From positions 64,601 to 114,002 of the forward strand of contig JAUSEN010000025.1 of assembly GCA_030650025.1 (NCBI GenBank): DNA of 49,402 nt. Reading direction: 5' to 3'. The stretch comes from Candidatus Magasanikiibacteriota bacterium (lineage in GTDB: Bacteria > Patescibacteriota > Patescibacteriia > Magasanikbacterales > GWA2-37-8). The position numbers were made by a program, and so were the translations under genes. The notes beneath the pieces were generated by a model, which was not told where the DNA came from, ran no database searches, and worked only from the letters and a program-made list of their open reading frames with translations. Positions 1 to 49,402 of this stretch are shown here, piece after piece (the first letter of the stretch is position 1; every line of letters begins with the position of its first letter).

Positions 1-1
1 C

Positions 2-727
2 TATTTTGACGCGCGCCAGATTGCGGACATTATTAATGTTTCACCGGATCAGGATATCGCAATCTTAAAAATGCATAACCCGCTTGGCAAAGCCCTGCCT
101 TATATTAATATTGCTACGGCCGCGAGTTCTAACCTAACGCTCGGCAATAAAATAACTACTTATGGCTACCCGGCTCGATTTGGCACTACCCTTACCTACA
201 CCAGCGGCGATTTTAGCGGGACTGTCCCCGGGTTTCTTAAAACCACGGCCATTATAGAACATGGTAACTCGGGCGGCGGCGCGTATTTGCAAAATGGCAC
301 GTTTGTGGGTATGCCGACCGCCGTTATTAAAGGCGAGCTAAATGCCATGGGGTATGTTTTAGCTATCGATAATATTAATGCCTGGATAAATAATAAACCG
401 CTCGCCTATAACCCCAGTACCGACAATAACTACTCGCGCGTGCGCCAGATACTAGAGAGTTACAGCACAAAAAAACTACCGTCCTTAAAACTGGCAATTA
501 TCACCAAACCGCCCTCGGCGCCGGCCAAAAACAGCAAAACTAAAATTGCTACTCCAGACAAAGTAGAACCAATTAAACAAGCCTCCGAAGAGCAGAAGGT
601 CCAGGCGGAAAAATTCCCCGGCAGTGAGAAGAGCCAGGCCATTGCCAGCCCGACGACTGAAACTACCCCTAAAGAATCCTGGTTCAAACGCTTAATTCGC
701 TGGGTAAGAGGTTTGGTTAAGAAGTAA
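2..727 (+). CDS. Trypsin-like (S1) serine protease, 5'-truncated by the window edge
   Basis: Frame is open from base 2 (YFDARQIADIINVSPDQDIAILKM...). DIAIL Asp motif and HGNSGGG Ser motif; C-terminal basic/TM-like tail WFKRLIRWVRGLVKK. Confidence 0.8.
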   Translation, partial: YFDARQIADIINVSPDQDIAILKMHNPLGKALPYINIATAASSNLTLGNKITTYGYPARFGTTLTYTSGDFSGTVPGFLKTTAIIEHGNSGGGAYLQNGTFVGMPTAVIKGELNAMGYVLAIDNINAWINNKPLAYNPSTDNNYSRVRQILESYSTKKLPSLKLAIITKPPSAPAKNSKTKIATPDKVEPIKQASEEQKVQAEKFPGSEKSQAIASPTTETTPKESWFKRLIRWVRGLVKK

Positions 728-781
728 AAGCGGTAATAATGAAGTTATTAATAATTACTTAAAAAGTGGTGCATTGATAAT

Positions 782-2137
782 ATGAGCATCCGTCCCCGTG
801 ACCGTATTTTTTCCGAAAGCCGACTGTCTAGCTTGGTGGAGCAGATAGTTGCCAGACTAGAAGAATCTGGGTCGCCAGAAAATTCTTTGGCCGAGCTCAC
901 TCCTCAAGTATTACGGAAAACTTACTCCAGCGTCTACGCGCGAATCATCGCGATTTTACCAACCAAACCGGTTGGGGAAAGGCAAGAGCGCGACTGGGGA
1001 ATTTTTTATCAGGCGCTGGCGGCCAAGCACCCGGCCTGGGCCAAGCGCTGGGTTACTCCCGAACGCCAGCGCGAGCGGGCAATTAGCGCGCAGACGGCCA
1101 AGGTAGTAGCGCTATTGCGGCAACGGCAGTGGTCGCAACAACCGCTTAGCCCTTCGGTGTTACGCGAAATTTTTGGCAACTACCAGCATCTCTCCCGGCT
1201 CCTGCCGGCGACTGGTGCTAAAGGGCGGGAGCGGGACTGGTCCCCGGTAGTGGCCCAGCTTGAAGAATTTGCGCCGCTGTGGGTGAATAGGCAACGCCGC
1301 CAAGAGCAATCGCTGGCCGTGGTTGTAGGAGAACTCGCCACCTGGCTGACTGGGCGACCCCCGGAAGATATTACTCCGCGCCTACTGCAGACCAAAAATC
1401 AAAAACTTTATAACAAGGTTAGTAACCTGGCGCACGCTGCGGACACTGGCTGGGACATTATTATTAACCACCCATTATTTCCCAAAGAGTGGCGTGGGTG
1501 GTGGCACAGCAAACGCTCCGGCCATTTTATCCCGGCCGATATTGTCGCGGCGCGGGAGGCCTTAGCTCGCGAGCGCCCGGCAGAGTTTGGCCCGGTCTGG
1601 CTAGAGGAACATTTGGGCCGGGCGGCTTACGATCGCGTTCTTCGCCGCTTGCCGGATGTTTCCGGGGTTTCGGATTGGCGGGCGTGGTTAGAGGCCTTGG
1701 ATGAGGGGCAACCGGACGATCAGCGCTGGCGCGGCCACTGGCAGACTCATCGACTGGGGCAAGGGGCACAGCGTGACGTGGAAAGACTGTTGACAGAACA
1801 TCGAGATAGCCTCTATACGATGGTAGTGACGGAGACGGACGATGACTCGGCGCGCCGCGACGCTACTATCCAAGCATTTATCAATTTGGCCCAGCTAGGC
1901 AATAACGAAGCCGTCCGAACATTGCGCCGCCTGCTTAATGAGTTGATCCGGGGCTGGCTGAACAAAGATAAAGCGTTACTTTGTTATCAAGAGAGCCCAG
2001 AAGATTTGGATCAGGTATTTGAACACTCCGTGGCGACTTTTAGCCAGACGCGTGACGGCAGTTTCGTAAACTACCTAAAGCGACAACTGCGACTGATATC
2101 CCAAGTAGGGCACGGGCGTACCGGCTCCCTGCTATGA
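782..2137 (+). CDS. Hypothetical protein with ~4 divergent repeats and a sigma-70 region 2-like C-terminus
   Basis: 451-aa ORF; recurring LxPxxL..Y..v...LP...(E)RDW...L....P.W..R pattern; C-terminal EDLDQVFEHSVATFSQTRDGSFVNYLKRQLR. Confidence 0.75.
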   Translation: MSIRPRDRIFSESRLSSLVEQIVARLEESGSPENSLAELTPQVLRKTYSSVYARIIAILPTKPVGERQERDWGIFYQALAAKHPAWAKRWVTPERQRERAISAQTAKVVALLRQRQWSQQPLSPSVLREIFGNYQHLSRLLPATGAKGRERDWSPVVAQLEEFAPLWVNRQRRQEQSLAVVVGELATWLTGRPPEDITPRLLQTKNQKLYNKVSNLAHAADTGWDIIINHPLFPKEWRGWWHSKRSGHFIPADIVAAREALARERPAEFGPVWLEEHLGRAAYDRVLRRLPDVSGVSDWRAWLEALDEGQPDDQRWRGHWQTHRLGQGAQRDVERLLTEHRDSLYTMVVTETDDDSARRDATIQAFINLAQLGNNEAVRTLRRLLNELIRGWLNKDKALLCYQESPEDLDQVFEHSVATFSQTRDGSFVNYLKRQLRLISQVGHGRTGSLL

Positions 2138-2154
2138 GTTAAAAAAATACCACA

Positions 2155-2188
2155 AACATCACTCGCCTACTGCGAGCGGTGTTTTTTT
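2155..2188 (+). terminator. Rho-independent terminator
   Basis: aacatcactcgc-ctact-gcgagcggtgtt followed by a T run. Confidence 0.8.
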
Positions 2189-2305
2189 ATTAATTGCGTG
2201 GTGCCAAAATTTTCACAATTTGACACCGCGTCCTTGACAAATCCTAAAAAAGGGTCATACTACCTACATACTATATACCAATTTGAACTCATTAACTTCT
2301 GTGAT

Positions 2306-2455
2306 ATGAAAGAGCGAATTTGCGAGCATTGCGACGCGATTAACGAAATCGAGTTTACCCTGCGGGCGGGCAACACTAGCGCCATCACTATACGCTGCAA
2401 AGGCTGTAAACGTCTCTTGCAGATTGAAGGCGAGAAGGAAGAGGCGAGAGTTTAA
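2306..2455 (+). CDS. Small zinc-ribbon-like protein
   Basis: ATG at 2306 gives MKERICEHCDAINEIEFTLRAGNTSAITIRCKGCKRLLQIEGEKEEARV with two CxxC knuckles; stop abuts the next ATG. Confidence 0.65.
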   Translation: MKERICEHCDAINEIEFTLRAGNTSAITIRCKGCKRLLQIEGEKEEARV

Positions 2456-2456
2456 T

Positions 2457-3194
2457 ATGCTTTTATTGATTGCGGCCAGCCTCTTAATATCTCTGATCTC
2501 GTTTGCCGGGGCAGTGTTGTTTTTTTCTAAAAAAAGCTTAACCGCGGGCTTTATGGCCTACTTGGTTAGCTTCTCCGCAGGGGTCATGCTCGCGGCCGCC
2601 TTTTTAGATCTCTTGCCAGAAGCCATGGAAGCGGCCGGAGAGAACCCCGCGGGTGTGTTACCGCTAGTACTGGTTGGCGTAGTATTTTTCTTCTTTTTGG
2701 AAAGATTTTTGCTGTGGTTCCACCATCATCATAGTGAACACAATATCCACCCCACGACGCACCTAATTTTAGTGGGGGACGGTTTTCATAATTTTATAGA
2801 CGGCGTGGCCCTAGCGGCGGCGTTTGCGGTTAGCATCGAACTTGGGCTCGTTACCACGCTCGCGATTGCGGCGCACGAAATCCCTCAAGAATTAGCGGAC
2901 TTAAGCGTTTTGATCCACGGCGGTTTAAGCCGGCAAAAAGCCCTGTGGTATAATTTTGTATCTGGGCTGCCGGCTCTGCTCGGGGCAGTACTAGCCTACT
3001 TCTTTTTTTCTCGGCTAACTGGCGCTCTGCCCCCTCTTTTGGCCTTTACCGCGGGCATGTTTATATATATTGCCTGCGCCGACCTGATCCCGGATTTGCA
3101 TACGGAATTTAAGAAGGAAAAACGCTGGATTTATTCCGTGCCCTTTTTGCTGGGCATTGCCCTCATAGGCTTACTGGTAAATTGGCTCGAATAA
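2457..3194 (+). CDS. ZIP family metal transporter
   Basis: Polytopic protein with HHHHSEHN loop, HNFIDGVALAAAF and AIAAHEIPQELAD motifs typical of ZIP transporters. Confidence 0.9.
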   Translation: MLLLIAASLLISLISFAGAVLFFSKKSLTAGFMAYLVSFSAGVMLAAAFLDLLPEAMEAAGENPAGVLPLVLVGVVFFFFLERFLLWFHHHHSEHNIHPTTHLILVGDGFHNFIDGVALAAAFAVSIELGLVTTLAIAAHEIPQELADLSVLIHGGLSRQKALWYNFVSGLPALLGAVLAYFFFSRLTGALPPLLAFTAGMFIYIACADLIPDLHTEFKKEKRWIYSVPFLLGIALIGLLVNWLE

Positions 3195-3201
3195 AATTTT
3201 A

Positions 3202-3230
3202 AATAGCACCGCTGTGGTGCTATTTTTTTA
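3202..3230 (+). terminator. Rho-independent terminator
   Basis: aatagcacc-gctgt-ggtgctatt followed by T run. Confidence 0.8.
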
Positions 3231-3393
3231 TTTGGCGAAGCTGTTTAAGCTCGGCTGATAAATTTTTAATAATCTTGGCCTGCTCATCGGCCTCAAGGCC
3301 AGGAAAAAGTTTAAGCCAAAATTCCAACTCGTTTTTATCTTCTCCTAAACTGATTAATTCGTCTATTAGTTTTTTAAATTCAGCGGGGGTCAT
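3220..3393 (-). CDS. Small hypothetical protein (57 aa), missing from the ORF track
   Basis: Reverse strand reads MTPAEFKKLIDELISLGEDKNELEFWLKLFPGLEADEQAKIIKNLSAELKQLRQIKK*. Confidence 0.6.
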   Translation of the reverse strand: MTPAEFKKLIDELISLGEDKNELEFWLKLFPGLEADEQAKIIKNLSAELKQLRQIKK

Positions 3394-3399
3394 AGTAAT

Positions 3400-3942
3400 T
3401 TAATCTAATTTAGCTGGAGAAAGTTTGGCCAGCGCGTTTTTGAATACCACGGCAAAAACGCCAGCTAGAATATCGCGCTTGTCCGTGACAAAATCCGCCA
3501 AGACATTAATAAAATACCCCAGACGCGGATTTTTGACAGATGACAATCGGGCAAATTCTTTGAGGATGGCGGGAATTTGGTCTAACTTAGTGAGAACACT
3601 AGAAATTACTTCACCAATGGCCGCGTTAGCGTAATCCCCTTTTATCAAAAGGCCAAGGACAATAACACCAGTCGCGGAAGCGAGCAAATAATTTAACCGC
3701 TCCCCGCCAGTCAATTGCTTGCTTCCCTCCCGGCCCAGGACAGCGCCGCGGATCATTTTAACATCACCGACAAAAGGAACACTGTTTAAAAGCTTGGTAA
3801 GAGCCGGGGTGTCAATTATTTTAGCGAACCGAGCAACAATAAAACGCTGGAACAAACCTTCGCGCCCGGCGCGCGCCTGTTCCATTACTTCCTGTCTTCT
3901 GGTCTCGACCAGAGCTTCCCTTGGTTCGGCAGATTCTGGCAT
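3400..3942 (-). CDS. Hypothetical protein
   Basis: 180-aa ORF with intact start and stop, same strand as neighbours. Confidence 0.6.
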   Translation of the reverse strand: MPESAEPREALVETRRQEVMEQARAGREGLFQRFIVARFAKIIDTPALTKLLNSVPFVGDVKMIRGAVLGREGSKQLTGGERLNYLLASATGVIVLGLLIKGDYANAAIGEVISSVLTKLDQIPAILKEFARLSSVKNPRLGYFINVLADFVTDKRDILAGVFAVVFKNALAKLSPAKLD

Positions 3943-3952
3943 AAAAATTTAT

Positions 3953-4714
3953 TTATTTTTCGGTGATAACGACGCTCTTAACTACCGTGGGGGCAACTGG
4001 CGTAGAAGGCTCACCACTAGTGCCTGATTTCACTTCGCTGGTGGCAATTTTATCCACTACTTCGAGACCCTTAATTACCTGACCAAAAATTGTGTAGTTT
4101 TTGGGAAGCGGATAATCCGCGTGCATAATAAAAAATTGGCTGCCGTTGGTGTTTGGGCCGGCATTGGCCATGGCGACAGTGCCGCGGGTGTACTCGCCGG
4201 TAAACAGCTCATCGTCAAAGCGGTAACCCGGGCCGCCGGTGCCATCACCCTCTGGGTCCCCGCCTTGAATCATAAAGCCTTTAAGGACACGGTGGAAAAT
4301 AGTATTATCGTAAAAATTTTTCCGCGCTAAATCCACAAAGTTTTTTACAGTATTAGGCGTTTGGCCAAAATTTAAAGCAATCTCAATATCGCCGGCCGAG
4401 GTTTTCAAGAGTGCGGTGTAATGTTTTTTAGCGTCGAATTCCATAGGTTTATTAGTGTTAGCAGTGGTTGAATTAGATGTTTCTGAAGGCAGGTTCGATG
4501 GTGGAACATCCTCATTTTTTAAAGCCGTATTAGTTGAGGCTTGGTTTGATATTTTATCTAAATCAGAGATAAGTTTTTGATCGTCGAGCGTGCTGTTGAT
4601 GGTCGGTTTAGTTTCGTAGGGAGTGGGGCTGCTGCCCGGGAGGGCGCACCCAGCGCCGAGGAGCAAACTAGCGACGCTTAGACCCAAAAGGGCAAGACGA
4701 AAATTTTTAAGCAT
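3953..4714 (-). CDS. Cyclophilin-type peptidyl-prolyl cis-trans isomerase, lipoprotein
   Basis: Lipobox LLLGAGC; FHRVLKGFMIQGGDPEGDGTGGPGYRFDDE, GTVAMANAGPNTNGSQFFI and YTIFGQVIKGLEVVDKI motifs. Confidence 0.93.
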   Translation of the reverse strand: MLKNFRLALLGLSVASLLLGAGCALPGSSPTPYETKPTINSTLDDQKLISDLDKISNQASTNTALKNEDVPPSNLPSETSNSTTANTNKPMEFDAKKHYTALLKTSAGDIEIALNFGQTPNTVKNFVDLARKNFYDNTIFHRVLKGFMIQGGDPEGDGTGGPGYRFDDELFTGEYTRGTVAMANAGPNTNGSQFFIMHADYPLPKNYTIFGQVIKGLEVVDKIATSEVKSGTSGEPSTPVAPTVVKSVVITEK

Positions 4715-4734
4715 AAAAGTTATAATTTTGTTTC

Positions 4735-6438
4735 TTACATCTCCTCCACTGTTTTGATGCCGAGAAGATAGAGTGAGCGCTCGGCCACGGCTAAAATCTG
4801 GCGCAAGAGGTTAAGGCGAAAATTTTTAGTGGCGCCGGCTGATTTTAAGACTGGGCAAGCTTCGTAAAAACTCGTAAACTTTTGCGCCAAGCTATAAAGG
4901 TAATGGGCCACGAGCGATGGATCCTGGCGCGCGGCGGCGGCACTAACAGTATCTTGGAATTGATCGAGGTGCAAGAGTACAGTGGCTTCCTCGGGCATGA
5001 CTTCGGCAGGAATTTGTTCGGCCGAAGCGGGGCCGGGTTCTTTTTTGAGAATACTCTTAATACGCGCGCCCATATATAGAAGATAGGCGCCCGAGTCGCC
5101 GCTAGTTGCCACTGACGATTTAATATCAAAGGCAATGTCGTTCTCGGTAGAAGTGCGCAAAAAAGCGTACTTGATCGCGGCGATCGCGACGCGTTCGGCA
5201 ACTTCGTCTTTATTCGCCACATCACTCGCGCTCATGTTTTCTAAAACAACGGCTTTAACTTCTGCAATCATCTCTTCGGCTAAAATTACCTGGCCAGTAC
5301 GGCTACTCATCTTGCCGCTTTTAAGGTGCACCCAACCATAGTCCACATGATGCTCGCGTCCCGCTGATTCTGGAAAAGTAAACTCCAGCGCCTTAAAGAC
5401 CACTTTAAAATATTCGAGCTGTTCTTTGCCCACCACATGGTAAATTCGCGCGGGGTGAAATTCGTTAAATTGCTTTTCGGCTAACGCCAAGTCCTTAGCT
5501 TCATAGGTGGGTAAGTCCTTGGAGTTTAAAAACACGCGCTCGTGCAAACCGTATTTAGAGCCTTCGAAAATAACAGCGCCATCGCTGGCTTTAAAGACAC
5601 CGTTCGCCATATTATTTTTGACGATCTCGCGGCCGCGCTCAAAAACTTCGGATTCAAAATACAGCCGGTCGAAGTGCGTGCTAAGACGCTTATAAATATT
5701 ATTCTCAAAATAACTTAAGCTCCAAGAACGAGTTAATTTATAGAGCGCAGTGATAGCGGTGTCTCCTGAATAAATTTTTTCGTTTATTGCCATGACTTTA
5801 GCTTTAGTGTCATCGTTCTCTTCGTAGGCGCTACTGCCGCTGGCATAAGCCTGCCCTAAAAACTTGGCTTGCTCGGCTGAAGTCGCGGTGGTTAGAGATT
5901 TTATAATAGTTTCGTAATTAGGAGTACTAAAAATACCGTAAAAACACTTGGCAATATGCAGGCCAACATCGCCTTGATAGTTAGCCCGCACCACCGCGTG
6001 GCCGACGTGCTCTAAAAGTCGCACTAAACTCTCGCCGGTAATAATGTTGCGCAAATGGCCGATGTGAAAAGCTTTGTGCGTGTTGGGGTGAGCGAACTCG
6101 ACCATGATCTTTTCTTTAGAGTCTTCAAACGCGGGGTCGCATATATTCTCGCCAAAGGTAGAGACCAGCGTAGCCACAGCGTGGCTATTTAAGAAAAAAT
6201 TTACGTAGGGGCCGACGGCTTTGGCTGAGGCAATAAGCGGCTCGCCTTGTTTATTTATTTGCTCGGCAATCTGCTTAGCTACCGTAGCCGGGTTTTGCGC
6301 CTTAGCTTTGGCCAAAGCAAAACAAGGGAAAGACAAATCTCCGAGTGCCGCTTGAGGCGGCACAGAAAATTCGGTGTCTCTGCCAGCGCCGAGCGGAGCC
6401 AAAATTTCTAAAATTTTGTTTCTAATTTGCGAATTCAT
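4735..6438 (-). CDS. argS: Arginyl-tRNA synthetase
   Basis: AHPNTHKAFHIGHLRNIITG, SSRTGQVI, C-terminal DALR-like anticodon domain; start placed at the internal ATG (MNSQIRNKILEIL). Confidence 0.93.
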   Translation of the reverse strand: MNSQIRNKILEILAPLGAGRDTEFSVPPQAALGDLSFPCFALAKAKAQNPATVAKQIAEQINKQGEPLIASAKAVGPYVNFFLNSHAVATLVSTFGENICDPAFEDSKEKIMVEFAHPNTHKAFHIGHLRNIITGESLVRLLEHVGHAVVRANYQGDVGLHIAKCFYGIFSTPNYETIIKSLTTATSAEQAKFLGQAYASGSSAYEENDDTKAKVMAINEKIYSGDTAITALYKLTRSWSLSYFENNIYKRLSTHFDRLYFESEVFERGREIVKNNMANGVFKASDGAVIFEGSKYGLHERVFLNSKDLPTYEAKDLALAEKQFNEFHPARIYHVVGKEQLEYFKVVFKALEFTFPESAGREHHVDYGWVHLKSGKMSSRTGQVILAEEMIAEVKAVVLENMSASDVANKDEVAERVAIAAIKYAFLRTSTENDIAFDIKSSVATSGDSGAYLLYMGARIKSILKKEPGPASAEQIPAEVMPEEATVLLHLDQFQDTVSAAAARQDPSLVAHYLYSLAQKFTSFYEACPVLKSAGATKNFRLNLLRQILAVAERSLYLLGIKTVEEM

Positions 6439-6490
6439 ACCTGCCCAGTATAACGAAAATCGCGAGTTTTGGCAATAATCAACACGTTGT

Positions 6491-6514
6491 AGGGGCATGA
6501 TATATCATGCCCCT
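6491..6514. repeat. Perfect 24-bp palindrome (GTAGGG-type palindromic element)
   Basis: AGGGGCATGATATATCATGCCCCT equals its own reverse complement. Confidence 0.85.
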
Positions 6515-6658
6515 GCTACTCAATTCTTTCGCTTATAAATTTCGGCCGTTAATAAAAACAATCCCTCTCCCGGGATTATTTTTCCTTCCTTGTGTATTAT
6601 TATACCACGAATCGCTTGATAATAATTTTTCTTGGCTCGCAACCCTGTGGATAACTTC

Positions 6659-6724
6659 ACCCTGTTAAATGCCCCGACGTTTCGTCGGGGCAATCCCGAC
6701 TGCGTCGGGATTATTTAACAGGGT
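6659..6724. repeat. Compound palindrome: outer stem enclosing two hairpins (three-way junction)
   Basis: ACCCTGTTAAA...TTTAACAGGGT encloses TGCCCCGACG-TTT-CGTCGGGGCA and ATCCCGAC-TGC-GTCGGGAT. Confidence 0.85.
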
Positions 6725-6727
6725 AAA

Positions 6728-7909
6728 CTAAATAATCTTAACAAAAAATCGCTTGCCTTTTTGAATAATATCGCCTGGTTTTAATTTAAGGTCAGAATCA
6801 GCAACAACCTGATCGTTTACTTTAACGCCTTTTTGTTCTATTGCGCGGCGCGCTTCGCTTTTACTAGAAACGATCTTGGCCTCCACTAGAGTTGTTACTA
6901 AGTCATAGCGAGAGGGTTTGAGGTTAGGAATATCATCTGGCTTGGCTTTATTACGAAACATCGCAACAAAATTATGCTCGGCTTGGCCGGCTATTTTTTC
7001 GTTATGATAAAAACTGGTTAGTTCGTACGCTAACTTCATTTTAATATCGCGGGGATTAGCGCCTTGTTTTAAGGCGTGAGCGTATTCGTTAATCATCGTC
7101 AGCGGGACGCGGGTCGCAAGTGTAAAATATTTAATAATTACATCATCGGGCACAGTCATACACTTACCATACATGTCCTCGGGCGTATCATTAAAATTAA
7201 TCGTATTGCCCCAGCTTGAGCTCATCTTGCGGCCATCGGTGCCTTCGAGCAGAGGACCCATGACGATATTTTGCGAGACTTGTTTGTAAGCAGGCTGCAT
7301 TGTGCGGCCAGCGAGTAAATTAAAGCGCTGGTCAGTACCCCCAATTTCGACGTCAGCTTTGACCGCCACAGAATCATAACCCTGCATCAGCGGGTACATA
7401 GCCTCACGCAAAGACACTCTGGTGCCGACGTTGAGACGTTTTTTAATATTTTCGCGCATGATAAAGTCATGCAAAGAAAATTGATCGGCCTGCCACTCTA
7501 ATTCGCCCGATGATAATTTGTTATGCCACTCGCTGTTGTAGCGCACTTCGCATTTTTTAATATCAATAATTTTACCGGCTTGTTCGACGTACGCTTTCAT
7601 GTTTTTCTTAACTTGCTCATGCGTTAACATGGGCCTCTCACTATCTTTATCCGAAGTGTCGCCAATCACTCCCGTGGCATCACCCACGATAAATACTAAT
7701 TGGTGGCCCAATTCTTGAAAGTCGCGCATTTTGAGGAGCGGGATCGAGCGACCAATGTGGAGGTTTGGGCTGGTCGGGTCAATGCCAAGTTTAACACGCA
7801 ATTTCTTCCCGCTTAATAATTTTTTTTCTAAATCGGCTTTAACGATTACTTCATCAACGCCGCGATTTAGGAGTTCTTGAATTTTTTTGGGGTCAGTTTG
7901 AGTGGTCAT
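6728..7909 (-). CDS. tyrS: Tyrosyl-tRNA synthetase
   Basis: LGIDPTSPNLHIGRSIPLLKMRDFQELGH, GRKMSSSWGN, C-terminal S4 domain. Confidence 0.95.
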   Translation of the reverse strand: MTTQTDPKKIQELLNRGVDEVIVKADLEKKLLSGKKLRVKLGIDPTSPNLHIGRSIPLLKMRDFQELGHQLVFIVGDATGVIGDTSDKDSERPMLTHEQVKKNMKAYVEQAGKIIDIKKCEVRYNSEWHNKLSSGELEWQADQFSLHDFIMRENIKKRLNVGTRVSLREAMYPLMQGYDSVAVKADVEIGGTDQRFNLLAGRTMQPAYKQVSQNIVMGPLLEGTDGRKMSSSWGNTINFNDTPEDMYGKCMTVPDDVIIKYFTLATRVPLTMINEYAHALKQGANPRDIKMKLAYELTSFYHNEKIAGQAEHNFVAMFRNKAKPDDIPNLKPSRYDLVTTLVEAKIVSSKSEARRAIEQKGVKVNDQVVADSDLKLKPGDIIQKGKRFFVKII

Positions 7910-7921
7910 AAATTAAATAAA

Positions 7922-10180
7922 TTATTTTGTAACAGGCCATGGCTCTACCATAAGTAATTTTTCTTGGCCATAGAGTTCGCTCCAAATTGCTTCGGTCACG
8001 AAGGGCATAAAAGGATGAAGTAATTTAAGAACGTTGTTTAAAATATAATATAAATTTTGTATAGTAAAATTTTTAGATTCGCTATTCAGAAGTTGAGTTT
8101 TAGTCGCTTCGATATAAATATCAGCGAATTCATGCCAAGTAAAATCATAAAGCGACTGCGCGGCTTCGTGGAGACGAAAATTTTCTAAATTGTTTGTGAC
8201 CGCGATAATAGTGGCATTTAATTTTTCTAAAATGATTTGGTCGGCTGGAGTTTTGGCCTCGGGCACGGCGGTGGTGAGCGGTTCGCCGAGGGCGGCAATA
8301 TAGCGCGCGATGTTCCAGAGCTTATTAGCAAAGTGCTTCATGCCTTTGATTTTGTCTTCGGCTAAGGGGATGTCATTGCCGGCGGCGGTGGAAAAAATTA
8401 AGGCAAAACGCAGAGCGTCCGTGCCGTACATATCAATCACACCCAAGGGGTCGATGACATTGCCTTTGCTCTTGCTCATCTTCTGCCGGTCTTTATCGCG
8501 GACTAATCCGTGTAAAAATACTTTGGCAAACGGCGGCTTATTAGTGCGGTAGTACGAGAGCATGACCATGCGCGCGACCCAAAAAAATAAAATATCCCAC
8601 CCGGTTTCCATCACTTGAGTTGGAAAGTACGTAGCAAAATCATTGGCAGGCTGGCCAACCGCAGCTTTTTTAGCGTCGCTTGCCATTAAAGTTGCGTAGG
8701 GCCACTGACCAGAGGAGAACCAAGTATCAAACGTGTCAGGGTCGGCGATTACGCCGCCTCCACAACCAACGCAGGTATCAATTTTATTTTCGATATCAAC
8801 TACTGGTTGGCCGCAGGCTTGACTTTCGACTTTACCTGCCTGCCGGCGAGGCAGGGACTCTAGACTCTGCTTACAATATTTAACCGGGATCGGAATCCCC
8901 CACCAAATCTGCCGCGAAATCGGCCAATCGCGGATATTGGCCATCCAATGGCGAAATATTTTCTCAAATTTTTCCGTGACAATCTCAACTTCTTTAGTAT
9001 CGAGAGCCGCGACTGCCATGTCGCGCAAACTTGGCCGCTCTTGTTTGGTTTCATTATCCGTAAAACTAGCTGTCATTTTTATATACCACTGCGGCACAAT
9101 TTGCGGCTCGATTAAATTGCCGCATTTGTAGCACAGCTGAACATTGTGGGTATATTTGTCGTCAATGTGGTCCACCAGGCCTTTGGCGCGCAATTTCTCG
9201 ACGATCAAGGAGCGAGCATCCATAATTTTTTGGCCAACAAATTCGCCCGCGATGGGCAGGAGCTTGCCACGTTTGTCAATAACTTCCTCGATATCGAGTT
9301 TGCGCCTTTCGGCAATTTCAAAGTCCACGGCGTCGTGGGCCGGGGTAATGGTCATAACACCCGTGCCAAATTCCATATCCACGGCTTTGTCTTTGATAAT
9401 AGTCGCTACGGTCGGACCGTTGATCCATTCCAGATTTAATTTATCCCCTTCTTTATATTTTGCGTAGCGTTTATCGTCCGGGTGCATGACAACATATTTA
9501 TCACCAAACTTTGTTTCGGGGCGGCTGGTGCCAATCACAAACGGGCCATACTTAAAATAATAAAATTGCTCAATACGCTCTTCGTATTTGGTTTCTAAAT
9601 CCGCGAGGCCAGTCTGGTGCTTGGGGCACCAATTACAAATGCGGTTACCGCGGTAAATGAGGCCGTCAGCATGCATCTTTTTAAACGTTTCATAAACAAC
9701 TTTAACAATTTCCGGATCAAGTGAAAAAATGTTGCGGCTCCAATCGCAGGAGGCGCCGAGGCGCCTTATCCCCTGCTCGCTCAAGTGCTTATTCTCCTGC
9801 ACAAAATTCCAACACGCTTTATAGAATTCTTCGCGGGTCATTTTAAAGCGGCTGGTGCCTTCTTTTTCTAATTTTTTTTCAAACACGACTTGGGTCTCAA
9901 AACCAGCATGGTCTGTGCCCGGGAGCCAAAGCGCCCGGCGGCCACGCATCCGCGCAAAACGCGTTAAAATATCCTGGACTGTCAGGCCAAGCGCGTGGCC
10001 AACGTGAAGCGGGGCGTTGGCGTTAGGGAGTGGCAACATGATGGTGAAGGGCTCGCCAGGCAAACCTGCTTCAGCCGCAGGCAAGTTGTCGGGGTCGAAA
10101 AATCCGCTCGCTTCCCAGCGGGTGTAAATGGCGCTTTCGTAATCAGCGTGGTTGTAAGACTTTGGCAGGTCTTTGGACAT
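7922..10180 (-). CDS. valS: Valyl-tRNA synthetase (with in-frame palindromic element insertion)
   Basis: PLPNANAPLHVGHALG, DKDRQKMSKSKGNVIDP, QIWWGIPIP; insertion SLESLPRRQAGKVESQA. Confidence 0.94.
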   Translation of the reverse strand: MSKDLPKSYNHADYESAIYTRWEASGFFDPDNLPAAEAGLPGEPFTIMLPLPNANAPLHVGHALGLTVQDILTRFARMRGRRALWLPGTDHAGFETQVVFEKKLEKEGTSRFKMTREEFYKACWNFVQENKHLSEQGIRRLGASCDWSRNIFSLDPEIVKVVYETFKKMHADGLIYRGNRICNWCPKHQTGLADLETKYEERIEQFYYFKYGPFVIGTSRPETKFGDKYVVMHPDDKRYAKYKEGDKLNLEWINGPTVATIIKDKAVDMEFGTGVMTITPAHDAVDFEIAERRKLDIEEVIDKRGKLLPIAGEFVGQKIMDARSLIVEKLRAKGLVDHIDDKYTHNVQLCYKCGNLIEPQIVPQWYIKMTASFTDNETKQERPSLRDMAVAALDTKEVEIVTEKFEKIFRHWMANIRDWPISRQIWWGIPIPVKYCKQSLESLPRRQAGKVESQACGQPVVDIENKIDTCVGCGGGVIADPDTFDTWFSSGQWPYATLMASDAKKAAVGQPANDFATYFPTQVMETGWDILFFWVARMVMLSYYRTNKPPFAKVFLHGLVRDKDRQKMSKSKGNVIDPLGVIDMYGTDALRFALIFSTAAGNDIPLAEDKIKGMKHFANKLWNIARYIAALGEPLTTAVPEAKTPADQIILEKLNATIIAVTNNLENFRLHEAAQSLYDFTWHEFADIYIEATKTQLLNSESKNFTIQNLYYILNNVLKLLHPFMPFVTEAIWSELYGQEKLLMVEPWPVTK
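8835..8854. repeat. CCTGCC...GGCAGG-type palindromic element within valS
   Basis: cctgcctgccggcgaggcagg inverted repeat encoding LPRRQAG. Confidence 0.7.
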
Positions 10181-10239
10181 AAACTACAGTTAATTTTACC
10201 AAATTAATCTGATTTCGGCAAGTTTAGGCTAATTTAAGC

Positions 10240-10281
10240 CATGCCTGCCGCCTGCCTGCCGGTAGGCAGGGCAGACAGGAG
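10240..10281. repeat. CCTGCC...GGCAGG-type palindromic element, intergenic
   Basis: cctgccgcctgcctgccggtaggcagggcagacagg. Confidence 0.7.
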
Positions 10282-10403
10282 AAAAAGCTATCCCCAGTAT
10301 GGCGTTTTACGCAGAGTTGACAGAAATTTTATGATTTGGTAGAATGAAGGGTTCTTGGAAAAAGGCTGATTTACGCCCAAACAAGAGCAATTTTGTTATT
10401 CCT

Positions 10404-11543
10404 ATGGCCTTAACAGAGCCGGAACAAATTAAAACTATCCTCAAGGACCACCAGTACCTTCTGGTTTTGTTTTCGCCGCACGACACGGGCGATGCTTTAG
10501 CATCGGCTCTGGCGCTCAAATATTACGCGGAAAAAATCGGCAAACACGTGGATATTGTGGCCAATGGTTTTAATGTCCCCAAAGCTTTTAAATTTTTGCC
10601 TGGCGCGGATAAAGTTAAGCCGGCATTGACGGAAATCCAAAAGTTTATAATTAAAGTGGACATTTCGAAAACCCCGGTAGAAAACTTGTCGTATGACATT
10701 AAAGACGGCTGGCTTTCAATTTATTTAAACCCCAAGAGCGGGGTGATTACCAAGAATGAACTGCGCACCGCCCAGTCCAACTTTAAGTATGACTTGATTA
10801 TTACGCTCGGGGTAACAGACCTGGCGTCTCTCGGCGAGGTCTTTTTTAATAATACGGATTTGTTTTACCGCCTGCCGATTATTAATATCGACCGCGGAGC
10901 CAGTAACGAACGCTTTGGGGCGATTAACCTCCTGCGCTTAAACACCAGCTCGCTTTCGGAAATTGTGTTTACCTTGCTTAAAGAAATTGATGAACATTTG
11001 ATTAACGACCAGCTAGCCACGATTCTCTTGACCGGAATGATCGCGGCGACAAAAAGTTTTACGACCCGCGAAGTAACGCCTATGGCCCTGCGCCTCGCGA
11101 GCGAACTGGTAGACAGCGGCGCGGATCGCGAAAAAATTATTACGCATCTTTACCGCACCAGAAGCGTCGCTACGCTCAAGCTCTGGGGGGCGGCTCTAGC
11201 CCGCCTTGGCCACGAGGGCGGGGATGGGATTGTGTACACGCATTTAACGCGTGAGGACTTTAGCCGGAGCGGCGCGGATGCCACGGCCACGATTGGAATT
11301 ATTGAAGAGCTTTTAAGTAATGCGCCGGAAGCGAAAATCATGGTTCTGCTCTATGAACTGCCGAACGCGGACAAACCAACTGTGCGCGTAATTTTGGCGA
11401 CCAATAAAAATTACAACGCTTTAAATTTAGCGGCCAGCTTTAACCCCACGGGCACGCCGAGCCAAGCGGCCTTTAGTTTGGAAAATAAAACTATCGGGGA
11501 AGCCGAGCAAGCAGTGCTTAACACCCTGCGTGAGCAGAAATAA
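10404..11543 (+). CDS. DHH-family phosphoesterase-like protein with degenerate catalytic motifs
   Basis: SPHDTGDALASALALKYYAE and INIDRGASNERFGAINLL resemble DHH motifs but the DHH triad is replaced by DRG; start at MALTEPEQIK. Confidence 0.75.
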   Translation: MALTEPEQIKTILKDHQYLLVLFSPHDTGDALASALALKYYAEKIGKHVDIVANGFNVPKAFKFLPGADKVKPALTEIQKFIIKVDISKTPVENLSYDIKDGWLSIYLNPKSGVITKNELRTAQSNFKYDLIITLGVTDLASLGEVFFNNTDLFYRLPIINIDRGASNERFGAINLLRLNTSSLSEIVFTLLKEIDEHLINDQLATILLTGMIAATKSFTTREVTPMALRLASELVDSGADREKIITHLYRTRSVATLKLWGAALARLGHEGGDGIVYTHLTREDFSRSGADATATIGIIEELLSNAPEAKIMVLLYELPNADKPTVRVILATNKNYNALNLAASFNPTGTPSQAAFSLENKTIGEAEQAVLNTLREQK

Positions 11544-11548
11544 TAAAA

Positions 11549-11577
11549 AGATCTCTTGATAATTGAGAGATTTTTTT
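11549..11577 (+). terminator. Rho-independent terminator
   Basis: atctct-tgataatt-gagagat followed by T run. Confidence 0.75.
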
Positions 11578-11601
11578 AATTTGGATAAAAACCGCGCTGT
11601 T

Positions 11602-12513
11602 TTAAACGGCGCGGCGCTGGTAACGCTCCACCCAAGCGAGGAGCGGAGAGGCGACGAAGATGGAAGAATAAGCGCCGCTCGCCATGCCAATAAGAAGAGC
11701 CAGCGCAAAATAGTGGATACTGCCGCCGCCGAGGAAGTAAAGGGCGAATAAGGGGAGCAGGGTCGTTAGGGTAGTATTGAGGGAACGCATTAATGTTTCG
11801 TTCAAACCAACATTGACAGTATCGCTAAAATTCGGCGTGCCGCGATGAATGAGATTCTCGCGGATGCGGTCGAATACCACGATGGTATCGTTAACCGAAT
11901 AACCCAGCACGGTTAAAAGCGCGACCACGAAAGCAATGTCAATTTCTACTCCCGCATAGTGCCCGAGCGCGGCAAAAATACCCAAGACGAGCATAATATC
12001 GTGAATCATGGCGACAATCGCGATAGCGCCGTACTTCCAGCTCGCGACCGGGCGCGAGACTTGGCGGAAGGCATAGGCCATATAAGCCACAATGCCAAGA
12101 CTCACAAAAATAATGGCCCAAACGGCCCGCTCACGCAGTTGGGCGCTAACGGCCGCGCCAATAGTTTCGAAGCGTTCTTCGCGAAGCTGGTTGGCGGGCG
12201 TCTCAAATTTAGCGCGAATATTTTTTAAGAGCGCTTGATGATCGTCTTCTTTTAAAAACTCCACCCGAGCAATGAATCGATCCGAGCCGCTTTTTTGGAC
12301 AACCGCCTCGGCTAGTTTATTTTTGGCTAGAGCCTCGGCAAAAACTTCTTGGGACGGGCGCTCGCCAGTAAAGGAGAGCTCGAGAAGCGAGCCGCCGGTG
12401 AAATCAATGCCTGGTTTTAAACCAAAACGCACTAAAAGCGCCACGCAAACCACCATGGTAAGGCAAGCAACCGTAAACCAAATTTTGGAATATTTAATGA
12501 AGGGAATAGTCAT
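11602..12513 (-). CDS. secF: Protein translocase subunit SecF
   Basis: GIDFTGGSLLELSF, YSVNDTIVVFDRIREN, LNTTLTTLLPL. Confidence 0.95.
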   Translation of the reverse strand: MTIPFIKYSKIWFTVACLTMVVCVALLVRFGLKPGIDFTGGSLLELSFTGERPSQEVFAEALAKNKLAEAVVQKSGSDRFIARVEFLKEDDHQALLKNIRAKFETPANQLREERFETIGAAVSAQLRERAVWAIIFVSLGIVAYMAYAFRQVSRPVASWKYGAIAIVAMIHDIMLVLGIFAALGHYAGVEIDIAFVVALLTVLGYSVNDTIVVFDRIRENLIHRGTPNFSDTVNVGLNETLMRSLNTTLTTLLPLFALYFLGGGSIHYFALALLIGMASGAYSSIFVASPLLAWVERYQRRAV

Positions 12514-14591
12514 AACTCGGGCTGATTAGAATTTACGGGCGGCGGGGTATAGCCCAAAAATAAGCGATTGCCTTTTTCCGGAAAATAGTAAAAGATAAAG
12601 CGAACGATGGTGCGAGTTATGGAGATGGCCGTAAATAAACTGACCAAAGTGCCAATGCCCAAAATGACGGCAAACCCTTGAATAAAACCACTACCAAACC
12701 AAATTAAAAGCACACAGCTGATTAAGCCGGTCACATGGCTGTCGCGGATAGAGGGCCAAGCCCGCCAGAAGGCTTCTTCCATGGCGCTCTTTAGGTTCTT
12801 GCCAAGGCGCAATTCTTCTTTCAAACGCTCGAATTGGAGAACGTTAGCATCCACCGCCATGCCAATGGAAAGGATAAACCCAGCAATACCAGCCAGAGTT
12901 AAAGTAACGCCGATTAACTTGAAGATAGCGAGGTTAAGAGCCGCGTAAATTAATAAAGAAATAACAGACAGCAAGCCAGGCAGGCGGTAATATAGCACCA
13001 TAAAAATCATAACGAGCAAGAGCCCCACTAAACCAGCTTTAAAGCTCTTGGTTAACGACCCTTGGCCGAGCGTGGCGTCTACCTTTTCTTGGCTAATAAG
13101 TTCTACGGGAACAGGCAGGGCGCCAGAATTTAAACGTTGCGCCAGAAGCTTGGCGTCTTGCAAATTAAAACTGCCAGAGATCACCGCGCTACCCGAGAGA
13201 ATGGGCTCGTTAACGCGCGGCACGCTAATCGGGGCGCCATCGAGAAAAATGGCGACCTCTTTATTAACATTGCGAGTCGTGATATCGGCAAAGAGCTTCG
13301 CGCCATCGCTATCGAAATTAAGCGACACCTGAATTTGGCCGGTGCGAGTGTCTTCGGTCACTTCGGCTTTGGCCAATTGTTTGCCCGAGAGGCCGGTTGG
13401 CTTCCACTCATCGGCGAGGGGCACAAGGTCGGTAGTTTGCAGATATTTAACAAAAATACGAGCCACTTTATATTCGGGGAGCACTTGCTCGGCCTTCTTA
13501 TATATAATGTGGTAGCCAAACTGCGTTTCTACCGGGCCAACGATGGAACCGGCTGGAACATCCCAAACCGCGTTAGCAAACTCCGGCACCATGGTTTCTT
13601 TGGTAAAAAAACCCAGCTCGCCGCCGCGAGCCGCGGCCCCCGGCTCGGTGGAGAACTGTTTAACAAGGTCAGCAAAATTCTGAACAGTGGCTTGATTTTT
13701 GATATTAATCGCGTCGGTTTTAGCCTGGTCTTTGGTTTTGGTTGTGGCCGGGTCGCAGCCAGTCGCGCCCTGATAACAAATTAAGATATGCGCGGCCGAG
13801 ACTTCTTTTTTGCCGGGCTGTTCAAAAAAGCGCTTGATGATGGAAACGCCATCAGCTAATTTAATAGGCGTGGCACTATAGGTATTGTCGTTATGAGTCG
13901 AGGCCCAGGCGTAAAATTCGGGGTGAGAAACTTGAGTAATAAAACCAAGATCACCGCCATTATTCTTGGATTTTTCGTCTTCGGAATAAGTGGCCGCTAC
14001 TTCGGCAAATTCTTTACCGCGGCGCAGATCTGCCAAAGCACTGGCGGCTTTTTTGTCGGCCGCGAGGTTATATTCTTTCAGTTGTTTTTGCTCCTCGGTA
14101 GTGAGGGAGCGGGGCGGCTCGGTGTTGGCTTCTTTAAATTCTAAAACTGGAGTTTCGCCAATCATTTTAATAGCGGTATTGACATCGGTAACACCCGGCA
14201 ATTCCACTATGATGCGATACGCGGAACCAACGCGCGTGGTTTGCACCAAGGGCTCGGCAACGCCGAGACCGCCGCGCACGCGGCGTTCAATCACGTCACG
14301 CACCCCTTCAACCGACCCGGCTTTGTCGGTAGAAGTGACTTGGTCGGTTTTGGCTTCGTAAATTAAATGCGCTCCGCCTTGGAGGTCTAACCCCAGGTTA
14401 AAACCCTTGTCCGGGAGCATAGGCAAGCCAATATTAGTGCTTTTATTGATGGAACTAAAGACGCGGTTAGCGTAACTCGGCAAGACTATCAAAGCGCATA
14501 AAACAAAAAGCACCAGGGTGCCAAAAGTGCGCAGGGTGATTTCGCGGCGAGTAAATTGTTTAATACGCGTTTGACGGTATTTCTGCCCCAT
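12510..14591 (-). CDS. secD: Protein translocase subunit SecD with inserted parvulin-like PPIase module(s)
   Basis: LGLDLQGGAHLIYE, VELPGVTD and the C-terminal SecD TM domain (GIAGFILSIGMAVDANVLQFERLKEE); internal SAAHILICYQ...GGELGFFTKETMVPEFANAVWDVPAGSIVGPVETQFGYHIIYK. Confidence 0.95.
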   Translation of the reverse strand: MGQKYRQTRIKQFTRREITLRTFGTLVLFVLCALIVLPSYANRVFSSINKSTNIGLPMLPDKGFNLGLDLQGGAHLIYEAKTDQVTSTDKAGSVEGVRDVIERRVRGGLGVAEPLVQTTRVGSAYRIIVELPGVTDVNTAIKMIGETPVLEFKEANTEPPRSLTTEEQKQLKEYNLAADKKAASALADLRRGKEFAEVAATYSEDEKSKNNGGDLGFITQVSHPEFYAWASTHNDNTYSATPIKLADGVSIIKRFFEQPGKKEVSAAHILICYQGATGCDPATTKTKDQAKTDAINIKNQATVQNFADLVKQFSTEPGAAARGGELGFFTKETMVPEFANAVWDVPAGSIVGPVETQFGYHIIYKKAEQVLPEYKVARIFVKYLQTTDLVPLADEWKPTGLSGKQLAKAEVTEDTRTGQIQVSLNFDSDGAKLFADITTRNVNKEVAIFLDGAPISVPRVNEPILSGSAVISGSFNLQDAKLLAQRLNSGALPVPVELISQEKVDATLGQGSLTKSFKAGLVGLLLVMIFMVLYYRLPGLLSVISLLIYAALNLAIFKLIGVTLTLAGIAGFILSIGMAVDANVLQFERLKEELRLGKNLKSAMEEAFWRAWPSIRDSHVTGLISCVLLIWFGSGFIQGFAVILGIGTLVSLFTAISITRTIVRFIFYYFPEKGNRLFLGYTPPPVNSNQPEL

Positions 14592-14671
14592 AAAAACAGC
14601 TGAACTAAGACCTAAATAGTGTCGCCATTTTACTGTAAAGACACAAATTTGGCAAGTGGATAAGAGATGCC

Positions 14672-15310
14672 CTAGCGCGAAAGAAATTCAATCAGAACGG
14701 CGGCGGTGCGACCTTCGGCAATTGTAGTATTTTCACACATTTTTTTGACTTCGGAAAAAGTAAACCAACCTGACTCTTTTATTTCTTCTCCTTCCGTGTG
14801 GCCAGAACTGCCCGGAAGCTCGGAAACATTTTCCGCTACCACAAAATATAGGTCCCACTCAACAGTGGCGCCACAAACTTGTTTTTTGAATATTTGAAGA
14901 GAGGCGGCGCCCAAATTCGCTTCTTCTTTTAATTCTTTAAGCGCGGCTGATAAAATGATTTGTTCGGGAATTTGTTTCACTAAAAATTGTTTATACTCTG
15001 CAAAAGTATCCACCACTTTACCGCCCGGAAGGCGCCAATCAAAATCGTTGGATTCCAGACGCCTTTCTTTTTGTAAATAAATTTTATTATCTCTAACGGC
15101 AATAATTCTGGTTCCGGGAGAGCGAACAAATTTTTCAAACATTTTTTCCACGTAACCCGCGCCTTCGTCCACCAAAACAGGATAATTCACAATAGCGCCA
15201 ATCCTGCCTTCAAAAATAATCTTGGGCTCGCCGTTTGGAATAATCTTGGGTTCCCCTGGCACGCGTTTTCTAACAGCTAAATTCATAAAATTTATAAATG
15301 CCGATTCCAT
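14672..15310 (-). CDS. Nudix hydrolase-like protein
   Basis: LPGGKVVDT...ALKELKEEANLGA resembles a Nudix box with extra residues between GG and the E/REL portion; start may be the internal MNLAVRK. Confidence 0.75.
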   Translation of the reverse strand: MESAFINFMNLAVRKRVPGEPKIIPNGEPKIIFEGRIGAIVNYPVLVDEGAGYVEKMFEKFVRSPGTRIIAVRDNKIYLQKERRLESNDFDWRLPGGKVVDTFAEYKQFLVKQIPEQIILSAALKELKEEANLGAASLQIFKKQVCGATVEWDLYFVVAENVSELPGSSGHTEGEEIKESGWFTFSEVKKMCENTTIAEGRTAAVLIEFLSR

Positions 15311-15507
15311 TCGCTAATTGAAATTTCGGCCTGGCGTAAAATTTCGGACAACAGATGTTTAGAGATATCACCGCGATGTTGATTAGGAATATGCAATTTT
15401 AGAGTACCTTTAACCATAAATAAATGACGGCCCCCAGCATAGGGACCGATAAAACCTAATAATTTTAATTGCTGAATAAATTTTTTCCAAGAAATACTTT
15501 TAGGCAT
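15292..15507 (-). CDS. hicA: HicA family mRNA interferase toxin
   Basis: MPKSISWKKFIQQLKLLGF...GRHLFMVKG...LHIPNQHRGDISKHLLSEILRQAEIS; overlaps the upstream HicB stop. Confidence 0.88.
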   Translation of the reverse strand: MPKSISWKKFIQQLKLLGFIGPYAGGRHLFMVKGTLKLHIPNQHRGDISKHLLSEILRQAEISISEWNRHL

Positions 15508-15745
15508 GTTGTAATACGGCGTTCCGTTTTGCAGTAGTAGCAAAGCCGGGTACCTTGTCGCCAGCCATCATTTTTACTATCAACCAGCTCTCTAATACTT
15601 CTTGGAGTTCAGCGCGACAAGCCTCTAAAGTGGCGGCGCTGGCCCACACGCCTGTAAGACCGGAAATTTCGCCAAAATAACTTCCGTCTTTAAGAAGTTT
15701 GTAGTGAGCGAGGGCTAGTTGTTTGTTGATAAAATCGGTAAGCAT
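15500..15745 (-). CDS. hicB: HicB family antitoxin
   Basis: AHYKLLKDGSYFGEISGLTGVWASAATLEACRAELQEVLESWL, directly upstream of hicA. Confidence 0.85.
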   Translation of the reverse strand: MLTDFINKQLALAHYKLLKDGSYFGEISGLTGVWASAATLEACRAELQEVLESWLIVKMMAGDKVPGFATTAKRNAVLQHA

Positions 15746-15774
15746 AACGATACAATAAGTATATCAAAACGACA

Positions 15775-16422
15775 TTATTTGGCAAGCGGAGTGTCTGGTT
15801 GGTAAGTCTTTTCCCAAGTATCGCCATTGTTGGTTGACCTGTAACCATGTTTGGTTAGGAGTGGCGAAAAAATTTTATCCCATTGGGCTTTGGTCATAAT
15901 GCGCTCTGCCATGCCAGGGACCCTCGTGACTTGGTGTCTGACAGGCTTATCGAAACGGTTGGCGGCAGTCGCCACAAAATTTAATAATTTTTCATAAAGT
16001 ATAACTCCGGTCCCTTTCGGCAAATCTACCGTGGCAATTTTTCTTGATTTTTCGTTACGAAAGATGGCGGTACTGGCTGAAGCCCCGGGGAGCTTTGGCG
16101 GTTTAAAAAATTCTACCCTCATCCACAACAAACTTTTGTGCTCGTTGCGCATACTGCTGTCCTGAATCGCGGTTGCTTCCGGCGCCACAAAAAATCTTTC
16201 GCACTCATTGCCCACGTTATCCGGCTCGGTGGTTTTGGTGTACAACAGAGTAAACTTCTCGCCTGTCACCAAGAGCCCAACCGCACCCGCGCCAGACCAG
16301 CGGCCTTTTTGTTGCCAGGGCAAACTGGCTAAATCGAGGTTCTCTAAATTAACCAGAAGTGAATCCGGGTGCCTTTCTGATCTTCCCCCGACGCCGCTAC
16401 CAGCCTCTTTCGCTCTGCTCAT
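15775..16422 (-). CDS. Hypothetical protein
   Basis: 215-aa uninterrupted ORF, no recognised family. Confidence 0.55.
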   Translation of the reverse strand: MSRAKEAGSGVGGRSERHPDSLLVNLENLDLASLPWQQKGRWSGAGAVGLLVTGEKFTLLYTKTTEPDNVGNECERFFVAPEATAIQDSSMRNEHKSLLWMRVEFFKPPKLPGASASTAIFRNEKSRKIATVDLPKGTGVILYEKLLNFVATAANRFDKPVRHQVTRVPGMAERIMTKAQWDKIFSPLLTKHGYRSTNNGDTWEKTYQPDTPLAK

Positions 16423-16477
16423 ACGAGTTAGCTCTATGGTCGATTTTATTTTTAATCAAACATTATTTCCCATGGCA

Positions 16478-16500
16478 CCCCGCACCACAAGGGTGCGGGG
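16478..16500. repeat. Hairpin CCCCGCACC-acaag-GGTGCGGGG
   Basis: Perfect 9-bp inverted repeat downstream of secA. Confidence 0.7.
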
Positions 16501-16509
16501 CAAGCTTTT

Positions 16510-19443
<2,934 letters not shown>

Positions 19444-19529
19444 AACGAAAAATAAGAGGTCTTAAAAAAACCAGTTAATTACCAGAAGATTATAGCATTT
19501 TAAGCTAGGTTTGTCTAACAGCTAGACTT

Positions 19530-19919
19530 TTATTTTAACCAATCTTTAATAGACTTTGGCCAGCCGAGCATAAGGAGTAGCGCGAGTGGCGCTCCCCAGT
19601 TGGCAAAACGCTCGATAAAGTCCCACACCGGCAACCCCACGAGCGGCCGGACGAGCGCAGTCCAAAAACCCCAAAACGCTGCCCAGAGGAGTATTGCCCG
19701 AACCGGCCGTACGAGCACTACAACTGCCACGAATACATCTAAGATACCAACCAACGTAATCAGACTCGCGGCAGTTTCGAAGCTGGCCCCCGTGAGCATT
19801 GAAGTCCATTTTATCCAATCGGCCTTGCCCCCTAAGGCAAACATGGCATGGCCAAAAAATTCTCCGGCTACGGCGACGCGTAGCACCCATTCAATTTTTT
19901 TTGAGTTTTCCCACGGCAT
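19530..19919 (-). CDS. DoxX-like small membrane protein
   Basis: 129 aa, four hydrophobic stretches, LRVAVAGEFFGHAMFALGGKADWIKW start typical of DoxX-like proteins. Confidence 0.55.
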   Translation of the reverse strand: MPWENSKKIEWVLRVAVAGEFFGHAMFALGGKADWIKWTSMLTGASFETAASLITLVGILDVFVAVVVLVRPVRAILLWAAFWGFWTALVRPLVGLPVWDFIERFANWGAPLALLLMLGWPKSIKDWLK

Positions 19920-19956
19920 AGAGCGAGAAAGTTAAGAATAAAAAATTTTAATTAAC

Positions 19957-20661
19957 TTAGGCGCGCACGGCCACGTGTGGAATCACGCGCCGAAATTTGG
20001 TTGCAATCTCTTCCATTTCATCAACACTAAATGGGTGAAAAGCGCCAAACGCGGCCGCCAGCGTAATGCCCGGGCGGAATTGTTGCAAAAAAAATCGCTT
20101 AGCGCCGGCGAGCTCCTCTTGCATGGCTGTAAGTAGTATATCAGAATGTACCTCTTTAATTAAGGTGGCGCGAAACTCGTACTCAACATCACTATTTTTT
20201 AAGAGTTCCCGGCTGGCGGCGATTTTTTCGGCTACCGCGAGAGGGCCAACGAGCGCGGGGTAAGCGCTGGCGCTGGTTTTATAATCCATGGCGATATAAT
20301 CCAGCGCTCTGGCGGCCAAAGCCGCGCGCAAAAATTCCGGTCTGTTACCATTGGTGTCGAGCTTTACTTTAAACCCTAAATTTTTTATTTTTTTTAAAAA
20401 TTCCAGAAGGTCTGGTTGTATAGTGGGCTCGCCTCCGGAAACCACCACTCCGGTCAAAAGCCCGCGGCGCGACTCTAAAAAATTTAATATCGCTGTTTCG
20501 GGAATAAAATTATTTTTTATTTTGGCGAGGAGCTCGGGCACAACAAACTCGGGGTTGTGGCAATAACCGCAACGAAAATTACACCCGGCCGTAAAAATAA
20601 TGGCGGCAGTTTCGCCGGGGTAATCGAGCATGGTAAACGGCTGGATGCCGGAGATTAACAT
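19957..20661 (-). CDS. nrdG: Anaerobic ribonucleoside-triphosphate reductase activating protein (radical SAM)
   Basis: GCNFRCGYCHNPEFV (CxxxCxxC), SGGEPTIQPDLLEFLKKIKNLGFKVKLDTNG. Confidence 0.88.
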   Translation of the reverse strand: MLISGIQPFTMLDYPGETAAIIFTAGCNFRCGYCHNPEFVVPELLAKIKNNFIPETAILNFLESRRGLLTGVVVSGGEPTIQPDLLEFLKKIKNLGFKVKLDTNGNRPEFLRAALAARALDYIAMDYKTSASAYPALVGPLAVAEKIAASRELLKNSDVEYEFRATLIKEVHSDILLTAMQEELAGAKRFFLQQFRPGITLAAAFGAFHPFSVDEMEEIATKFRRVIPHVAVRA

Positions 20662-20738
20662 ACGAACTTATGGACTTATAAAAATGTACGAAACTGTGTA
20701 TCCACTCCCTATCGCAATCCTTTACAACTCTCTCTTTC

Positions 20739-20764
20739 TTATGCTATTGTGGTGACATGTCGCA
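20739..20764 (+). promoter_or_regulatory. Sigma70-like -10 region and 5' UTR start of the GC-rich ORF at 20791
   Basis: tttaca upstream, ~18 nt spacer, TATTGT; followed by hairpin TGTCGC-aacttga-GCGACA and SD cggaggg. Confidence 0.4.
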
Positions 20765-20790
20765 ACTTGAGCGACAGATACGGAGGGAAC

Positions 20791-21000
20791 GTGGTTCTCC
20801 AGGCGAAAGTGGTGATTTTCTACAAAGATGCCGGCGAAGAAGAAGACGGGCTCAACAGATTCCTCGCAAAGTGGGCGATGGAACACCCGCAGTGGCGAAT
20901 CGTCGGCACTACCGCCTACTACGTCGACCGTGAGCTGGGGCGACACGCTACTGTTGTGTACACCTTCTTCTACATCGACGAGACTCCTCACAGCTCGTAG
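20791..21000 (+). CDS. Small GC-rich hypothetical protein (GTG start)
   Basis: SD cggaggg 3 nt before GTG; VVLQAKVVIFYKDAGEEEDGLNRFLAKWAMEHPQWRIVGTTAYYVDRELGRHATVVYTFFYIDETPHSS. Confidence 0.7.
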   Translation: MVLQAKVVIFYKDAGEEEDGLNRFLAKWAMEHPQWRIVGTTAYYVDRELGRHATVVYTFFYIDETPHSS

Positions 21001-21030
21001 CCACGCTAACGCTTCCGTTTGATCCTCTTC

Positions 21031-21186
21031 GGCCCATTCCGGGCCAACCCCGACCAAAACAACTGAATAGCCGTCGGGGAACCTCTCTCTGACGCGCTTT
21101 AGTCACAACCGGCTTGCGGCCAAAGCGCGAGAGAGGTTCAAAAAACTTTTGTAAAACCTCGGCCCATGCCGGGGTTTTGCTTTTTT
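21031..21186 (+). ncRNA. Multi-hairpin structured 3' region ending in a terminator
   Basis: GGCCCattccGGGCC; CCCCGAC...GTCGGGG; AACCTCTCT..CGCGCTTT...AAAGCGCGAGAGAGGTT; AAAACC.CGGC-ccat-GCCG.GGTTTT + T run. Confidence 0.6.
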
Positions 21187-21247
21187 ATGGGTTATTTATA
21201 GAGCCTATGCCCTGCCTGCAGGGCGAATGCCCTGTGGACAAAACTGC

Positions 21248-21276
21248 TTGACGAAACGCTAAAAATATTGTATTAT
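21248..21276 (+). promoter_or_regulatory. Promoter for sRNA candidate
   Basis: TTGACG-17 nt-TATTAT. Confidence 0.65.
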
Positions 21277-21283
21277 TTAAATA

Positions 21284-21352
21284 AGTGATAATTCTGCTGT
21301 GAGTAAAACTCGCTCGGAATCTCGGAGCTCCCTTAGGGGAGTTCCTTTTTTT
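21284..21352 (+). ncRNA. ~70-nt small RNA candidate with intrinsic terminator
   Basis: Begins ~8 nt after TATTAT; ends GGAGCTCCC-ttag-GGGAGTTCC-TTTTTTT; 5' 20 nt complementary to 21449-21469. Confidence 0.55.
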
Positions 21353-21382
21353 AATTTTAAATACTAGATATACACTTTATAG

Positions 21383-21411
21383 TTGACTTTAAAAGTATAC
21401 CATGTTAAGAT
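21383..21411 (+). promoter_or_regulatory. Promoter for tRNA-like RNA
   Basis: TTGACT-17 nt-TAAGAT. Confidence 0.6.
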
Positions 21412-21430
21412 ATTTTACGGTGGATAATGA

Positions 21431-21505
21431 GGGCGGAGAGTGAGTGGTCTCACAAGCAGAATTATCACTCTTGCTTCTGGGGTTCGATCCCCCCTCCGTC
21501 CACCA
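21431..21505 (+). ncRNA. tRNA-like RNA with encoded CCA and non-canonical anticodon arm
   Basis: Acceptor GGGCGGA/TCCGTCC-A-CCA, T-arm GGGG-TTCGATC-CCCC, D-arm GTGA-gtggtc-TCAC; anticodon region only pairs as AAGCAG-(11 nt)-TTGCTT. Confidence 0.6.
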
Positions 21506-21510
21506 TTAAA

Positions 21511-21538
21511 TACCCTGACAATGTCGGGGTATTTTTTT
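21511..21538 (+). terminator. Rho-independent terminator after tRNA-like RNA
   Basis: taccctgacaatgtcggggtattttttt. Confidence 0.7.
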
Positions 21539-21734
21539 AGCAGACGGCCCCAACCGCGGCCGCCTGATACCGCATAATAAACTGCGAATTGGCAGCCGCC
21601 ACCGCCGTAAAATGCTTGCGGCTATAGTGCTCGCTCTTTTTGCCAATATTAAAGTGCGAGACTGGGCGGTGGTAGCCCATCACCCGGGTCCAGACCTCGC
21701 AACGAGTTCGCTGTTTTGTTGAACAGTCTTCCAT
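21537..21734 (-). CDS. Detached glycyl-radical/C-terminal domain of class III anaerobic ribonucleotide reductase
   Basis: MEDCSTKQRTRCEVWTRVMGYHRPVSHFNIGKKSEHYSRKHF... matches the NrdD tail (RVxGY glycyl radical motif); separate from the main nrdD ORF. Confidence 0.75.
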   Translation of the reverse strand: MEDCSTKQRTRCEVWTRVMGYHRPVSHFNIGKKSEHYSRKHFTAVAAANSQFIMRYQAAAVGAVC

Positions 21735-21778
21735 ATATTTTTGTTTAGTGAATAAAATATTTTTATCTTTACATTTTT

Positions 21779-21894
21779 TGTCATTTCGACCATAGCGAAG
21801 CGAAGTGGAAAAATCTCTGTCCATTCGGCGATTGTGAGAGAGGGATTCCTCCGGAGCCTGCACTGAGCGAAGCGAATGTGTCGTCGGAATGACA
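21779..21894. repeat. TGTCATT...AATGACA palindromic/MITE-like element between nrdD and its C-terminal domain ORF
   Basis: TGTCATTTCGAC...GTCGGAATGACA imperfect terminal inverted repeats; internal agcgaagcgaa motifs. Confidence 0.85.
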
Positions 21895-21900
21895 GACGGA

Positions 21901-23745
21901 TTATTTTGCAGGGGTGAGGCTGGCGTGCTTGGCGCGAATTACCGGGTCAAAACGCACGGCTTCGGCCTGATTTACCCCTAATTCACTATCACACTTTGGG
22001 CACCAATCCCACTCGCCGGTTAAATAACCATGCTTAGGGCAAATGGAAAACGTGGGAGTAATGGTAATGTAGGGCAAACGGAACCGCGATAAGATAGATT
22101 TAACTAATTGGCGGCAGGCCTCCCCGCTCTCGATACGTTCGTTGAGATAGCAGTGGAACACCGTGCCGCCGGTGTATTTGGTTTGCAAATTGTCTTGCAG
22201 TTCCAGCGCGGCAAACACATCGTCCGTAAAACCAACCGGGATTTGCGATGAATTAGTATAATACGGAGCCGCGAGAGTGCCAGCCTGTAAAATTCCCGGG
22301 AAGCGGCGTTGGTCAGATTTGGCAAAACGGTAGGTGGTGCCCTCGGCGGGCGTGGCTTCTAAATTATATAAATTACCAGTAGCTTCTTGATACTGTTTTA
22401 AACGCTCTCTCATAAAATCTAATACTTCACCCGCAAATTTTTGCCCAAACGGCGTAGTAATATTTTCTTTATCATCGGTGAAATTACGAATCGCTTCGTT
22501 GAGGCCGTTAATGCCAATTGTAGAAAAGTGGTTGCGTAAATAACCAAGATAACGCTTAGTGAACGGAAATAAGCCGCGGTCAATCCACTTATGAATTTCC
22601 TTACGTTTAATCTCAAGGCTGGTTTTAGCAAGTTCCATCAAATGCCCAATACGCTGATAGAAGGCGACGACATCGCCTTTATGTTGATACCCGATCCGAG
22701 CCGAGTTGAGCGTTACTACCCCGATTGAACCGGTCATTTCGGCCGAGCCAAATAGACCACCACCGCGCTTACGCAATTCTGTTAAATCGAGCTGGAGGCG
22801 GCAGCACATACTGCGCACATCCCCTGGCAATAAATCTGAATTGATAAAATTTTGGAAGTAGGGCGTGCCGTATTTAGCAGTCATCTCAAAAAGCGGCAGA
22901 TTTTTGGGGTCTTCCCATTTAAAATCTTTTGTTACATTATAAGTGGGAATGGGAAAGGTAAACGTCCGGCCCTTGGAATCCCCTTTGGTCATGACGGCTA
23001 TGAAAGCGCGGTTAATAATGTCCATCTCGGGCTCTAGCTGACCATACGTATACTCGAATTCTTTACCGCCTAAAATTAAACGCTCGTCTTTTAAATCAGC
23101 GGGGCAATCCCAATCCAGCGTTATATTGGTAAACGGCGTTTGCGTGCCCCAGCGCGAGGGAATGTTAAGATTAAAAACAAAAGACTGTATATTTTGATAA
23201 ACATAGTCATACACTTTCTGATTAATATATTTTTCTTTCGTCTCCTCACTTAAAAACGAAATGCCGTTGTCGTCTATATCAGCTTTCAGTTCCAGCTCGT
23301 ATTTTTTTACAAATGGCGCGAGATAAGTGTCGAAGCTCGAGAAGGCCTGAGCGCCGGCCCACTCGTTTTGCAGGGTTCCCAAAAAATTTACCATCTGGGC
23401 GACAGCCGACGAGAGGTGTTTGGGCGGGCCAGATTCGATTTTGTTGGGAATGCCATTAAAGCCTTCTTCAAGCAGAGCGCGCAAGCTCCACCCAGCGCAG
23501 TAGCCCGCAAACATATCGAGGTCGTGGATATAAAAATCCGCGTGGCGATGCGCGTCACCAATGCTCTTAGGGTACACTTGCTCCAGCCAATAGTTGGCCG
23601 TGAGCTTGCCTGAACTATTAAGAATAAGCCCACCAATCGAATACCCGATGTTCGCGTTGGCATTAACGCGCCAGTCCACTTGATAAAGATACTCGGCGAT
23701 AGTTTGTTGGACTTCTACTACAAATTGACTATTATTTAAGGACAT
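21901..23745 (-). CDS. nrdD: Anaerobic ribonucleoside-triphosphate reductase, main chain, without glycyl-radical tail
   Basis: ANIGYSIGGLILNSSGKLTANYWLEQVYP, HRHADFYIHDLDMFAGYCAGWSL, FSICPKHGYLTGEWDWCPKC; ends after the zinc site. Confidence 0.92.
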   Translation of the reverse strand: MSLNNSQFVVEVQQTIAEYLYQVDWRVNANANIGYSIGGLILNSSGKLTANYWLEQVYPKSIGDAHRHADFYIHDLDMFAGYCAGWSLRALLEEGFNGIPNKIESGPPKHLSSAVAQMVNFLGTLQNEWAGAQAFSSFDTYLAPFVKKYELELKADIDDNGISFLSEETKEKYINQKVYDYVYQNIQSFVFNLNIPSRWGTQTPFTNITLDWDCPADLKDERLILGGKEFEYTYGQLEPEMDIINRAFIAVMTKGDSKGRTFTFPIPTYNVTKDFKWEDPKNLPLFEMTAKYGTPYFQNFINSDLLPGDVRSMCCRLQLDLTELRKRGGGLFGSAEMTGSIGVVTLNSARIGYQHKGDVVAFYQRIGHLMELAKTSLEIKRKEIHKWIDRGLFPFTKRYLGYLRNHFSTIGINGLNEAIRNFTDDKENITTPFGQKFAGEVLDFMRERLKQYQEATGNLYNLEATPAEGTTYRFAKSDQRRFPGILQAGTLAAPYYTNSSQIPVGFTDDVFAALELQDNLQTKYTGGTVFHCYLNERIESGEACRQLVKSILSRFRLPYITITPTFSICPKHGYLTGEWDWCPKCDSELGVNQAEAVRFDPVIRAKHASLTPAK

Positions 23746-23764
23746 AGGCTGTTATTTAAAAATA

Positions 23765-23792
23765 AAAAACTCACTAGGAAGTGAGCTTCGTG
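23765..23792 (-). terminator. Terminator/attenuator between the Com-like gene and nrdD
   Basis: Minus strand CTCAC-ttccta-GTGAG-TTTTTTATTTTT. Confidence 0.6.
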
Positions 23793-23815
23793 AGCTTCAG
23801 TAAAATTTAATAAAA

Positions 23816-24031
23816 TTATTTAGTGGCCATTGCTAACTGCTTTTTGGCCGGAGCCACCCGATGCGGGCAGGGCAGGATGGCGCAAAGCATGGCGTTAAAT
23901 TGCGACTGCTTTATGGTAGTGAAAGCGTGGCAAGACTTGCACTTTACTTCTACTTCGCCTTCGGCTAGCCAGCCGCGAAATAAAAGTTTTTTACAGCCGC
24001 TACAGCGGTATTCTTTATAAACAATGCCCAT
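23816..24031 (-). CDS. Com-like zinc-ribbon protein (Mu-like prophage Com family resemblance)
   Basis: EYRCSGCKKLLFRGWLAEGEVEVKCKSCHAFTTIKQ. Confidence 0.7.
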   Translation of the reverse strand: MGIVYKEYRCSGCKKLLFRGWLAEGEVEVKCKSCHAFTTIKQSQFNAMLCAILPCPHRVAPAKKQLAMATK

Positions 24032-24048
24032 AGGGCCAAGCGGTTAAG

Positions 24049-24064
24049 ACACTATATGTAGTGT
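24049..24064. promoter_or_regulatory. NrdR box 1
   Basis: ACACTATATGTAGTGT, near-palindromic match to the NrdR box consensus. Confidence 0.75.
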
Positions 24065-24080
24065 TAATTTTTAATTTATA

Positions 24081-24096
24081 ACACAATATATAGTTG
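24081..24096. promoter_or_regulatory. NrdR box 2
   Basis: ACACAATATATAGTTG, centred 32 bp from box 1, the usual tandem arrangement. Confidence 0.7.
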
Positions 24097-24182
24097 TACG
24101 CAAATATTATACCACACTTCCACCAATTAAGTTATCCACAGGAGAAAGTTTAAAATTATAATAAATAATTTTGAATTTTTTT

Positions 24183-24211
24183 GTTGACTTTTTTGCCAGG
24201 ACACGGTTAAA
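24183..24211 (+). promoter_or_regulatory. Promoter for the GC-rich zinc-ribbon gene
   Basis: TTGACT-17 nt-TTAAAT. Confidence 0.55.
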
Positions 24212-24239
24212 TGCCCTGGTTACCAAGGAGGATTAATTG

Positions 24240-24425
24240 ATGCGAACGCGACTGGAAGACGGATACTGGTGGTGCGACTTGTGCGGGGACTGGAACGACC
24301 CTGTACAGCCGCAGACTGACGCTCGTGGCAACGTGCAGTGCGCGTGCTGCGACGCCTACAACGGGGAGAGTGTCGCAACGATGCCTACCCCAAAACTGGC
24401 CGCACCCGCGGCGGCCACGGCCTAA
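24240..24425 (+). CDS. Small GC-rich zinc-ribbon-like protein
   Basis: Strong SD aaggagga; MRTRLEDGYWWCDLCGDWNDPVQPQTDARGNVQCACCDAYNGES... with two Cys pairs. Confidence 0.7.
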   Translation: MRTRLEDGYWWCDLCGDWNDPVQPQTDARGNVQCACCDAYNGESVATMPTPKLAAPAAATA

Positions 24426-24482
24426 AGGAGGGCCAAGCGCGTAGCCGAGCTCCGCCCGATTAAGGACGGGCAGAGGCGCGCC

Positions 24483-24558
24483 AACCCCGCTCGCGCCATC
24501 TGCTCTGCTGTTTAAAAGTAAACAACAGAGCAGAGGAAAAAATTTAGCGAGCGGGGTT
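24483..24558 (+). terminator. Nested inverted repeat/terminator-like structure
   Basis: Outer AACCCCGCTCGC...GCGAGCGGGGTT, inner TCTGCTCTGCTGTTTA-aaag-TAAAC.ACAGAGCAGA. Confidence 0.75.
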
Positions 24559-25338
24559 TTAGTTTGGGGATTTCAGAACTTCGGCATTAACGGGCTTTTT
24601 ACCGTCAAAAGGCTCGGAGAGGTTCCATAAGAAGTTAAAAATAGATCTGAATGTCGAGGCTATCTCCTCGCTCTCGATAACGACCGCGAAGAGTTCTTTT
24701 TTAATTGCTAAAATTGCCACGCGGTTGTCATAAACCGCGCCGTCTGTAAAAAAATCGACTTCTTTAGGAATAAGCCGGCTCTCATAATTGCGGCCGGTGG
24801 CGGCCGAAGCAAAATCAATATCTTGCGGATCGTTGGTAATAAGATCGCGCACATGGTTATCCTGGCTTCTAATAATTTTGATTAATTTTTCAGTAAGCCC
24901 ACTGAATTCGGAAGAAAGATTTTTGATGGAACCGAAAAAATCCGCGGCCGAGCTTTCGTAAATTTCGTCATAGACTTGCCTAATCCCTCCCTTGCCTTCA
25001 TAAATTTTTATTTTCGGCCTAATTTTGGAACTGCCCATTAAGGCCTTAATGGTTGGCAGAACTTCGACGAGGGCTTCTTCTTTTTCTTTGAGAGAATTTA
25101 TAAGGGTTTCGGGGCGCTCGGCGCTGAAATATAATTTTTTGTTTTTAAAAGTCTTGACTACATAATTACGCGCGTAGAGTTGACCTAAAATAACATAGGT
25201 GGTGGGACGTTTGAGGCGGGCACGCTTGGCAATGGCTTGAACTTTTTCCATGCCGAGCTCTAAAAGCGCCAAATATACGCGCGCTTCTTTTTCTTCTAAA
25301 CCAAATTTTTCGAGAGCCACTTCGATGAGATTAGGCAT
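24559..25338 (-). CDS. TrmB-family transcriptional regulator
   Basis: MPNLIEVALEKFGLEEKEARVYLALLELGMEKVQAIAKRARLKRPTTYVILGQL HTH followed by KIYEGKGGIRQVYDEI. Confidence 0.85.
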   Translation of the reverse strand: MPNLIEVALEKFGLEEKEARVYLALLELGMEKVQAIAKRARLKRPTTYVILGQLYARNYVVKTFKNKKLYFSAERPETLINSLKEKEEALVEVLPTIKALMGSSKIRPKIKIYEGKGGIRQVYDEIYESSAADFFGSIKNLSSEFSGLTEKLIKIIRSQDNHVRDLITNDPQDIDFASAATGRNYESRLIPKEVDFFTDGAVYDNRVAILAIKKELFAVVIESEEIASTFRSIFNFLWNLSEPFDGKKPVNAEVLKSPN

Positions 25339-25513
25339 AAAATAGGGGTAAAAAAAATAGTTATCCACAGTCCTTCGCTCGCCTTATGCGAGCTTCGGAC
25401 TGCAAGCAATTTTTCGAAAAAAATTAAGGGTTTTGTCAAGAACAGACAACACAATTACTATAGCATTAGTCTGTCAAAATTTCAATATGTTAATTATATA
25501 CAGTTTTATACTA

Positions 25514-25610
25514 TTTGTCAATGATTTTGACAACAATTTTTTTAGAGTTAATTTTTATGCTAAATTTAGGTAAAAAAATGGCATTTTTTCTCTATTTAAT
25601 CATTGACAAA
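25514..25610. promoter_or_regulatory. Candidate operator pair upstream of the SPFH gene
   Basis: TTTGTCAATGATT (25514-25526) repeated in inverse as AATCATTGACAAA (25598-25610), the latter overlapping a -35 TTGACA; also TTGTCAA-TGATT-TTGACAA. Confidence 0.55.
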
Positions 25611-25744
25611 AGCTAGACGTATAGTAACATATAAATATAATTGTTCTTTGACATAAAACCTAATGTGGCCAAGGGATCGTTGCAGTTTGCCAGCAACGAC
25701 CCCTTGACCACTAATGGTCACATACAGGGGAGAAAGGCAAAAAA

Positions 25745-26890
25745 ATGCTCTTCAAACTCGTTCGGTTGCTCGGCATGCTCGCGCTGTACGGATTGGTGGT
25801 GTTCCAGGTCGGTTCGGCGGCCATCGGCCTTCTGAACCAGCCCAGGACCACGTCGGTCCTCGCGGGCGTGTTCCTGCTCGTCGGCATCGTCGGTTCGTTC
25901 ATCGCCATCGTCCCCGCCGTGCTCCGGTACGGCCAGAGCGCCTTCAAGGCGTACAAAAAGGAGATCGACATGACCCGCTTCAATTCGTTCCTGCTGTTCC
26001 TCGTGGCCACGAGCGTGCTCGGCACGAGTGGCTGCATCGGCTGCACTCGCATCGATGCCGGGCACGTCGGCATCGTGGTCAACCTCGCGGGCGACCAGCG
26101 CGGCGTGCAGGACCTGCCCACACAGACCGGCTGGGTGACGTACAACCCGATCGGCACCTCGGTGTTCGAGTACCCCACCTTCGTGCAGACGGCGGTGTGG
26201 ACCAAGAGCCTGACGGAGGGAAACCCCACCAACGAGGAGATCACGTTCACGAACGCGGACCAGATGCAGTTCGCGGCCGACATCTCGCTCGCCTACCAGC
26301 TCCAGCCGGAAAAAGTCCCCGCCTTCTACGTCAAGTTCCGCTCGGATGACCTCGCCAAGTTCACCCACGGCTTCCTCCGTAACCTCGCGCGCGAGAAGTT
26401 CGACAACGTCGGCGGCAAATACAAGACTGAGCAGATCATGGGCGACAACGCGCCCTTCCTCGCGGAAGTGCGCAAGGCGCTCCAGGACGAGCTCGACCCG
26501 ATCGGCGTGCACATCGAACAGTTCGGTTTTATCGGTGCACCCCGCCCGCCGCAGAACGTGATCGACTCGATCAACGCCAAGAACGCGGCCATGCAGAAGG
26601 CGATGCAGGTCGAGGGCGAACTGCGCCAGACCAAGGCTGAAGCCGAAAAGCATATCGCGGCGGCCGAAGGCCAGGCCAAGGCGGAAGTTGCCAAGGCCAA
26701 GGGTGACGCCGAAGCGCGGCGAATCAAGGCCGATGCCGAGGCCTATGCCAACCAGGTGGTGGCGCGTTCCATCACGCCACTGGTCATCGAGTACTGGCGT
26801 ACCCAGAAGTGGAACGGGCAGATGCCGCAGGTGACCAGTGGCAACAACTCTGGCCTTCTGTATCAGCTCCCGAGCCCCTCCAGCAAGTAA
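25745..26890 (+). CDS. SPFH/Band 7 (prohibitin-like) membrane protein with N-terminal hydrophobic extension
   Basis: SD gggagaaagg; internal lipobox-like VLGTSGC; GHVGIVVNLAGDQRGVQDLPTQTGWVTYNPIGTSVFEYPTF; coiled C-terminus KAEAEKHIAAAEGQAKAEVAKAKGDAEARRIKADAEAYANQVVARS. Confidence 0.88.
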   Translation: MLFKLVRLLGMLALYGLVVFQVGSAAIGLLNQPRTTSVLAGVFLLVGIVGSFIAIVPAVLRYGQSAFKAYKKEIDMTRFNSFLLFLVATSVLGTSGCIGCTRIDAGHVGIVVNLAGDQRGVQDLPTQTGWVTYNPIGTSVFEYPTFVQTAVWTKSLTEGNPTNEEITFTNADQMQFAADISLAYQLQPEKVPAFYVKFRSDDLAKFTHGFLRNLAREKFDNVGGKYKTEQIMGDNAPFLAEVRKALQDELDPIGVHIEQFGFIGAPRPPQNVIDSINAKNAAMQKAMQVEGELRQTKAEAEKHIAAAEGQAKAEVAKAKGDAEARRIKADAEAYANQVVARSITPLVIEYWRTQKWNGQMPQVTSGNNSGLLYQLPSPSSK

Positions 26891-27016
26891 CTCACCTATC
26901 CCCTAGCCTTGTCATCGGCTTCCAATAGATGCACTCGTGCGCCGGACACGTTCAAAATCCGGCACCTATCTGTGATTGCAATTAGAGATTACGGCCTTAA
27001 ATTTTAGGGCCAAAAT

Positions 27017-27102
27017 AGGAGGCCGCTTCCTGCAGAGGCGGCCTTCCCAAAAAACACAAAAATTGTCCCCCTCGACAAAGGCTCGGGGCAATTTTTGGCT
27101 TT
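27017..27102 (+). terminator. Two tandem hairpins, second with T tract
   Basis: GGAGGCCGC...GGCGGCCTTCC then AAAATTGTCCCC...GGGGCAATTTTT. Confidence 0.6.
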
Positions 27103-27156
27103 GCGATTTATCTAGAATAAGCTATAATAATCAAGCAAAAATAATTGCTTCAAATT

Positions 27157-29472
27157 ATGCGCGAACATAGCAGAATTGGGTGGCTAGGCAAAATGCTGGC
27201 AATATCCGCGGGCATGTTTTTGGCGGATAAAGCGCAGGCGGACAAACCCGAGAACCCGGACGTAAAAATTGAACATAAATTAACCGCGCCACCCCGACTA
27301 AGCCGGGGTGATATGCCAGCGATTGTGCCCAGTGAACTGGCTAACTTGGATGAGGCGCAAAGAAAATTGATGGCCGAGCAAGTTTTGGCGGCGCTCAAAA
27401 AAATTCTGGCTAGTACTGACCGCGGCCGGGTAGAAGCTTTAACAGAAGCGGAGAGAAGCCAAGTTTATAAACCAATTTTTGAAACCGGCCGGCTTAATGC
27501 GAATGCAATGAGGAATGCTCTGCTCCGAATGGCCCCTCTTTTAAACCCCGAACAAATAAAAAGTTTAGAATTACAACACGGCAAGCTAGCGGCGGAGCCT
27601 TTTAATACTCAAACGCCGAGTTACGCTGAAGTGGAGGCGTGGATAAAGGCGAGAAGCGCGACTGTAGCCGGGCGCAACGAGCTTTATACTCTGTATAGAA
27701 CACTGGAGAGTGCTTTACGCCAAAGCACACCTGCGGCGGGAGCCGAAGAGGCAGAACCAGCGCTCAAGACTGCGCCGGAACCGGAAACCGCACCAACGCC
27801 AGCCACAACAGAGGAGCCAACAGCAGAAACTCCGGCAACCGAACCAAACCAAATCAGACTAAACCCGGACGGAACTTATAATTTAGGCCAGGGAATGAAA
27901 TTGAAACTTGAACTACCGCGGTTTGATATTTCACCAGTGGTGCCGACCGCGCCCCAAGTGGAACCACCGGCCGAGGCAGCTCCCGAGGCAATTAAACCGG
28001 CGAAAAAGGTCAAAAAAATAGAGGCGCGGGAAGCACGGGTGCCTAACCCCAGCGAAGGAATGTTTCACTCGGCAGTGCGCAAACATACCGCGGACGGCCA
28101 GCCGGCTTTTTATTTTAGTTTTGATGACGGGCCGCACCCGAGCCAAACAAAAATAATTTTAGACGAATGCCTAAGGCAAGGCGTGAAAGCGACATTTTTT
28201 TTAACAGGCGAGAGTATTAGAACTTATGGAAGGCTGGGTTTAATAGAGCGCATGCGCGCTGAAGGGCACGCGATTGGCTTACATTCTGACAAGCACGCCG
28301 ATATGCGGGTGCAGGCTAAAAATATGACGCCAGAGCAAGCCTTTGCCGAAAATATTTTAAAACCCACCGCCGAACTGGCAAAACTCGGGATTGTCCCGGA
28401 CAAAATTTTTCGCCCGCCTTATGGTGAAATTACACCCGAACAATTTGCCTATTTTACCGCGCAAGGATACTACGTTGTGGGCTGGGACAATGACGCCGCG
28501 GAATATAAATTTCCGACCACGGAAAAAATTGTCAGGGTGATTACGGCCGGGGCGCGCCCTGGTTCGTTTACCCTCCTTCACGATGGCGGAGGCAAACACC
28601 CGAATACCGTGGCCGCCTTCCCGCAAATTGTTCGTGATTTACAAGCCCAAGGCTATAGCTTTGAGACTGTGCCGTTTGGCTTAAACCTTGCTAACGCCGG
28701 AGGCGCCGCGGCAGAGAGAGGAGAAGCCACGGATACTGTAACTGCGGCTACGGCAGTAGTGCCAGAAGCCGCGGAAAGCAGAGGTCGGGGTGAGAGAGCG
28801 GCAGTAGCGAGAGATGAGATAGATGAGACACCCGATGGCGGAGCGCGCGAATTGCCACCGGGCGCTTTTGGGCTCGACCAATGGGGCCAGCCGTATGCTT
28901 GGCCGATGATGGCGCATAAATTTTTAGAAAAAGATACTGATTTAGAAAAATTAGATTTATGCGAGCCGTTTGAGGGGCGCGACACTAGCGGTAAAACTAT
29001 AGCCGGGCTTAGGCTCACCAAAGAAGCCCGCCAAGCGATGCAGGCGCTCGAAGCGGAGTTTGCCGCTGAACAAAATCCGGAATTGCAAGCGATCGGCGGA
29101 ATTTTTGCAACCGAAGCCGGCCGCACTATTGCGTACCACAAAGGAAAATTATGGAAGGATTTAGTGGAGAGGTACGGCGAAGAAACAGCGCGGAAAGTAA
29201 CCGTGGAACCGGGATTTAGCGAGCATCACACTTTTAACGCCATAGATTTTAACCAAGCTAACCGCTTGGTGGTTTACAATTTCTTCATGAACCCGGAGAA
29301 GGCGTTACGTGATAAAAATTTTGTTCCCAGAATTATTCGCTTGGGTTTTATTCCCACCGCGCGCGGTGAACCATGGCACTGGCGTTTTGTTGGCACAGAA
29401 AAAGCCAAAGAATTTTACCAAAAATACCGCGTTGAAATTATTAAAACCCACACGAGGCTACTCCGTAAATAA
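27157..29472 (+). CDS. Fusion protein: NodB-type polysaccharide deacetylase plus VanY/M15-type D,D-carboxypeptidase
   Basis: FYFSFDDGPHPSQTKIILDECLRQGVKATFFLTG, AIGLHSDKH, RPPYGE; C-terminal FSEHHTFNAIDF and EPWHWRFVG. Confidence 0.88.
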   Translation: MREHSRIGWLGKMLAISAGMFLADKAQADKPENPDVKIEHKLTAPPRLSRGDMPAIVPSELANLDEAQRKLMAEQVLAALKKILASTDRGRVEALTEAERSQVYKPIFETGRLNANAMRNALLRMAPLLNPEQIKSLELQHGKLAAEPFNTQTPSYAEVEAWIKARSATVAGRNELYTLYRTLESALRQSTPAAGAEEAEPALKTAPEPETAPTPATTEEPTAETPATEPNQIRLNPDGTYNLGQGMKLKLELPRFDISPVVPTAPQVEPPAEAAPEAIKPAKKVKKIEAREARVPNPSEGMFHSAVRKHTADGQPAFYFSFDDGPHPSQTKIILDECLRQGVKATFFLTGESIRTYGRLGLIERMRAEGHAIGLHSDKHADMRVQAKNMTPEQAFAENILKPTAELAKLGIVPDKIFRPPYGEITPEQFAYFTAQGYYVVGWDNDAAEYKFPTTEKIVRVITAGARPGSFTLLHDGGGKHPNTVAAFPQIVRDLQAQGYSFETVPFGLNLANAGGAAAERGEATDTVTAATAVVPEAAESRGRGERAAVARDEIDETPDGGARELPPGAFGLDQWGQPYAWPMMAHKFLEKDTDLEKLDLCEPFEGRDTSGKTIAGLRLTKEARQAMQALEAEFAAEQNPELQAIGGIFATEAGRTIAYHKGKLWKDLVERYGEETARKVTVEPGFSEHHTFNAIDFNQANRLVVYNFFMNPEKALRDKNFVPRIIRLGFIPTARGEPWHWRFVGTEKAKEFYQKYRVEIIKTHTRLLRK

Positions 29473-29555
29473 TGGGCTTTGGCTATGCCTCGCCGGCAGG
29501 CTGGCTTGACTAGGAAGCAATTTTTTTATATTATTAAAGCGGTTTTTTGTTTTTA

Positions 29556-29629
29556 GTCAGGGTAGCTCAGCTGGTTAGAGCACGGCATTCATAACGCCGA
29601 GGTCGAGGGTTCGACCCCCTCCCCTGACA
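29556..29629 (+). tRNA. tRNA-Met (anticodon CAT; elongator, initiator or tRNA-Ile2 not resolved)
   Basis: GTCAGGG TA GCTC AGCTGGTTA GAGC A CGGCA TTCATAA CGCCG AGGTC GAGGG TTCGACC CCCTC CCCTGAC A; full CCA not encoded. Confidence 0.92.
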
Positions 29630-29646
29630 CATGGGTTAGAAGTTTT

Positions 29647-29703
29647 TTGTTAACGACCAAAATTTACGAGTTCGCACGAAGTAAATTTTGAGTCAGTTAA
29701 CAA
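29647..29703. repeat. Compound palindrome downstream of tRNA
   Basis: TTGTTAAC-gacc-AAAATTTAC-gagttcgcacgaa-GTAAATTTT-gagtca-GTTAACAA. Confidence 0.8.
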
Positions 29704-29800
29704 TCCGCCTCTGGCGGATGCGAATTCGGGACTGGGGATTTGAACGCTACACGTTTAGATCCCCCGGCCTGAATTTTACCGACCCGGGGAGGAGGACACA

Positions 29801-30076
29801 GTGTCCAACATCGACGCGTATCGCGAAGCCAAGGAGGCGCTCATCAAGCGCCTGGGCAACCCCGATGGGGTCGAGTATTTCGTCAGGATGGCCGAACCCA
29901 GCGACAGGGTGGGCGACCTGCCGATGGTCGTGGTCGCCAAGCGTGGTCGCCAGGAGATCGGACTGGAGGGCTACCGGGCGACCATCACCAGTGCCCTGCC
30001 CGAGCCGGATGGCAACGGCATCATTTCGTCCGCTTCGGCCCCGCCGGATCTGCCCGCGAGCTCCACCCGCCCGTAA
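29801..30076 (+). CDS. Small GC-rich hypothetical protein (GTG start)
   Basis: SD ggggaggagg; VSNIDAYREAKEALIKRLGNPDGVEYFVRMAEPSDRVGDLPMVVVAKRGRQEIG.... Confidence 0.65.
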   Translation: MSNIDAYREAKEALIKRLGNPDGVEYFVRMAEPSDRVGDLPMVVVAKRGRQEIGLEGYRATITSALPEPDGNGIISSASAPPDLPASSTRP

Positions 30077-30116
30077 AGCGGACCAAGGCGGCACGAGCAA
30101 CAGGGGGATGACAGCA

Positions 30117-30178
30117 GAAGATCGCTACCAGACCCTGATGCCTACAAAAATTGCAGGTATCAGGGTGGCGATCTTTTT
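30117..30178 (+). terminator. Long-hairpin terminator
   Basis: aagatcgc-tacca-gaccctgat-gcctacaaaaattgcaggt-atcaggg-tg-gcgatcttttt. Confidence 0.8.
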
Positions 30179-30333
30179 AAAAAACTTAAAAACCTCTGCC
30201 TATGGGCGGTGGTTTTTTATTAGCAGCTTATAACAAGATAATTGGCCAAACTCCTAGACGCTAAACGAATTTCTGTTATAATTGATAGACTCCTGTTTTA
30301 AATAATTTTAGATTGTCAGGACCAACTTAAATT

Positions 30334-31557
30334 ATGCTAATCCTCGGGATCGAATCTTCTTGCGATGACACGTCCGTGGCTCTCCTGGAATGCTCGGAGC
30401 AGGGCCACACGATTTTGGCGCATAAAACCGCGTCGCAAATTGATATTCATAAAAAATATGGCGGCGTGGTGCCTGAAGTAGCGGGCCGATTACACGCCGA
30501 AGCGATAGTGCCGCTTATCGAAGAGGTGCTAGACCACCCCCCCGCCCGCATTGCTACGCAAAGCGTTGCGGGCGGGCCCACCCCCTCCTTGAAAGGAGGG
30601 GGAATGCGAACGAAACCAGATGCGATTGCGGTAACGAGCGGGCCTGGACTAATAACTGGTTTGATTGTAGGAGTGGAAGCGGCGCGGACGCTAGCGGCGG
30701 CGTGGAATATTCCTCTTATCGCCGTAAACCATATTGAAGGGCATATTCATAGCGTGGAGCTTGGGCAGTACCCACCTGTCATCTTGAGCGAAGCGAAAGA
30801 TCTAAGTGATTCGAAACGCTTAGATTCTTCGGCTACGCCTCAGAATGACAATAGCAAACCAATTACTAAATTTCCCGCGCTGGCGTTGGTAGTTTCGGGC
30901 GGCCATACCGAATTAGTTTTAATGCGTGACCACGGTGATTACGAAATCTTAGGAAAAACGCGCGATGACGCGGCTGGGGAATGCTTTGATAAAGTGGCCA
31001 AACTCCTTGGCCTCCCCTACCCGGGCGGCCCAGAGATAAGCCGGCTGGGAGAGAATGCCGCAGCCGACGCAATCCATTTTCCGCGGCCCATGCTGAAGGA
31101 TAAAAACTACGACTTCAGTTTTGCCGGCCTTAAAACCTCGGCTTTATACTACTTACGCGATCATAAACTTGCCGCCATGCATATAAACCCGGTGCAAATG
31201 CCCGCTGGTATTTTGGGACAAATGCCAGAAGAGCCTACTATTAACGACTTTTGCGCCAGCGTGGAGCAGGCGATTGTCGACGTCCTAGTTGGAAAGACAA
31301 TGCGAGCAGTGGCCGCGTATAAACCGCAAACAGTTTTATTAGTGGGAGGCGTGGCGGCCAACCAGAAACTCCGAGAAACTTTACGCTCGGAAATCGCTCG
31401 CCTACTCCCTACCCCCTACTTCCTACTCCCTTCGCTCAAACACTGCATGGATAACGGCGCTATGATCGCGGCCGCCGGATTTTGGAAAGCGCGGAACCAA
31501 GAATTTACACCTTGGCAGGAACTCAAGGCGAATCCAAACTTAGCCATTGCCGAATAA
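30334..31557 (+). CDS. tsaD: tRNA N6-adenosine threonylcarbamoyltransferase (with in-frame repeat insertions)
   Basis: LILGIESSCDDTSVALLE, HIEGHIHS, LVVSGGHTELVLM, LVGGVAANQKLRE; insertions PPARIATQSVAGGPTPSLKGGG and PVILSEAKDLSDSKRLDSSATPQNDN. Confidence 0.95.
   Translation: MLILGIESSCDDTSVALLECSEQGHTILAHKTASQIDIHKKYGGVVPEVAGRLHAEAIVPLIEEVLDHPPARIATQSVAGGPTPSLKGGGMRTKPDAIAVTSGPGLITGLIVGVEAARTLAAAWNIPLIAVNHIEGHIHSVELGQYPPVILSEAKDLSDSKRLDSSATPQNDNSKPITKFPALALVVSGGHTELVLMRDHGDYEILGKTRDDAAGECFDKVAKLLGLPYPGGPEISRLGENAAADAIHFPRPMLKDKNYDFSFAGLKTSALYYLRDHKLAAMHINPVQMPAGILGQMPEEPTINDFCASVEQAIVDVLVGKTMRAVAAYKPQTVLLVGGVAANQKLRETLRSEIARLLPTPYFLLPSLKHCMDNGAMIAAAGFWKARNQEFTPWQELKANPNLAIAE
30541..30602. 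repeat. Two tandem hairpins inside tsaD
   Basis: CCCGCCCGCA...TGCGGGCGGG and CCCCCTCCTT-gaa-AGGAGGGGG. Confidence 0.8.
30778..30850. repeat. TGTCAT...AATGACA palindromic/MITE-like element inside tsaD
   Basis: TGTCATCTTGAGCGAAGCGAAAGATCTAAG...CTTAGATTCTTCGGCTACGCCTCAGAATGACA. Confidence 0.88.
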
Positions 31558-31558
31558 A

Positions 31559-34500
31559 CTAGATAACGACGGCGCGATTTAAAACCTGGCTTAAGGCCGC
31601 GGCCATATCGGGAGGCGTGCTAATTTTATAACTCGTCTTAATTTTTTTACTGCCGACTGACACATACAAATCCTGATTGCCGGGGTGAGAGCTAAAAATT
31701 TTTTTTAATTCTTCGGCATGCGTTTTCATCTCGCCGGCAGTAAGCTTAATAACCACGGCATTTTTTGGAATGGCCTCAATTTTGCCAAAACTAGCCGGCA
31801 CAAATTGCCGGATAGAGGCCTGGCCTAGGCTTAAAGTACTTTTTAAATCCACAATATTACTCGCGTTTAAACGGTAAGCTTTTTCCACAAATAACTTATC
31901 GTCGCCTTCTTCGGCGCTGGTTTTGCCGACCACACAGACGTTTTCTCCCACTTGCCACACGTCTTTAGTGGCTTCGAGAGTACGCGGGAAAACTAATAAC
32001 TCCAAGCTACCGGAGATATCTTGAATCGTAACAAACATCATCGCCTCGCCTTTTCTGGTAATTTTCTTTTTCAAACTGTCCACCACGCCGCCGACCACAA
32101 CCCAAGTATTGCGCGGCTCCCCGCCAAGTTCGGAAACAGACGTTAAAACTTCGCCTAATTTTTCCTGAAAATCTTTAAACGGATGGGCGGTAACATAAAG
32201 CCCAAGCAATTCTTTTTCCCAATGTAACTTGTCATCTTCAGTGGCATTGGGAGCGGGGTTTAAACGCACTGTGCCGGCCGCGTCCAAGCTACTGCCGCTA
32301 AAAAGAGAGTCCTGGCGCACGGCCGTGTGATTGTTTTTAGCGCGTAAAAAATCCAACATATTCTCGACATTGGCCAAAAGCAAACCCCGATCGTGGCCAA
32401 GGCTGTCGAGCGCGCCGCATTTAATTAAACTTTCTAAGGATTTTTTGTTCAAGTCTTTGTCTTGAACGCGGGTCAAGAAATCCTCTAGATTTTTATAAGA
32501 GCCGCCGGCTTTGCGCGTGCGGTAGATAACATCCGCGATATGCTCGCCCAAGTTTTTGATGCCATTTAAGCCGAAGCGGATGTGCTCGTCCTTCGTCCCG
32601 ATTTGAGTCGGGACTACGGACGACAAGGCCTCATTTAGTGAAGCAATTAACTTGCCCTGCGAAGCTTGCCCAGAAGCAAGCGAAGCATGGGCCATCGCAA
32701 AACTTTTAAAACTTTGGTTGATATCGGGAGGCAAAACTTTTATACCCAGGCGCTCACACTCGTGAATAATGGGCGGAACTTTGTCGATATCACCACTCTC
32801 CGCGATCAAAACCGCAGTCATGTACTGAATCGGAAAATTGGCTTTCATAAAGGCGGTTTGATAAGCCACCACGCCATAGCTCGCCGCGTGCGCCTTGTTA
32901 AACCCATAGGCCGCGAACGGTTCGATGCGCTCCCAGAGCAAATTAATTTTAGCTTCCCCCAGTTTGCCAAATTCGCGGCAACCTTTAAAAAACTTTTCTT
33001 TTTGTTTACTCATTTCCGCGGGAATTTTTTTACCCATGGCTTTGCGAAATTTGTCGGCTTCTTCCCAATTATAGCCAGCTAAATTTATGGCTGTTAACAA
33101 AACGTCATCTTGATAAACAATCAGGCCGAGTGACTGGTCCAAATAATCCTTCATGCGCGGGTCAAGATACTCTACTAATTCGGGGTGTAATTTGCGGCGA
33201 ATATACTCGGGTATGGACTCCATTGGCCCGGGCCGGAACAACGCCACCATGGCCATAATATCAAAAATACTGCTTGGTTTAAGTTCTTTTAAATACCGAG
33301 TCATACCACTGCTGGAAAGTTGGAAGACACCGACAGTTTCTCCCCGGGCTAGCATTTCGTAGGTTTTGGCATCGTCCCAGGGATAGAGATTATGAATATC
33401 CACGCGCTTCCCAGTGGTTTTCTCCACAATTTCCACCGCATGCCCCAAGATAGACAGGTTGCGAATGCCTAAAAAATCCATTTTTAAAAGACCGGCCGCT
33501 TCCACGGCATGCATTTCGTATTGAGTAATCATTTTGCCGCCATCGGTTTCGTACTGCACGGGAGTAAAATCAGTCAGGGGCGTTGGGGAAATCACCACGC
33601 CCGCCGCGTGCACGGAAGTGTGGCGCGCGCAACCTTCGATTTTTTGCGCTAAATTAAGAAGTTTTTCCACTTGCGGATTTTTGGCGTATAATTTTTTTAG
33701 TTCTGGCTCCAAATCCAGGGCTTTTTTGATGGTAATTTGAAAACCCTGCGCGCCAAAGGGAATCAGCTTGGCTACCTGGTCGCAAAATCCGTAGCTGTAC
33801 CCAAGAGCCCGGCCACAGTCGCGCACGGCCGCCCGAGCCGCCATGGTTCCAAAAGTAATAATTTGGGCGACTTTATCGGCACCATATTTTTTCGTGACAT
33901 AGGCAATCATCTCGTCGCGGCGATCGTCGGCAAAATCGGCATCCACATCAGGGGGTGATGGCCGGTGCACTGTGAGAAAACGCTCAAAAGGAAGCTTAAA
34001 ATAAAGCGGGTTAACATTGGTAATGCCGAGCGCGTAGGAAACAATAGACCCGGCGGCCGAGCCGCGCGTAGTTTCGATAATGCCATGGTCCCGAGCATAC
34101 AAAACATAATCAGACACCACCAAAAAATAAGGCGAATAGCCTTTCTTAATAATGATAGAAAGTTCATACTCCACTCGTTCTTGGACAGCGTCAGTAACTT
34201 CTAGTAGACTCGGCAAACGCCGATACACTTCGGCGCGCAAGAATTCATCGGCCGTATACCCAGTAGGAATATCAATGGCCGCGAAGTGCCATTCGTTAAG
34301 TTTTAATTCCAAATTAACCTGCTCGGCAATTTTGACAGTATTGGCGATAGCCTCCGGCAGATGTTTAAAGCGGCTCGCGACTTCTTGGCCGGAACACAGC
34401 GAATAATCCACCCCCACCATAGTAGGGCGGTTGGGCTCTTCCACCACGCGGCCAGCGCTAATACAGGTTAAAACATCTTGAGCTTCAGCATCCTCATCTT

Positions 34501-35137
34501 CTAAATAGTGGGTATCGCGTGTCACCACCAGGGGTAGGCCGGTAGTTTTACCGAGCGCAACCAAGGCGGCGTTGACTTCGATTTGGCCGGGCAGGGCGGG
34601 CAGATCGTTTAGTTCCAAATAAAAATTTCCCTCACCAAAAATTTCAGCATACTCCAGGGCTACGCTCTCCGCCTTTTTTAAATTATTTTCTTTGTGAATA
34701 GCATTGGCCACCTCGCCATTGATACAGCCCGAGAGCCCAATTAAACCAGCGCTGTGCTCTTGGAGCATAGCGCGGCTCAAAAGTGGCTTATCGCGCCGGC
34801 CAATAGTCTGCGCCAACGAAACCAATTGGAGAAGATTTTTGTAGCCCACATAATTTTTGGCTAAAACCACCAATTCAAACGAACGGAAAGCGCGGATATT
34901 TGGAGCATTTAAGTCGTCTAAAGTAACATAAAGCTCGGCGCCAATAATGGGCTTGATCCCCTCTTTTTTGCAGGCTTCATAAAATTCAATCGCGCCATAC
35001 AAATTAGCGTGATCAGTAAGCGCGAGAGTTTTGAAACCCTTAGACTTGGCAGCCTTAACAAGCTCGTTAATTTTGGGAACAGCGTCAAGTAGCGAATAAT
35101 GCGAGTGAACATGGAGGTGAACAAAGTCATTAGACAT
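31559..35137 (-). CDS. dnaE: DNA polymerase III subunit alpha (with in-frame palindromic insertions)
   Basis: FVHLHVHSHYSLLDAVPKI, GRGSAAGSIVSYALGITN-like ETTRGSAAGS, PPDVDADFADDRRDEMIAYV, FNKAHAASYGVVAYQTAFMKANFP, C-terminal OB fold. Confidence 0.96.
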   Translation of the reverse strand: MSNDFVHLHVHSHYSLLDAVPKINELVKAAKSKGFKTLALTDHANLYGAIEFYEACKKEGIKPIIGAELYVTLDDLNAPNIRAFRSFELVVLAKNYVGYKNLLQLVSLAQTIGRRDKPLLSRAMLQEHSAGLIGLSGCINGEVANAIHKENNLKKAESVALEYAEIFGEGNFYLELNDLPALPGQIEVNAALVALGKTTGLPLVVTRDTHYLEDEDAEAQDVLTCISAGRVVEEPNRPTMVGVDYSLCSGQEVASRFKHLPEAIANTVKIAEQVNLELKLNEWHFAAIDIPTGYTADEFLRAEVYRRLPSLLEVTDAVQERVEYELSIIIKKGYSPYFLVVSDYVLYARDHGIIETTRGSAAGSIVSYALGITNVNPLYFKLPFERFLTVHRPSPPDVDADFADDRRDEMIAYVTKKYGADKVAQIITFGTMAARAAVRDCGRALGYSYGFCDQVAKLIPFGAQGFQITIKKALDLEPELKKLYAKNPQVEKLLNLAQKIEGCARHTSVHAAGVVISPTPLTDFTPVQYETDGGKMITQYEMHAVEAAGLLKMDFLGIRNLSILGHAVEIVEKTTGKRVDIHNLYPWDDAKTYEMLARGETVGVFQLSSSGMTRYLKELKPSSIFDIMAMVALFRPGPMESIPEYIRRKLHPELVEYLDPRMKDYLDQSLGLIVYQDDVLLTAINLAGYNWEEADKFRKAMGKKIPAEMSKQKEKFFKGCREFGKLGEAKINLLWERIEPFAAYGFNKAHAASYGVVAYQTAFMKANFPIQYMTAVLIAESGDIDKVPPIIHECERLGIKVLPPDINQSFKSFAMAHASLASGQASQGKLIASLNEALSSVVPTQIGTKDEHIRFGLNGIKNLGEHIADVIYRTRKAGGSYKNLEDFLTRVQDKDLNKKSLESLIKCGALDSLGHDRGLLLANVENMLDFLRAKNNHTAVRQDSLFSGSSLDAAGTVRLNPAPNATEDDKLHWEKELLGLYVTAHPFKDFQEKLGEVLTSVSELGGEPRNTWVVVGGVVDSLKKKITRKGEAMMFVTIQDISGSLELLVFPRTLEATKDVWQVGENVCVVGKTSAEEGDDKLFVEKAYRLNASNIVDLKSTLSLGQASIRQFVPASFGKIEAIPKNAVVIKLTAGEMKTHAEELKKIFSSHPGNQDLYVSVGSKKIKTSYKISTPPDMAAALSQVLNRAVVI
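32586..32623. repeat. Nested hairpin element inside dnaE
   Basis: TCGTCC-ttc-GTCCCGA-tttgag-TCGGGAC-tac-GGACGA. Confidence 0.8.
32654..32692. repeat. Palindromic element inside dnaE
   Basis: GCCctGCgaaGCTTGC-ccagaa-GCAAGCgaaGCatGGGC, encoding AHASLASGQASQG. Confidence 0.75.
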
Positions 35138-35180
35138 ACTAACCGCATTTTACAAGATAACGACAACAAAATCAACCCTA

Positions 35181-35217
35181 AAAAAACGTAGGGACCCAGC
35201 CGAGGCGGGGTCCCTAC
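35181..35217 (-). terminator. GTAGGG-type palindrome acting as terminator
   Basis: Minus strand GTAGGGACCC-cgcctcggct-GGGTCCCTAC-GTTTTTTT. Confidence 0.75.
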
Positions 35218-35239
35218 AAATAATTTTTTTAATTTTATT

Positions 35240-35629
35240 TTATTTTTTTATCTTCCGAGCCGCTGTTCTCATTTTGCTGGCAGTGGCGGCCACGGCCTTC
35301 TCGACCGCGCTTTTGGCTGAACTGTTAAAACTTCCCGTGGCGCCATCGAGCCAGTGGTCGGCTTTTCTGGTGACAACTTTCTTGACCAAACTGCCAACGC
35401 CGCTCGTGGCCATGGTGAGAAAATCCGAGATATGTTCCACCTTGCCGCGGATGAAATTAATGGTTTCGGTGAGCATTTGAATCTTCACGCGAAACTCTTC
35501 CACAATTTGGCTCGCGCTCCGGAGCAATTTCATAACATAGTAGAACGTCCAACACAGAAAGATGGTTACCCAGAGCACACAAAAACTAATGACGATATAT
35601 AAAATGTCCCGAGAATTTTCTACAAACAT
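35240..35629 (-). CDS. Hypothetical membrane-anchored coiled-coil protein
   Basis: Single N-terminal TM (LYIVISFCVLWVTIFLCWTFYYVMKLL) followed by helical region. Confidence 0.6.
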   Translation of the reverse strand: MFVENSRDILYIVISFCVLWVTIFLCWTFYYVMKLLRSASQIVEEFRVKIQMLTETINFIRGKVEHISDFLTMATSGVGSLVKKVVTRKADHWLDGATGSFNSSAKSAVEKAVAATASKMRTAARKIKK

Positions 35630-35731
35630 ACCCCTCCTAAATTAAATAATTTAAACTAGTTCGATGTTTTTTATTATAGCACAAAATTAATCAGTTGCCA
35701 ATTTTGCACTCTGCCAAGCAATAATTTTAAT

Positions 35732-38239
35732 TTACCTAATTTCCGCGCCAAATTTTTGTTTAAGCAGATGCTCGGCTTTTTTTACAGCCCCCCCAATCTC
35801 ATTGGCCGCTAGTGTTTTGGCTTGGCTTTCCAGAGTAACGTGATAAGCCAGGCTTTTATAGCCGTGGTTTAATTTACTACCGCTATAAACATCAAATAAT
35901 TCCACGGCCGTGATTAACGGATCGGCATTTTTAAGTAGAGACACAATTTGAGCGTGGGTAATTTCTTGTTTTACAATAAAAGCGAGATCGCGAGTAACTG
36001 CGGGAAAGGGGTTCAGCGGCTTGTAAACAAGAGCTTTTTGAGTCTCAAGAATCAGAGTATCAACCACCGAAAGATTGAGCGCGAAAATAGCCGCGCGGCT
36101 TTCGAGCCCAAGAGCGGCCGCCACAGCGGGGTGGAATTCAAACACCGTGCCAACGACTGTGTTGTCTGTACCAAGGGTCAGCCAGCTGGAGCGCGTGGGG
36201 TGCATCCAAGGGTGGAGGGGTTTAGTTTCGGCCGGAGCATAGCGCCACGGCAAACGCAAGACACTGGACGCGGCCTCGGCCGCGCGTTTCGCTTCCCAAA
36301 ACGGCTCTTCGTTTTTCTTCTCCACAAAAATACTGGTCATTTCTACATCTTGCCGCGGTAATAGATCGCTGCCGCTCGCGGCGGCTCTGACCCCCGGCTC
36401 TTCGGCAATATAGACTTTGCCGATTTCGAACATCTTCAGCTTCTCTGCGAACTCTATATTCTTTACAACATTCTCAAGTAAATTCAAAACAACGTGCCGA
36501 CGCAAAAACGGCTTTTCTTTAGAAAGGGGGTTGTCGAGTTCTAAATACAGGTTCGGATCATCGCCGAGCGCCTCAATTTGGGCACGGCTCACGAACGAAT
36601 AATTATCAGTTTCCGTGTAACCTAAAGTGCCGGCTAGAACAGCGCGTACGGTATTCTCTAAAACGCGCAAAGTATCGGGGAGGGGCAGGGCGCCAGAGCG
36701 CGGCGGCAAAAGACTCGGGATTTTGTCATAACCAAAAATTCGGACAACTTCTTCGACAATGTCTTCGGCGATAGCGATATCTTTGGTGGCGCGCCACGAA
36801 GGAATTCTGACGGATAATTCTTTTTTACCTGCTTTAATAGTAAAGCCAAGATGCTCTAAAATTTTTATAGCCTCGTTAAGGGGGACATCAAACCCCAATT
36901 TTTGGATAAATAAATTTTTGGGAATATTAATGGGCCCGGTCGGCAACCGCGGTTTCCCTAGGCTTACCACTTTACTCGCCACTTTAGCGCCCGGGCAAAG
37001 CTCCAGGGTGAGCGCGACGGCCCGCGCCAGCGAAACTTCGCATAAATTAGGGTCTAAGCTCTTTTCAAAACGAGCCGAGGAATCAGAACGTACTCCGAGG
37101 CGCGTGGATGTCTTACGAATGCTGGCCGCGTCAAAAATCGCGGTTTCAAAAACAATTGTCGTGGTATCATTATTTATCCCGCTCCCCTCTCCACCCATAA
37201 TGCCAGCTAGCGACAGGGCGCGGTCGTGGTTCGCGATAACGCCGTATTCGGGCGAGAGTTTAATTTTTGTGCCATCAAGTAGAACCAGCTCCTCACCGTC
37301 TTTGGCAAACCTAACATTTATTTCTAGGCTATTTTTATTACCCTGCCTACCGGCAGGCAGGAATTCTAAACTCCGCGCATCAAACGCGTGCAAGGGTTTG
37401 CCAAGCTCAAACATTAGCAAATTAGTAATATCAACAATGTTGTTAATCGGTTTTTGGCCAACCGCGAGTAATTTTCTCTGAAGCCACTCGGGGGAAGGGC
37501 CAACTTTTATTCCGGACACGGCCACAAACATTATTTTGGGGCAAAATATCTCACTCTCGACATTTAATTTTATCTTCACGTCCTTACCCTCTTGGATCAC
37601 GGCTGTTTTGTATTCTTTAATATCGCGATTATAAAGCGCGGCCACTTCGCGCGCGAGACCGTAGTGCCCCCACAAATCTGGCCGATTGGAAAGAGACTTG
37701 TTGTCGATTTCTAAAATTGAATCATTTAAACCAAGAACATTCGATAGTGGTGTTCCTGGTTGTAGGGAACGCATATATGCGTTCCCTACCGAAGTACCAA
37801 CATCCAAAATTTCTTTATCATCCTTTTTAGGAAACATTGAACCAAGGCCGATTTCTTCGGCCGCGCAGATCATGCCCTGCGACTCCACGCCACGAATGAT
37901 GGCTTTCTCGAGCACGACTGGCTCGCCCTGCCCATGCCACACCACGCTGGCGCCGATCGGCGCCACCGCGACCCACTGCCCTGGCGCCACATTGCTACCG
38001 CCACAAACGATGGAAAGCTTGGCACCAACATCAACTTCACAAATTTTAAGTTTGTCGGCATTAGGGTGCCGGGCACACTCAATAATTTTGCCGATAATAA
38101 TTTTATCAAGACTCCGGCCTTGGCGCTCCACCTTTTCTACTTCTACCGTGCTCTGTTTTAATTTTTCGGCAACTTCCTCGGCAGTAACCGAATCGGGAAG
38201 ATCGACGAACTGTTTGAGCCAATTGAAAGAAATTAACAT
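35732..38239 (-). CDS. pheT: Phenylalanyl-tRNA synthetase beta subunit (with two in-frame palindromic insertions)
   Basis: SFNWLKQFVDLP, CEVDVGAKLSIVCGGSNVAPGQWVAVAPIGA tRNA-binding domain, NIVDITNLLMFELGKPLHAFDA, B5 and FDX domains. Confidence 0.95.
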   Translation of the reverse strand: MLISFNWLKQFVDLPDSVTAEEVAEKLKQSTVEVEKVERQGRSLDKIIIGKIIECARHPNADKLKICEVDVGAKLSIVCGGSNVAPGQWVAVAPIGASVVWHGQGEPVVLEKAIIRGVESQGMICAAEEIGLGSMFPKKDDKEILDVGTSVGNAYMRSLQPGTPLSNVLGLNDSILEIDNKSLSNRPDLWGHYGLAREVAALYNRDIKEYKTAVIQEGKDVKIKLNVESEIFCPKIMFVAVSGIKVGPSPEWLQRKLLAVGQKPINNIVDITNLLMFELGKPLHAFDARSLEFLPAGRQGNKNSLEINVRFAKDGEELVLLDGTKIKLSPEYGVIANHDRALSLAGIMGGEGSGINNDTTTIVFETAIFDAASIRKTSTRLGVRSDSSARFEKSLDPNLCEVSLARAVALTLELCPGAKVASKVVSLGKPRLPTGPINIPKNLFIQKLGFDVPLNEAIKILEHLGFTIKAGKKELSVRIPSWRATKDIAIAEDIVEEVVRIFGYDKIPSLLPPRSGALPLPDTLRVLENTVRAVLAGTLGYTETDNYSFVSRAQIEALGDDPNLYLELDNPLSKEKPFLRRHVVLNLLENVVKNIEFAEKLKMFEIGKVYIAEEPGVRAAASGSDLLPRQDVEMTSIFVEKKNEEPFWEAKRAAEAASSVLRLPWRYAPAETKPLHPWMHPTRSSWLTLGTDNTVVGTVFEFHPAVAAALGLESRAAIFALNLSVVDTLILETQKALVYKPLNPFPAVTRDLAFIVKQEITHAQIVSLLKNADPLITAVELFDVYSGSKLNHGYKSLAYHVTLESQAKTLAANEIGGAVKKAEHLLKQKFGAEIR
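37342..37361. repeat. CCTGCC...GGCAGG palindromic element inside pheT
   Basis: CCTGCCTACCGGCAGGCAGG, encoding LPAGRQG. Confidence 0.8.
37762..37789. repeat. Perfect 28-bp palindrome inside pheT
   Basis: GTAGGGAACGCATATATGCGTTCCCTAC, encoding VGNAYMRSL. Confidence 0.88.
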
Positions 38240-38243
38240 AGTG

Positions 38244-39296
38244 CTAAAACTGCTCTAAAAATTTAATATTTCCGCTCTCGAGTAGGCGGACGTCCTCGAT
38301 GCCGTATTTGAGCATGACTAAACGCGAGAGCCCGAGGCCAAAAGCAAAACCCTGATATTTAGCCGGGTCAACCCCACCGGCCTTAAGAACATTCGGGTGC
38401 GTCATGCCAGCGCCAAAAATTTCGAGCCAGCCAGAGTTTTTACAAACCCGGCAACCCCGGCCCTTACACAAAAAACAGGTCACTTCGCCGCGCACGCCTG
38501 GCTCCACAAATGGGTAAAACTTCGGTGAAAAACGCATTTTAACTTCGGGGCCGTACAGATGCTTGGCAACGGCTTCTAAAATGCCTTTCAAATGCGCGAA
38601 GGTAATATCGGTGTCGTACATAAAACCTTCGATCTGATATAAGGTGTGCTCGTGGCGAGCGTCAGTGGATTCGTTCCGAAAGCATTTGCCGGGCACGATG
38701 GCCGCGAGCGGCGCGCCGTATTTCTGAAGCGCCCGCACCTGCATGGGGCTCGTATGCGTGCGCATTAGCCAGCCTGCTCCAGCCGGAGCGGCTGGGTCGT
38801 GGCCCTTGATGTAGAATGTGTCCATAATATCGCGCGCCGGGTGGTCGGCGGCGAAATTGAGAGCGCTAAAGTTATAGTAATCACTCTCGAGCTCGGGGCC
38901 GTCTAAAACCATAAACCCGAGCTTGGCAAAAAAATCTTCTAAGTCGCGCCCTACTTGAGTAATGGGGTGAAGATGCCCGGGATCTAAATGGGGTAGGGCT
39001 GGCTCCGTAATATCTAGCCGCTCACCCGCGGCCGCGTTCTCCCAAGCGCTAGCGCTTAACTCGCGGTGGCGCGCGGCCACAGCTGATTCTAAAATAATTT
39101 TAACTTCGTTAGCGAGCGGCCCGATTTCTTTTTTCACTTCTGCCGCCAAATCTTTTAGGCTTTTTAAAATATTGGTGAGTTCACCGTTTTTGCGGCCGAG
39201 CAATTTAATTTCTAAATTGGCTAATTCTAATTTGTCTTTAGCCGCTTTAATGGCCAAAAGCCCTTCGGTTTTGAGTTGTTGTAAATCTATGGTCAT
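38244..39296 (-). CDS. pheS: Phenylalanyl-tRNA synthetase alpha subunit
   Basis: HPITQVGRDLEDFFAKLGF, RTHTSPMQVRAL, GKCFRNESTDARHEHTLYQIEG, FAFGLGLSRLVMLKYGIEDVR. Confidence 0.96.
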   Translation of the reverse strand: MTIDLQQLKTEGLLAIKAAKDKLELANLEIKLLGRKNGELTNILKSLKDLAAEVKKEIGPLANEVKIILESAVAARHRELSASAWENAAAGERLDITEPALPHLDPGHLHPITQVGRDLEDFFAKLGFMVLDGPELESDYYNFSALNFAADHPARDIMDTFYIKGHDPAAPAGAGWLMRTHTSPMQVRALQKYGAPLAAIVPGKCFRNESTDARHEHTLYQIEGFMYDTDITFAHLKGILEAVAKHLYGPEVKMRFSPKFYPFVEPGVRGEVTCFLCKGRGCRVCKNSGWLEIFGAGMTHPNVLKAGGVDPAKYQGFAFGLGLSRLVMLKYGIEDVRLLESGNIKFLEQF

Positions 39297-39301
39297 AAAA
39301 A

Positions 39302-39778
39302 TTACCAGGCCAAGGCGCCGGCTGTTAAATAGTCATCCGAAAGCCCGGACATAATAGCAGTTTCATAAATTTCTTGGTCCGCCGGATCTTTGAGGAGCGC
39401 GCCAACGCCAGCCATTATTTTGCGCGCCAGGGACTCTTGCATGGCCGCGGTGCCTTCAGACGCTATTTTAATAATTAAATTAAGGCGTTCGTTGGCGGTA
39501 AGCAGGCGGCTGTTTGCTCCCACAAAAGCGCTGTCAAAAGCCAGCTTCACTATATTCTTAATAACAACCGGCAAAATGTATTTAGCCTTGTCGTCGTCAA
39601 TTTTTTCTTGGTTCTCAAATGAATATTTAAGAATGTACTCGGCTGTTCGGCTAATAAATTTTTCCATGTCGGCTCTGGGGTAAACAACATCGGCGCTACG
39701 AGCGTTGGCTACAGCCGCGGTTTGTTCGGCGCTTAGCGGCTGGCCGCTGGTGAAAGCAAATTTTTTCTCGGCCATCAT
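39302..39778 (-). CDS. Hypothetical protein
   Basis: 158-aa ORF in operon with pheS and the M50 protease. Confidence 0.6.
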   Translation of the reverse strand: MMAEKKFAFTSGQPLSAEQTAAVANARSADVVYPRADMEKFISRTAEYILKYSFENQEKIDDDKAKYILPVVIKNIVKLAFDSAFVGANSRLLTANERLNLIIKIASEGTAAMQESLARKIMAGVGALLKDPADQEIYETAIMSGLSDDYLTAGALAW

Positions 39779-39782
39779 AATA

Positions 39783-40961
39783 TTATTTAAACTGATTGAC
39801 CAAAGCGCCGACGAGAGGGCTTAAGTCTTTAATGGTAACAGCCACAACCAAAACCAATAAAAGCGCGAAACCAATCGAATGGGCAATTTGTTCGGCGCGC
39901 ACCGAAACTCCGCGACGAAATATTTTGTTAATAATTATAAAAAACAGGCGGCCGCCATCTAAAGCGGGAATGGGCAAAATATTTAAAACTGCCAAGTTAA
40001 GCGAGAGCATGGCCATAAACTGAAGAAGAAAGTTAAACCCGAGGCGCGCGGCCTCGCCAGTCATCACCGCGACCCCAACTGGCCCCGCCACGCTCCCGCC
40101 AATAGAAGCGCTCGTAAAGACGCCGGCGATAAGCAAATAAAAGGCGCGGAAAATTTCTTTGATAAAAATGCCCGCGGAAATAAAGCCGTGATAAATTGCC
40201 AAATGCCAGGGATATTTGAGAGTGCCGATTTCGGCAATGGCGACGCCGATGCCCGCGCGATTAATTTCAGGGTAGAAAATGGGCGTAATGTCTTTAGTAA
40301 ATTTAACCCTGTCTCGCAAAATATTAATTTTAACTATTTGCCCGGAATGTAAAGCCAGATAATCTTGCATGGTCGCGAGGCGCGGCGCCGCGGCCTCGCC
40401 GACCGATTCCACAATATCCCCACCGGCTAAGCCAGCCTGCTCGGCCGGAGAACCAGGCAAGACCTGCAAAATATGAACGCGCACATTTTGAGCGTAAGCA
40501 CCGGTAGCTTCGCCGAGAGCGGCCGGAGCGCCTAGATAATAACCAAGGCTCAAAAAAACCACCGCCAGTAGAAAATTCATCACCACTCCGGCTACTATCA
40601 CCGAGGCTTTTTGCCAGGCGGCTTTGGCGGAAAAACTGTCCGGATCGTTCTTGGCGGCGCCGTCCTCGCCCTTAATTTTTACAAAACCGCCGAGCGGCAA
40701 CCAATTAATTGAATAGAGAGTGCCGGGTTGCTTTTCAGTATCTTTAATCTCGTTTTGAATAGCGCGCCGCCCCCAAACAAAATGCCAGCGTTTCTCGCCA
40801 GTAGAATACTTAACGCGCCGAATACCAAAAATACGCGGCGGAAAGCCAAAGCCGAATTCGTCTACTTTAATACCACACTTCCGAGCAACAATAAAATGGC
40901 CAAATTCGTGGCTTAAAACCAAAACTGCCAAAACAGCGATAAAAATTAAAAAAGTAAACAT
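39783..40961 (-). CDS. rseP: Site-2 metalloprotease, M50 family (RseP-like) with PDZ domain
   Basis: VLSHEFGHFIVARKCGI HExxH, PLGGFVKIKGED, LNILPIPALDGGR. Confidence 0.92.
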   Translation of the reverse strand: MFTFLIFIAVLAVLVLSHEFGHFIVARKCGIKVDEFGFGFPPRIFGIRRVKYSTGEKRWHFVWGRRAIQNEIKDTEKQPGTLYSINWLPLGGFVKIKGEDGAAKNDPDSFSAKAAWQKASVIVAGVVMNFLLAVVFLSLGYYLGAPAALGEATGAYAQNVRVHILQVLPGSPAEQAGLAGGDIVESVGEAAAPRLATMQDYLALHSGQIVKINILRDRVKFTKDITPIFYPEINRAGIGVAIAEIGTLKYPWHLAIYHGFISAGIFIKEIFRAFYLLIAGVFTSASIGGSVAGPVGVAVMTGEAARLGFNFLLQFMAMLSLNLAVLNILPIPALDGGRLFFIIINKIFRRGVSVRAEQIAHSIGFALLLVLVVAVTIKDLSPLVGALVNQFK

Positions 40962-41041
40962 GGCTTGCTAAATTTACCACTTAATTATATACTAACCTCA
41001 CAAAAAAGCAACCTCGAATATAATTTATTTAAAAAATACAT

Positions 41042-41611
41042 ATGAGCACAACTGCAATCGTAATTATTGCCATTTTGGCTTTAGGGGCGCTATTTTTAGT
41101 AGCCATGTACAACGGCCTGATTCGCTCGCGCAACCGCGTGGACGAAGCGTACAGCGATATTGACGTTCAGCTAAAGCGCCGCTATGATTTGATTCCCAAT
41201 TTGGTGGAAACGGTCAAAGGCTATATGACCCATGAAAGAGAAACGCTCGTGAAGCTGACTGAAGCCCGGACTAGCGCCATGAGCGCGCACGACAACCCCA
41301 ACGCCACTTTGGCACAGCGCGAAGCAGCCGAGAATATGCTTTCGGGCACCCTGAAGACTTTGTTTGCCGTGACGGAAAATTACCCAGAGCTCAAAGCCAG
41401 CCAGAATTTTTTGCAACTTCAGGACGAAATTAGCGATACGGAGAATAAAATCCAGGCCAGTCGCAGATTTTACAATGGCAACGTGCGCGACTTTAACACC
41501 AAAATCCAGGTCTTCCCGACTAGTATTTTTGCCGGAATGCTAAATTTTAAAGCTTACGAATTCTTCCAAGCAACGGAAGCGGAAAAACAAAACGTGGCGG
41601 TGAAATTTTAA
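41042..41611 (+). CDS. lemA: LemA family protein
   Basis: YNGLIRSRNRVDEAYSDIDVQLKRRYDLIPNLVETVKGYMTHE, IQASRRFYNGNVRDFNTKIQVFPTSIFA. Confidence 0.94.
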   Translation: MSTTAIVIIAILALGALFLVAMYNGLIRSRNRVDEAYSDIDVQLKRRYDLIPNLVETVKGYMTHERETLVKLTEARTSAMSAHDNPNATLAQREAAENMLSGTLKTLFAVTENYPELKASQNFLQLQDEISDTENKIQASRRFYNGNVRDFNTKIQVFPTSIFAGMLNFKAYEFFQATEAEKQNVAVKF

Positions 41612-41614
41612 TGT

Positions 41615-42916
41615 ATGCCGTTTGGTGAGACCGACCGCTCTCCTGCAAAAACCCCCGGGAGAGGTTCGACCCGAAGGGAGTTTTTGGTTGCGCTTGGATT
41701 AACGACAGCCGCAGCGGCCGGCGTCCAAACTACCGGAGCGATGGAACGATTCGCTGATTGGCTGGGCGCGCGTGAAAAAACGGGATTAAAAGAAAAAATT
41801 GAAGAAGAAAAAATCAAATTGCGTGAACTGATCACTCAGGGCATTGAAAATGCCAACTGGGTAAAACCGGCAATCGTCCGTCAAAATCAGCTCGTTGACG
41901 AACTAAGGACGCTTAAAAAAGACGCGCCAGAATACCAAAAACTGGATACCGAGGAGGACACACTACATTATCGCTTAAGGCAACTCACCTTTTACCGCGG
42001 CGGCCAAGGGGAGAAGCCGTTGCAAGAAGCGAACAAATACGCTGATCAACTAATGAAAAACGAAACTGCTTTGGCGGCACTCGCAGCTGCACGGGTGCTT
42101 CTGCGAGAAAAATCTGGTGGTTTGGGCAGGCGGCCGGCCGAATTAACCTATTGGCATAATTGCGCCTTGGCTTATTTAAAAATGGCAAAGCTTAGCGCGC
42201 AAGATACTGACGCAAAAGTTGAGGAGCTGTGTAAATATGCAGACGAAAACGACCTTGATTTAAGCGAAGTCCAATTTGAAAAAATTTTATACTACTTAAT
42301 TGACGACGGATTTGATCTGGGACTCAATGCAAAAAAAATGTCTCGCCAGCTCGACCGGCTACGTCCAGATTGGCAAAAATTTCCAGCCACTCACGTCAAC
42401 AAAGAATGCTACTCACACTACAATGACCTCTCGACTTTAGACGTGTTTGAGCGCAACCGTTTGCGAGTAGTTGCCATGCAGATGAGCGATCCGCAATTTG
42501 TACGCGCGATGTTTGCCGGGCGTGATGCAGATCTCATGAATTATACAACAGAGTTCGGCGGGGTCATCCCTTTACAACAAGATGGACATCAGCCATCTTT
42601 GCTAGCCACCAAACGAGTTGAGGGGAACGAAAGCTATGCCCCCACCAACGAAGGCTCTATCCGGGGGTTCGCCGGAGCAGCCAGCTTTCATTATCATGCG
42701 ACCACAGTCGAGGAAGATATAGCGGCCCACGGGCCATCCGGGGCGGATTTTGCTTATTTTTTTCCAGGTGTTGTTTTTTCTTCAGCAGACAAAGATACTG
42801 TAGTAGTCCATTTCTATGTTGGCAAAGGACGAGACCACTGGGGCGGTAATTTTGAACACAAAAGTGATGTCGTTTGCTTGGGTCAAATTAAGCGCCCGCC
42901 AGATTTTAAAAAATAA
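41615..42916 (+). CDS. Hypothetical protein with twin-arginine-like signal
   Basis: STRREFLVALGLTTAAAAG N-terminus; 433 aa. Confidence 0.65.
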   Translation: MPFGETDRSPAKTPGRGSTRREFLVALGLTTAAAAGVQTTGAMERFADWLGAREKTGLKEKIEEEKIKLRELITQGIENANWVKPAIVRQNQLVDELRTLKKDAPEYQKLDTEEDTLHYRLRQLTFYRGGQGEKPLQEANKYADQLMKNETALAALAAARVLLREKSGGLGRRPAELTYWHNCALAYLKMAKLSAQDTDAKVEELCKYADENDLDLSEVQFEKILYYLIDDGFDLGLNAKKMSRQLDRLRPDWQKFPATHVNKECYSHYNDLSTLDVFERNRLRVVAMQMSDPQFVRAMFAGRDADLMNYTTEFGGVIPLQQDGHQPSLLATKRVEGNESYAPTNEGSIRGFAGAASFHYHATTVEEDIAAHGPSGADFAYFFPGVVFSSADKDTVVVHFYVGKGRDHWGGNFEHKSDVVCLGQIKRPPDFKK

Positions 42917-42921
42917 TTTTT

Positions 42922-42966
42922 ATGTATTCACAAATCGCTAGCAACAAACGCCGCCCCCATTATTGA
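42922..42966 (+). pseudogene. Vestigial htpX 5' end
   Basis: ATG reads MYSQIASNKRRPHY*, near-identical to the htpX start MYSQITANKRKS at 43779. Confidence 0.65.
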
Positions 42967-43023
42967 CTCTTAACAAAAATATTGTTACTGTAGCAGTATA
43001 AAATCTGTTTAACTTTACTCTCT

Positions 43024-43251
43024 ATGAAACAACAATTCACTGCTGTCTACCAAAAAAAAGGTAAGTGGTACCTGGGCTGGGTGGAAGAAATAAGTGGCGT
43101 TAACACCCAAGGCAAAACATTGGCCGAAGCGCGAGCGAATCTTCAGGAAGCGTTGGGTTTAATTTTGGATGTTAACCAGCTGCTTTTAAAACGAGAAACC
43201 GGAACTACTCAAAAAACTATCCGCGAATCGCTGATTCTGCAAAGGGTATGA
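43024..43251 (+). CDS. hicB: HicB family antitoxin
   Basis: FTAVYQKKGKWYLGWVEEISGVNTQGKTLAEARANLQEALGLIL. Confidence 0.85.
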   Translation: MKQQFTAVYQKKGKWYLGWVEEISGVNTQGKTLAEARANLQEALGLILDVNQLLLKRETGTTQKTIRESLILQRV

Positions 43252-43418
43252 AGCGGAATGATTTAATACGGCACCTGCTTAAATGTGGCTGCGCATTTAT
43301 TCGCGAAGGCGCCAACCACAGCGTATTTTTTAATCCCCTGCTCCGCAAAACTTCCACCGTGCCAAGGCATAATGAAATAGAAAATTTTTTAGGAGTTAAG
43401 TTAATAGAAAAAAAGTAA
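43248..43418 (+). CDS. hicA: HicA-like toxin (56 aa), missing from the ORF track
   Basis: ATGA overlap with hicB; MKRNDLIRHLLKCGCAFIREGANHSVFFNPLLRKTSTVPRHNEIENFLGVKLIEKK*. Confidence 0.82.
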   Translation: MKRNDLIRHLLKCGCAFIREGANHSVFFNPLLRKTSTVPRHNEIENFLGVKLIEKK

Positions 43419-43422
43419 AACT

Positions 43423-43776
43423 ATGTCATTGAAACGCTTAAGAGGGTTTTTCAAAAAAGTTCCAGGCGCGGCGAGCGAAGCGCCTCTGGCGGAAGAAACC
43501 GCTAAGACTGTAATTTCGCTGGGGTTATCGGAAACTCTCCAACGCGGTTTTTTTCCTCAACCACTAAAACACCTCGGTAAAAAGGCGCGCCCGCAATCAT
43601 TAATTTTTGACCTTACTGACTTAGGTAAGTTGCATTTTGATGCCGTGCGATCCGAACAGTTTACCACTGATTATCATAGCGGCCCTGATGAGCTTTTGGT
43701 ATGGACCGCTGAAGATAAATTCCGGGGTTTAGTTTTTGATAACCGCTACCGCTATCAAGGCCCCTGGAATAAATAA
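43423..43776 (+). CDS. Hypothetical protein
   Basis: 117-aa ORF between hicA and htpX. Confidence 0.55.
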   Translation: MSLKRLRGFFKKVPGAASEAPLAEETAKTVISLGLSETLQRGFFPQPLKHLGKKARPQSLIFDLTDLGKLHFDAVRSEQFTTDYHSGPDELLVWTAEDKFRGLVFDNRYRYQGPWNK

Positions 43777-43778
43777 TT

Positions 43779-44675
43779 ATGTACTCCCAAATTACCGCCA
43801 ATAAACGCAAGTCCGTAGTGCTGATGATGATTTTTATCGCTATCATCATTGGCCTCGGATATGTATTTAGCTACGCCCAAGGCGATACGACTTACGCGGG
43901 GGTTTGGTTCGCGATTATATTTTCGCTATTCTCTACTTCGATATCATATTTTAGCGGCGATAAAATCGCTTTGTGGACCAGCGGAGCCAAACCAGTCAAG
44001 CGGGAGGAAAATTTGTATTTATACCGGATGATCGAAAATTTATGCATCGCTCAAGGTGTAAAGACTATTCCAAAAATTTATGTAATGGAGGATGCCGCCA
44101 TCAACGCCTTTGCCACCGGAAGGAACCCGGCGCACGCGAGTATCGCGGTAACGCGAGGAGCCTTGGAAAAACTAGAGAATGAGGAACTAGAAGGCGTGTT
44201 GGCGCATGAACTCTCGCACATTACTAATTATGATATTAGATTTATGATGCTGGTGGCAGTCTTAGTCGGTTCGATTTCGATATTAGCCAATATATTTTTA
44301 CGCTCGCGCTTTATGTTCGGAGGCCGACGTGATAGCAACAGTGGCGGTGGCCAACTCGGAGCGATTTTTATGATTATCGGCATTATTCTCGCTATTCTCT
44401 CGCCCATTATCGCTGAACTGATTAAGCTGGCAATATCCCGCCGGCGCGAATATTTGGCCGATGCCTCGGGAGCGCTCTTAACGCGCTACCCCGAAGGGCT
44501 GGCCAAAGCCTTAGAAAAAATCGCGCAAGAAAATATGCCGCTTAAGACTGCCTCGGACGCCACCGCCCATCTGTTTATCTCTAACCCTTTTGGGGGTAAA
44601 AAACTGCACACCCTATTTTCCTCGCATCCGCCGGTAGCGGAACGCGTTAAACGATTGCGAGAGATGGGGGTGTAA
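43779..44675 (+). CDS. htpX: M48 family metalloprotease HtpX
   Basis: LEGVLAHELSHITNYDIR HExxH, REYLADASGALLTRYP, FSSHPPVAERVKRL. Confidence 0.95.
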   Translation: MYSQITANKRKSVVLMMIFIAIIIGLGYVFSYAQGDTTYAGVWFAIIFSLFSTSISYFSGDKIALWTSGAKPVKREENLYLYRMIENLCIAQGVKTIPKIYVMEDAAINAFATGRNPAHASIAVTRGALEKLENEELEGVLAHELSHITNYDIRFMMLVAVLVGSISILANIFLRSRFMFGGRRDSNSGGGQLGAIFMIIGIILAILSPIIAELIKLAISRRREYLADASGALLTRYPEGLAKALEKIAQENMPLKTASDATAHLFISNPFGGKKLHTLFSSHPPVAERVKRLREMGV

Positions 44676-44711
44676 AATTCTGTCTTTTAATTAACTCTAC
44701 TAACTAATTAT

Positions 44712-45131
44712 ATGAGCGTAGGAGTTCCCGACGTGAGAATCACTATAATAGTAATGCTGCGAATTTTCATTGCATTCTTAATACATATTATACCCATTGG
44801 AAAGGCGCTGAGACAAATAATTAACAGAAAGGATTTAAAACACAATCGCAGATTTTGGATAATATCGTTGCTCGCTCCCTTAATCATCGGGCTATTTGGG
44901 CTATATGCGTCTTGGGCTTGGTATGCGTCTTGGGCGGAGTGGCTGGTGCTAGGTCTTCCGCTTGCTCTGGTGGTAGCCATTGCTTATTTTATAATTGAAC
45001 GGGGTGGCAAACGAATGATCAGTAAGATTATTCTTATTGCTATTTTGTTTGCAATCTTTTATTTTGGCTCCGCATATTTGGCAAGATACTTTATAAATAA
45101 TCTTCTTCCAACTCAACAACAAGTAGACTAA
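44712..45131 (+). CDS. Hypothetical polytopic membrane protein
   Basis: 139 aa with several hydrophobic segments. Confidence 0.55.
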   Translation: MSVGVPDVRITIIVMLRIFIAFLIHIIPIGKALRQIINRKDLKHNRRFWIISLLAPLIIGLFGLYASWAWYASWAEWLVLGLPLALVVAIAYFIIERGGKRMISKIILIAILFAIFYFGSAYLARYFINNLLPTQQQVD

Positions 45132-45256
45132 GCAAAAAAACTGCCAAAAGAAAAATGTTTTTGCTGGGACGACTTAAATAATTTTTGTGTTCCACTGGTG
45201 GACTGTAGTTAACACCCGATAACTAATTACATTCCCGTCAAGCGTCTATTGTGGAT

Positions 45257-45288
45257 AACCAAACCACGCCGCTAGGCGCGGTTTGGTT
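45257..45288. repeat. Hairpin AACCAAACC-a-CGCC-gcta-GGCG-c-GGTTTGGTT
   Basis: 9+4 bp inverted repeat. Confidence 0.7.
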
Positions 45289-45348
45289 TAATCATATAGT
45301 CAACAGAGGACGACTGTTTGTCCAAACCGAGTAAATGACACCGCTTTG

Positions 45349-45366
45349 GCTTCGCTCGAAATGACA
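45349..45366. repeat. Half copy of the TGTCATT/AATGACA element
   Basis: gcttcgctcgaaatgaca matches one end of the full copies. Confidence 0.6.
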
Positions 45367-45385
45367 AAAACCAACGTTTCGTAAT

Positions 45386-45562
45386 TTAAAGAATTTCTTT
45401 AATTAACGTGGTCTTGCCCACTTGCCTGGCGCCGTAGAGAATAACTACTTTCCCCTTAAAAAGTACTGCCTCAATTTTTGGCGCCGAATTATGCACAGCC
45501 GAGAACAACAAAATTACATCAGAAAACCGCATCTGTTTGACTAAAATCATGGCGCCTGGCAT
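45386..45562 (-). pseudogene. Truncated P-loop ATPase N-terminus
   Basis: MPGAMILVKQMRFSDVILLFSAVHNSAPKIEAVLFKGKVVILYGARQVGKTTLIKEIL*: ends immediately after Walker A. Confidence 0.65.
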
Positions 45563-45573
45563 ACTTTAACCTT

Positions 45574-45783
45574 ATGAAGATAACTAAAGTTCAAAACTAT
45601 AAAGTTATTATCGAACGCGGCGAAGACGGCTATTTTGTGGCGCAGGTGCCCGCTTTGCCGGGTTGCGTCACACAGGCAAAAACTTACGAAAAACTCCGCG
45701 AGCGGACTCGAGAGGCGATTGAGCTATGCTTGGAGGTGACGGAACGCGTAAAACGCCTGCGCCAAATGGAGGCGCAAACTTAG
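45574..45783 (+). CDS. HicB-like antitoxin, no adjacent HicA
   Basis: YKVIIERGEDGYFVAQVPALPGCVTQAKTYEKLRERTREAIELCLE. Confidence 0.85.
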   Translation: MKITKVQNYKVIIERGEDGYFVAQVPALPGCVTQAKTYEKLRERTREAIELCLEVTERVKRLRQMEAQT

Positions 45784-45786
45784 CGT

Positions 45787-46440
45787 ATGACCATGCCAGC
45801 GCGCATCGCCTTTATTTTTGACATGGACGGGGTGGTGGTGGATTCAATACCATACCACAAAGCGGGGTGGAAAAAATTTATTGAAGAAAACGGCAAGAAA
45901 TTTACTGATAAATTTTTTGACGCCAAAATAAACGCCAAGCGCGCGCCGGAAATTATGCGCGCGATTTTTGGTAAAAAAATGACGCTGGAAAAAATTTGGA
46001 AAATTGATGAGTTGAGAGAGGCCAAATGAAGGAATAGCTTTGCTCCGCATTGTAAGCCGCTCCCTGGGCTTAAAAAATTTCTGGAACAAGCCCGGCGCGC
46101 GAAAATTCCGATGGCTTTGGCCACTTCGGCGCCGCCGAAAAATGTTGCCTTGGTTTTTAAAAAAACAAAACTAAAAAAATATTTCAAATTTGTTATTGAT
46201 GCCACCGGCGTTAAACATGGCAAGCCGGCGCCGGATATATTTTTAAAGGCGGCGAAAAAGCTTGGGGCCAAACCACAAAACTGCGTGGTGTTTGAAGACG
46301 CGCTAAATGGCGTAACGGCGGCGCGGCGCGCGAAGATGAAATTAGTCGCGGTCACTACGACTTATACTAAAAACCAGCTAGCGCCGGCTAACTGGTTTAT
46401 TAAAGATTTTAGCAAAATCAAATTAAATGATTTGCATTAG
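45787..46440 (+). pseudogene. HAD-superfamily hydrolase (beta-phosphoglucomutase-like) interrupted by in-frame TGA
   Basis: IAFIFDMDGVVVDSIPYHKAGWKKF ... LREAK(TGA)RNSFAPHCKPLPGLKKFLEQARRAKIPMALATSAPPKN ... GKPAPDIFLKAAKKLG..VVFEDALNGVTAARRAKMKLVAV, all in the same frame. Confidence 0.82.
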
Positions 46441-46496
46441 CTAGAATTAAAATAAAATCAAAAATCCTCTTAGTTATTGCTAAGAGGATTTTTATT

Positions 46497-48953
46497 TTAT
46501 TTACCACGACCCTTGTCTTTCCGCTCTCGTTTCTCGCGGGCGCGACGTTTTGTATTACTCTCGTGTGGTGGCTTAGGGACAACAGCGGTTGTCTCTGGTT
46601 TCATGGCCGCGGCTTCTCTGACCATTGAAGGACTAACAACGACCTTGGGTTCAACGCCACGGGGCGCTTCGGCAACTACAGTTTTGGCAAGGGCTCCTCG
46701 ACTGCGAATTTTTTCTACACTACTAGGAGTAACACGCGGCGGAGCCGATTCTCCGGACAAAGCGCTAGCTGGAGTAGGCGCTGGTTCAGCGGCTGGCGCG
46801 GCTGGCTGTTCAGGCGCGGGAGGAACAACCGGCTCGGGCGGAACTTCTACCGTGAGAGGCGGACGGGCCAGGGCGGCGGCTTGGTCTTGCAACTTTTTAA
46901 CTCGGGCGGCCACGCTTAAAGCTAGATCATTCACTACTTTCTCTAGGCCAGAGGCCGCGGTTATTAATTCTTTGCCTTCGTCGCTCGCGGCGGACACGCG
47001 GCCATCCGCTATGGGAATGACGATCAACTTAATATTGGAGATCCCTTTGGTGTTAACAAGAACAAGGCCGATTAATTTGCTAGTATCAAGTATCGGCCCA
47101 ATAATTGCGATAAGATCCTGGTTAGTTTTGGGAATAGTTTTGGCCGCCTGCTCGGAAACCATTTGGGCCACAGCCTCAAATTTAGCTTTGGCGCGAAGCA
47201 GGCGCTCGCGACGAACCGTGGCCGGTTCGTAAAACTTGGTCAAGAGAGAACCTTTGGCGTCTTTAATGCCAACAGATTTTTGGTCTTTAACGGCCTGCAA
47301 AAATTTGGCCCCGGCGGGAGTCTGGCCGTTAAAAAATGCGTCCGCGGCATCTAAATCTTTAATGAGGATAGTTTTAAGCGCTTCAAATTTAGCGGTAATC
47401 TGTTCGACATCATCGTGGCTTTGCTTAACTTCGGCTGGTTCAGTAAAGATAGCCGCGGCCGCGTCAATTTTTACCGGTGAAGCGGCTAGTTTGTCCGCCG
47501 CTTTCTTGAGGCCACTATAAACATCAAAGGCGCGGGCTAACATACCATTGATTGATTTGGCGATATAATCACCACTCTCTTTAAGGCGCTGGCCCATGCC
47601 GCTATGCTCGGGAATAGAACCGTCGACAATTAAATCTACCTCTACCGCGACTTTTAACGCTTTCCCTAATCGTTTAATGGTAACGCCCTGGTCGCGATTA
47701 GATAAATTTTCCAGCATGTCCTCAATTGTTTGGACAAGGCCAACGGAAACTATGGTTTTGAATTCTGCTCCAACTAATACGGCCAGCTTATCCGCCAGAG
47801 CTTTAGCGCGAGCCATAACTTCGGCCCGGACTTGCTTTTGTTTCCGGTTAGCCTGCGGTAATTGGTCGGGAGCTAGTTCCTTTAACTCTGCTTTTAAAGA
47901 TTTGACTGTTTCCAAAAATTTGGCTCCGGCGGGCGTCTCTCCCGAAAAAAATGCTTGGGCGGCGGCCAGACGATGTTCAATGTTAGGCTGTTGCAGACCA
48001 ATTTCACGGATCAAAGCGGACATTTCTCTGTCGCTCTGATCCGCCTCGCGCATAATGGCTTGTTCATCTAGTTCGCGTTGGAGATGTTGTTCGCGCACGG
48101 CAATTTTACCTGGTAAGGCGGCGGCGACATCATCGTCCGTAAATGGCAGTTTGTTTTCGGGAATTTTATCAAAATCCGCGAAGGCCGCTTTGACAGCCGC
48201 CGCGCGTTCGGCAGGGGAAGCGTCGTTTGATATGGCGGCAATCCTCTCGCCCGTAAGGCGAAAAGCGTCGGCATGCCGCAGAGCGTATAAGACAGAACTA
48301 AAAGCAAAATCAACGGGCCGTTCCGCGACGATCTTTTGCGTTGCTTGAAATTCTGTGGAAGTTCTAGCAAAGTTATCAAATTCCAATTCCGCGTCCGCGG
48401 CCGCTTCTGCGCTCGCGGACATATCGCGCTGTAGTTCCGCCATCGCCTTTTTAATAAAAGCGTTAATCTCATTAGTGACCGCGCCCAGTTCTCTGACAGC
48501 ATCATAATGAGCGCGCTGAAGGCGCAGTAAGCCTTCAGAGCGTTTCCCTCTCTCTACTCTGTGCGCGGGAGCCTCCGCGTCTAGCTCCAGGCCTTTCTCC
48601 AGCCAGGCGGAGGGGACGCCTTCGGGGTCGCCGGCTTCGAGTAATTTTTCGTTCTCAGCGTAGGCGGCCGCTAATTTTCTGTTGCCAAAAATAAGATCCA
48701 CAACTTCATCGGCCGCGGCGGAGATGGCCTCGGCTTTCATTTTTTGTTCATGTTCTCTGATCGCCTGGCGATTTTTGGAATCGGCCGCGCCGCGAACGGA
48801 AAGCGCGCGCGACTGATCAAGAAGCTCGGCGTCTTTAGCCGCTTGCGCGGCCGCGCGGCGGGATTTTTCGGCGGCCACCAGGCGCCTAACTTCATTCGCG
48901 GCGGAATCCGGATCATTCGGATCAAACCCTAAAGATGGTTTTTCTCCTGGCAT
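46497..48953 (-). CDS. Large Ala-rich hypothetical protein with internal repeats
   Basis: 818-aa ORF; AFFSGETPAGAKFLETVK and AFFNGQTPAGAKFLQAVK units. Confidence 0.7.
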   Translation of the reverse strand: MPGEKPSLGFDPNDPDSAANEVRRLVAAEKSRRAAAQAAKDAELLDQSRALSVRGAADSKNRQAIREHEQKMKAEAISAAADEVVDLIFGNRKLAAAYAENEKLLEAGDPEGVPSAWLEKGLELDAEAPAHRVERGKRSEGLLRLQRAHYDAVRELGAVTNEINAFIKKAMAELQRDMSASAEAAADAELEFDNFARTSTEFQATQKIVAERPVDFAFSSVLYALRHADAFRLTGERIAAISNDASPAERAAAVKAAFADFDKIPENKLPFTDDDVAAALPGKIAVREQHLQRELDEQAIMREADQSDREMSALIREIGLQQPNIEHRLAAAQAFFSGETPAGAKFLETVKSLKAELKELAPDQLPQANRKQKQVRAEVMARAKALADKLAVLVGAEFKTIVSVGLVQTIEDMLENLSNRDQGVTIKRLGKALKVAVEVDLIVDGSIPEHSGMGQRLKESGDYIAKSINGMLARAFDVYSGLKKAADKLAASPVKIDAAAAIFTEPAEVKQSHDDVEQITAKFEALKTILIKDLDAADAFFNGQTPAGAKFLQAVKDQKSVGIKDAKGSLLTKFYEPATVRRERLLRAKAKFEAVAQMVSEQAAKTIPKTNQDLIAIIGPILDTSKLIGLVLVNTKGISNIKLIVIPIADGRVSAASDEGKELITAASGLEKVVNDLALSVAARVKKLQDQAAALARPPLTVEVPPEPVVPPAPEQPAAPAAEPAPTPASALSGESAPPRVTPSSVEKIRSRGALAKTVVAEAPRGVEPKVVVSPSMVREAAAMKPETTAVVPKPPHESNTKRRAREKRERKDKGRGK

Positions 48954-49090
48954 ATGGGTAAAACGAATAAAAAATTAACCCGTTTATATTATAGCAAATT
49001 TTGTGACTTCTGGACAATCATTGGATAAGCAATCGATGCGAACCTATTAATAAAGTTCCGAAAATTTTTGTGGAACCGCACCTCCATACC

Positions 49091-49366
49091 CTAAGCGCGC
49101 AAATAGCTGGCGGCGGCCTGAGCTGACGAAAAACGCGGGGAAACATTTTTACCTATTGCAATATCTCTAAGGGCACCGGTAATTTCTTTGCCAGCCGTAG
49201 TGTTAAATTTTTCGCTCCCCACTAAGCCCACAGTTAAATTGCCGGCCACAAAAGCCTTGGTGGCTAATTTAAGGACGTAAGCAAAGGCCAATCCTTCATC
49301 TTGAGCTTTGGCCATGGCTTGTCGTTTAAGTTTTTTGTCAATTTTGAAAATTACTTGAGTATTCAT
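49091..49366 (-). CDS. RelB/DinJ-like antitoxin
   Basis: MNTQVIFKIDKKLKRQAMAKAQDEGLAFAYVLKLATKAFVAGNL ribbon-helix-helix style N-terminus. Confidence 0.6.
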   Translation of the reverse strand: MNTQVIFKIDKKLKRQAMAKAQDEGLAFAYVLKLATKAFVAGNLTVGLVGSEKFNTTAGKEITGALRDIAIGKNVSPRFSSAQAAASYLRA

Positions 49367-49402
49367 ATGATTTGACGAAATCATGCCGCGCAACGTCCTC
49401 TG

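Follow-up and report, generated by a model that had tools for sequence, protein, structure and literature searches.

The nearest known system to the one described here is, in our best reading, com/mom of phage Mu, of which the present locus would be a variant acting on a bacterial housekeeping gene. Com has so far been studied as a curiosity of phage Mu and as a partner of RNA aptamers. Common to both systems are a small zinc-ribbon protein with a CCCC site that is encoded directly upstream of its target, an RNA site of the form GA-N4-C-N2/3-GA-N4'-C with a 4-bp hairpin (here called the com-box), and a hairpin with CNCAC/GUGNG arms, inhibitory in Mu and predicted to be so here, that this site abuts or overlaps. 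The Patescibacteria gene differs in being chromosomal and in having nrdD or a DoxX-like gene as its target, whereas the Mu target is a DNA-modification gene. The com-box of Patescibacteria also lies outside the com ORF, downstream of a promoter that is predicted to be under NrdR control, and the hairpin that follows it bears a U-tract and is distant from the start codon, whereas the second hairpin of Mu holds the mom start. Mu Com is known as a translational, not a transcriptional, activator; in Patescibacteria a putative terminator would replace the translation-inhibiting hairpin of Mu.

Two further systems invite comparison. In antiterminators of the LicT/SacY type, an intrinsic terminator takes its 5' arm from the 3' part of a short antiterminator hairpin. 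The com-box of Patescibacteria likewise shares its 3' part with the 5' arm of a terminator-like hairpin, a likeness to LicT/SacY and ANTAR systems alike, but the Com-like protein is a zinc ribbon of 60-75 aa in which no sensor domain was recognised. It is unrelated to CAT or ANTAR RNA-binding domains, neither of which was found in it (zinc ribbons were the only matches), and the form of its site is that of Com. The promoter region resembles bacterial NrdR regulons, with tandem boxes at three helical turns beside the promoter of an RNR operon, and differs from them in that the first gene of the operon encodes a Com-like protein.

The window is the whole 49,402-nt stretch of Candidatus Magasanikiibacteriota DNA that was analysed. 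On its minus strand, an extended -10 element is followed by two NrdR boxes, the Com-like ORF, nrdD, a glycyl-radical ORF, nrdG2 and a DoxX-like gene (Table 1). The order of boxes, Com-like gene and nrdD is that of the original prediction and is borne out by profile matches at these coordinates; the extended -10 that had been proposed near the boxes is indeed read there. The nrdD product, an oxygen-sensitive enzyme that supplies DNA precursors, scores 977.9 bits against PRK08270 (NCBIfam) and 571 bits against NRDD (Pfam), and its ORF contains neither an ATP-cone nor the glycyl-radical motif. The DoxX-like protein of the window has no Pfam match itself; its gene stands 3' of nrdG in the window, L048 and L052. 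Just upstream of the com promoter lies a divergent ORF of 62 aa (24237-24425, plus strand) with a CxxC..CxxC pattern and AAGGAGG ahead of it, for which profile searches gave no family match.

Table 1. Features of the Com-like/nrdD operon, in window coordinates and in the order of transcription.
Feature	Position	Strand	Basis
Extended -10 of the operon promoter, TGG-TATAAT	24106-24114	-	Direct reading of sequence
NrdR box 1, promoter-proximal, CAACTATATATTGTGT on the minus strand	24081-24096	.	2 mismatches to ACACWATATWTWGTGT
NrdR box 2, ACACTACATATAGTGT on the minus strand	24049-24064	.	1 mismatch to ACACWATATWTWGTGT
Com-like zinc-ribbon gene, 71 aa	23816-24031	-	PHROG 6417; Zn_ribbon_Com in relatives
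com-box GA-AGCU-C-AC-GA-AGCU-C, predicted Com-like binding site and antiterminator hairpin	23783-23798	-	
Intrinsic-terminator-like hairpin GAAGCUCACU-UCCU-AGUGAGUUUU and U-tract	23755-23789	-	Terminator scan, folding energy, covariation
nrdD, class III ribonucleotide reductase core, 614 aa	21901-23745	-	NCBIfam PRK08270, Pfam NRDD
Small ORF, 65 aa, with NrdD glycyl-radical motif RVMGYHRP	21537-21734	-	TIGR02487 positions 528-580
nrdG2, activating radical-SAM enzyme	19957-20661	-	TIGR02495, 181 bits
DoxX-like membrane protein	19530-19919	-	phmmer 3.7e-55 to the com-box-linked gene of L057

NrdD itself appears to be split: its main ORF stops past the zinc site, and a separate small ORF downstream carries the glycyl-radical motif RTRCEVWTRVMGYHRPVSHFN. 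This arrangement runs throughout one NrdD clade with varying frame and spacing of the small ORF (the window, L046, L047, L058, L064 and L070, and the relatives L080, L082-L093 and L097-L102). In the other Com-associated NrdD clade the motif is fused (RIVGYFRP in an ORF of about 710 aa), and a second split is possible in L079 and L095 (RVVGYLRP). No report of a split NrdD was found in the literature searched.

We hold with great confidence that the two boxes are NrdR sites, with NrdR binding and repression inferred. This assignment is supported by position, spacing, shuffles, the presence of nrdR and the co-variation of boxes and nrdR across Com-nrdD genomes. Both predicted boxes were confirmed in place, with 32 bp between their centres and thus a 16-bp spacer. 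The optimum measured for four NrdRs is a spacer of 14-17 bp (PMC12051234), so the spacing counts as support. A motif scan found no other close pair, either in the window or elsewhere in the 1.03-Mb genome (10 matches on both strands at two mismatches or fewer, 4 of them from these two palindromes, against 2 for a control pattern), and none of 150 dinucleotide shuffles yielded an equally good pair within 200 nt before the Com-like gene. Either the lack of an nrdR gene in the genome or the lack of box conservation in relatives would have refuted the prediction, and neither was found. An NrdR with Zn ribbon and ATP-cone is encoded at L002:1456-1908, adjoining ftsZ (TIGR00244, 167 bits against a cut-off of 124.65), in a genome that also has NrdB and a class I NrdA with two ATP-cones. 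Tandem boxes at a spacing of 32-33 bp lie upstream of com in eleven Com-nrdD loci, each reached by at most 1 of 150 shuffles, and in L046, L047 and L058 a -10 resembling that of the window precedes the first box by 8-12 nt.

Across Com-nrdD loci, boxes and nrdR are both present in 10 cases and both absent in 10; the exceptions are L038, with boxes and no detected nrdR, and L073, with nrdR and no boxes (Fisher p = 3.5e-4). Because the loci have common ancestry, this p-value is indicative only. In addition, the nrdR of the L046 genome was read across two pieces with one internal stop, and L072 was scored as having neither from the region upstream of com alone. Strong tandem boxes were also seen ahead of nrdD in relatives without a Com-like gene (L086, at -383 from the nrdD match, L087, L090 and L076). 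Before nrdAB in the window's genome there is no close box pair at three mismatches or fewer. Upstream of nrdA (L022:4225-4330, minus strand), two ACTAnnnnTAGT palindromes, ACTACCGGTAGT and ACTAGATGTAGT, lie about 33 bp apart and are possibly weak NrdR boxes missed by the consensus scan. Our literature search found no report of NrdR in Patescibacteria.

At the level of sequence, the resemblance of the first gene product to Com is real. The window protein matches PHROG 6417, annotated as translational regulator, at E = 1e-5 and Pfam Zn_ribbon_Com (PF10122) at 17.4 bits, below the curated cut-off of 22.9, and all 13 of the 13 Patescibacteria relatives tested match Zn_ribbon_Com at E of 0.01 or less (best 5e-9). 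The cysteines C10-x2-C13 and C31-x2-C34, together with C50 and C55, are invariant (alignments A2/A4), and all six have cysteine counterparts in Mu Com, the alignment spanning the entire zinc ribbon. An AF2 model shows a short beta ribbon with a four-strand core (residues 11-40 at pLDDT 82-92); a fold search with this model against the PDB returned nothing below E = 0.8, and tblastn of the window protein against phage records gave no match at E of 1 or less.

The Com-like gene is sporadic, being detected in 10 of 95 relatives by single-sequence search and, by a profile search of the whole phylum, in 6 of 192 genomes. A species-wide scan recovered 28 Com-like loci, all of them Patescibacteria by title or placement or from bacterial MAGs, and spanning Magasanik-, Uhr-, Kerfeld-, Giovannoni-, Lloyd- and Buchananbacteria among others. 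The proposed check for Com-nrdD synteny across CPR comes out positive within Patescibacteria, although most genomes lack it and some of the loci have no NrdR boxes. This last observation indicates that NrdR control and Com control would be separable layers. Certain Com-like genes (L063, L065, L066 and L067) lack a com-box and have neither nrdD nor a DoxX-like gene beside them, so that other roles or unseen targets must exist for the Com-like family. For Patescibacteria, the literature search turned up no report that brings together Com-like proteins and nrdD or NrdR.

The intergenic RNA that separates the Com-like gene from nrdD reads GA-AGCU-C-N2/3-GA-AGCU-C, which is a 4-bp hairpin with the loop C-N2/3-GA. 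The first trace of this element was GAAGCTC-N2/3-GAAGCTCAC, common to the five com-nrdD intergenic regions compared. Across 381 genomes of the class, the pattern GAAGCTC-N-GAAGCTCAC has 11 sites, of which 10 fall in the gap from a Com-like gene to nrdD, and a reversed-pattern control has 0; with all sources pooled, the com-box is present in 22 nrdD leaders of Com loci and degenerate in one more. The background of the com-box form is one non-element match per about 215 kb. A plain direct repeat of GAAGCTC can be ruled out in favor of a hairpin, because AGCU is self-complementary and four loci pair with other letters. From AGCU/AGCU in most loci, the stem changes with pairing kept to AACC/GGUU (L069), AGCC/GGCU (L052, with a longer loop), GACU/AGUC (L062) and AGUC/GACU (L132). 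In alignment A3, 96 of 96 stem cells are paired and three of the four pairs are altered on both sides, against 3-51% in slid controls. The bases GA, C, GA and C are invariant, and the hairpin alone amounts to about -3 kcal/mol. No known Rfam family came near threshold for the com-box. Pattern matches in L044, L104 and L094 fall inside coding sequence and were set aside as chance.

The invariant bases coincide with those seen in Com footprints and SELEX. The Mu Com site is GAAUGCCUGCGAGCAUC with the GA dinucleotides as the footprinted bases, SELEX with a Mu-like Com gave the motif GAGNNCC-N2/3-GAGNNCC, and the Com-bound core is CC-N2/3-GAG within a hairpin loop (PMC6483171). Written out, the Mu target is GA-AUGC-C-UGC-GA-GCAU-C. 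A single form, GA-[4-bp stem]-C-N2/3-GA-[stem']-C, describes the new element as well as the Mu site and the SELEX motif. Six of seven phage com-target junctions have this form 32-59 nt before the target start (Mu, JD024, UMP151, B3, Moraxella Mcat5 and Phipami28), where chance gives 0-10 per 2000 shuffles each, and their stems differ again from those of Patescibacteria; the form is absent from the junction of phage Chuche. UMP151, Phipami28 and B3 are near-copies at the junction, leaving about four independent phage cases. In several Pseudomonas, Moraxella and Escherichia phages (L107-L111), com stands ahead of a DNA adenine methylase or unnamed gene and not mom, and the leaders behind com mostly have com-box-form sites. 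That the Com-like protein binds com-box RNA is very likely, an inference made without binding data.

Protein and RNA element also occur together. A com-box is present in 4 of 4 nrdD leaders of relatives with an adjacent Com-like gene (5 of 5 counting the window) and in none of the 22 assessable nrdD leaders without Com among 95 relatives. These counts are not independent, as the loci share ancestry. The com-box motif is also short. On the NrdD tree, the Com label takes 8 changes by parsimony, at least 3 of which are forced, and the association is therefore not one event; L087 and L090, the sisters of L046 on this tree, have neither Com nor com-box. Genome G309 has two com/com-box/nrdD cassettes. 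The window's genome has a single com-box by pattern and by covariance model (next match E = 0.58), and no trans targets of Com were found in it by these searches. The only targets seen other than nrdD are DoxX-like genes, in L057, L059, L061, L068 and L071, which suggests that the DoxX-like gene is a second, membrane- or redox-related target of the same device. These five loci have no NrdR boxes.

The 3' repeat AGCU of the com-box doubles as the 5' arm of the hairpin GAAGCUCACU-UCCU-AGUGAGUUUU, which in the window is worth -11.1 kcal/mol and is followed by a U-tract. In 19 of 22 nrdD leaders, an overlapping hairpin is followed by a 10-nt stretch with 7 or more U; three leaders with a com-box (L046, L069 and L073) have no convincing one. 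Over 24 loci this second helix is 92.8% paired, with both-side changes in three pairs. The com-box hairpin and the terminator-like hairpin are mutually exclusive through their common AGCU arm, and both helices covary. Together with the U-tract, this mutual exclusion indicates a terminator that binding of the Com-like protein would prevent. Transcription termination is probably the step controlled, although there are no transcript data and antitermination is inferred. In the window, no inhibitory hairpin contains the nrdD start codon, and the GUG of the arm is out of frame. That this GUG is the true nrdD start, as in mom, was considered and rejected, its frame not being conserved.

We lean towards two layers of control, NrdR at the promoter and Com-like antitermination at the com-box before nrdD. 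At high (d)ATP status NrdR, encoded elsewhere in the genome, would bind the tandem boxes shortly after the -10 and so repress the promoter. Transcripts would yield the Com-like protein first and then meet the intrinsic terminator ahead of nrdD. The Com-like zinc ribbon may bind the com-box hairpin with its loop C-N2/3-GA. Since the terminator uses the 3' half of the com-box as its 5' arm, binding would stabilise the com-box hairpin and prevent the terminator. RNA polymerase would then enter nrdD and go on into the glycyl-radical ORF, nrdG2 and the DoxX-like gene. As the terminator would be relieved by the Com-like protein, nrdD would be made only after that protein accumulates, and the outcome could be a feed-forward delay or threshold, as from com to mom in phage Mu. 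It is likely that the net effect is activation of nrdD, a direction that we infer in the absence of expression data.

It is possible that the Com-like protein acts on translation, as com/mom of Mu is regulated translationally (PMC6483171), with the second hairpin hiding the nrdD ribosome-binding region, the protein opening it and the U-tract being incidental. The arm ends 9 nt before the nrdD start in L070 and L073, where action could be translational, and abuts the DoxX-like start in L068, and L029, L036 and L038 have the 3'-arm GUG in the nrdD reading frame. Translational activation nonetheless seems unlikely to us: the distance from the arm to the nrdD start ranges from 9 to 115 nt and is mostly over 20 (24 nt in the window, 115 nt in L060), most starts lying 20-50 nt beyond the hairpin, no consistent Shine-Dalgarno sequence is found inside the hairpin, and the GUG frame reaches a stop in the window, L034 and L039. 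The conserved feature is the U-tract, not the GUG frame.

Antitermination before nrdD must also be weighed against readings in which the com-box does not serve nrdD at all. The com-box begins 4-31 nt after the com stop codon in most loci and could be an autoregulatory or 3'-end element of the Com-like gene, limiting synthesis or stabilising the mRNA, with nrdD merely downstream. We regard this as improbable because it is the target that the box accompanies. In L060 the box adjoins nrdD although com is 290 nt away; in L072/L132, where two antisense genes lie between com and nrdD, both com-box and hairpin keep their place immediately ahead of nrdD. These arrangements indicate that the box belongs to the target and that the protein can act in trans. 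In L059 the box is ahead of the DoxX-like gene and com is downstream, every com-box found precedes nrdD or a DoxX-like gene, and the phage boxes precede their targets too. NrdD has its own Zn site and requires a maturation partner, and the Com-like protein has two further invariant cysteines, so that it could be a zinc ribbon that does not bind RNA and aids NrdD by folding, metal or reductant, the hairpin being an ordinary terminator between two units. Under that explanation it is hard to see why the first GAAGCUC repeat and the loop GA are invariant, as a terminator needs neither, or why the com-box is seen only with Com and in an independently selected Com-binding form; com-box-linked Com-like genes without nrdD exist as well (L057, L061, L068 and L071). 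We consider it very improbable. Of the two roles in RNR originally suggested for the Com-like protein, expression is strongly supported by the com-box in the nrdD leader, and assembly has no support.

A speculative and rather doubtful proposal, any signal being inferred, is that the Com-like protein also does the sensing, through a cysteine-rich metal site that responds to oxygen or thiol redox state. If it were true, the glycyl-radical RNR, and elsewhere the DoxX-like membrane protein, would be expressed only when able to work, and the device, derived from a phage regulator, would switch between aerobic and anaerobic RNR at the RNA level in a genome that encodes aerobic NrdAB as well.

To our knowledge, gene regulation in Patescibacteria, which are tiny and parasite-like, is almost unknown, and the boxes considered here make up the first predicted NrdR regulon in the phylum. 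The natural Com-RNA pairs with their co-varying stems would be of use for the unsolved Com-RNA structure, and they offer a testable case of control passing from translation to transcription by the exchange of one hairpin for another. If confirmed, this would be a Com-RNA pair on cellular chromosomes that governs DNA-precursor synthesis in Patescibacteria, and a long-known phage regulator would gain a housekeeping role in cells.
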